Of a stretch of DNA of 37,891 nucleotides, positions 1 through 37,891 are shown in pieces. Source of the stretch: Candidatus Saccharicenans sp. (GTDB taxonomy: Bacteria > Acidobacteriota > Aminicenantia > Aminicenantales > Saccharicenantaceae); contig JASEFX010000003.1 of assembly GCA_030018265.1 (NCBI GenBank), positions 1-37,891 on the forward strand. Direction: 5' to 3'. Below the pieces are notes generated by a model that worked only from the letters and a program-made list of their open reading frames with translations, was not told the DNA's origin and did not search any database. Both the position numbers and the translations under genes were made by a program. Position 1 is the stretch's first letter. Each line of letters starts with the position of its first letter.

Positions 1-1561
1 GGGCTGTCGGGAAAGACTTGCGGTACTCGGCCAGCAGCAGACCTTTAGGAATAAACTGTACCTCCAGGTCAAGAGCCTGGCCCGGTTGAATTATAGTCTC
101 TCTGACACACTTAAGGTTCCTGTAAACTTCCTCCCCGCCGGGCAGCCGGAAGCGCAGATTTACCATATTGACCTTGACCGGAAAATCGGACAGGTTTCTG
201 ACGCCATGGAGATAAAGGACCGAGTTCTTTTCGTCGATCGAAAAGCCAAGCTCTTCCACTCCGGAATACCAGCGGCCGGTAAAATATTTCAGCCCGACTC
301 TGATCGGGATTTCTCTTTCCACCGTCCCGGATTTAATCTTCATTCCGGCGGTCAAGCCTTCCTTTTCCATAAGCGGTTTTAATTCAGCCAGAGTATCAGG
401 AGTCATCGCAATGTTGATCGGCAGTTCAGTCTCTAAGGAGCCGAAACTCGGGATGCGGATATTTTCGATTTCCCAATCTTCCCAGCCCTGCATATCGATT
501 ATGGCCGCTTCATCATATGGCAGCGATCGCAGAACTGCCTGCGACCCCTTAGCCGCCTTCAGAGCTTCTTCCATCAGCTTGACATCAGCCGGGTCAACAT
601 TGGCTTTAAGCGTCATGGTGGTTTTGACTTTCTGGTCATTGGTCCAGACGGCGCTGATGCGGTAGCCACCGGCAGCTTTATCTCTGACCAGGTTGATTTC
701 TCTTGGAAGATAGTAGTAGGTATTGGGCTTTTCGTTATCTTTGAACACACGGTTAAGCAGGGTCAACGGTTCCTCGATATCCAGCGGACCGATGTCTTCA
801 ACCTTATGGCGCGGCGGCGCGACACCGGCCGGAGTCAGAGGGATAGCTTTAATCAAAGAGGGTTTTGCCAGTTGCAGATTAACTCCGGTTGAAGGTTTCG
901 GCTGGGTAACAGTCCTGCTGACCTCGGCCGAGGGGCTTATCTTCTGGACGGTTAATGGAGCATGAATACCGGCAGAAACCCATACTGCCCAGTCCTGGAC
1001 AGACCGCCCGGCCGCATTTACCGCCAGTCTGAAATCGACCGTTGAGCCAGCATAAGGAGACAGGTCAACCGAAATCTGTTCAAGCTTGCCGTCGTGTTTG
1101 GCGGCCAGCTCTGATAACAGAACCGCTCCGCCTCCCGCAGAATTAACTATGGACACAATGAATCTGACTCCATCGCTCCGGGTGGCACCCTTGAGGAAGC
1201 CAACCGTGGCCTTAAAGGTTGCCCCGGCCGGTATTTTTACCCCGGAATAAACGCCGATGATATTGCCGTTATCCTTCCATTCAGGATGAGTTTGAAGAAC
1301 CAGCGAATAAATGTTTCCGTCTTCCAGGGCAACGCTGTTCAGATGCCGGGCGAAGCCTCGGTTATCGCTGTCAGAGCCGCTCCAGGGAAGTTCGCCAGCA
1401 GCGGTCAGCGAACGGTACCATTTAGCCTCCGGCGCATTTTTTACAAAATCATAGATAACAACATCCGCCCCGTTGGCAAGAACAGAAATCGTCAGAAAGC
1501 ATAAAATTAAAATCGCTAAAAAGAAACGCAATGAGCACCTGCTTTTTGATCCCTGGTTCAT
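1..1561 (-). CDS. Large secreted protein with N-terminal beta-sandwich-like domain, partial (3' end outside window)
   Basis: The minus strand is open without a stop from an ATG at 1561 to the left edge, giving about 520 visible codons; the C-terminus is missing. The start is preceded by a GGAG motif with good spacing. Residues 1-29 form a signal peptide (basic N-region, then a hydrophobic run ending near LANG), so the protein is exported. Residues about 35-195 form a Gly/Val-rich domain that resembles NPCBM-like or jelly-roll domains in pattern (for example DGVRF near the middle and QDWAVW near the end); this is a resemblance only. The rest is Pro/Val/Lys-rich and could be several beta-sandwich repeats. 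No catalytic motif is seen in the visible part. I do not recognise the family with certainty. A promoter-like sequence lies about 195 bases upstream. Confidence 0.8.
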   Translation of the reverse strand, partial: MNQGSKSRCSLRFFLAILILCFLTISVLANGADVVIYDFVKNAPEAKWYRSLTAAGELPWSGSDSDNRGFARHLNSVALEDGNIYSLVLQTHPEWKDNGNIIGVYSGVKIPAGATFKATVGFLKGATRSDGVRFIVSIVNSAGGGAVLLSELAAKHDGKLEQISVDLSPYAGSTVDFRLAVNAAGRSVQDWAVWVSAGIHAPLTVQKISPSAEVSRTVTQPKPSTGVNLQLAKPSLIKAIPLTPAGVAPPRHKVEDIGPLDIEEPLTLLNRVFKDNEKPNTYYYLPREINLVRDKAAGGYRISAVWTNDQKVKTTMTLKANVDPADVKLMEEALKAAKGSQAVLRSLPYDEAAIIDMQGWEDWEIENIRIPSFGSLETELPINIAMTPDTLAELKPLMEKEGLTAGMKIKSGTVEREIPIRVGLKYFTGRWYSGVEELGFSIDEKNSVLYLHGVRNLSDFPVKVNMVNLRFRLPGGEEVYRNLKCVRETIIQPGQALDLEVQFIPKGLLLAEYRKSFPTA

Positions 1562-2003
1562 TCTTTTCTCCTTTCCTTAAAAAATAAGAACCGGCTCTAA
1601 AAGAGACGGCGGGAAATTATGGAAGGGATATCTGTCAGAAAAAAAGAATTTGAATAGCGGGGAAAATCTTCATTTTATAGAAGTGAGCTTTCAAAGAAGC
1701 CTTCTTTTTACCCGACAAAATTATCCGCCCCACATAATTCCTTTTTGTCTTAATCATGCTAACACAATATGAAACAGATTGTCAACAAATTGTTTCTTTC
1801 AGACACAGATGTGGTAACAGGACAAATAGAGTTTATGGATGAGTCGGCTGACACTCAGCCTTTTCAGGAAAACTAAAAAAAAGCTCGCCCCAACACAGGA
1901 TCCAGAAAACTGAATACGGAAACTTTTAAGTTGTCTCTATTTCAGCAGTAAAAAAATCTTTCTGAATCCGGTAATCGCCGCTTTTAGCCATGCCTTTTCA
2001 GCA
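1562..2003. other. Intergenic stretch, 442 bp
   Basis: This gap lies between the start of the partial secreted-protein gene and the stop of the LarA-family gene. It holds the promoter-like sequence at 1756-1785 and a small hairpin, GGCTGA-CAC-TCAGCC, at 1846-1860. The hairpin has only a short TTTT on the plus side and no gene upstream on that strand, so I do not call it a terminator. I saw no coding remnant. Confidence 0.6.
1756..1785 (-). promoter_or_regulatory. Sigma-70-type promoter for the secreted protein at 1-1561
   Basis: On the minus strand a perfect -35 TTGACA (1785-1780) is followed after 18 bases by TAGCAT (1761-1756), which matches TATAAT at 4 of 6 positions. It points towards the gene starting at 1561 and implies a leader of about 190 bases. 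No known riboswitch was recognised in that leader. Confidence 0.45.
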
Positions 2004-3449
2004 TCAGGGTTCCGGACATCTTTCTTCTACTTTCAAAGGAACGGCGTAAGGCCCTTCGCGTATAAAGGCCATCGAAGGGTTGACTCCCCTCTCCAAGTAA
2101 CTATTAACGGCATAAAAAACCGCCATCTGAGTCATCTCTCTGGCTATTTCCGCTTCACTCCTGCCATGCGTTTCATCGAGAAACTCGAACCCGATGATTC
2201 CGGGTATCAGGTCAAAATCGTTCCGATCTATCTGAGGAGAACAGTAAATCAAGCCCTTTTCACCAACCTTTCTCCACACCTTTCCCCAGACTTCGGGTTC
2301 CCACTGATCCTTAGTAAATTTCCAGTCGGGCGACCGAAGCATTTTGAGATATCCGTCCGGTCCCTCTTTTTTGAGCAGCGCCAGGAGTTTTCTGTATTCA
2401 GGCGAACCGACAGGGTCGAGCGGATCCCGGTTGTTGGCGACGATGACTAAAATTCCGTTCGGTTTTACTGCCGGAAGCGCTCCCACTCCGGCTTTAGCTG
2501 TCTGATAATGGTTCACGCCGACATAGCCGCCGTGGGTCAACACTATATCGTATTCTTCCTCCAGAGGCACGGCTGCATACTCTCTGAGCGTTTCAAAGGC
2601 TTTCAGATGAGCTTCCACCATTTCGCCGGCAAAAACTTTAATCAGACGCATCTGCCGGTCAAGGTTGACGTTGACGATGAAATCAACCCCGACGGTTCTG
2701 GCCACTTCCAGAGCTTCCTCATGACAGGGATTTCCTTCAAGGCACAGGTTGGTAGCCCGCGGATTTTCCAGAAAATCCGGTCCGTGAAATTTCTCAATAG
2801 TCTGCAGGTCCACCAGTCCGGGACAGATAGCTTTCCGGCCGCCGGAGGCACCGGCAAAAAAATGGCTCTCGACGAGTCCGGTGGCTATTCTTAAATCAGC
2901 CCGGTAAAAATGAGCGTTAACATAAACCTTTGTTCCGCGGGAAGTGGTTCCAAGATACACCAGCCCGGAGTGATCCTGACAGTCGTGGTCAACAATCCGG
3001 TAACCATTAACAATCTCTTCGCCGTACATCTCTATTTTTTCCTGCCTGGTGCTCGGACGATGCATGCCTGTTCCAACTACCAGCTTTATGTTTTCCGCAG
3101 GAATTCCGGCTCGGTGCAAACGCTTCAACAACGGCCAGAGTATCCCTCCCTTTCCTCTGTAAGGAACCGGTCTGGTGATGTCCGAAACCGTAATCGCCAC
3201 AGAAATTTCTTCCGGCCTTTTTCCTTTCCTGCGGATTAATTCTTCAAGAGTCGGACTGTTAACAGGCGCTGAAAGAGCCTCTTCGACCGCTTTTTCAGGG
3301 TCGGAAACGGCCGTCATCTCTTTCATCCCCAGAATATGGCAATCGCCGGGAACAAAAATATCGAGCTCTTCACGACCGAACTCCACCTGAATTTTTTTCC
3401 AGTGACTGAGGTCAATTTTTTGCAGCTTTTTTCTGTCTATGTTATTCAC
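2004..3449 (-). CDS. larA: LarA-family nickel-pincer-dependent racemase/epimerase
   Basis: The 481-residue protein belongs to the lactate racemase LarA (DUF2088) family, cytoplasmic enzymes that racemise or epimerise 2-hydroxyacids with a nickel-pincer nucleotide covalently attached to a lysine. Residues known to matter in Lactobacillus plantarum LarA can be placed here: Asp90 and Arg93 (SDITRP), His130 (GTGMH), His196 (VESHFFAG), Lys206 (SGGRK, the cofactor-attachment lysine) and His222. The substrate is not predictable, because many family members act on hydroxyacids other than lactate. The cofactor genes larB, larC and larE are not in this window. The start is GTG, with AGGGG very close upstream. 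The HD-domain gene lies 108 bases upstream on the same strand, and the two may be cotranscribed. Confidence 0.85.
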   Translation of the reverse strand: MNNIDRKKLQKIDLSHWKKIQVEFGREELDIFVPGDCHILGMKEMTAVSDPEKAVEEALSAPVNSPTLEELIRRKGKRPEEISVAITVSDITRPVPYRGKGGILWPLLKRLHRAGIPAENIKLVVGTGMHRPSTRQEKIEMYGEEIVNGYRIVDHDCQDHSGLVYLGTTSRGTKVYVNAHFYRADLRIATGLVESHFFAGASGGRKAICPGLVDLQTIEKFHGPDFLENPRATNLCLEGNPCHEEALEVARTVGVDFIVNVNLDRQMRLIKVFAGEMVEAHLKAFETLREYAAVPLEEEYDIVLTHGGYVGVNHYQTAKAGVGALPAVKPNGILVIVANNRDPLDPVGSPEYRKLLALLKKEGPDGYLKMLRSPDWKFTKDQWEPEVWGKVWRKVGEKGLIYCSPQIDRNDFDLIPGIIGFEFLDETHGRSEAEIAREMTQMAVFYAVNSYLERGVNPSMAFIREGPYAVPLKVEERCPEP

Positions 3450-3512
3450 TTCCCCTATACCGCCTTATTGAATATTATGACTTCATTTTCAACCGGAAAT
3501 ACTGATGCCTGA

Positions 3513-3533
3513 CCGGACGTTTTCTCCATCCGG
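3513..3533. repeat. Inverted repeat between the HD-domain and larA genes
   Basis: A 7-bp stem (CCGGACG paired with CATCCGG, one G-U pair on the minus-strand transcript) encloses a 7-base loop. No T-run follows on either strand, so it is not a standard intrinsic terminator. It may be a processing or attenuation hairpin within the operon. Confidence 0.35.
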
Positions 3534-3557
3534 AGGGATCAGCTGTTGCTGTATTTT

Positions 3558-4106
3558 TCAGGCCAGACCCAGCTCCTGGTCAATGCCCTGCATCGATTCC
3601 AGACAGATGGTTAAAAATTCATCCAGGCTGAGGCCGAGGTTGACGCATTTTTCTATTTCCTCCCTCCTGGCGCCGCGGGCAAAATGCTTTTCTTTATAGC
3701 GGCGTTTGAGGAAGGTTAAGTCCACCGCCTTGAGCTTTTTCTCCGGATGCATCAGGGTGGCGGCGATAATCAACCCGGTGGTAGGGTCAGCCGAGTAGAT
3801 CGCCCAATCCATCGGGCTCCCGCAGGGAATCTGTCCGGCATGAGCCTGAATCGCCTGAATTACTTCCGCCGGCAGGTTGTACTTCTCGAGAATTTTAATC
3901 GTTTCCTTCGTGTGGAGCTCGGGGTTTTTTTCTGTCAGCTCATAGTCCAGGTCGTGGAGCAATCCGGCCAGACCCCAGATTTCTTCGTCGCCGCCCAGTC
4001 TCCGGGCCAGCCCCTTCATGCAGGCTTCCACAGCCAGGCAGTGCTTGATCAGGTTTTTGTTGTGAAGATGCTGCTTTAGCAGTTCGAATGCTTCTTCCCG
4101 GGTCAT
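3558..4106 (-). CDS. HD-domain metal-dependent phosphohydrolase-like protein
   Basis: The 182-residue cytoplasmic protein has the HD superfamily metal-binding pattern: His22, the His51-Asp52 pair (LLHDLDYE), His89 and a later Asp107 (SADPTTG). HD proteins of this size with an HDLD-type core are usually annotated as HDIG-domain or predicted hydrolases; the substrate is unknown. The ATG is preceded by GGAG. It starts 20 bases after the stop of the deacetylase-propeller gene and ends 108 bases before larA, so the three genes probably form one minus-strand unit. Nothing here links it clearly to nucleotide signalling, because no GGDEF, EAL or synthetase domain is fused. Confidence 0.85.
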   Translation of the reverse strand: MTREEAFELLKQHLHNKNLIKHCLAVEACMKGLARRLGGDEEIWGLAGLLHDLDYELTEKNPELHTKETIKILEKYNLPAEVIQAIQAHAGQIPCGSPMDWAIYSADPTTGLIIAATLMHPEKKLKAVDLTFLKRRYKEKHFARGARREEIEKCVNLGLSLDEFLTICLESMQGIDQELGLA

Positions 4107-4126
4107 CTTTATCTCCTTTTTTCAGT

Positions 4127-6352
4127 TTATTTTCGTTCTTCTCCGGCAAATGAAGTGATATTATACCGCAATTCTGCCGTCCTGCTCACCTTTCCCTCAT
4201 AAACTCTGACGATTACCGTATAATCGCCAGGGATCGCAGGCAACCAGGTCCAGGAATTGTCGGAGGAAGCTTTTTTCACCAGCCTTTCCTCAGCTTCTCC
4301 CTGACGGAGATAGAACTCAAAACGCGGCTTTTTCCACCCCGATGTTAGCACGGTAAACACAATTTTCCGGCCGACCGGCTGCGGCGATTCGCTCGAGCTC
4401 CTGATAATCAAACGCGGTTCTTTTTTCAGCACATAAAGCAGACTCAGATCCTGATGGAAGTCATACGCTCCAGCCAGTACATATTCGCCTGTGGCAGCCA
4501 GATCGCCCCTCAAATTAAAGCTTAAAACAGTTTCTGAGGATTTCTTCCCGGTTTTAAGGTCAAAACCGTGAAGAATTTTGCCAGAGGGGACGATTATTTC
4601 CTCCCCGATTATCACCGGACGTCCTGCGGTTCTGCCGGGGATGGTCTGCCACCAGACGATATCGCCCCCGGAAGCTTTCAGCTTATAAAGAACTCCGCCG
4701 CGCGTCAGCACAAAAAGATGCCGGTCTGAAAAAACAACATGCTCAATAGTCTGCCCGGCTGAAAACTTCCAGACGATCTTCTGTTTGACCGTATCAAAAC
4801 GCCAGAGATTCCCTTCAGCTGAGGCCGGGTAAATATTATTCCTGTCAGAAAATATTCCCCGGAGCTTCTGACCCGGATTAAAGCCTGAAATTTTTCTCCC
4901 GTTCTCAACATCCAGATTAATAACCCCTCCCGAACGAAATGCCACAAAAAGACCTTTTCCGGACATCGCCGCCACCCCTGATATTTCATCCGCAAATTCA
5001 TACTCCCAGGACGGCTTTCCGGTCGCGCTGTCGAAAGCTTTTATTTCTTTTCCGAAGTAGAGGATGATCCGGCCCTGAAATTCAATCGGGCGAACCGATG
5101 GACTCTGTTCGATGCGGGTTGATTTCTCGCTGATTTCTCCGCTCTCCCTGTCTACCAGAAGCACCCTGCCGGCGCCGGTCCACCAGAAACCCCTCTCTCC
5201 TGAAATCAGACTAAAATCCGCTACTTCGGGCAGCCGGCTCGAAGCCAGTTTCTGGCCGGAGCTGAGGTTAAACAGGTGGCAGCAAAGTCCATTTTCAGAC
5301 TCAATCAGAACCAGCATCCTATCCTGACTGACAGCAAAGCCAGCCATTTTCCCCCGGAACCATTCAACCTTCTTCCTGAGCAGGGAAAAAGGTATCCTTT
5401 CTCCACCTGGTTTCTTTTGAATTAACTCCGCCCGGTCCTTCTTATCTTCCGGTTCTCGAGTGCTCAGTTCTCTCTTTTTACTCTCAAATTCATAATTTCG
5501 ACTTTCAAATCCTTCCGTGTTCTCAGTTCTGTTGCTCAACAGCCGGTCAATTCTAACGAACCGGTAACCCCGCCTCCGCAGTTCGGAAATCAGCTCCCCG
5601 AGGCAAAAGTAAAATAAGTCTGTTCTCTCCTGCGCCACTCCCGGATGAATCAGAATGATGAAACCGTTAAGACCGTCCGGAGCGCCGCTCTCGTAAGCTA
5701 AAAGTTGAAGCAAAATTTCTTCCGAACTTCGGTAATTTTCCATCCCTGGTGTGGTGTAATCGGCGCCGGTTATAAGCCCGGGCGTGAAATTAACCACGAC
5801 CATACCGGCCTCATCTGCCCAGTCGACAATCTGCCGGTTGAACCATTCATACGGCGGAAGAAAATACCTCGCCTTTTCCCGGCTGAGGCCGAATTTTTCC
5901 AGCTCGAGATAATTGCGTTCCAGGTCAGACAGAAACTCTTCCCTGGTGACGAGAGTTTTTTCCCTGTGCTGCCAGTCGCAATAGAGAAGATGCCGGTCGG
6001 AGTGGGGCCCGAGGTAATGTCCCTCCTCAATCATCCTTTCGACCAGAGGTCTAAATTCTGGCTGGCGAAGAAAATTTCCGGTGAGAAAAAATGAACCTTG
6101 TATCCCCTGCCGGCGGAGCTCATCGAGAATATATTCGAAGCCATCGGCATAAAAATCAGCAGAAAAAATGAGGGCAATCTCCCTTCGCTCGACCGGCCCC
6201 CGGACGATGGCTCCCTGATCCAGGAGGTATCCGCGCGCGCTCCGGCCTTCCACACTTATTTGCTGGCCGAGGGCGAAATTAACGTAAATCAAGAATATAA
6301 CCGCGCAGAAACTCAGACATCTGTTTCTGCTCTTCGTTCTGTTTTCAGCCAT
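4127..6352 (-). CDS. Exported polysaccharide deacetylase (NodB) fused to a PQQ-like beta-propeller and C-terminal Ig-like domain
   Basis: The 741-residue protein has a signal peptide (residues 1-29). A NodB-type carbohydrate esterase 4 domain spans about 55-272: FSADFYADG at 63-71 stands in for TFDDG, HSDRH (117-121) is the metal-binding motif 2, FLPPYEW (164-170) is motif 3, and LIHPG (234-238) is the late His motif. A charged linker (about 273-320) leads to repeated beta strands of PQQ/WD40-like type (about 325-660), with recurring pairs such as LWRFDT, LYKLKA and LHGFDLKTGK. The last 80 residues look like an Ig or triple-Tyr-type domain. Family members deacetylate N-acetylated sugars in peptidoglycan or other glycans; the substrate is unknown. 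Motif 1 is altered in its first Asp. The ATG has no obvious Shine-Dalgarno sequence. It heads the unit that continues into the HD and larA genes. Confidence 0.82.
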   Translation of the reverse strand: MAENRTKSRNRCLSFCAVIFLIYVNFALGQQISVEGRSARGYLLDQGAIVRGPVERREIALIFSADFYADGFEYILDELRRQGIQGSFFLTGNFLRQPEFRPLVERMIEEGHYLGPHSDRHLLYCDWQHREKTLVTREEFLSDLERNYLELEKFGLSREKARYFLPPYEWFNRQIVDWADEAGMVVVNFTPGLITGADYTTPGMENYRSSEEILLQLLAYESGAPDGLNGFIILIHPGVAQERTDLFYFCLGELISELRRRGYRFVRIDRLLSNRTENTEGFESRNYEFESKKRELSTREPEDKKDRAELIQKKPGGERIPFSLLRKKVEWFRGKMAGFAVSQDRMLVLIESENGLCCHLFNLSSGQKLASSRLPEVADFSLISGERGFWWTGAGRVLLVDRESGEISEKSTRIEQSPSVRPIEFQGRIILYFGKEIKAFDSATGKPSWEYEFADEISGVAAMSGKGLFVAFRSGGVINLDVENGRKISGFNPGQKLRGIFSDRNNIYPASAEGNLWRFDTVKQKIVWKFSAGQTIEHVVFSDRHLFVLTRGGVLYKLKASGGDIVWWQTIPGRTAGRPVIIGEEIIVPSGKILHGFDLKTGKKSSETVLSFNLRGDLAATGEYVLAGAYDFHQDLSLLYVLKKEPRLIIRSSSESPQPVGRKIVFTVLTSGWKKPRFEFYLRQGEAEERLVKKASSDNSWTWLPAIPGDYTVIVRVYEGKVSRTAELRYNITSFAGEERK

Positions 6353-6366
6353 AGGATCAGAATTAA

Positions 6367-6395
6367 ATTCTAATTTAAGCCCGCCGGATGTTCAA
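6367..6395 (-). promoter_or_regulatory. Promoter for the deacetylase-propeller operon
   Basis: On the minus strand TTGAAC (6395-6390) and TAGAAT (6372-6367) are separated by 17 bases, matching the sigma-70 consensus at 4/6 and 5/6 positions. Transcription would begin near 6360, only about 8 bases before the ATG at 6352. That would give an almost leaderless mRNA and fits the absence of a Shine-Dalgarno sequence there. Confidence 0.45.
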
Positions 6396-6436
6396 ACCGA
6401 ATATTTACTAACAAGGGCAAGGCTGGTATTATTCTA

Positions 6437-6643
6437 GTGATGGTAAATTACATACTGCTTTACAAAATCAGGAAGCTGGTAAAACATATCCTGAAAGAAA
6501 AAATCGAAGACGGAGAGATAGCCACCACTCCCCGCTCCTGCCTCGGCTGCCTGGCCGACGAGATAAGCTGGGAGATTTATTATCTATTCAAGGAACGGGA
6601 AGAAAAAAAGAAAGGGTCTCCCTCTTCCGACTCCGAAGGATAA
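6437..6643 (+). CDS. Small hypothetical protein with a CxxC pair
   Basis: This open frame of 68 codons starts at GTG 6437 or ATG 6440 and lies alone on the plus strand, divergent from the deacetylase gene. The first half is basic and amphipathic. A CLGC motif follows (Cys35 and Cys38), then a helix-forming segment and a charged Lys/Ser tail. Third-position base use looks like the neighbouring genes, which is the main argument that it is real. The start lacks a clear ribosome-binding site, and I recognise no family. It could be a spurious frame. Confidence 0.4.
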   Translation: MMVNYILLYKIRKLVKHILKEKIEDGEIATTPRSCLGCLADEISWEIYYLFKEREEKKKGSPSSDSEG

Positions 6644-6721
6644 CCAGATTTATCTATCTAAAGCCGCCCCCGCCAGACAATCAGTCTTAAAAAATAAAGC
6701 AGACGCGGGATCTTATGCTAA

Positions 6722-8065
6722 TTAAGTCTTCTTTGACTCATCTTTTTCCTGCTGCTGGCGTCTTATCTTTTCTTTAAGAGCTTCCCACCATTCTATTCGT
6801 TTTTTTATTTCTTTTTCAAAACCGAGATTTCCCGGTTGATAGTACCTTCGCCCCTTCAACCTTTCCGGAAAAGTCTCCATGTCGGTGGTCGACAGCGGGT
6901 GGTCATGAGCATACTGATATCCTTCTCCGTATCCAATCTCCTTCATCAACGGAGTGACCGCGTTGCGAATATGCAGAGGCACGGGCTCAAAGGGACTTTC
7001 TTCCACATCTTTCATCGCCCGGTTGAAAGCCACATAGATGCGGTTGCTCTTTGGAGCTGAAGCTAAATAAACAACGGCTTCGGCTAAAGCCAGCTCCCCT
7101 TCAGGAGAGCCGAGAAAATCATAAGCTTCTTTCGCCCGGAGAGCCATAGCCAGAGCCTGGGGATCAGCCAGCCCGATATCTTCGGAGGCAAACCGCACAA
7201 GTCTGCGGGCAATATACAGCGGGTCTTCACCGGCATAGAGCATCCTGGCCAGCCAGTAAAGAGAAGCGTCCACGTCGGAATTTCGAAGACTCTTGTGCAG
7301 CGCGGATATCAGGTTGAAGTGCTCCTCGCCGGATTTATCGTAAAGAAGAATCCGCTTCTGGAGAGCCTCCTCCACCTCCCTGGTGGTTATCTCAGGACCC
7401 CGGGTCAGACTGGCGGCTATCTCCAGCGCATTCAACACCCTGCGGGCATCACCGTTCGACTGGTCGAGAAGGAGCTTCAGGGCTTCCTCGCTTATTTTTA
7501 ACCGCAACTTGCCCAGGCCGTTTTCCTCATCCTCCAGGGCATCCTGGATGATTTTTCTCAATGCCTGTTCATCGAGCGGCTTCAGCACCAGCACCTTCGT
7601 GCGCGAAAGGAGCGGAGCAATTACTTCAAAGGAGGGGTTTTCGGTGGTCGAGCCGAAAAGGATTATGTCTCCCCTTTCCACATAGGGCAGAAAAGCAGAT
7701 TGCTGGGCTTTGTTGAAGCGGTGGATTTCATCGATAAAAATGATTATCGGTTTGCCAAAAAGCTTTTTTTGCTGCTCGGCCTGAGCCATGACCTCCTTTA
7801 TCTCTTTTATGCCGGAAAGGACAGCGCTGAAAAACACGCAGTTGAGGTCAAAATGGCGGGCCAGCATCATCCCCAAGGTGGTTTTGCCAGAACCGGGCGG
7901 ACCCCAGAAGATGATAGAGACCAGCCGCCCCGATTCGATAAGTTCCGAAAGGATCTTTCCTTTTCCCAGGAGATGTTCCTGGCCGTAGAAACGGTCAAAA
8001 CCCTTCGGGCGCATTCTCTCGGCCAGCGGTATGTGCTTTTCCTCCGCGCCCTGGTTTCTTTTCAT
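6722..8065 (-). CDS. rarA: Replication-associated recombination protein A (RarA/MgsA AAA+ ATPase)
   Basis: The 447-residue protein matches the RarA/MgsA (Mgs1/WRNIP1) family of clamp-loader-related AAA+ ATPases, which act at stalled replication forks. It shows Walker A GPPGSGKT (55-62), Walker [13 protein letters not shown] (about 108-119, with Asp112 and Glu113), sensor 1 [10 protein letters not shown], and an arginine-finger region near LLSRTKV. The C-terminal half contains the MgsA tetramerisation signature, including [17 protein letters not shown] and the late segment [13 protein letters not shown]. The length is normal for the family. The ATG has GAGGGA upstream. A TATAAT hexamer at 8111-8106 on the minus strand may be its -10 element, without a good -35. 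It seems monocistronic. Confidence 0.95.
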
Positions 8066-8351
8066 CTTTCCCTCGGTAATCTTGATAATTAAAATCTTCT
8101 TCTAAATTATATTACCATTGCCGCGCATTTCATAGGTTGACGGCGGGACTGTTCCGGCCTGATCGTTGATCTTGATTTCAGCTCTGGGGCTTTTAATCAA
8201 GTTTTTACGCCTTGTGCCTGATATTAATTCACAGCCTGAAGGACTTCTCTGAAAAAAAACGTAAAGTTAGATTCCCCCTCAGACCCGGGCAGTTCAGCTC
8301 CATCCTTTTATTAAAACCCAAAATCAATTAAAATAGTTGAAGGAGCAAAGG

Positions 8352-9245
8352 ATGATACTTAGAAGAAAGTCCTTTCGGATTATTTCCATCACTGTCATTG
8401 TGGTTCTGTCGTTCGCCGTCAGCCTTGTCAGGCCGGCTGCGGCTCAGGGACGACCTCGCGGTCATCTTTTCATCATCGGTGGCGGCGACCGTCCAGAATA
8501 CATGATGAAGCGGTTCGTGGAAATAGCCAGCCGCTCGGGAAGCGGCCGGATAGTGGTACTGCCGATGGCCAGCGCCACTCCGGACGAAACCGGCAAGAAG
8601 CTGGTGGAAGAATTTAAGGAGCTCGGGGCGAAGGAAGTTGTCTATTACAATTTCAGCCGTCAGCAGGCGGAAAATTATTCCAACGCCCGGCTTCTGGCTG
8701 AAAGCGGAGGCATTTTCTTCTCAGGAGGTGTGCAGACAAGGATTACTGAAGCCATCCTCGACACCCCGATCCACAATATGATCAGAGAGCTCTACCAGAA
8801 AGGCGCGGTGATCGGCGGAACAAGCGCCGGCGCGGCGGTTATGAGTGAATTGATGATCACCGGCGATGAGGTCCGCAAACCCGAGGAAGGGCATGAGTTT
8901 GAAACTATCGAATCCGGAAATGTGGTGGTGGCCAGAGGACTTGGACTGATTAAATCCGCCATTATAGACCAGCATTTTGCCACCCGGAAAAGACACAACC
9001 GGCTGATCAGCGTCATCGCCACTCATCCCGAGCTGGTGGGCATCGGAATTGACGAGTCGACGGCCATCATCGTCTATCCGGATGAAACCTTTGAGGTTAT
9101 CGGTTACAGGAATGTCATAGTTTACGACCCGGGAAGAGCCCAGGTAGAAGTCCGGGGCGATAAAGCCCTGTCGATCAGGGGAATGATCATGCATGTGCTT
9201 CTTGAAGGAGAACGCTTTGACCTTAAAAGGAGGAGGCCATTGTAA
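8352..9245 (+). CDS. Exported S51 family (cyanophycinase-like) serine hydrolase
   Basis: The protein (297 residues from ATG 8352) has a signal peptide (residues 1-31) and a peptidase S51 fold of the cyanophycinase type. The nucleophile motif is GGTSAG with Ser158, and the active-site DQHF is at 206-209, followed by the R-x-R-x-x-RL pattern typical of this family. The expected GGDQ loop reads GGVQ (125-128), so an Asp usually present is Val. Known relatives include cyanophycinase (cuts cyanophycin to beta-Asp-Arg), dipeptidase E and isoaspartyl dipeptidases; the true substrate here is unknown. I chose ATG 8352 because GAAGGAG lies 6 bases before it; the in-frame TTG at 8337 precedes that site and is unlikely. 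The MerR-like gene follows after 81 bases. Confidence 0.88.
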   Translation: MILRRKSFRIISITVIVVLSFAVSLVRPAAAQGRPRGHLFIIGGGDRPEYMMKRFVEIASRSGSGRIVVLPMASATPDETGKKLVEEFKELGAKEVVYYNFSRQQAENYSNARLLAESGGIFFSGGVQTRITEAILDTPIHNMIRELYQKGAVIGGTSAGAAVMSELMITGDEVRKPEEGHEFETIESGNVVVARGLGLIKSAIIDQHFATRKRHNRLISVIATHPELVGIGIDESTAIIVYPDETFEVIGYRNVIVYDPGRAQVEVRGDKALSIRGMIMHVLLEGERFDLKRRRPL

Positions 9246-9326
9246 AGTCCGCCAGAAACACGGTCTGGCTTGAGGCCGATTGCTGGCTGATCAGCTTTTG
9301 ATGCTAACGCTTTGAGGAAGATACAT

Positions 9327-9713
9327 ATGACCCGGGAACAGAAAGCCGACCAGATGAGGGAAGCCATCAGCAGAAAACTGGTCTTTTCTCAGGAAGAAGT
9401 CTGCCGCTTGCTGAAGATAACTCCAGAAACGCTCCGGGAGTGGGAAAAGGAATTCTCGCTCTTTTTCGCCGGGGAAACAGCTTCCGGTAAAAGAATATAC
9501 CGGCAGAAAGACGTGCTTATTGTGCTGCGGATCAAGGAATTGCTCGAGGAAAAAAACCTCACCCGGGCCGGCATCAAAAGAAAAATTGAAGATGAGTTCG
9601 GTTTCAAAACCGACCGGGTTCCACCGGAAATACTCTATACGACACTGACCAGGGTAAAGGAAGAACTTCAGGAAATCCTCAGGGCTCTTGAAAAAAAGCC
9701 TGAAAAAAGCTAA
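9327..9713 (+). CDS. MerR-like HTH transcriptional regulator
   Basis: The 128-residue protein has an N-terminal winged helix-turn-helix of MerR type at about residues 18-85: FSQEEVCRLLKITPETLREWE is the HTH helix pair, and a wing with KRIYRQKDV is followed by LRIKELLEEKNLTRAGIKRKI. A short helical tail (about 95-128) probably forms the dimerisation coil. There is no Cys-rich or drug-binding C-terminal domain, so no effector can be named. The ATG at 9327 has GAGGAAG 6 bases upstream; the in-frame TTG at 9312 overlaps that region and is less likely. It follows the S51 gene on the same strand and precedes tRNA-Pro(GGG). Its target is unknown. Confidence 0.85.
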   Translation: MTREQKADQMREAISRKLVFSQEEVCRLLKITPETLREWEKEFSLFFAGETASGKRIYRQKDVLIVLRIKELLEEKNLTRAGIKRKIEDEFGFKTDRVPPEILYTTLTRVKEELQEILRALEKKPEKS

Positions 9714-9733
9714 ATTTATTACCTGCTTTCGAT

Positions 9734-9807
9734 CGGGACGTGGCGCAGCCTGGTAGCGCACATGCTTGGGGTGCATGGGGTCAGCGGTTCAAATCCGCTC
9801 GTCCCGA
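9734..9807 (+). tRNA. tRNA-Pro (anticodon GGG)
   Basis: The acceptor stem is CGGGACG (9734-9740) with CGTCCCG (9800-9806) and discriminator A9807. The anticodon stem 9761-9765/9773-9777 encloses loop TTGGGGT with anticodon GGG at 9768-9770. C1-G72 with A73 is the usual bacterial tRNA-Pro identity. CCA is not encoded. A run of seven T directly after the gene may end transcription. Confidence 0.97.
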
Positions 9808-9945
9808 TTTTTTTATTTGGCCTCTGAGTTTCCCGGTCGGCGGCTGTTAAATTCGCTGAAGGCTTCCTGTGGCTGGCATCCGGCCTTCAAGCTCTGTTAA
9901 AAAGCCATTAAGGCAGAAGTTAACAGGAGCGAAAGGTTTTTCACG

Positions 9946-10785
9946 ATGAAAGCCAGAAAGAAAAACCAGAAAAAAATTTCAGCGCCTCTTTTTCTTCTGA
10001 CGAACGACGACGGTTATTTCTCCCCCGGGATCACCGCTCTGGCCGAAGAATTGAGCAAAATGGGAGAGGTCTACCTGGTGGCCCCGGACCGGGAGAAAAG
10101 CTCCATCTCTCTGGCGCTGACGCTGCGGCGGCCGCTCCGGGCGGAAAAAATCAGTCCGAAGGTTTACGCTGTTGACGGCACCCCGGCTGACTGCGTCTAC
10201 ATAGCGCTGCAGCACATCTTACCCCGGAACCCCGACCTTCTGATTTCAGGAATAAACCGGGGCGCTAACGTGGGCTGCCAGGATGTTTCCTACTCTGGCA
10301 CTGTCGCTGCCGCCCTGCAGGGAACCTTCATGGGAATTCGTTCGATGGCTGTCTCCGCGCTCGGACGCAAAACCGACAACGGCAGCGTCTACGACTTCAA
10401 GGAAGCCGCCAGGCTGACCAGGATAATAGCTGAAAACCTTCTGAACATCAGCCTTCCTCGCGGTGTCTACCTGAATATAAACATCCCTCCGTTTCCGGTG
10501 AAGGGCATAAAAATCACCCGTCTGGGGGAAAAAAGATATTCGCCCGAACTCGTCAGGAAAAGGGACCCGCGCGGAAAAACCTATTTCTGGATAGGAGTGG
10601 GCAGTCCGAAGGCAGTCGGACCGAAGGATTCAGACGTTCAGGTGGTGGACCGTGGATGGGTTTCGATCACTCCTCTGCAGATTGACCGGACAGCACACCC
10701 GTTTCTGAATCACAGGCTGCTGGAAACCCTAAAAAACTGCTGGAAGCCGCAAAAATCAGGGTTGATTTCCGGCGGGCAGGATTGA
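9946..10785 (+). CDS. surE: 5'/3'-nucleotidase SurE
   Basis: The 279-residue protein matches SurE, a metal-dependent acid phosphatase that removes phosphate from nucleoside monophosphates in stationary-phase or stress physiology. LLTNDDGYFSPG (about 17-28) supplies the paired Asp21/Asp22, REKSSIS (49-55) the Ser ligand region, and SGINRGANVG the downstream Asn ligand. It has a lysine-rich N-terminal extension of about 12 residues before the usual SurE start. AAAGG lies 9 bases before the ATG. The gene lies downstream of tRNA-Pro(GGG) and its 3' end overlaps the convergent DedA gene by 30 bases. Confidence 0.95.
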   Translation: MKARKKNQKKISAPLFLLTNDDGYFSPGITALAEELSKMGEVYLVAPDREKSSISLALTLRRPLRAEKISPKVYAVDGTPADCVYIALQHILPRNPDLLISGINRGANVGCQDVSYSGTVAAALQGTFMGIRSMAVSALGRKTDNGSVYDFKEAARLTRIIAENLLNISLPRGVYLNINIPPFPVKGIKITRLGEKRYSPELVRKRDPRGKTYFWIGVGSPKAVGPKDSDVQVVDRGWVSITPLQIDRTAHPFLNHRLLETLKNCWKPQKSGLISGGQD

Positions 10786-11433
10786 TTTTTTCCTTCTGTT
10801 CCTTCTTTCTTTCAGATACCCGACTCCGGCAGGCACCAGCGAAATTAAAATTATGGCCACCACCACCAGAGAAAAGTTTCGCTTGACCAATGGAATATTG
10901 CCGAAAAAATAACCGCCGAAGAGAAAAGCGGCCACCCAGAGGACGCTTCCCAGAAAGCTGTAAATCAGGAACCTGAGATAACTCATCCGGCCGATTCCGG
11001 CCACAAAAGGAGCAAAGGTTCTGATAAAAGGCATGAACCGGGCGATGACAATCGTCAGGCTGCCATACTTCTCATAGAAACGATGCGTCTTTTCCAGATA
11101 TTCTTTCTTGAAGAAACGGCTGTTTTCCCGGTTGAAAACTCCTTCTCCAACCTTTGAACCTATGAAATAATTTGTCACGTTTCCGAAGAATGCGGCCAGC
11201 GCCAGAACCAGAAAAAGTCGAAAAACGTTAAGATGGCCGATAGCTGCTATGGCTCCGACGGCAAAAAGAAGAGAATCTCCCGGGAAAAATGGTGTCACCA
11301 CAAAACCGGTCTCGGAAAAAATGACGGCGAATAGAATTAGATATGTCCAGGTCCCGTACTGGTTGACTATGTCAACCACGTACCGGTCGAGATGAATGGC
11401 TATGTCAATAAGCTTCTTTATAAAACCGACCAC
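10756..11433 (-). CDS. DedA family (VTT domain) membrane protein
   Basis: This 225-residue inner-membrane protein has the DedA/VTT pattern: an N-terminal re-entrant segment around ETGFVVTPFFPGDSLLF (acidic residue, then PGDSLL), and the conserved R-F-x-P-x-x-R-T segment RFMPFIRTFAPFVAG, with several hydrophobic helices between and after. Family members are proton-dependent transporters or scramblases linked to envelope homeostasis and undecaprenyl-phosphate or phospholipid flipping. The start is GTG with GGAG about 8 bases upstream. The gene is convergent with surE and overlaps its last 30 bases. The C-terminal tail is short and basic. Confidence 0.92.
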   Translation of the reverse strand: MVGFIKKLIDIAIHLDRYVVDIVNQYGTWTYLILFAVIFSETGFVVTPFFPGDSLLFAVGAIAAIGHLNVFRLFLVLALAAFFGNVTNYFIGSKVGEGVFNRENSRFFKKEYLEKTHRFYEKYGSLTIVIARFMPFIRTFAPFVAGIGRMSYLRFLIYSFLGSVLWVAAFLFGGYFFGNIPLVKRNFSLVVVAIILISLVPAGVGYLKERRNRRKKSILPAGNQP

Positions 11434-11563
11434 AACCGCGCTCCGCTCGTTCGTTAAATTTTAATTCAGGTATAACTTATCTTTCACGTGTTAAAAAACT
11501 TTCCTGAATCAGACAGAGCTGAACTTCAGGCCCGGATGACTGCCCGGAAGCAGATAATGGCGC

Positions 11564-12196
11564 TTATTCGTAAACCAGAATTTCCACTCGCCTGTTGGCG
11601 GCTCTCCCCTGGTGTGTGGAATTATCAGCTATAGGTTTCGAACTTCCCAGGCTGACGGCAGCCATCCGGTGCAGAGGAATCCCGTAAGTTTTGTACAGAT
11701 ACATCATGACCGCTTCAGCTCTCTTCTGACCGAGGTAGATATTGACCTCTTCCGGACCGGTGTTGTCAGTATGCCCCTGAATTTCCAGATATACGCCCTT
11801 GTTTTCGTCTATCAGCCTCTTTACAAAACGATCAATGGCCGCTTTAGCTTCAGGCGTTAGCTCAGCGCTGTTGAAGGCAAATTTTACCTCATCGCTTCTG
11901 AGGGTGGCAGTCATCACCAGCTTTCCGCGGATCAGGGTTTTTACTTCCTCAATCTTTCCTTCAACCTTCTGGAACTGGCTGTCATGCTTTCCGATGAGCT
12001 CTCCGATCGTGGCCAGCCGCTCATCATGTTCTCTAATTCTTTTTTGCGCTTCTTCGATTTCAGTGGAGATACTCGATACCTTCTTGTCCAGAGCAGCTAC
12101 CTCTGTATTGACATATTTCTTCGTGGCGCAACCTGCAGCCAGAAGGCTCAGCCCGAGACCCAGGAGCACCGCAAACAACACCACTTTGTTTTTCAT
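11564..12196 (-). CDS. OmpA-family peptidoglycan-binding lipoprotein
   Basis: The protein has 210 residues from ATG 12196, which has AGGAGG 6 bases upstream; a TTG one codon earlier is not the likely start. A lipoprotein signal ends at LAAGC with Cys23. A coiled-coil region follows (about 28-90, heptad-like with Glu/Lys), then an OmpA C-terminal domain (about 100-210). The domain holds the pattern GHTDNTG, then GQKRAEAV, and a final ANRRVEI, where the Asp and Arg bind diaminopimelate. The protein probably tethers the outer membrane to the peptidoglycan and so marks the cell as diderm. The architecture is lipid anchor, coiled coil and OmpA domain, without a beta-barrel. Confidence 0.93.
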   Translation of the reverse strand: MKNKVVLFAVLLGLGLSLLAAGCATKKYVNTEVAALDKKVSSISTEIEEAQKRIREHDERLATIGELIGKHDSQFQKVEGKIEEVKTLIRGKLVMTATLRSDEVKFAFNSAELTPEAKAAIDRFVKRLIDENKGVYLEIQGHTDNTGPEEVNIYLGQKRAEAVMMYLYKTYGIPLHRMAAVSLGSSKPIADNSTHQGRAANRRVEILVYE

Positions 12197-12302
12197 CAAT
12201 ATCCTCCTTTTTTTAAGACTTTTTAATTATACGCTTATGTCTGTTGACTGTCATTAACAATTATTTTCCGGCCACTGTCTTACCGCTGAAATTGTCTTTA
12301 CT

Positions 12303-13265
12303 TTAATACCCCTGTCTGGTCCTGATCCGGTAATCGCCCTTTCTGGTTACCACCGTAATCCGGCGATATCGATCATCTTCTCTGCAGGAGGTGTAGCCGA
12401 TTATGTATTGATGGCTCTGCTCCCTTTTTATCTCATAAAGAACATTTAGAAGACCTTCCAGATCATCCAGAAAAAAAGCCCGTCCGCCGGTGGCACCAGC
12501 AAAAAGAGTCAGCATTTCAACTATGCCGGCGCTCGTCAATCCGCCTTTCTTTTTATATCTGGCCAGAATCTCTTCTGCCCTGGGTATCTTATAGCCGATG
12601 ACATAAATGGGCACCTCCACTCGCCTTGCCACTTCCAGCGCCTGTTCAACCGTGGCCTGACTGTCATTTTCGATTCCGTCGGTGATCAGAACAAGAGCTC
12701 TTTTTTCGTACCGGGCTCTGACCGCATACTGAGGGGAAACAGCCATGGCGTCGATGAGAGCGGTTTTACCGTAAGCTTTTTCCTTTTCCAGCGCCTCCAG
12801 AAAATACTTCCTGTCAGTCGAATGTCCGGCCGCCACCTCCACCTCTCCGTCGGCAAAAACCAGCAGGGACAGCTCATCGACCGGATTTAGAATCTTCTCA
12901 GCCAGAATTCTGAGAACCTGCCGGCACTCCTCGAATTTGTTCTCGAGTGCCATGCTACCGCTGACATCAAGCAGCACGGTCAGACTCAGGGGAGCTTTCT
13001 GGTCGTGCTGGAAGTAAGTAATGGTTTTTCTCTCTCCGTTTTCGTAGACGACAAAATCATCGGCCTGGAGGTCGTTGACATAACGCCCCTTCCTGTCCTG
13101 AACAGTTACCGACAGAGTGATGGCATTGACGGTAACATTGTAAGCCGGCTTATGCTGGGGGGTTTTATTCTGGTTTTGCTGAGCCAGCGTCAGACAGATT
13201 GCCAGAAGGCAAAAGAAAGCGAAAAAGACGCCGGCTGTTTTAACCTTTTTCTTCCCCTTTAACAT
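12303..13265 (-). CDS. Secreted VWFA-related domain protein
   Basis: The 320-residue protein begins with a signal peptide (residues about 1-28). A short beta domain with the pattern VTVQDRKGRYVNDLQADDFVVYENG (in fragments about 53-77) is typical of VWFA-related proteins common in Acidobacteriota. A von Willebrand factor A domain follows, with an intact MIDAS: DVSGS at 100-104, the later Thr in GKTALID, and Asp in ITDGIEND. The protein should bind a divalent metal and act in protein-protein contact outside the membrane; no enzymatic role is implied. It lies 103 bases upstream of the OmpA lipoprotein gene on the same strand and could share a transcript. Confidence 0.88.
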   Translation of the reverse strand: MLKGKKKVKTAGVFFAFFCLLAICLTLAQQNQNKTPQHKPAYNVTVNAITLSVTVQDRKGRYVNDLQADDFVVYENGERKTITYFQHDQKAPLSLTVLLDVSGSMALENKFEECRQVLRILAEKILNPVDELSLLVFADGEVEVAAGHSTDRKYFLEALEKEKAYGKTALIDAMAVSPQYAVRARYEKRALVLITDGIENDSQATVEQALEVARRVEVPIYVIGYKIPRAEEILARYKKKGGLTSAGIVEMLTLFAGATGGRAFFLDDLEGLLNVLYEIKREQSHQYIIGYTSCREDDRYRRITVVTRKGDYRIRTRQGY

Positions 13266-13595
13266 TTTAATCTTACCCTAAGCATAGCACCCCGGCCGGG
13301 CACTGGCAATCTAACCTCTCTTTTATTTAGTCGCTGCAAGGGACGAAATCCGTCCGGAGCTAAAAGAATGCAGCCTGAAAACAAACATAACCGAAGGCAG
13401 AGGAGGTGGCGAATTCAGGCTGATTGATTAAACATCAGACCTGACAAGGGTATCTGAAAAAGACCGGAAAGTATGAATTTTTCTAAAATCGCGATGGAAC
13501 TCAAATAAGCTAAAAACTCAGGCCGATCTTTTCTTCAGGTTAACGGTCCTTTTTTACTTCAAGGCGAAGTCGAAGGAATCAACTATTTCCAGCTT
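13266..13595. other. Intergenic stretch, 330 bp
   Basis: This gap separates the VWFA gene start from the end of phoU. It contains a short inverted repeat (ACTTC-5-GAAGT near 13555-13570) next to a T-run on its far side, so orientation does not fit a terminator. I saw no coding remnant or RNA gene. Confidence 0.5.
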
Positions 13596-14264
13596 TTATT
13601 TCAATGTTTCCGGATGATGGCGAACCTGCATCGCTTCAACCATGTAGATTACATCTTCAGCGATGTTAGTGGCGTGGTCGCAGATGCGTTCAAGGTGCCT
13701 GGCCACCAGCAGCAGAGCTACTGCCCTCGGCGCGGTGCTCGGGTCTTTGCTCATATAATCATTTATCAGTTCAGATTGAACCAGGTTGCGCAGCTCATCA
13801 GCTTCGTTGTCCCTTAAAATTACCGACCTGGCCAGTTCAGTGTCCTTGTTGACGAAAGAATTTATCGCGTCGCGGACCATTCCCTGGGCTAAGGTGGCCA
13901 GCTTTGGTATATCGATCAAGGGTTTAAGCAACGGCTTGTCGGCCATTTCCAGAACTCTCTGGGCAATATCAACCGCCAGGTCAGCGATTCTCTCCAGGTC
14001 GGTGGCAATTTTCATCGACATGACGATGAAACGCAGGTCGGTAGCAGCCGGCTGGTAGAGAGCGATCAGGCTCAGGCACTTTTCTTCTATCTCCAGGTCG
14101 ATCTGATCTATCCTGTCGTCATCCTTGATTACCGCCTCCGCTTTTTCCCGGCTCAATTCCCGCAGAGCTTTTATGGAATTGGCGATGGTCGTCTCGACCT
14201 CGGCGCTCATTTCCAGAATTTTTTTGTTCAGCTCCAGCAGTTCATCGTCAAAATATCTTGTCAT
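13596..14264 (-). CDS. phoU: Phosphate transport regulator PhoU
   Basis: The 222-residue cytoplasmic protein has two PhoU helical-bundle repeats. The repeat signatures DLERIADLAVDIAQRV (about residues 93-108) and HLERICDHATNIAEDV (near the C-terminus) carry the conserved E/D-x-x-x-D metal-binding pattern. PhoU links the Pst transporter to phosphate signalling and restrains uptake when phosphate is plentiful. GGAGG stands directly before the ATG. It is the last gene of the pst operon, 36 bases after pstB1. No PhoR/PhoB pair is in the window. Confidence 0.95.
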   Translation of the reverse strand: MTRYFDDELLELNKKILEMSAEVETTIANSIKALRELSREKAEAVIKDDDRIDQIDLEIEEKCLSLIALYQPAATDLRFIVMSMKIATDLERIADLAVDIAQRVLEMADKPLLKPLIDIPKLATLAQGMVRDAINSFVNKDTELARSVILRDNEADELRNLVQSELINDYMSKDPSTAPRAVALLLVARHLERICDHATNIAEDVIYMVEAMQVRHHPETLK

Positions 14265-14300
14265 GATGCCTCCTTTTCCAGCTGCTCTGGTTAGTTAACC

Positions 14301-15065
14301 TTAACCAAAACGGCCGGTTATGTAATCCTCAGTCCTTTTATCCCGCGGACTGGTAAATATCTGATGGGTTTCCCCGAATTCCACCAGGTCTCCCAGCAGA
14401 AAATAGCCGGTGTAATCGGAGACCCGGGCTGCCTGCTGCATGTTATGGGTAACTATGACAATGGTGTAATCTTTTTTCAATTCATACATCAGGTCTTCGA
14501 TCCGGGCGGTGGCCACCGGGTCGAGAGCCGAACAGGGCTCATCCATCAAAACCACTTCCGGCTCGACCGCCAGCAACCTGGCGATACAGAGCCGCTGCTG
14601 CTGCTCTCCGGTCAATTTTAAGGCATTCTCATAAAGCCTGTCCTTTAACTCGTCCCAGAGATTCACTGCCTGAAGGCTCCGGTAAAGTTTTTCCTCCAGA
14701 TATTCCCGGTCGGTGATCCCGTGCACCCGGAGTCCGTAAGTGATGTTCTCGGCAACGCTCAGAGGAAAAGGATTGGGCCTCTGGAAAACCATGCCCACTC
14801 TCCTTCTTAACTCCAGAAGATCCGTCTCCGGGTCGTAGATATTTTTCCCCTCGAAAAGCACCTGACCTTCAGTCCGGCAGCCTTCAATCAGGTCATTCAT
14901 CCTGTTCAGCGCTCGCAGAAATGTCGATTTGCCGCAACCGGAAGGACCGATCAGGGCCGTGATGCGGTTGGCCTGGATATCAAGGTTGATCGACCTGAGC
15001 GCCTGGAATTTCCCGTAATAGACATTCAGGTCTCTGACCTCGATAACATTCTTTGTTCCAGACAT
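14301..15065 (-). CDS. pstB: Phosphate ABC transporter ATPase PstB, copy 1 (altered signature motif)
   Basis: The 254-residue protein is a close PstB: Walker A GPSGCGKS (40-47), Q-loop Gln95 (MVFQRP), Walker B with Asp175-Glu176, SALD D-loop, switch His207 ([10 protein letters not shown]) and the C-terminal [12 protein letters not shown] end. The ABC signature is altered: LTGEQQQR (151-158) instead of LSGGQQQR, with Glu replacing the second Gly that contacts the ATP gamma-phosphate of the opposite subunit. The underlying codons, ACC GGA GAG, are clear, so the change is real in this assembly. It lies downstream of a second PstB with the reverse pattern of losses and upstream of phoU. Together they suggest a heterodimer. 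Confidence 0.95.
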
Positions 15066-15093
15066 TTTTCTGTCTTCCAGTCTTATTTTATAC

Positions 15094-15103
15094 CTGTTAA
15101 CAG
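15094..15103. repeat. Perfect palindrome in the pstB2-pstB1 gap
   Basis: CTGTTAACAG is a 10-base perfect palindrome in the 114-base gap between the two ATPase genes. Directly downstream on the minus strand lies TATAAAAT, a -10-like hexamer, about 25 bases before the pstB1 start. It could be an operator of an internal promoter; no good -35 is seen. Confidence 0.3.
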
Positions 15104-15179
15104 TTAATTCCAGATAAAGATTCCATTAATTTATGCCAAAGCGCTTTTTTCAATCCAGCCCTCTCTTACTTGAAGTTTA

Positions 15180-15938
15180 TCACCCGAATTTTCCTTCAAG
15201 GTAAGCTTCCGTCCTTTTATCCATCGGTCTGGTAAAGATCACATGGGTCTCGTCTATCTCCACCAGTTCGCCCATCAGGAAAAAAGCCGTCCGGTCAGCC
15301 ACTCTGGCCGCCTGCTTTGTGTTGTTGGTTACCAGAATGATTGTGTAATCCTTCTTCAGCTGCCGGAGCGACTCTTCTATTTTCATGGTGGAAATCGGAT
15401 CAAGACCGGAGGTGGGTTCGTCCAGCAATATGTATTCAGGCTTCAGAGCCAGAACCCTGGCCAGACACAGCCTCTGCTGCTGACCGCCGGAAAGTTTCAG
15501 CGCGCTGGTGTGAAGCCGATCCTTAACCTCATTCCACAAACCAGCTTTCTCCAGAGAATCTTCTACTATCCGGTCGAGCTCCCGCCGCTCGTCGTTCCCG
15601 AGCAATCTCAGGCCAAAGACGACGTTTTCATAGATGGTCATCGGCAGCGGCACCGGAGTGGCGAAAACAATTCCCAGCTTTCTTCTGAGGGCAACCACAT
15701 CAACATCCGGCCCGTAGATATCCTGCCCGTCAACTTCTATTTTTCCTTCCACCCTCGAGCCGGGAATCAGGTCATTCAGCCGGTTCAGGCAGGCGAGGAA
15801 AGTCGACTTGCCACTCTTGGCCGGTCCGATTATCCCGAGAATCTCATGGCGATAGACATCGAGATTGATGTTGTTAAGACTCCGGACCTGGCCGTAATAA
15901 TGGCTGAAATTCCGGACGATTATTCCTCGCGTTTTCAT
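15180..15938 (-). CDS. pstB: Phosphate ABC transporter ATPase PstB, copy 2 (Q-loop and switch His lost)
   Basis: The 252-residue PstB-like ATPase retains Walker A GPAKSGKS (38-45), an intact LSGGQQQR signature (149-156), Walker B with Asp173-Glu174 and SGLD. Two catalytic positions are changed: the Q-loop Gln is Ala93 (VFATPV against VFQRPN in the partner) and the switch His is Asn205 (VTNNTKQ against VTHNMQQ). Alone it would be expected to hydrolyse ATP poorly. It starts 3 bases after the pstA stop. Its degeneration is complementary to that of copy 1, which keeps Q and H but has a damaged signature. The C-terminus KRTEAYLEGKFG is standard PstB. Confidence 0.93.
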   Translation of the reverse strand: MKTRGIIVRNFSHYYGQVRSLNNINLDVYRHEILGIIGPAKSGKSTFLACLNRLNDLIPGSRVEGKIEVDGQDIYGPDVDVVALRRKLGIVFATPVPLPMTIYENVVFGLRLLGNDERRELDRIVEDSLEKAGLWNEVKDRLHTSALKLSGGQQQRLCLARVLALKPEYILLDEPTSGLDPISTMKIEESLRQLKKDYTIILVTNNTKQAARVADRTAFFLMGELVEIDETHVIFTRPMDKRTEAYLEGKFG

Positions 15939-15941
15939 TTT

Positions 15942-16799
15942 TTATTTTTTCCGTCGGATGTATTTCTCCATGAGATAATAGGTGGTAACGTTAATCAGCA
16001 GGATCGAGATCACCAGCACCGCGGCCGTTCCGTAAGCTTTCGGCATGGAAATGCCTTCCTTGGCCATTATGTAGAAATGCACGGACATCGTCCGGGCTGA
16101 GGAAAACACTGAGGTTGGCAGGCGCAGGGCTGAGCCCGCGGTAAAAATCACAGCCGCAGTTTCTCCGATGCTCCGGCCAACGCTCAGAATGATTCCGGTG
16201 ACTATACCAGGAAGCGCTGAGGGGAGGACCACTCTGGTCACCATCTGCCAGCGAGTGCTTCCGAGGGAAAAGCTCACCAGCCGGTAGGCCTCCGGTACAG
16301 CCTTGATGGCTTCCTCGCTCGTCCGGATGATCGTCGGCAGCACCATAAAAGCCAGGGTCAGACCGCCGCTGAGCATCGACCAGCCAAATTTCAGTTTGTT
16401 CACAAACAGAATGAAACCGAAAAGGCCAAATATGATCGAAGGTATACCGGCGAGACATTCAGCGCCGAATCTGATCACCCTCGTTATCCAGCTCTCGGTG
16501 GTATATTCAGTGAGGAAAATGGCCGTCCCGACACCGAGCGGCGTGGCCACCAGAAGAGCTATCAACGTGAGAAAAATCGTGGCCACTATGGTCGAAAGAA
16601 TTCCTCCCTCTCTGCCCATATCAACCGGATTTCTGGTGAGAAATTCCAGACTGAGCTGCGGCAGACCATTCTTCAGGATCACCACCAGAATGAACACCAG
16701 AACCAGAACGGCGATCGAGGTAAAGGAATACAGTATAACCTGAATGATTTTCTGCTCTGTTTTAGGTTTCAGTTTCAACCTCAAAGACACTTTCCACAC
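15942..16799 (-). CDS. pstA: Phosphate ABC transporter permease PstA
   Basis: The 285-residue inner-membrane protein has about six transmembrane segments and the binding-protein-dependent permease domain. The EAA-like cytoplasmic loop reads SLGSTRWQMVTRVVLPSALPG, with the following GRSIGETAAVIFTAG typical of PstA. The N-terminus carries a basic cytoplasmic leader before the first membrane segment (about 20-45). It pairs with PstC to form the phosphate channel. It begins 1 base after the pstC stop and is followed by pstB2 after 3 bases, so translation is probably coupled along the operon. Confidence 0.95.
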   Translation of the reverse strand: MWKVSLRLKLKPKTEQKIIQVILYSFTSIAVLVLVFILVVILKNGLPQLSLEFLTRNPVDMGREGGILSTIVATIFLTLIALLVATPLGVGTAIFLTEYTTESWITRVIRFGAECLAGIPSIIFGLFGFILFVNKLKFGWSMLSGGLTLAFMVLPTIIRTSEEAIKAVPEAYRLVSFSLGSTRWQMVTRVVLPSALPGIVTGIILSVGRSIGETAAVIFTAGSALRLPTSVFSSARTMSVHFYIMAKEGISMPKAYGTAAVLVISILLINVTTYYLMEKYIRRKK

Positions 16800-16800
16800 C

Positions 16801-17661
16801 TCATTTTCTGCGCTGTCTGGCTGTCGTCACGTTGGCTAATGTGTTAAGAATCATTATTATAATGAAAAGAATCACACCGGTGGCAAAAAGAGCTTCCCGG
16901 TGCTCGCCGCCGGCATAGGCCATTTCCAGGGCGATGTTCGAGGTCAAGGTTCTGACCGGAGCTAAGATAGAATCCGGGATGTTGGCGGCATTTCCGGCCA
17001 CCATGATCACTGCCATCGTCTCCCCTATCGCCCGGCCCATCCCAAGTATAATTCCAGCCACTATCCCCGAACGAGCGGCCGGAAGAACCACCAGCCGCAC
17101 TGTCTGCCATTTCGTAGCTCCAAGAGCTATCGACCCTTCCCGGTAAGAATCAGGCACTGCCCTGATCGAATCAATGGCAATGCTGATCACTGTCGGCAGA
17201 ATCATTATCCCCAGGATAATCGAAGCGGCCAGCACCGAAAGACCCGGACCGCCAAAATTCTCGCGGATGAAAGGCACCAGGAACATAAGCCCGATAAACC
17301 CGTAGACCACCGATGGAATTCCAGCCAGAAGCTCTATGACCGGTTTGAGGATGCGGGTCAATCGCCGGTGGGAAAACTCCGTGAGAAAAATGGCGCTGGC
17401 CAGCCCCAGAGGCACACCTATGATCAGGGCTCCGGCGGTTACCATCAGGGAGCCGACAATCATCGGTAACAGCCCGAAGCTTTGCTCGGTCGGGTACCAG
17501 TCCCGTCCGAGCAGGAAGCTTTTCAGGCCGTATTTGAACATGATCGGAGTTCCCTGCTCGAAAATGAAAACAGTGATTATCGCCAGAATAGAAATGGCAG
17601 AAAGGGCTATCATCAACAGCCCGATTCTGATCAGTCGGTCGTTTCGTTCAAGTGGAGTCAT
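16801..17661 (-). CDS. pstC: Phosphate ABC transporter permease PstC
   Basis: The 286-residue inner-membrane protein has about six hydrophobic segments. Characteristic PstC elements include the periplasmic segment around GRDWYPTEQSFGLLPMIVG after the first helix, ELLAGIPSVVYGF in the middle, and the EAA loop ALGATKWQTVRLVVLPAARSG followed by GRAIGETMAVIMVAGN. It forms the membrane channel with PstA. The ATG overlaps the pstS stop by 4 bases (17658-17661), which points to translational coupling. Confidence 0.95.
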   Translation of the reverse strand: MTPLERNDRLIRIGLLMIALSAISILAIITVFIFEQGTPIMFKYGLKSFLLGRDWYPTEQSFGLLPMIVGSLMVTAGALIIGVPLGLASAIFLTEFSHRRLTRILKPVIELLAGIPSVVYGFIGLMFLVPFIRENFGGPGLSVLAASIILGIMILPTVISIAIDSIRAVPDSYREGSIALGATKWQTVRLVVLPAARSGIVAGIILGMGRAIGETMAVIMVAGNAANIPDSILAPVRTLTSNIALEMAYAGGEHREALFATGVILFIIIMILNTLANVTTARQRRK

Positions 17662-18551
17662 CCGCCGCTCCTGGTGATTGGCCTTACAGGTATTAACCCT
17701 TCCTTATGGATCAACTCCTGTATCTCTTCGGAGAGCACAAAATCTATGAATTCCTTAACCAGACCGCTCGGGGCTTCCTTTGTCAGAAACAGAAAGGGCC
17801 TGACCAGACGATATTCCCTGTTCAGAATGGCTTCCTCGGTGGGCTTTACCCCGTTGAGCGCGAGCGCCTTGACACTTTCGTTAACCAGACCGAGCGAGAT
17901 GAACCCGATAGCGTTAGGGTCGCGGCTGACAATTTCCCTGACTGTACCGTTGGAATCCTGAACGATGGCCTTCCTTGAGATCCGGGATTTTCCCATAACC
18001 ATCTCCTGGAAGGCGCCACGGGTTCCCGACCCTTCTTCTCTGACCACGACGGTTATGGCTTTTTTCTGTCCGGTGAATTTTTCCCAGGTAGTAATCTCTC
18101 CGATAAAAATGCTCTTCACTTCCTCAATGGTCAGGCTGTCGACCGGGTTGCCCGGATGGACGATTATAGCCAGCCCGTCACGAGCAACTTCGATCTCATA
18201 GAGTTCCTTCTCGTCATCTCTAAGCTCGCGAGAAGACATGCCGATATCGGCGGCGCCGGTCCGGACGGCCTGAATTCCGGCGCTGGAACCACCGCCCTGA
18301 ACGTCAACCACCACCCCGTGCCTCTTCTCCATGAACACTTCAGCCCATTTGTCGGCAAAAGGCTGGATGCTGGTGGAACCGGCCACCACTATCGTATGGC
18401 CGCTTTTCCCCTGGCGGCAGGAAGGGAAAAGAAGAAGGGCAACCAGCAGGATAAATATAATTGAACCAGAAGAAAATTTAAAAAGCGGAAAGAACGGGAA
18501 TTTTTCGCCCGACCCGGGCCGGTGCTCAGGTTTTTCCTCTGCCTGCCTCAT
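17658..18551 (-). CDS. pstS: Phosphate-binding protein PstS, probable lipoprotein
   Basis: The protein (297 residues from ATG 18551) is a periplasmic phosphate-binding protein. After a polar N-terminal leader of about 28 residues comes a hydrophobic segment ending in LLFPSC with Cys45, a plausible but non-ideal lipobox. The binding domain has AGSTSIQPF (about 57-65), GGGSSAGIQAVRTGAADIGMSSREL (about 86-110, in parts) and EEGSGTRGAF, which supply Ser/Thr/Asp/Arg phosphate ligands. A TTG three codons upstream (18560) is an alternative start with a closer AGGA site; the choice is uncertain. It opens the pst operon. A TATAAT hexamer lies on the minus strand at 18650-18645. Confidence 0.93.
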   Translation of the reverse strand: MRQAEEKPEHRPGSGEKFPFFPLFKFSSGSIIFILLVALLLFPSCRQGKSGHTIVVAGSTSIQPFADKWAEVFMEKRHGVVVDVQGGGSSAGIQAVRTGAADIGMSSRELRDDEKELYEIEVARDGLAIIVHPGNPVDSLTIEEVKSIFIGEITTWEKFTGQKKAITVVVREEGSGTRGAFQEMVMGKSRISRKAIVQDSNGTVREIVSRDPNAIGFISLGLVNESVKALALNGVKPTEEAILNREYRLVRPFLFLTKEAPSGLVKEFIDFVLSEEIQELIHKEGLIPVRPITRSGG

Positions 18552-18644
18552 TCTCAGCAAACCTTTCCTTCAACCGCCTTCCTGCCTGTATACCAGGCAT
18601 AGATATACATTCAGTCATTTCAGGGGATTAACTTTTAGCTAATT

Positions 18645-18650
18645 ATTATA
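18645..18650 (-). promoter_or_regulatory. Candidate -10 element of the pst operon
   Basis: A perfect TATAAT reads towards pstS about 95 bases upstream of its ATG. The matching -35 position is poor (CTTTTA at 17-base spacing), which would fit an activator-dependent promoter. I looked for PhoB-type direct repeats with 11-base period nearby and did not find a convincing one. Confidence 0.35.
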
Positions 18651-18691
18651 CTAATCTTTGCAAAAAATAAAAGGCTTGTTCACCATCAGAA

Positions 18692-20638
18692 TCATGACGA
18701 AAGCTTGTCTATTTCTTTAAGCCGGAGCTCAAACGCTTCGCTTTTCTCCTCATATTCCATGTAGACCTGGGTGTATTCTTCGTAGAGGGAATCCAGGCTC
18801 TTGCGGCAGGCATCGAGCTCGCGCGAAAGCTTCACCACCTCCTGCCCCCGACCCTCAACCGAGGCAGCGATGATATCTCCGGTAAGCTGATTTATCCTCC
18901 GCTCCAGCTCTTCAATCTGGCTTTCAAGTTTCAGCACCCGCTCTTCGAGAGGTTTCAAAGTCCTGGATTTTTCGATGATAACTTCCGAACGCAACTTCCG
19001 TATTTCCCTGGGAGAAAGCTTGAACTTAAACGGATCGTCCGGGCGCTCGCTCCTGGTCATTTTCTTATCGGTTGAAATATTCCCGGAAACTGCCGTTTTC
19101 CCTTCGCTCCTGACCGTTCTGTCTTCCTTTCTGCCGTTTTCCTGCTCCCTCTTTTCCTCATCCCAGCCAACTTTCTGCAGGAAGCTCTGGTAATCTCCTT
19201 CGAAGACTGAAATACCGTCGTTCTGAAATACGATCAATCTCCCGGCCAGAGCATTCAAAAACATTTCGTTATGGGTGACCATAACCACCGCCCCCTCAAA
19301 ATTGTTCAGAGCTGCCAGCAGCGCATCGCAGGCTTCGAGGTCGAGGTGGTTTGTTGGCTCGTCCAGGAGAAGAAGGTTCACCGGCGTGGCCAGAATTTTT
19401 CCCAGAAGAACCCGGCTTTTCTCGCCTCCGGAAAGTACCCTGATCGGCTTTAACGCCTCGTCTCCCTCAAAAAGCAGGCCGCCGGCAATCTGGCGCACCC
19501 GCCAGGGCTCGAGTTCCCTGTTGGCCAGAGCTATTTCCTCGAGCACCGTATTATCGTTGTTCATCTCTTCGGCATAGCTCTGTTCAAAATAACCTATGGA
19601 AACCGATTTTGGATAGCTTATTTCTCCGGTTTGCGGCTTAAGCCGTCCGGCCATGAGCTTCAGAAGGGTGGTTTTGCCGCGACCGTTTGGCCCGATGATC
19701 ATCACCCGGTCGCGGGCGCCGATGTGGATGCTGAAATTCCTGATGAGCAGCCGACCCGGGGTATAAGAAAAGCTGACATTATCCAGGCTCAGAGCATATT
19801 TATGATGAAACTCTTTTTCCTGGAAAGAAAATTCCATGTTCTTGATTTTTTCGAGCTTCGGTCTTTTCTCCATCTTCTCCAGGTATTTCAAGCGCGACTG
19901 AACCAGATTGGCCAGACGGGCTTTCGCCCGGAACCGATTTATGAAAACCTCCATCTCGCGGCGTTTTCTCTCGTCGTTGATCCGGGTTTTCTCGTAGACT
20001 TCCTCTTCCATGGCCAGCTGGTTGTAATACTTCTCCGTGTCGCCTTCAATCTTTCTGACCTTCCGCCGGTGAAGACCCAGGATATGGGTGGCCACCCGGT
20101 CCATGAAGCTGCGGTCATGGGTGATGAACATCAGCTCGCCACGCCAGCCCAGCAGGAATTTTTCCAGCCAGCGAATCGAGGTTATGTCTAAGTAATTGTT
20201 AGGCTCATCCAGAAGAAGCAGGTCATAATCAGACAGGAGAAGGCGGGCCAGATTCAGACGGACCTGATAACCGCCAGAAAGCTCGAACGGATTCCTGGAA
20301 AAATCTTCGTCTGAAAAACCAAGTCCGGCCAGGACCTTTTCCACCCGCCAGAGCTGGTCTGGAAACGATCCAGGAAGCGCACGGCTGGCTTCTTCAATAA
20401 CCGTCGGGGCCTCAAACCGCGGCTCCTGTTCGAGATAGCCGATGCGGTAATTTTTCGGAACAATAACCCTTCCTTCGTCCGGCTCTTCCAGTCCGGCGAT
20501 GATGCGAAAAAGGGTGGTTTTTCCGTGGCCGTTTCTCCCGACCACGCCCACTCGCTCTCCCCGGTTTATCCTGAAACTGATTTTCTCAAAAAGGATCTGA
20601 CGGGCAAAACTCTTTGAAAGTTCCTCGACCGCGATCAT
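18692..20638 (-). CDS. ABC-F family ribosome-associated ATPase (Uup/YheS-like)
   Basis: The 648-residue soluble protein has two ABC ATPase domains and no membrane segment. Domain 1 has GRNGHGKT (34-41) and LSGGYQVRLNLARLL. The linker (about 230-285) is Arg/Lys-rich, as expected for the P-site tRNA-interaction arm of ABC-F proteins. Domain 2 has GPNGRGKT and LSGGEKSRVLLGK with NHLD after Walker B. The last 100 residues form a charged coiled coil with repeated Glu/Arg, as in Uup and YheS. The length is normal. ABC-F proteins bind the ribosomal E site and relieve stalling; some give antibiotic resistance, but nothing here shows that. It lies 141 bases upstream of pstS on the same strand. Confidence 0.92.
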   Translation of the reverse strand: MIAVEELSKSFARQILFEKISFRINRGERVGVVGRNGHGKTTLFRIIAGLEEPDEGRVIVPKNYRIGYLEQEPRFEAPTVIEEASRALPGSFPDQLWRVEKVLAGLGFSDEDFSRNPFELSGGYQVRLNLARLLLSDYDLLLLDEPNNYLDITSIRWLEKFLLGWRGELMFITHDRSFMDRVATHILGLHRRKVRKIEGDTEKYYNQLAMEEEVYEKTRINDERKRREMEVFINRFRAKARLANLVQSRLKYLEKMEKRPKLEKIKNMEFSFQEKEFHHKYALSLDNVSFSYTPGRLLIRNFSIHIGARDRVMIIGPNGRGKTTLLKLMAGRLKPQTGEISYPKSVSIGYFEQSYAEEMNNDNTVLEEIALANRELEPWRVRQIAGGLLFEGDEALKPIRVLSGGEKSRVLLGKILATPVNLLLLDEPTNHLDLEACDALLAALNNFEGAVVMVTHNEMFLNALAGRLIVFQNDGISVFEGDYQSFLQKVGWDEEKREQENGRKEDRTVRSEGKTAVSGNISTDKKMTRSERPDDPFKFKLSPREIRKLRSEVIIEKSRTLKPLEERVLKLESQIEELERRINQLTGDIIAASVEGRGQEVVKLSRELDACRKSLDSLYEEYTQVYMEYEEKSEAFELRLKEIDKLSS

Positions 20639-21116
20639 TATTTATTCTTTTCTCCAGGTACTGGCTTTGATAATTTTTAGACTTACAGGCGATACCTGCC
20701 TGAAAAAAATTTCTGCTCGTTTTCTGTCTGAAGAGGCAATCAGTCTTTTTTTAGTTAATATGATAGCACGAGTGAGGAATATTTTTTAGTGCTGACGGAC
20801 ACCGGAAAACCTGATTTCTTTAATCGCTATTTCCGATAGTTTTTTGAACGGCACAGATTCCTCCGGGCGGAAGCCTTCCAGAAAAACCTAAGGGAAATTA
20901 AAAGGTTGAGCGCATCTTCATTTTTATGGACACTTACCATGATGGCGGTAAACCATGAGCGCTTCTTCTGCTTTACCTTCCTGGATTTATCCGTTCTTAG
21001 AACTTAAAGCACTTCCCGGGGGTTAACCAGAATCGCCTATCGGACAATTAGCAAAAGATGGCTGCTATTGACATAATTAATAAAAAAGAATAATAAAATC
21101 CTGTCGGAGAAAAGAG
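20639..21116. other. Intergenic stretch between divergent genes, 478 bp
   Basis: This region separates the ABC-F gene (minus) from the receiver-protein gene (plus). It is AT-rich near both ends. The right end carries a promoter-like sequence (21068-21096) for the receiver gene. The middle shows no open frame with normal codon use and no RNA gene that I recognise. Confidence 0.5.
21068..21096 (+). promoter_or_regulatory. Promoter of the receiver-protein gene
   Basis: A perfect TTGACA (21068-21073) is followed by an A/T-rich block that offers AATAAT at 15-base spacing or TAATAA at 17-base spacing. Transcription would start near 21103. GGAGA lies 6 bases before the ATG at 21117. Confidence 0.5.
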
Positions 21117-21614
21117 ATGAGCGCGATCGTGGCTGTCATTGACGATGACCGGGTCACCTCGGCCATGCTGGAAAAGCTTTTCCAGGAAAAAGGCTTTATG
21201 GTGGTGAAAGCCTTTGACGGCGATACCGGATGGCGCCTGGTGAAAGAAATCAAGCCAGGTCTGGTTATCTGCGACATGCTCCTCCCCAAAATTCACGGAG
21301 CCGACCTCTGTCAGAAAATTAAACAGGATCCAGATCTTAAGGACACTAAAGTGGTGCTGATAACCGCTGTTTACAAAGGAGCCACCAGCCGGCTTGATAT
21401 CAAGGGCATCGGGGCTGACCATCTCTTTGAAAAGCCAATAAATACGCAGGAGCTCCTGTCCTGGGTGGAGAAGAACGTGCAGATTAAGAAAAAGAATAAA
21501 GTTCCGCCTGAGGCCGAAAAAGTTCCTCCGATTAACATTGAAGCGGTTGACATAGACGATTTTATGAATCAGCTCCGGTCGATGCTCACCGAAGACCTGG
21601 AAAAAAAGAAATAA
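21117..21614 (+). CDS. Stand-alone response regulator receiver protein
   Basis: The 165-residue cytoplasmic protein consists of one receiver domain (about 3-122) plus a short charged tail. Conserved positions are all present: Asp9-Asp10-Asp11 acidic cluster, phospho-acceptor Asp53 (VICDMLLP), Thr83 (LITA) and Lys106 (FEKPIN). The tail (about 123-165) is Lys/Pro/Glu-rich and ends in a predicted helix, with no DNA-binding or enzymatic domain. Such single-domain regulators work by protein-protein contact, for example in phosphorelays. No histidine kinase is in the window, so the partner is encoded elsewhere. Confidence 0.9.
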   Translation: MSAIVAVIDDDRVTSAMLEKLFQEKGFMVVKAFDGDTGWRLVKEIKPGLVICDMLLPKIHGADLCQKIKQDPDLKDTKVVLITAVYKGATSRLDIKGIGADHLFEKPINTQELLSWVEKNVQIKKKNKVPPEAEKVPPINIEAVDIDDFMNQLRSMLTEDLEKKK

Positions 21615-21917
21615 TCTTCCCTCCGGGTCGGGCAAAGAACAGCTTGAAAAAAACGAAATTTCCGTTCGCCAGGGCAAATTGTTTCTGACCTGAATACCGG
21701 CTTCATATTCCTGGAAAAAACCGCGGAAAAATATTCCTTTATTACATCCAGCTTCCGGATTAAGCAGGCTTTAAGACGGAAAAGCCTGAAGGTGCAGGCT
21801 ACCGGAACCAACCTGCGCCCCGGGCCCTGAGCATCTAAATCGGCTTAAATTGCCGACCCGGACCTGACTCCGTTTCCAAGCCCGGCTGCAGAAATTTTTA
21901 GAATCAGTCAGGTGTCT
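21615..21917. other. Intergenic stretch, 303 bp
   Basis: This gap lies between the 3' ends of the receiver gene (plus) and the S46 peptidase gene (minus). One plus frame stays open for about 60 codons but has no start and no recognisable motif. No clear bidirectional terminator is seen. Confidence 0.45.
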
Positions 21918-24110
21918 TTACTTCTTCTCCTTTTCGGATTCTTCGCGGCAGAGTCCCATCTCCTTCATCAGATGATGGGCGCCTGAGAATTTTTCCGTTA
22001 TGAACAGCACATAGCGAATTTCCACCGAAATCGAACGCTGCCACTCCGGTATGATGTAATAATCGCCGATAACGCTCTCGTAGGTCATGTCAAAGATTAT
22101 GCCCACCTGCTCTCCCTTAGCATTCAGGGTTGGAGAACCAGAATTTCCGCCGGTGACGTTGGTAGTGTTGAGAAAACAGGCCGGGACATCCCCGAGCACC
22201 GGGTCTTCGAAGCGTCCGAAGTCTCTTTTCTTATAAAGTTCCTTCAGCTTATCAGGAACACGGAAGGGGAATTCTCCGGTTTCTTTTTCTATGACGCCCT
22301 TCAGCGTGGTTATCGGTTTGTAGATGACGGCGTCGCGCGGGCTATAGCCTTCAACCAGTCCATAGGTAAACCTGATCGTGCCGTTGGCGTCAGGAGCCAG
22401 CTTCCCCTCTTTCATTTCGAGAAGCGCAGCTTCATAGAGCTTCTTGATGTCAGCTCTTTCCTGAGCCCAGGCTTTGCTTTCCTCGCGCACCACCTTGAGT
22501 TCCTTTTCCAGCTCGGCAGCCAGATTGATGAACGGGTCGTTCAACTTCATCAGCTCGGCCGGTTTGAGCTCGAGCAGTTCCAGGCGCTTTTCCGGATTTC
22601 CGAGAATGGTGTTTTCGTAAAGATTATCGACGAACTCTTCGATGGCTTTTTCCGATTTCCGGGAAAACACAGGCCTGAGAGCCGACGGTATTTTTTCTGC
22701 AGGCAGGTTCATCAGCTTTTTGAGCTGATGCTTGAAAAATTCCCGGTCGGTGTCAAACACGTAGCTGCGTTCAGCCAGCTGAACCCTCTGTTTTACGTAC
22801 GGAAGGTTTCTTTCCTGGTAAGCGGCTTCGCGGTCTTTATCCGGTTTCTGGCGCTCTTCGACCGTCCGGTAGATGGTGTAAGCCTGGGAAAGAACAGTGG
22901 ACCCGAAATACGGACTGATGATGTTGCTCAGAATTTCATTGCGGGAAGCGTAGACGTCGTAACGTTTCATGAAGATGTCCATCAGGTCCAGAACCTGACC
23001 GTATTTTTTCTGGCGTTCGGGGGTGGCTTTAATCCAGGCCAGAAGTTCCTTTTCCTGCTCTCTTTTTCTGGCGATGAGGTCCACCTTCTTCATGCCCTCG
23101 ACTTTCCCCTGCATATTCTTCAGCGAGTTGTAAAGTCCCTTGAGCATGCTGGCATAACGGATTTCTTTTTCTTTATCGCCTTTTGTGGCCGTTTCGATGA
23201 AGTTAATAATGTCCTGGAATTCGGTCATGCGTTTAACCATCGCGTTGAAGTCATATTCGATTTCCACCGCCATGTTGTTGCGGTAAGTGCGTCCTGGATA
23301 ACCCATGACGAAGGTGAAATCGCCTTCCTTCACTCCTTCGGTCGAAATTTTCAGCCAGACTTTCGGCCTGTAGGGAACATTATCCGGGCTGTAATCAACG
23401 CCGATGCCGTCTTTTGAAACATAAGCCCGGAGGAAAGAAAAGTCACAGGTATGACGGGGCCACATCCAGTTGTCCACCTCGCCGCCGTAATTACCCAGAT
23501 CCTGCGGAGGGGCGTAAACCAGACGCACGTCCTTTATTCTTTTGAAGCGGTAGAGATAATACTGATTGCCGCTGTACATGGAAACGACGCTGGCCCTGAT
23601 ATCGGGACCGGCCTTTTCTGCTTCCGCCACAATTTCCTTTATGGCGGAATCGATGGCTTCATACTTCTGCTTCGGGGTCATGCGCGGCTTAACCCTGGAA
23701 AGAACCCGCGCGGTTACTTCTTCATAGCCGAGAAGAATATCGGCAGTATAGCCCAGAGCAGGAATTTCTTCCTCTCGCTTGCGGGCAAGAAAGCCCTCGG
23801 TGATGTAGTCATGCTCCTTGTTTGAAGCTCTCTGGATCGCACCGAAGGCCACGTGGTGGTTGGTGAGAATAAGACCGTCGGGGCTGACAAACTCGCCGGT
23901 GCCGCCGCCCAGGTTGACCACGGCGCTCATCAGGCCGGTGCCGTCAGTTCTGTACAGGTCGTCGGGGTTCATCTTGAGTCCGAGCTGCTGCAGGTTGAGC
24001 ATCTTCATCTGGTGGGGCATCCACATCCCCTCATCCGCCCGGAGCAGGAACGGAATGAGGAGCCACACTGAGAGCATCAATCCGCCAATTAACTTTGCCT
24101 TACACCTCAT
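21918..24110 (-). CDS. S46 family dipeptidyl peptidase (DPP7/DPP11-like)
   Basis: The exported protease has 730 residues from ATG 24110, which has GGGAGGT upstream; an in-frame start 11 codons earlier lacks such a site. A signal peptide (1-25) is followed by DEGMW, typical of mature S46 enzymes. The trypsin-like halves are seen in SPDGLILTNHHVAFG (His85/His86) and TGGNSGSP (nucleophile Ser657). The family removes dipeptides from peptide N-termini in the periplasm. At the position 18 residues after the Ser, Porphyromonas DPP7 has Gly and DPP11 has Arg, and this sets P1 specificity; here it is Met675, so acidic preference is unlikely. Length is close to DPP7 and DPP11 (712-720). It appears monocistronic. 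Confidence 0.92.
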   Translation of the reverse strand: MRCKAKLIGGLMLSVWLLIPFLLRADEGMWMPHQMKMLNLQQLGLKMNPDDLYRTDGTGLMSAVVNLGGGTGEFVSPDGLILTNHHVAFGAIQRASNKEHDYITEGFLARKREEEIPALGYTADILLGYEEVTARVLSRVKPRMTPKQKYEAIDSAIKEIVAEAEKAGPDIRASVVSMYSGNQYYLYRFKRIKDVRLVYAPPQDLGNYGGEVDNWMWPRHTCDFSFLRAYVSKDGIGVDYSPDNVPYRPKVWLKISTEGVKEGDFTFVMGYPGRTYRNNMAVEIEYDFNAMVKRMTEFQDIINFIETATKGDKEKEIRYASMLKGLYNSLKNMQGKVEGMKKVDLIARKREQEKELLAWIKATPERQKKYGQVLDLMDIFMKRYDVYASRNEILSNIISPYFGSTVLSQAYTIYRTVEERQKPDKDREAAYQERNLPYVKQRVQLAERSYVFDTDREFFKHQLKKLMNLPAEKIPSALRPVFSRKSEKAIEEFVDNLYENTILGNPEKRLELLELKPAELMKLNDPFINLAAELEKELKVVREESKAWAQERADIKKLYEAALLEMKEGKLAPDANGTIRFTYGLVEGYSPRDAVIYKPITTLKGVIEKETGEFPFRVPDKLKELYKKRDFGRFEDPVLGDVPACFLNTTNVTGGNSGSPTLNAKGEQVGIIFDMTYESVIGDYYIIPEWQRSISVEIRYVLFITEKFSGAHHLMKEMGLCREESEKEKK

Positions 24111-24613
24111 AATTACCTCCCTGAATTTATTATTCATCATCAAATTCTCATATTCATCTGCAAAATTATTAATTAAAAGTTATTAAGAATACAGATCCTG
24201 AATGATCGACAATAATCTAATCCTTAATGAAACCAATTTCAACCGCAAAGAAGTCTTTCACCATTTCAAAACTTAAGAACCGGTAATGACACTTTTTAGA
24301 TCAGTTCACCATTTCGTTATTTTTGAGGGCGAAAATTCTATTTTTGCTATTTCTTACCTTTCTTTAATTGTTTTTCTGGAACGGAATCCATCGCTTCTCT
24401 TTACCTTTTTTTCCGATGGCGGTATCACATTCAGCCGCTTGATTTAGTTAGAAATCCGGTTTACAGGAAGTAGGCGAAATTTTTTATCTATTTTTTTCTC
24501 AACATTTCCATAATTAATTTTTTTAAGTGCAACAAACAGGTTGATTGTATCATTATATAAAATAAGCAATATCTCCTGCATTATTAAACTATATGCAGGG
24601 AAAAGGAGACTGA
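24111..24613. other. AT-rich divergent intergenic stretch, 503 bp
   Basis: This lies between the divergent S46 peptidase and beta-lactamase-fold genes and should hold both promoters. A TATATAAAAT block near 24553-24565 is a likely -10 region for the plus-strand gene, but no -35 at proper spacing is convincing. No coding remnant was seen. Confidence 0.4.
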
Positions 24614-26485
24614 ATGAGGGCAAAAATTTTTTCCTGCGCGCGTCATATTTTATGGTTAAAAAAACATTTGGCCTTACAATATATGGTATCGGGTTCGATA
24701 TTTCTCATATCCTCCCTCATCCTAATGACAGCACAAGAGGTTTTTCCTGATTCTCTGGAACTTCAAAATGTGACAGATAACAATAAAATCAGGACCGTTG
24801 TCGTCTTCCCGGGGACGGAGGTCGGGAAGAAGGCGGAGGAGTTTTGGAAGGCTTTTGACAGGTCAGAAGACGCCGGACTGGAGGCTTTTTTCTCGCAGAA
24901 CCTGCCAGCCGAAAAACTTCAGCAAGCACCGGCCAGCGAAAGGACGCAGAGATTGCTGGACCTCAGGCAGCGGCTGGGGAAAGAATTGAAGTTGATTGAG
25001 GTAATCCAGCAATCCCCGGAAGAAATCAGCCTTTTTATCGAACGAACTAAAAATCAACTCTTTAAGCTGACTCTGGTCTTCGAGAAAACGGGAGGAAAAT
25101 TCTGGTTAAAAGCACTCAGCCTCGATGAAGCCGGGCCGGAAGACCTGGCACCTCCCCTGCCCCCGATGAGGCTGGCTGAAGCTCTTGTGGCCATCGAGCG
25201 ACAGATAGAAAAAGCCGTTCAGGAAGATAGCTTCTCCGGCGTAGTGTTGATCGCGCGGCACTTCCAGCCGATTTTCTTTAGGTCATATGGTTTTGCCAGC
25301 AAAGAATTCCGTGTGCCGAACAGAACCGATACCCGATTCAACCTCGGCTCGATCAATAAAATTTTTACCAGAATAGCCATCGGACAGATGGCAGAACAGG
25401 GCTGGCTGAATCTTGACGATAAGCTGGAAAAGTTCCTGCCGGAATATCCGAACGCTGAAGCCAGAGAAAAAGTAACCGTGCGCCATCTGGTTAACATGAC
25501 TTCAGGAATCGGCGATTTCTTCGGACCCGAATTTAACAAGACGCCAAAAAATTTCCTCCGGCACAACCGCGACTACCTGAAACTCTTCGCCCACAAACCC
25601 CTGGCTTTTGAACCGGGGACGAGAGAAATGTACTCCAACGGCGGCTATGTGTTGCTCGGGGAGATCATAAGCGCAGCCTCCGGGATGGATTATTACGATT
25701 TTATAAATCGTAACATTTTTGAGCCGGCCGGGATGAAAGATTCCGGCTGGTTTCAGGCGGATGCGGTGGTCGAAAACGTGGCCGAAGGCTATACCAGGGT
25801 AAATGAAGAGACCGAGCCTGGCTCTGTCATTTCAGGGCAAAGGCAAACTCCCGCCCGGCCAGAAGAGTCGGAAAAGCCAGTTCAGACCATTGTAAAATCA
25901 TTAAGCGGCCAGGAAAAAGAAAGAATACGCACCGCTGAGCAAACAGAAAAAAATGTCGAGAAAATCTGGCGGCGGAATATCTACACCAGGCCTGCCCGGG
26001 GAAGTGCGGCCGGAGGTGTCTACGCCCCGGCGGAAGACCTCCTGCGTTTTGTTCGCGCCCTTTTTGAAAATCGCCTTTTGAGCGAAGCCTGGACCGACTG
26101 GGTTTTCACCGGTATCGAGCCAGCCACAGCCGCAGTGAAAACAGACAGAGAGAAAATAGAGTCGAAAAACAAAAATGACAGAAGCGCCGCAATTCTGGAT
26201 AAAAACCCGGGAGCAGAAACCATGCCGGCGAAATCTGACCCGTCATCAGCCACCATCAAAGGCGGAGTTGTCAGAGTTTCCAATCAAAAAGAAGAAGTCC
26301 AGATTAAACCGGACCGCAGCCGCTGGAATTTAGCCATCGCCGGCGGAGCGCCCGGGATTAACGCGGTGCTGGAATTTGAGGCCGCCACCGGCTATACGAT
26401 AATTGTGTTATCGAACTACGACCCGCCGGCGGCCATTCAAATTTCGCGGATGATCCGCCGCCACATTAAGGCAGTTAGCTCCTGA
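24614..26485 (+). CDS. Exported serine hydrolase of the beta-lactamase (class C/AmpC-like) family with charged inserts
   Basis: The 623-residue protein has a late hydrophobic segment (about 24-40) as signal or anchor and an N-terminal alpha/beta domain (about 60-175) that may be DUF3887- or NTF2-like. The beta-lactamase-fold domain (about 185-620) has SxxK with Ser246-Lys249 (GSINK), YxN with Tyr340-Asn342 (YSNGGY) and a late GGAPGIN (577-583) in place of the KTG/HxG box. Two charged, low-complexity segments (about 397-452 and 502-568) interrupt the fold between conserved blocks such as RGSAAGG and VLSNYDPP. Relatives are peptidases or esterases more often than true beta-lactamases. AAGGAG is 5 bases before the ATG. 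Its 3' end meets the convergent S51 lipoprotein gene. Confidence 0.87.
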   Translation: MRAKIFSCARHILWLKKHLALQYMVSGSIFLISSLILMTAQEVFPDSLELQNVTDNNKIRTVVVFPGTEVGKKAEEFWKAFDRSEDAGLEAFFSQNLPAEKLQQAPASERTQRLLDLRQRLGKELKLIEVIQQSPEEISLFIERTKNQLFKLTLVFEKTGGKFWLKALSLDEAGPEDLAPPLPPMRLAEALVAIERQIEKAVQEDSFSGVVLIARHFQPIFFRSYGFASKEFRVPNRTDTRFNLGSINKIFTRIAIGQMAEQGWLNLDDKLEKFLPEYPNAEAREKVTVRHLVNMTSGIGDFFGPEFNKTPKNFLRHNRDYLKLFAHKPLAFEPGTREMYSNGGYVLLGEIISAASGMDYYDFINRNIFEPAGMKDSGWFQADAVVENVAEGYTRVNEETEPGSVISGQRQTPARPEESEKPVQTIVKSLSGQEKERIRTAEQTEKNVEKIWRRNIYTRPARGSAAGGVYAPAEDLLRFVRALFENRLLSEAWTDWVFTGIEPATAAVKTDREKIESKNKNDRSAAILDKNPGAETMPAKSDPSSATIKGGVVRVSNQKEEVQIKPDRSRWNLAIAGGAPGINAVLEFEAATGYTIIVLSNYDPPAAIQISRMIRRHIKAVSS

Positions 26486-26514
26486 AAATCGTATTCTCTG
26501 ATCTCTTCAATAAA

Positions 26515-27597
26515 TTAATAAATTGAGCCGGTGGAGGAAGAGAGATTCCCGGAAACAGCCGAAATGCTGTATGCCAGTCCCCCGCTCCCCTGCCAGGTGA
26601 GAAGGTTGAAATACCCGCCGGCTGTAATTCTGTACACAGGAATGTCCGTGAAGGTCAGAGGAACTCCGGACTGACAGATTTCAGGCATCTTATCGGCGAG
26701 CAAAAAATAAACCGCGCTTCTACCGACAACTCTGGCCGGGCCGTCCGGTTCGACCAGCAGAGCGGTAGCTTCGTTGATTCCTATGCCACGGGCTTCGGTA
26801 GACCAGCCATCTTTGATAATCCTTGCCAGGAAAACCATCAGTCGGCCCATTCGATCTCTGGCGAGAAAATGACTGTCGGTAATAACTCGCTGTAACACCG
26901 GAATGTTCAGAAAATTCTTCTCCAGGGTCACGTAAGAATGGTAAGGATTGGCCAGAGCTTCGGAAGAATAAACAGTTCCCCGGTAGGCGGCAAAAATAAA
27001 CTCTCCGAGAACAGCCAGACCGGCGCTGGTTCCACCTACAACCGCGCCACGACCTATGGCATAATTTATAGCTTCATTTAAGGGAGTGCCCTTCCAGAAA
27101 TTCATATAATCAGATTGATCGCCGCCGGCGATGAAAATCGCTTCTGCCTTTCTGACTTTATCCACCACAAACTGATCCGAGGCAGCGCGACGGCTGTAAA
27201 CCACCAGCGTCTCCACCGAATCTACCTGGCCCAGATTGTAGATATAAGGATTATAGCCATCCCCTCCGCTGGCTCTAAGAACCACAAAATCTCCGCCCCC
27301 GCTTCTCTGAATCATCCAGCGAAAAGCCTCATCCACATCGGAGCCTCCGCCCATCAGCAAGTATCCCGGATTGGTGGCGGTGGTTACATCTTCAGTGTTG
27401 CCGATATGATAATAAGAGTATCCTTTATCTTCAGGCGGAACCGGACCTGTAGGACCGGTCTTCCTGCAGGCTGATAAAATCAAGCCGAGAAAAATTATCA
27501 TTAACAAAGGCAAAACAACTCTTCGCCGAGAATATAAAAACCGCGCGGCGGCGTAATCAGTTTGCTCGTTTGAAAGAGCGGCAGTTCTATAAATCAT
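26515..27597 (-). CDS. S51 family (cyanophycinase-like) lipoprotein
   Basis: The 360-residue protein has a lipoprotein signal with Cys44 (LILSAC) after a 26-residue cytoplasmic leader, so it is membrane-anchored outside the cytoplasm. The S51 fold is shown by GGGSDVDEAF, the GGDQ loop (IAGGDQSDYM), the nucleophile motif GGTSAG, and DSHFLARDRMGRL with the active-site His. A short C-terminal beta extension follows. Cyanophycinase and related isoaspartyl/alpha-aspartyl peptidases share these motifs; the substrate is not proven. Unlike the S51 protein at 8352, it keeps the canonical GGDQ. GAGGGA precedes the ATG. It is divergent from an asparaginase gene, with an inverted repeat between them. Confidence 0.88.
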   Translation of the reverse strand: MIYRTAALSNEQTDYAAARFLYSRRRVVLPLLMIIFLGLILSACRKTGPTGPVPPEDKGYSYYHIGNTEDVTTATNPGYLLMGGGSDVDEAFRWMIQRSGGGDFVVLRASGGDGYNPYIYNLGQVDSVETLVVYSRRAASDQFVVDKVRKAEAIFIAGGDQSDYMNFWKGTPLNEAINYAIGRGAVVGGTSAGLAVLGEFIFAAYRGTVYSSEALANPYHSYVTLEKNFLNIPVLQRVITDSHFLARDRMGRLMVFLARIIKDGWSTEARGIGINEATALLVEPDGPARVVGRSAVYFLLADKMPEICQSGVPLTFTDIPVYRITAGGYFNLLTWQGSGGLAYSISAVSGNLSSSTGSIY

Positions 27598-27669
27598 ATC
27601 GTTTATCCCTCGCTCAGAACATCTATTTTTATTTTATGATTGTAAAATTACCAAAGGCAAGTAACTGGA

Positions 27670-27686
27670 ATACCCGGCCAGGGTAT
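27670..27686. repeat. Inverted repeat in the S51-asparaginase divergent promoter region
   Basis: ATACCC and GGGTAT form a 6-base inverted repeat around GGCCA in the 150-base gap between the divergent genes. The position, between the two starts, fits an operator for a shared regulator. Confidence 0.4.
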
Positions 27687-27747
27687 CTTATCAGCCGAAA
27701 GATGGTTGATGATTTATTGCTCTCCGGCTTTAAGGTAAAATAATCTT

Positions 27748-28740
27748 ATGAAAAAGAAACAAAGAGTTCTGGTGTTATTCTGCGGCGGAACGATCGTCAT
27801 GGAAGAAAAGGAGGACGGTTCCTTAGCCGTCCCCGACAGCGAAGAATCCGCCATCAAGATTCTCCGGGAAGTCGAGCCGCGGCTTTCAGCCATCGCCGAT
27901 TACGACATAGAATTCATCGCCAACATCGACAGCACCAACATAACACCGACCGACTGGGACCGGATTCTTCGCTGCATCAAGGGAAATTACCGGCGTTACG
28001 ACGGCTTCGTTCTAACCCACGGCACCGACACGATGGCTTATACCGCAGCCGCGTTGAGCGTGTCCATAAAGAACCTGGGAAAACCGATCGTGCTCACCGG
28101 GAGTCAAATCCCTGCCATCAGAATCGAAAGCGACGCCCGCCGCAATCTGGTCAACGCATTCAGGGTGGCCATCATGCCTTACTCGGGCGTTTTTATCGTT
28201 TTTGACCGGAGGATCATCAGCGGCAGCCGGGCTACCAAAGCTTCCGAATCCAGCCTGGACGCTTTTCGCAGCGTGAACGGCGATGACGCCGGAGAGATTT
28301 CTGTCGACATCAGAATGAAAAGCCAGGTGAAAAAGAGAATCAGCGAACCTCACGACATAGAAATCTATCCCGGTTTCGAATCTGATATTTTTATCCATAC
28401 CCTCTCCCCCGGTTGCGACCCGGGCGATTTAGAATTCTTGCTGGACAGGGAGAATATCAAGGGTTTTATCATCAGAGCATACGGCACGGGAAACATCCCA
28501 TACGGATTTGAAAATTTCTTCAGGAAAGCCAGAGCCAGAAATCTCCCGGTGATCGTTACTTCCCAGTGCCTTTACGGCAAAACGCTGATGAACATGTATG
28601 AGGTCGGCCGGAGGGCTCTGACGATGGGAGTTATAGAAGGGGGCGCGCAGAGCCTGGAAATCCTCTGCGCGAAACTGATGTGGGCCCTCCGTCACGCACC
28701 CGACGAAATAGATAGAATCATTAAGGAAGAAATCGAGTAA
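27748..28740 (+). CDS. ansA: L-asparaginase, type I (cytoplasmic)
   Basis: The 330-residue protein has no signal peptide and matches bacterial asparaginase: GGTI with Thr15 near the N-terminus, HGTDTM (91-96) with Thr93-Asp94, and Lys164 in RATKASE, all needed for catalysis. It hydrolyses asparagine to aspartate and ammonia. It is divergent from the S51 lipoprotein gene, and the YfcC carrier gene is convergent with it downstream. The neighbourhood suggests use of Asn/Asp-containing peptides or amino acids. The sequence before the ATG (TAAGGT) is only a moderate ribosome-binding site. Confidence 0.93.
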   Translation: MKKKQRVLVLFCGGTIVMEEKEDGSLAVPDSEESAIKILREVEPRLSAIADYDIEFIANIDSTNITPTDWDRILRCIKGNYRRYDGFVLTHGTDTMAYTAAALSVSIKNLGKPIVLTGSQIPAIRIESDARRNLVNAFRVAIMPYSGVFIVFDRRIISGSRATKASESSLDAFRSVNGDDAGEISVDIRMKSQVKKRISEPHDIEIYPGFESDIFIHTLSPGCDPGDLEFLLDRENIKGFIIRAYGTGNIPYGFENFFRKARARNLPVIVTSQCLYGKTLMNMYEVGRRALTMGVIEGGAQSLEILCAKLMWALRHAPDEIDRIIKEEIE

Positions 28741-29003
28741 AAAACAATTTTGTCAGGCCTTTCATAATTTCAGAACCTTGAACATTATACTCGTTAAATC
28801 AGCTTCGATTAACAGCTCACACAGCGCTATTAAAAATATTTCAGCGGCAACAGAGAAAAAAGAGTCGGATAGCTTATTTCTATTTCTGAATTGAAAAATC
28901 CGGGAGTAGCGAAACCCGTTTCCAGGTAGAATTCCAGACAGAAGAAACTCCTCTCTTATTTTTATTTTCTGTTAAATACTGCAGGCTGATAATTATGCCC
29001 GCA

Positions 29004-30413
29004 TCAATATGGTCCCCACTTCATCAGGACCGGCGGGATAAGGGCCAGCAGGCTGAAAACCATCAATATCAGCATCAGCGGCACAAACCATTTAGCCCAT
29101 CTTTCCCAGGGTATTTTAGCCACACCCAGCACGCCCATGGTTACCGCCGACGTGGGCAGAATGGGGTTTATCACTTCACACAGCTGAAAAGCCAGAACGG
29201 AAGTTTGCCTGGTGATGCCCACCAGGTCACTCAGCGGAGCGATAATCGGCATGGTCAGAGCAGCCTGAGCTGTTCCTGAATGAACGAAGAAATTGATCAC
29301 CGCCTGCACTAAGAAGATGATCTGGGCGGTCAGAATGGCCGGCACGCTGGAAATCAGGCCAGCCGCTCCCTGAAGCATAGTGTCCAGGACGGCCGCTTCC
29401 TTCAGGATGATTAGAACCGCCCGACCGCCAGAAATTATCAGGGAGACGTTCATCATATCTCTGGCGCCGTCGACGAAATTTTTAGCCATTTCTGAGGGCT
29501 TCATCTTAGCCAGAAATCCGGAAATCAGGCCGATTCCCAGAAAAAGAGAAGCGATTTCTTCCATGTACCAGCCTTTTTTTAATATGCCGTAAATCAGCAA
29601 TCCGACGCCAGCAAAAAGGCAGGCAATAACCAGCTTCTGGGAAGTGCCCCACTCAAGATCCGCGGCTGAATTTTCCTGATGGTGAATCCTTTCGCGGTCT
29701 ATATCATAAACCGGGCTGAGTTCAGGATTTTTCCTGACCTTTTCCGCATAGACCATCACAAAAACGATGGCTATGATCGTAGCGATAATCCACAGGATGA
29801 GTCGGTATCCCAGCCCCGAATAAAGCGGCAAATCAGCAAACCCCTGAGCAATGCCGACAGTGAAGGGATTAAAAAATGCCGCGGCAAAGCCCACGGCTGA
29901 GCCGACGAAGGGAATGGCCACCCCGACGATAGAATCGTAACCCATGGAAATGGCAAAAGGAATAAAAATCAGAACAAAGGGGATTGATTCCTCAGCCATC
30001 CCGTAAACGCTTCCGGCCAGTGAGAAGATAATCATCAGCACCGGAATAACCAGTATCCTCAGCCGGGGATTGCGGCCGAAAAAAGCCGCCAGCCGGTGGA
30101 TGCCGGCATCGATCGCCCCGGATCTGGTCAGAATACCGAAGGTTCCGCCGAAGATAAAAATCAGAAAAATTATCAGCGAGGCGTCCTGAAAGCCGCGAAT
30201 CGGAGCGAGCAGCAGCCACTCCGGACCGAGCCACTTTTTTTCAATCTGGTGATAGGTTTCGGGAACGGTAACCAGCCTGGTTTTACCCTGAACGGTTTTT
30301 TCAGCCCGGTCAAACTCGCCCGAAGGAAGCACCAGCGCCAGGAGATAAACCATAATCACCAGCAGGTAAATCAAAACCAGCGTATGCGGCAGCTTGAATC
30401 CCTTTTTCTTCAT
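29004..30413 (-). CDS. YfcC-family (C4-dicarboxylate anaerobic carrier superfamily) membrane transporter
   Basis: The 469-residue protein has about 12-13 hydrophobic segments. Family features include the N-terminal LPSGEFDR, the periplasmic Pro/Thr-rich loop, and the repeated Gly/Ala/Ser motifs GTFGILTRSGAIDAG and FFVHSGTAQAALTMPI. The YfcC/ArcD-like group carries amino acids, oligopeptide products or dicarboxylates; the substrate cannot be read from sequence. GGAGG lies just before the ATG. Its 3' end faces the asparaginase gene across 263 bases, and the SDR gene lies 144 bases upstream on the same strand. Confidence 0.87.
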   Translation of the reverse strand: MKKKGFKLPHTLVLIYLLVIMVYLLALVLPSGEFDRAEKTVQGKTRLVTVPETYHQIEKKWLGPEWLLLAPIRGFQDASLIIFLIFIFGGTFGILTRSGAIDAGIHRLAAFFGRNPRLRILVIPVLMIIFSLAGSVYGMAEESIPFVLIFIPFAISMGYDSIVGVAIPFVGSAVGFAAAFFNPFTVGIAQGFADLPLYSGLGYRLILWIIATIIAIVFVMVYAEKVRKNPELSPVYDIDRERIHHQENSAADLEWGTSQKLVIACLFAGVGLLIYGILKKGWYMEEIASLFLGIGLISGFLAKMKPSEMAKNFVDGARDMMNVSLIISGGRAVLIILKEAAVLDTMLQGAAGLISSVPAILTAQIIFLVQAVINFFVHSGTAQAALTMPIIAPLSDLVGITRQTSVLAFQLCEVINPILPTSAVTMGVLGVAKIPWERWAKWFVPLMLILMVFSLLALIPPVLMKWGPY

Positions 30414-30557
30414 GTCTTAACCTCCAGAAAAACACAGATCTGAGATACTGGTTTTTTTCCTGTTCCTTCCGAACAGGTGCTGGAAATAGAAATCTTCCGC
30501 AATTTTCAGAGACAGCCGGAAAGCACAATGATAATTTATTCATAGTTGAGGTCATGT

Positions 30558-31343
30558 TTATTCTTCATAGATCATCTTCACCGTCATTCCGCCGTCAACG
30601 ATCAGCCTGGTCCCGGTAATAAAACCACTGAGGGAAGAGGCAAGAAAAAGCACAGCATTAGCCACATCCTCCGGTTTACCAACGCGTCCGGCCGGATGTT
30701 GTTTATGGTCAATTTCCCTGAGCACGGGAGCTTTCCGCTCTTTCCTTTTTTTATAAGCTGAAACCTCTACCCAGCCGGGGCTGATAGCATTCACCCGGAT
30801 TTTTTTCGGAGCCAGAGAAATGGCCAGAGCATGCGTCAGCGCCAGCAGTCCTCCCTTTGAAGCTGAATAAGGCTCAGTATTAGCCTCCGACATGAAAGCC
30901 CTGGTGGAGGCGATGTTTACCACGGCGCTCCCCTCCCCCAGCGCGGGAAGCAGATTTTTCACCATCAGAAAGGCCGCTCTGAGATTAATATTTATTACTT
31001 CGTCCCACTCCTCCAGCGTAATTTCTTCGATGGTTTTCCAGCTTCCGACACCGGCATTGTTCACCAGGACGTCAATCTTTCCACAGGCGGAGAGAACCTT
31101 CTGGCAACTTTGCTTTACCTGATCCGGTCTGGCAAGATCGCAGGTTATAAATTCTACCCTGGGCCTGTAATCAGAAAGGAAATCTTCAAGCGCATCGTTT
31201 ATAGCATCTTCATCCTTATCAAGAGCTATAACCTTTGCCCCGTTTCTGAGAAAAGCCAGGACGGCCACCAGACCGATTCCCTGGGCGCCGCCTGTGACCA
31301 CGGCTGTTTTATTTATGAATTCAGGCATCGAGAAAAAATCCAT
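30558..31343 (-). CDS. Short-chain dehydrogenase/reductase (SDR)
   Basis: The 261-residue cytoplasmic oxidoreductase has the classical SDR pattern: Rossmann glycine motif TGGAQGIG (17-24), NNAG (95-98), catalytic Ser146, and Tyr159-x-x-x-Lys163 (YSASK). Asp42 at the end of the second strand (ALDKD) suggests NAD(H) preference. The substrate is unknown. GAGG sits 6 bases before the ATG at 31343. It begins 12 bases after the esterase stop and so is probably cotranscribed with it. Confidence 0.93.
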   Translation of the reverse strand: MDFFSMPEFINKTAVVTGGAQGIGLVAVLAFLRNGAKVIALDKDEDAINDALEDFLSDYRPRVEFITCDLARPDQVKQSCQKVLSACGKIDVLVNNAGVGSWKTIEEITLEEWDEVININLRAAFLMVKNLLPALGEGSAVVNIASTRAFMSEANTEPYSASKGGLLALTHALAISLAPKKIRVNAISPGWVEVSAYKKRKERKAPVLREIDHKQHPAGRVGKPEDVANAVLFLASSLSGFITGTRLIVDGGMTVKMIYEE

Positions 31344-31355
31344 CTTTTACCTCGT

Positions 31356-32264
31356 TTATCGGTGGAAGCTTTCGCCGATGAACCTGAGGGCATCCAGGAT
31401 GCCGGTTCGCCAGTAGCTCCAGGTGTGCCCGCCGTCGCGCACCCTGAATTCGTGGGGAATCCTCCGGTCGCGCAGAGCCACATGCAGGGCGGCATTTCCC
31501 TTGTAGAGAAAATCGTCATCGCCGCAATCGATGTAAAACCGCACGCTTTTAATTTTCTCCTCCGGCAGGGTTTTGATCAGGTCCAGCGGGTTGTAGCTTC
31601 TGAAATGAGTGGTCAGACGATCCTTTCCCTTAAGCCCGGGTCCGAAAAGCGGACCGAAGATGCGTTCGTAAACTTTTTCGTCTGTGGAGATAACTTCATC
31701 ATCGGTCCAGACGGCAGCGCTGAAAGGAGCCGCCGCCGCAAACATTTCCGGATGACGCAGCGCATAAATCAGCGTCCCCCAGCCTCCCATTGACAGACCG
31801 GCAATCGCTCGAAACTCCTTCTGCGGACGGGTGCGGTAGGTGGCGTCGATATAAGGTATGAACTCCTGAAAGAAAAAGTCTTCATAACGGACTTTGTTTT
31901 GATAATCGTTTATGTACCAGCTAACACCGCCGTCTGGCATGACGATGATCATCGGCGGGATGAGTCTCCCGGCGATCGCCCGGTCAGCCGTCAGGTTAAC
32001 CTCTCCGAACTGCACCCAGGCAGTGTCGTTGTCGGTGTAGCCGTGGAGCAGATAAACCACCGGATAACGCCGGGTGGATGTTTCATAATCCGGAGGCAGA
32101 TAAATGGTATAGCGAACTTCTTTCCCCAGAATTTTGCTCTGAACCGTCAACCCTTCAAGAACCCGTCCGGATTCTGAAGAGACAGCCGGCACAATAGCAT
32201 AAATTAAACAGGCTAAAATTAAGAGCAGAAAAATCAAAACCGGCTTAAAGTTTTTGACTTTCAT
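31356..32264 (-). CDS. Secreted esterase of the esterase D / feruloyl esterase-like family
   Basis: The protein (302 residues from ATG 32264) has a signal peptide (1-30) and an alpha/beta-hydrolase fold. The oxyanion-hole motif is LLHGYTDND (72-80), the nucleophile elbow is GLSMGG with Ser158, an acid is in DCGDDD (about 246-251) and the catalytic His is in GGHTWSYW (His280). Relatives include esterase D, trehalose mycolyltransferase-like and feruloyl esterase-type enzymes; the substrate is unknown. I chose ATG 32264 because GAGGAG lies 8 bases upstream; the ATG at 32279 precedes that site and has none of its own. The SDR gene follows closely. Confidence 0.92.
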   Translation of the reverse strand: MKVKNFKPVLIFLLLILACLIYAIVPAVSSESGRVLEGLTVQSKILGKEVRYTIYLPPDYETSTRRYPVVYLLHGYTDNDTAWVQFGEVNLTADRAIAGRLIPPMIIVMPDGGVSWYINDYQNKVRYEDFFFQEFIPYIDATYRTRPQKEFRAIAGLSMGGWGTLIYALRHPEMFAAAAPFSAAVWTDDEVISTDEKVYERIFGPLFGPGLKGKDRLTTHFRSYNPLDLIKTLPEEKIKSVRFYIDCGDDDFLYKGNAALHVALRDRRIPHEFRVRDGGHTWSYWRTGILDALRFIGESFHR

Positions 32265-32625
32265 ATTATGTCTCCTCATAAAAACGAATTTATTTTTTCT
32301 TCTTAAAACATGCTTTACCAGATTAGCTGCAGCTATTTCTCATGAAACTCATGACATTTCATATTTCATTATTTCAGCATCTGATATGAAATTCTGGTGC
32401 CAGGCTCTCATCAGCTCAAACACTTATATAACAACATGGCGTTCTCAGTCAAAAGGCTGGATTCTGTCGGGTTACACAGCAAATTTTCAGACAAGGAATC
32501 ATGAAGCACCGCCGGTTAAACCCTCGCTCTCAGAAATTAACTTCGCCTCAAATGTTTCTTTTCATCTAAAATGAAGAAGCTGACACCAGAAACGGGTCAT
32601 TAAATTTTGGGGAGAAAAATTAAAC
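32265..32625. other. Non-coding stretch upstream of the esterase, 361 bp
   Basis: This region holds the esterase leader and an unstructured, mixed-composition stretch up to the cupin pseudogene. A plus frame of 106 codons spans part of it, but its codon use is unlike the neighbours, it overlaps the esterase start, and no motif is seen. I found nothing else. Confidence 0.4.
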
Positions 32626-32946
32626 ATGATCGAAAAAACTTACAAATTCACCCGGACGTCAAAAAATTATATAAAAAATCTTTGACGAAGAGAATGTGGT
32701 CATCACCCATATGGTTCTGAATAAGCAGGAAGCTCTTCCCGAACATTATTCCAATTCAAACGTTTATATGATCATAATTCTGGGCACAATTACTCTCCAA
32801 CCTGGCGATTAACAGGCGCATAGCTAATGGGTCGGGACGATTGTCAACACCCCTTATAACGTCAGGATGAACGCCAGCAACCGGCAGAGGAGACTCTGGA
32901 ATTCTTCGTGGTCAAAGCTCCAGGTCCCCGAAATTTCAAGCCCTGA
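32626..32946 (+). pseudogene. Decayed cupin-domain protein gene
   Basis: The plus strand encodes a recognisable small cupin split across frames. It starts at ATG 32626 (GGAG 11 bases upstream). After 19 codons a one-base loss in an A-run (about 32675) shifts the frame; the next block reads VVITHMVLNK, then ALPEHYSNSNVYMIIILGT, up to a TAA (about 32810) that replaces a sense codon. A second in-frame TAA follows a few codons later, then GTIVNTPYNVRMNASNR continues in the same frame. A second one-base loss near 32886 moves the rest (EFFVVKAPGPRNFKP, stop 32946) to another frame. The His-rich cupin metal site (HYSN) is partly kept. Two shifts and two stops argue against a sequencing error. Confidence 0.82.
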
Positions 32947-33045
32947 TGGTGAAAATTTCAAATATGAGTAAAGAATCGTATAAACGGCGGTGATGAAACC
33001 GCGGGCTGGACATATCCGGAAGATTAATCTATAATTTTTAGCCTT

Positions 33046-33120
33046 CGGGGAGTAGCGCAGCCTGGTTAGCGCACAGCGTTCGGGACGCTGGGGTCGTGGG
33101 TTCGAATCCCTCCTCCCCGA
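33046..33120 (+). tRNA. tRNA-Pro (anticodon CGG)
   Basis: Acceptor stem CGGGGAG (33046-33052) pairs with CTCCCCG (33113-33119); the discriminator is A33120. The anticodon stem CAGCG/CGCTG (33074-33078/33086-33090) encloses TTCGGGA with anticodon CGG at 33081-33083. CCA is not encoded. A T-rich run follows. It is the second proline isoacceptor in the window. Confidence 0.97.
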
Positions 33121-33168
33121 TATTTTTTTGTTCCCTTCCGCTTACCCTTCTCTGATTAAAAATTTCTG

Positions 33169-33196
33169 TTGTTTTCTTTTTCAGGTCAGGTATATT
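33169..33196 (+). promoter_or_regulatory. Candidate promoter of the macro-domain gene
   Basis: TTGTTT (33169-33174) and TATATT (33191-33196) are 16 bases apart, matching -35 at 3 and -10 at 5 positions. It lies about 40 bases before the ATG at 33234, which has AGGAGG upstream. Confidence 0.35.
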
Positions 33197-33233
33197 AGAG
33201 TTGACCTTATAAGTATAAGGAGGGAAGGACATC

Positions 33234-33776
33234 ATGATAAAAGAAATCTCCGGGGTAACGATTGAACTGGTTAAGGGGGATATAGCTAACCAGCCGGATA
33301 TCACAGCGATAGTTAACGCCGCCAACGCTTACCTCCGTCCGGGCGGTGGAGTGGCTGGAGCCATTCACCGGGCAGCCGGGCCCGGTCTTGAGGAAGAATG
33401 TCGTAAATACGCCCCTATAGAACCGGGCCAGGCGGTAATAACCGCAGGCTACAATTTGCCGAATAAATACGTCATCCACACACTAGGACCCGTCTATGGC
33501 GTCGATAAACCAGAAGAAAAACTGCTGGCTGACTGTTACCGCAATTCGCTAAAACTGGCGGAAGAACATGATGTCGACTCGATAGCCTTTCCGGCCATTT
33601 CCACCGGCTACTTTCGCTATCCGCTGGAAAAAGCCACCGAAGTGGCTCTGCGCACGGTTCTGGAGATGGTTCCTGAACTTAAAAAGGTCAAAAAAATCAG
33701 GTTCGTTCTTTTCAGCGACTCTGACCTTCTGGTATATGAAGCCGAACTCAGCCGGCTGACTGGTCAGAGCAGCTGA
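33234..33776 (+). CDS. Macro-domain protein (O-acetyl-ADP-ribose deacetylase-like)
   Basis: The 180-residue cytoplasmic protein is a single macro domain. ADP-ribose contacts are visible: GDI (15-17), NAAN (28-31), the glycine-rich loop GGGVAGAIHRAAG (37-49) and the second phosphate loop STGYFRYP (123-130). Proteins of this MacroD/YmdB type hydrolyse O-acetyl-ADP-ribose or remove mono-ADP-ribose from acidic side chains. The length is normal. AGGAGG gives a strong ribosome-binding site. The gene follows tRNA-Pro(CGG) and has no ADP-ribosyltransferase or sirtuin neighbour here, so no toxin-antitoxin link can be claimed. Confidence 0.93.
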   Translation: MIKEISGVTIELVKGDIANQPDITAIVNAANAYLRPGGGVAGAIHRAAGPGLEEECRKYAPIEPGQAVITAGYNLPNKYVIHTLGPVYGVDKPEEKLLADCYRNSLKLAEEHDVDSIAFPAISTGYFRYPLEKATEVALRTVLEMVPELKKVKKIRFVLFSDSDLLVYEAELSRLTGQSS

Positions 33777-34048
33777 GTAAGTAAAAAAGGCATATTTTCT
33801 CCACCCCGCGAGCTGATCTACAACTAACTTGTTGAAAATCTCCACCTTAAAGCGTATAATCAGGTTTAATTTTACGGCGGAAGCTGATACTGGAAATTTT
33901 GCCAGAAAGACATGTAACTGACAGGCTGAACACAACATCAGAAGTTGATATCAAGAATCGTCAGCAAAAAATAAAAAAACCCGTTTTCAGGCAGAAAAAT
34001 GATTTTATAACATCAATATAAATAAAAACGACACCTGATAAAGCTTCC

Positions 34049-35329
34049 ATGGACCAGGAAATAAACGAAACCTCCACTCAGCTGCTGCCGCGTCTTGTCG
34101 CCCTCAGCAGGAAGTTTTCCTGGAGGCAGACTTTTTACGCGCTGAAATACCCGAACTATCGACTCTGGTTCTGGGGGCAGTTGATTTCAGTTTTCGGCTC
34201 CTGGATGCAGATGACAGCTCAGGCTTTTCTCATCTATGAGCTGACCCGTTCTCCAGCTTACCTTGGCTATGCCGGATTTGCCGCCGGCCTGCCCAGCTGG
34301 CTCTTCATGCTCTACGGCGGAGTGGTGGCTGACCGTTTTCCCCGGAGGCGCATCCTTATAATTACCCAGAGTTTGATGATGCTTCTGGCTTTTGTCCTGG
34401 CGGTGCTGGTTTTTCTGAAACTAATACAGCCATGGCATATCATCGTTCTGGCTTTCTGCACCGGGATCGTCAACGCCTTCGACGCGCCGGCTCGTCAGGC
34501 CTTTGTCCTGGAAATGATCGAACCGGACGCACTTACTAACGCCATCGCCCTGAACTCGGCTTTCTTCAACACCGCTCAGGCGCTCGGCCCGGCCGCAGGC
34601 GGGCTGATTTATGCCGCCCTCGGACCGGCCTGGTGCTTTACCTTAAACGGATTGAGCTTCATAGCTGTCATCGTCGCCCTGGGCCTGATGAAACTCAGGG
34701 CTTTTATTCCCCGGTCGTCGAATAATTCAATTCTGCAGGATTTGAAAGAGGGAGTAGTTTACGTTCTCAAGCACAGCACCATCCGGCTTCTTGTTCTGAC
34801 CGTCGCCGTCACCACCCTATTCGGTCGGGCTTTCATCACGCTGCTCCCGGCCTGGGCCGTTCAAATTCTTGATGGAGATGCCCGGACCAACGGCTTTCTG
34901 CTGACAGCTTCCGGTCTTGGTTCGCTGATTGGCGCTCTTTTTATAGCCTCATTCAGCCATCATCTAACACGAGGCAAACTGCTGATGGCCGGGATGTTTT
35001 TCTATCCTCTTTCGATCATTCTTTTTGCCGTGTCAAGATTCCTCCCGCTTTCTCTTCTGTTTCTGATTATTTCCGGATTTGGCGTCATCATAATCTACAA
35101 CCTCTGCAACGCTCTGGTCCAGATCCAAACTCCGGAAAACATGCGCGGACGGGTGATGAGCATTTACAGTTTTGTGTTTTTCGGCCTTATGCCCTTCGCT
35201 TCCCTGTGGATCGGTCAGGCTGCCCATCTGCTCGGAGAAAAGCTCCCGGTTCTTGCTTCAGCCATAATCTTTCTTATCTATTCGATCGTGATTTTCTTTT
35301 CGGCCGGTCATCTGAAGAAACTGAAATAG
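34049..35329 (+). CDS. MFS exporter (MFS_3/EntS-like)
   Basis: The 426-residue protein has about 11-12 transmembrane segments and belongs to the MFS_3 group, which includes enterobactin exporter EntS. It shows the motif-A-like loop GGVVADRFPRRR (90-101) between helices 2 and 3, and FDAPARQAF in the helix 4-5 region, both typical of this group. It has a cytoplasmic N-terminal extension of about 35 residues. The substrate is unknown, because the group exports siderophores, drugs and metabolites. No siderophore synthesis gene is nearby. The ATG at 34049 lacks a strong Shine-Dalgarno sequence. Confidence 0.9.
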   Translation: MDQEINETSTQLLPRLVALSRKFSWRQTFYALKYPNYRLWFWGQLISVFGSWMQMTAQAFLIYELTRSPAYLGYAGFAAGLPSWLFMLYGGVVADRFPRRRILIITQSLMMLLAFVLAVLVFLKLIQPWHIIVLAFCTGIVNAFDAPARQAFVLEMIEPDALTNAIALNSAFFNTAQALGPAAGGLIYAALGPAWCFTLNGLSFIAVIVALGLMKLRAFIPRSSNNSILQDLKEGVVYVLKHSTIRLLVLTVAVTTLFGRAFITLLPAWAVQILDGDARTNGFLLTASGLGSLIGALFIASFSHHLTRGKLLMAGMFFYPLSIILFAVSRFLPLSLLFLIISGFGVIIIYNLCNALVQIQTPENMRGRVMSIYSFVFFGLMPFASLWIGQAAHLLGEKLPVLASAIIFLIYSIVIFFSAGHLKKLK

Positions 35330-35515
35330 CTCCAGGCAAAGTTCTGCCACTTCCAGTTAACACAGCCGGACCTGAAGCCTGTCTCCGACACTCGACAATT
35401 AATAAGGCAAAAATTTTGACCTGCTGGAAAAAAGCCTGCTTTCTTTGTTTTCCTTCTGGAATGGAAAGATAAACAATAGGCCGGAACCAGGTTTCCTGCT
35501 GTATGCGGTTTTAAC

Positions 35516-36592
35516 CTAAAATTCCTTCAATTCCACGAGCTCGTAATCCTGTCTGCCCAGCCCGATTTTCTCTCCATACTCAAGCTGCGTCGACCAGTCA
35601 ATATTGTATCCTTCCCGGAAAGCATCGCGGCCGGCTGTCTTCAGCACCAGGTCGACCGAAGCTCTATCGACAGCCACCGGATCCAGAGAGCCGACGATAC
35701 CCACATCCTCGACGATGGCCGGTTGATTTTTCGCCATGCAATCGCAGTCCTTCGTTACCTTGATTATAAAGTTCAAAAAGCAGATTCTCTCTCCGAAATG
35801 GTTTTTCACGGCCAGGGCGTATTCAGCCATTTTTTCCTGAAGCCGCCGCGAATCCTCGTCCCATTTCATCTTCACCGCCCCGTATTTGCAGACGACTAAA
35901 CATTCGCCGCAACCGATGCATTTCTCATCGTCTATCATCACATAATTTTCCGCCTGAACGATGGCCCCGGCCGGGCAGTATTTCAAGCAAGCGCCGCAGT
36001 TCCGGCATTGTTTTGCGTTGACTCTCGGATGAACCACCGAATGCTGGTCGAGCTTCCCCGCTCTGGAAGCACAGCCCATTCCCAGGTTCTTAATGGCTGC
36101 CCCGACTCCGGTCTGAACATGCCCGGTCACGTGAGTCAAACAGACCATGACATCAGAATGAAGGAAGGCGCTGGCGATGCGCGAAGCTTTAACCCTCTGG
36201 CCGTCAACCCTTACCTCATCCTTCTCCCTCCCGACCAGTCCGTCAGCGATTATGATTGGAATCTTCACCACGTCAGGGGTGAACCCGTGTTCCCAGGCGA
36301 GCCGGATATGCTCTACAGAATTTGACCTGTTCCCCACATACAGGGTGTTGCTGTCCGAAAGAAATGCTCTCTGGCTTTTTTTCAAAATTTCCTCAATGAT
36401 TCCGGTGATCCAGCGCGGCTTGATGTGACCGGTGTTGTTTTTCTCACCAAAATGAATCTTCAGGGCAACAAAATCTTCAGGCTGAATCTTATCATTCAGG
36501 CCGAGCGCCCGGTAAACGGCCCTGGCCTTCCGGGAGATTAACCCGGCCTCTTCCTTCCGTGTGGCTCTTATTAAATAAACTTTGCTCCTCAT
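35516..36592 (-). CDS. DUF362 protein with two 4Fe-4S ferredoxin motifs
   Basis: The 358-residue protein has an N-terminal DUF362 domain with conserved ALKIHFGE (43-50) and the mid segment GVGAAIKNLGMG (162-173). A bacterial-type 2[4Fe-4S] ferredoxin insert follows, with Cys196, 199, 202 and 206, and Cys225, 228, 231 and 235, each C-x2-C-x2-C-x3-C. The C-terminal part contains further DUF362 sequence (VGSLDPVAVDRASVDLV). The function of DUF362 proteins is not established; the clusters imply electron transfer and fit an anaerobic cell. GAGG precedes the ATG. It lies 85 bases downstream of the aminotransferase gene. Confidence 0.9.
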   Translation of the reverse strand: MRSKVYLIRATRKEEAGLISRKARAVYRALGLNDKIQPEDFVALKIHFGEKNNTGHIKPRWITGIIEEILKKSQRAFLSDSNTLYVGNRSNSVEHIRLAWEHGFTPDVVKIPIIIADGLVGREKDEVRVDGQRVKASRIASAFLHSDVMVCLTHVTGHVQTGVGAAIKNLGMGCASRAGKLDQHSVVHPRVNAKQCRNCGACLKYCPAGAIVQAENYVMIDDEKCIGCGECLVVCKYGAVKMKWDEDSRRLQEKMAEYALAVKNHFGERICFLNFIIKVTKDCDCMAKNQPAIVEDVGIVGSLDPVAVDRASVDLVLKTAGRDAFREGYNIDWSTQLEYGEKIGLGRQDYELVELKEF

Positions 36593-36677
36593 GTGCGAAC
36601 CTCATCAATAATTAACTCAAAAGATAGACGAAAAATGTCAGCCTGACAACTGTCTGTCGGAAAAATATCAGACCGGC

Positions 36678-37829
36678 TCACCTGACGAGCAGCGAACGCA
36701 CGGTCTCGACGCCATCTCCAAGGGTGAAAGCGTAGCCGATGCTCAGAAGCGTCTTTTCGATGGCGTCAAAGGCAAAAATAATCTGGTCCCTGGTGAGGTT
36801 TCCCATATGACCCAGGCGGAAAACCTTCCCGGCGGTCGGACCGAGGCCGCCGGCCACCACCACCCCGTTTTCATACAGTTTCTGTCTGAATGTCTGATCA
36901 TCCACTTCTTCCGGATAGCGAATGACCGAGAGGGTGGCTGCCAGACAGGTTTCATCGGTGTAGGTGATAAAACCGAGAGAATTCAGCCCGTGGCGTATGA
37001 CCGAGGCAAAGCGTTCGTGCCTCTCGAACCTTTTCTCCAGCCCCTCTTCCAGAACAATCCTGGTAGCTTCGTAAAACGCTCTGATTTCGTTGACACAGGG
37101 TGTGGAAAAATATTTATTCGGATTTTCCATCACCGGCAACCAGCGCATGATGTCGGCGTAATAGGCTTTTATCCGGTGCAGCTTGCGCCTCTTTTCCATC
37201 GCCCTCGGTGAAAAAACATCAATCGCCAGCCCCGGCGGTGCTCCCAGGCATTTCTGGGCAGCCGTCAGAATAACGTCTATTCCCCAGTCGTCCATCCTTT
37301 CTTCAATGCCTCCGGTGGCACAGACGCCATCGACCACAAAAAGTGTTTCGGGAGACATATCGTGCAGGACTCTGGCATACTCTTTCACCGGAGCGCAGGC
37401 TCCGGTGGCGGTATCCACATGGGTGCAGACGACGATATCGTAATGATGTCTCTTGAGCTCTGCCCTGAGCTCGTCCGGTGTCACCACCTTTCCCCACTGA
37501 CTCTGCAAAAGCTGAAACTTCAGCTCAAAAGCCTCGCAGATTTCCGCCATGCGATTTCCAAAAAAACCCTGAGAAACCACCAGCACCCGGTCAGAATCCG
37601 CGGTAATGTTGAGAAGGGCGATCTCCATCGCCAGAGTGCCGGCACCGGCCACGATAAAAGGCTGGCCTCCGGTGGTAAACACTATCTTCTTCATATTTTC
37701 CACCGCTCCGGCCAGTTCTTTTTCCATCTCCGGGCTGATATGAGAGACGGTCGGTCTGGCCAGGGCCTCAAGAATCCTGTCAACCACCGGGCTGGGGCCT
37801 GGAATCAAAAGAAGCTTCTGCTGGCACAT
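36678..37829 (-). CDS. Class V aminotransferase (alanine-glyoxylate / serine-pyruvate type)
   Basis: The 383-residue cytoplasmic protein is a PLP-dependent class V aminotransferase. The start LLIPGPSPV is typical of the alanine-glyoxylate/serine-pyruvate group. GAGTLAMEIALLN binds the cofactor phosphate, Asp167 (VVDGVCATGG) should contact the pyridine nitrogen, and Lys193 (TAAQKCLG) should form the Schiff base. The C-terminal GHMGNLT also fits the group. Likely reactions transfer amino groups from alanine, serine or phosphonate analogues to glyoxylate or pyruvate; the exact substrate is uncertain. AGGGG precedes the ATG. It may be cotranscribed with the DUF362 gene. Confidence 0.92.
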   Translation of the reverse strand: MCQQKLLLIPGPSPVVDRILEALARPTVSHISPEMEKELAGAVENMKKIVFTTGGQPFIVAGAGTLAMEIALLNITADSDRVLVVSQGFFGNRMAEICEAFELKFQLLQSQWGKVVTPDELRAELKRHHYDIVVCTHVDTATGACAPVKEYARVLHDMSPETLFVVDGVCATGGIEERMDDWGIDVILTAAQKCLGAPPGLAIDVFSPRAMEKRRKLHRIKAYYADIMRWLPVMENPNKYFSTPCVNEIRAFYEATRIVLEEGLEKRFERHERFASVIRHGLNSLGFITYTDETCLAATLSVIRYPEEVDDQTFRQKLYENGVVVAGGLGPTAGKVFRLGHMGNLTRDQIIFAFDAIEKTLLSIGYAFTLGDGVETVRSLLVR

Positions 37830-37891
37830 GATAATTCCCCTTTACCTTCTTTTTTCTTGATAATATAACATTTTTCAATTTTAGTTAAAAT

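Follow-up and report, generated by a model that had tools for sequence, protein, structure and literature searches.

The window, i.e. the whole 37,891-nt stretch of a Candidatus Saccharicenans sp. contig (JASEFX010000003.1) that was analysed, contains a pst operon with the gene order pstS-pstC-pstA-pstB2-pstB1-phoU, all on the minus strand. The ORFs assigned to the phosphate-binding protein PstS (positions 17658–18560) and to PhoU (13596–14264, downstream of pstB1) were named from the operon context only. The two permease genes, pstC (16801–17661) and pstA (15942–16799), are followed by the ATPase genes pstB2 (15180–15938) and pstB1 (14301–15065), and pstA is also located upstream of the ATPase gene pair in relatives. 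PstS, PstC, PstA, and PstB, which together make up a Pst system, are thus all encoded in the window, and phosphate is the substrate predicted from this operon. Relatives with tandem ATPase genes have the identical pst order within the limits of the stretches retrieved. Two further pst operons were found in the same genome, both on another contig. One of them (L010, positions 11035–14445) is a canonical single-pstB operon and represents a natural internal control. The other (L009, contig C83, positions 10187–13721) has the order pstS-pstC-pstA-pstB and a single divergent PstB reading SQKPQ, LSIGQ, and VTHIL, i.e. with the Gln and His intact and the first signature Gly changed.

The two ATPase genes had originally been predicted at positions 15180–15938 and 14301–15065; both ORFs sit exactly there, on the minus strand, and all the motif residues claimed for them were present when checked codon by codon. 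PstB1 is a PstB by its score to the NCBIfam model TIGR00972 (PstB equivalog), 399.6 bits against a cut-off of 343.2. PstB2, for which TIGR00972 is still the best match, is a diverged PstB that scores 341.1 bits and narrowly misses the cut-off by ∼2 bits; the residue pattern described below offers a marker for annotating such proteins.

PstB2 combines an intact signature with altered motifs in its own (cis) half-site. Ala93 (15660–15662; FATPVPLP) replaces the Q-loop Gln and Asn205 (15324–15326; VTNNT) the H-loop His, and the Walker A sequence GPAKSGKST (15801–15827) has Ser for Cys with the Lys kept. The signature LSGGQ (15480–15494; LSGGQQQR) and the Walker-B Asp-Glu with its catalytic Glu (15417–15422; DEP) are intact, and the D-loop carries Gly178 (15405–15407) at a position occupied by Ala in most PstB1s and canonical PstBs. 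PstB1 has the reverse arrangement: Gln95 of the Q-loop (14781–14783) and His207 of the H-loop (14445–14447) are kept, Walker B also reads DEP, and the signature is LTGEQ (14601–14615), with Glu154 for the second Gly.

In a first survey, 60 relatives were searched with PstB2; among the loci read, every PstB2-type gene with a readable neighbour showed the two-gene pattern. Wider searches with two PstB2 profiles (A1, 30 rows; A2, 18 rows) covered the class (142 genomes), a phylum sample (396 genomes), and samples around four named loci, namely the phyla of a planctomycete MAG (246 genomes), a deltaproteobacterial MAG (297), and a WOR-1 MAG (74) and the class of an Ignavibacteriae MAG (245). With the centre genome counted in each sample, hits passing the E-value limit were obtained in 11, 30, 21, and 17 genomes of these four samples, respectively. 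A readable pair of a Q-loop-altered PstB2 and a signature-altered PstB1 was identified at 146 of 151 loci in seven phylum-level groups; the loci do not all represent separate genomes, as one genome (G026) contributes two. In four of the other five loci (L055, L056, L222, and L232), the partner gene is truncated at a contig end or runs into unread sequence; the fifth (L059) has a single canonical PstB. The two pairs of G026 reside on two contigs (L036 and L054), and the L036 copy ends at a contig end.

The pairs were classified into two types. Type I comprises 137 pairs, all in tandem, in every one of which the H-loop His of PstB2 is replaced by Asn; the Q-loop Gln is replaced by Ala (128 pairs) or Ser (8), with one residue unread, and the second signature Gly of the partner is replaced by Glu (127) or Asp (10), i.e. 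by an acidic residue in 137/137. In the nine type-II pairs, PstB2 keeps the His, and its Q-loop Gln is replaced by Asp in six pairs and by Ala in two, the residue being masked in the ninth; the partner lacks the first signature Gly and keeps the second (LxLGQ, with LSLGE once). Taking both types together, the Q-loop position of PstB2 is occupied by Ala in 130 pairs, Ser in 8, Asp in 6, a gap in 1, and a masked residue in 1, and by Gln in none; the H-loop position is Asn in 137 and His in 9. The Walker-A Lys is present in 145/146 PstB2s (one gap), the signature reads LSGGQ in 144 and ISGGQ in 2, and Walker B is Asp-Glu in 145, the remaining one having Asp-Asn. All 146 PstB1s have the Walker-A Lys, the Walker-B Asp-Glu, and the Q-loop Gln, and 145 have the H-loop His, with one gap at a contig end. 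The complementary pattern persists despite rearrangement at six loci of the deltaproteobacterial group (L297–L302), where pstB1 precedes pstS and pstB2 follows pstA, and at two Chloroflexi loci, where pstB1 is transcribed divergently. The asymmetric PstB pair is a conserved trait, and it was expected that loss of the Q-loop or H-loop residue in one copy would co-occur with loss of LSGGQ in the other, which holds for all 146 readable pairs; the opposing case, an altered PstB2 beside a partner with a canonical signature, was not encountered at any locus with a readable neighbour.

The distribution of the losses was further examined in an alignment of 135 type-I pairs and 75 canonical PstBs, counting a column as lost when it was at least 90% conserved in the partner and in canonical PstBs and <10% conserved in the tested protein. 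Nine columns are lost in PstB2 and kept in PstB1 and canonical PstBs, including those of the Walker-A Cys (to Ser), the Q-loop Gln (to Ala) and Phe (to Leu), the D-loop Ala (to Gly), and the H-loop His (to Asn), whereas the converse criterion identifies only two columns for PstB1, including that of the second signature Gly. The concentration of the PstB2 losses at cis motifs and of the PstB1 loss at the signature, which acts in trans, is beyond chance. A match between position 3 of the PstB1 signature and position 4 of the PstB2 Walker A was also tabulated, and no conclusion was drawn from it.

The association was also examined in the reverse direction by searching the 142 genomes of the class with a type-I PstB1 profile (A4), using a line of at least 430 bits that was set by eye at a gap in the scores (next group, at most 416 bits). 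Type-I PstB1 was found in 66 genomes, of which 63 contain a full-length PstB2, and all 63 class genomes with a full-length PstB2 fall within these 66; in the other three (G006, G046, and G052), PstB2 is interrupted by an N-run or a contig end. In the WOR-1 phylum, type-I PstB1 and full-length PstB2 occur in 22 and 21 of the 74 genomes, respectively, and the odd genome (G1102) has a PstB2 with an N-run. The PstB1 with the acidic signature is therefore always accompanied by PstB2, whole or cut, in 66/66 and 22/22 genomes. A second type-I PstB1 in one genome (G092) begins at a contig end, so that its neighbour lies beyond view.

Canonical PstBs were sampled by a background scan of named genomes with general PstB peptides, which is not a census. 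Among the matches listed (80 loci), 77 of 93 PstB-like ORFs are canonical at the Q-loop, the H-loop, and the signature; of the other 16, 15 belong to loci of the asymmetric kind, including one masked at the Q-loop (L097) and one without a partner on its contig (L120). The remaining ORF, at L135 (3956–4735) in a Streptococcus MAG, belongs to a tandem pair; its H-loop reads VTRSM, with the His changed to Arg, and the neighbouring copy is intact. Hence a change of the H-loop alone needs no altered partner. Similarly, a pair cannot be deduced from a changed first signature Gly alone, as indicated by the LSIGQ of the single PstB of L009 and the LSVGQ of a relative (L060). Seven ordinary tandem pairs (L062, L064, L135, and L336–L339) have LSGGQ and the Gln in 14/14 copies and the His in 13/14. 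These pairs bear on the idea that pstB1 and pstB2 are duplicates that underwent ordinary subfunctionalization, the two proteins homodimerizing separately under different conditions. The non-equivalent roles of PstB1 and PstB2 of Enterococcus faecalis might suggest such a division, but the ordinary tandem pairs keep LSGGQ and the Gln in both copies, and each homodimer of the present proteins would contain two altered sites, with alterations that are complementary and fixed. We regard subfunctionalization as quite improbable.

Both genes are under purifying selection within the genus. Among 17 genomes of the same genus, counting only genome pairs with dS < 2, the median dN/dS was 0.054 for PstB1 (45 of 136 genome pairs) and 0.048 for PstB2 (48 of 136). 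Sequencing error, or neutral decay affecting one copy or both, has only the non-consensus residues themselves in its favour. It is at odds with these low dN/dS values, with the near fixation of the replacement residues (Ala 130, Asn 137, and Glu or Asp 137 of 146), and with the recurrence of the same residues in separate genomes of several phyla; on the pair table and the dN/dS values it was rejected, its probability being close to nil. The earlier view that the pattern is hard to explain by random decay is borne out by this selection and by replacement residues nearly fixed across phyla.

Since the lineages are related, the 137 type-I pairs do not correspond to 137 independent events. In a quick unrooted tree of 103 rows, built with the motif columns removed and without bootstrapping, all 36 PstB2 rows are set apart from the rest by a branch with an SH-aLRT value of 96, and type-I PstB1 and type-I PstB2 likewise split off with values of 89 and 84, respectively. 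A single origin of the type-II PstB1s was not recovered, and three changes were counted on this 103-row tree. The PstBs of L009 and L060 form a long-branched group of their own. Judging from these sequences, the type-I pairs may descend from one old event that has long been retained rather than from many independent ones.

The permeases of type-I operons differ from those of other operons in the coupling helix of PstA. The comparison set consisted mostly of canonical single-pstB operons, together with ordinary tandems and the odd operons L009 and L060. In the coupling-helix (EAA) region of the window PstA (16245–16289), Val175 and Ser178 replace small residues, as confirmed by codon check and alignments. 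Position 5 of this helix is Val or Ile in 125 of 132 type-I PstAs, and a small residue is found there in 7/132 compared with 88/88 in the comparison set; position 8 is Ser in 125/132, compared with Ala or Gly in 80/88. When L009 and L060 were omitted, these two positions ranked first and second among 270 columns by composition shift. PstC, encoded in the window with an ordinary coupling helix, has a small residue at position 5 in 120 of 121 type-I operons (the sole exception being a masked row) and in 84/84 of the comparison set, and Ala or Gly at position 8 in 120/121 and 78/84, respectively; the best rank within its coupling-helix region was 15th of 210 columns. The Glu of the EAA motif is present in 53/132 type-I and 75/88 comparison PstAs and in 112/121 type-I and 57/84 comparison PstCs. 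Type-II operons have Val or Ile at PstA position 5 in 12/12 and Ser at position 8 in 8/12, and four canonical pst operons that adjoin type-II operons at the same loci have Ala at position 5. Seven type-I PstAs (L229, L230, L231, L241, L245, L261, and L264) retain a small residue at position 5, and the coupling-helix change is thus not universal.

In importers, the permease loop contacts the ATPase at the Q-loop. The same contact is described in exporters (PMC7756269). As PstA has the changed helix and the Q-loop is where the loop meets the ATPase, the most economical interpretation places PstB2 on PstA, and the changed helix of PstA together with the unchanged helix of PstC suggests this docking. 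A PstA–PstB2 fusion, which would fix the docking, was sought among the loci of the relatives, where no ORF with two different pst domains was found.

Each ATP site of an ABC dimer is composed of Walker A, Walker B, the Q-loop, and the H-loop of one subunit and the signature of the other (PMC7756269). On this basis, we propose, with a probability of roughly 0.8, that the operon encodes a Pst importer with an obligate PstB1–PstB2 heterodimer having one canonical and one degenerate ATP site. Site 1 would be composed of Walker A/B, Gln95, and His207 of PstB1 and the LSGGQ of PstB2 and, being fully canonical, would bind and hydrolyse ATP. Site 2 would be composed of Walker A/B, Ala93, and Asn205 of PstB2 and the LTGEQ of PstB1 and, being degenerate, would at best hold ATP without useful hydrolysis. 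PstB2 would be placed on PstA, matching the changed coupling helix, and PstB1 on PstC. As a homodimer of either protein would have no unaltered site, function is expected of the mixed dimer alone. The original prediction of one canonical site and one that loses the Q-loop, H-loop, and signature together is supported by the co-occurrence data, from which we infer the mixed dimer itself; dimerization, docking, and the activity of each site are predicted. When the pair was joined through a spacer and modelled with AlphaFold, the domains were well folded (mean pLDDT 85.2), the two halves were not confidently placed relative to one another (pTM 0.50), and a fold search with the whole joined model returned only loose matches.

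The pair shows the composition of an ABC transporter with one degenerate site, with the signature altered in one nucleotide-binding domain (NBD), the cis motifs in the other, and the rest intact. The exporter-type change of the Walker-B Glu is absent from the PstB2s apart from the single Asp-Asn, whereas in human degenerate sites this change ranks second after that of the signature (PMC7756269). Because PstB2 keeps the Walker-A Lys and the catalytic Glu, site 2 could retain some activity. In the working site of MRP1, replacement of the H-loop His by Asn or Gln left transport intact (PMC7756269). It is conceivable, though doubtful, that the signature acid of PstB1 faces the Walker-A Lys of PstB2 as a substitute for the γ-phosphate; site 2 would then close nucleotide-free and serve the PstA side as a permanent latch, one ATP would be spent per phosphate, and the PstA helix would be matched to the fixed half.

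PstB2 might instead be a regulator, a PstB-like subunit that mainly relays transporter status to PhoU, transport being carried out by PstB1 homodimers. The Escherichia coli PstB variants Q160K (signature) and E179Q (Walker B) do not transport and give fixed Pho signals (PMC5775613), which indicates that an inactive PstB can signal, and phoU follows pstB1 in the window and in many relatives. However, phoU is not consistently associated with the pair: among the 35 type-I loci with at least 900 bases beyond pstB1, it is present in 16 and absent in 19. Moreover, a PstB1 homodimer would carry the acid in both signatures, PstB2 keeps a signature that matters only for the ATP site of its partner, and the two genes co-occur without exception. 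A mainly regulatory PstB2 therefore appears improbable, if slightly less so than subfunctionalization.

The proposed PstB1–PstB2 importer resembles several known systems in part. As in the E. coli PstSCAB transporter (PDB 9k3s, 9k3x, and 9k3y), PstS, PstC, PstA, and PstB are encoded in one operon. The PstB2 sequence aligns with that of E. coli PstB (9k3x_C, E-value 1.6e-81), and in the one stretch listed, half of the AlphaFold model could be superposed on this protein with a TM-score of 0.96 (target length) and an rmsd of 1.3 over 245 columns. E. coli PstB has been modelled as a homodimer (PMC5775613), whereas the window encodes two dissimilar PstBs, changed in complementary ways, and a PstA with a changed coupling helix. 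The exporters TAP, TM287/288, CFTR, MRP1, and Pdr5 likewise combine one consensus and one degenerate composite site, and the degenerate signature of Pdr5, LNVEQ (PMC7756269), has Glu where PstB1 has Glu. Unlike these exporters, the system in the window is an importer that has a binding protein and whose ATPase subunits are separate. Importers with one degenerate site have been described in Bacillus subtilis, namely RbsA and NupO, which have two NBDs fused in one chain and a second Walker A without the Lys (PMC11466899). In the window, the NBDs are encoded by two genes, the Lys and the Walker-B Glu are kept, and the changes affect the Q-loop, the H-loop, and the signature.

An asymmetric importer had been predicted to be new. 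With the degenerate sites of RbsA and NupO in print, this wider claim falls; the narrower case of an asymmetric Pst importer with separate ATPase subunits was not contradicted, and no asymmetric PstB was found in the titles and abstract openings of open-licence PubMed Central articles among the matches listed. The need for one or two working ATP sites and the purpose of a disabled one have been studied mainly in exporters. The present pairs would provide a natural importer, occurring in several phyla, whose canonical and degenerate sites are split over two separate genes; these genes can be deleted or mixed, with the canonical Pst of L010 in the same genome as a control.

Bacillota such as E. 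faecalis and B. subtilis (PstBA and PstBB) likewise carry a pair of pstB genes within a single pst locus; a PstBA–PstBB complex has been modelled for B. subtilis (PMC11466899), and the roles of duplicated pstB genes have been stated as not understood (PMC12096839). The asymmetric pairs offer an answer for one class of these duplicated genes. Of nine further Bacillota stretches, eight contain two PstBs and agree with the pattern, four being asymmetric and four canonical in both copies, and the ninth (L343) contains one canonical PstB. Three of the asymmetric loci (L340–L342) carry additional type-II pairs. At the other, L344 (1016–1777 and 4473–5267), the PstB2-like member has Asp-Arg in place of the Walker-B Asp-Glu. 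Together with L120 and L220, this locus represents a further Bacillota kind, in which one PstB has Asp-Arg and the other has LAPGQ or LTPGQ together with DES.
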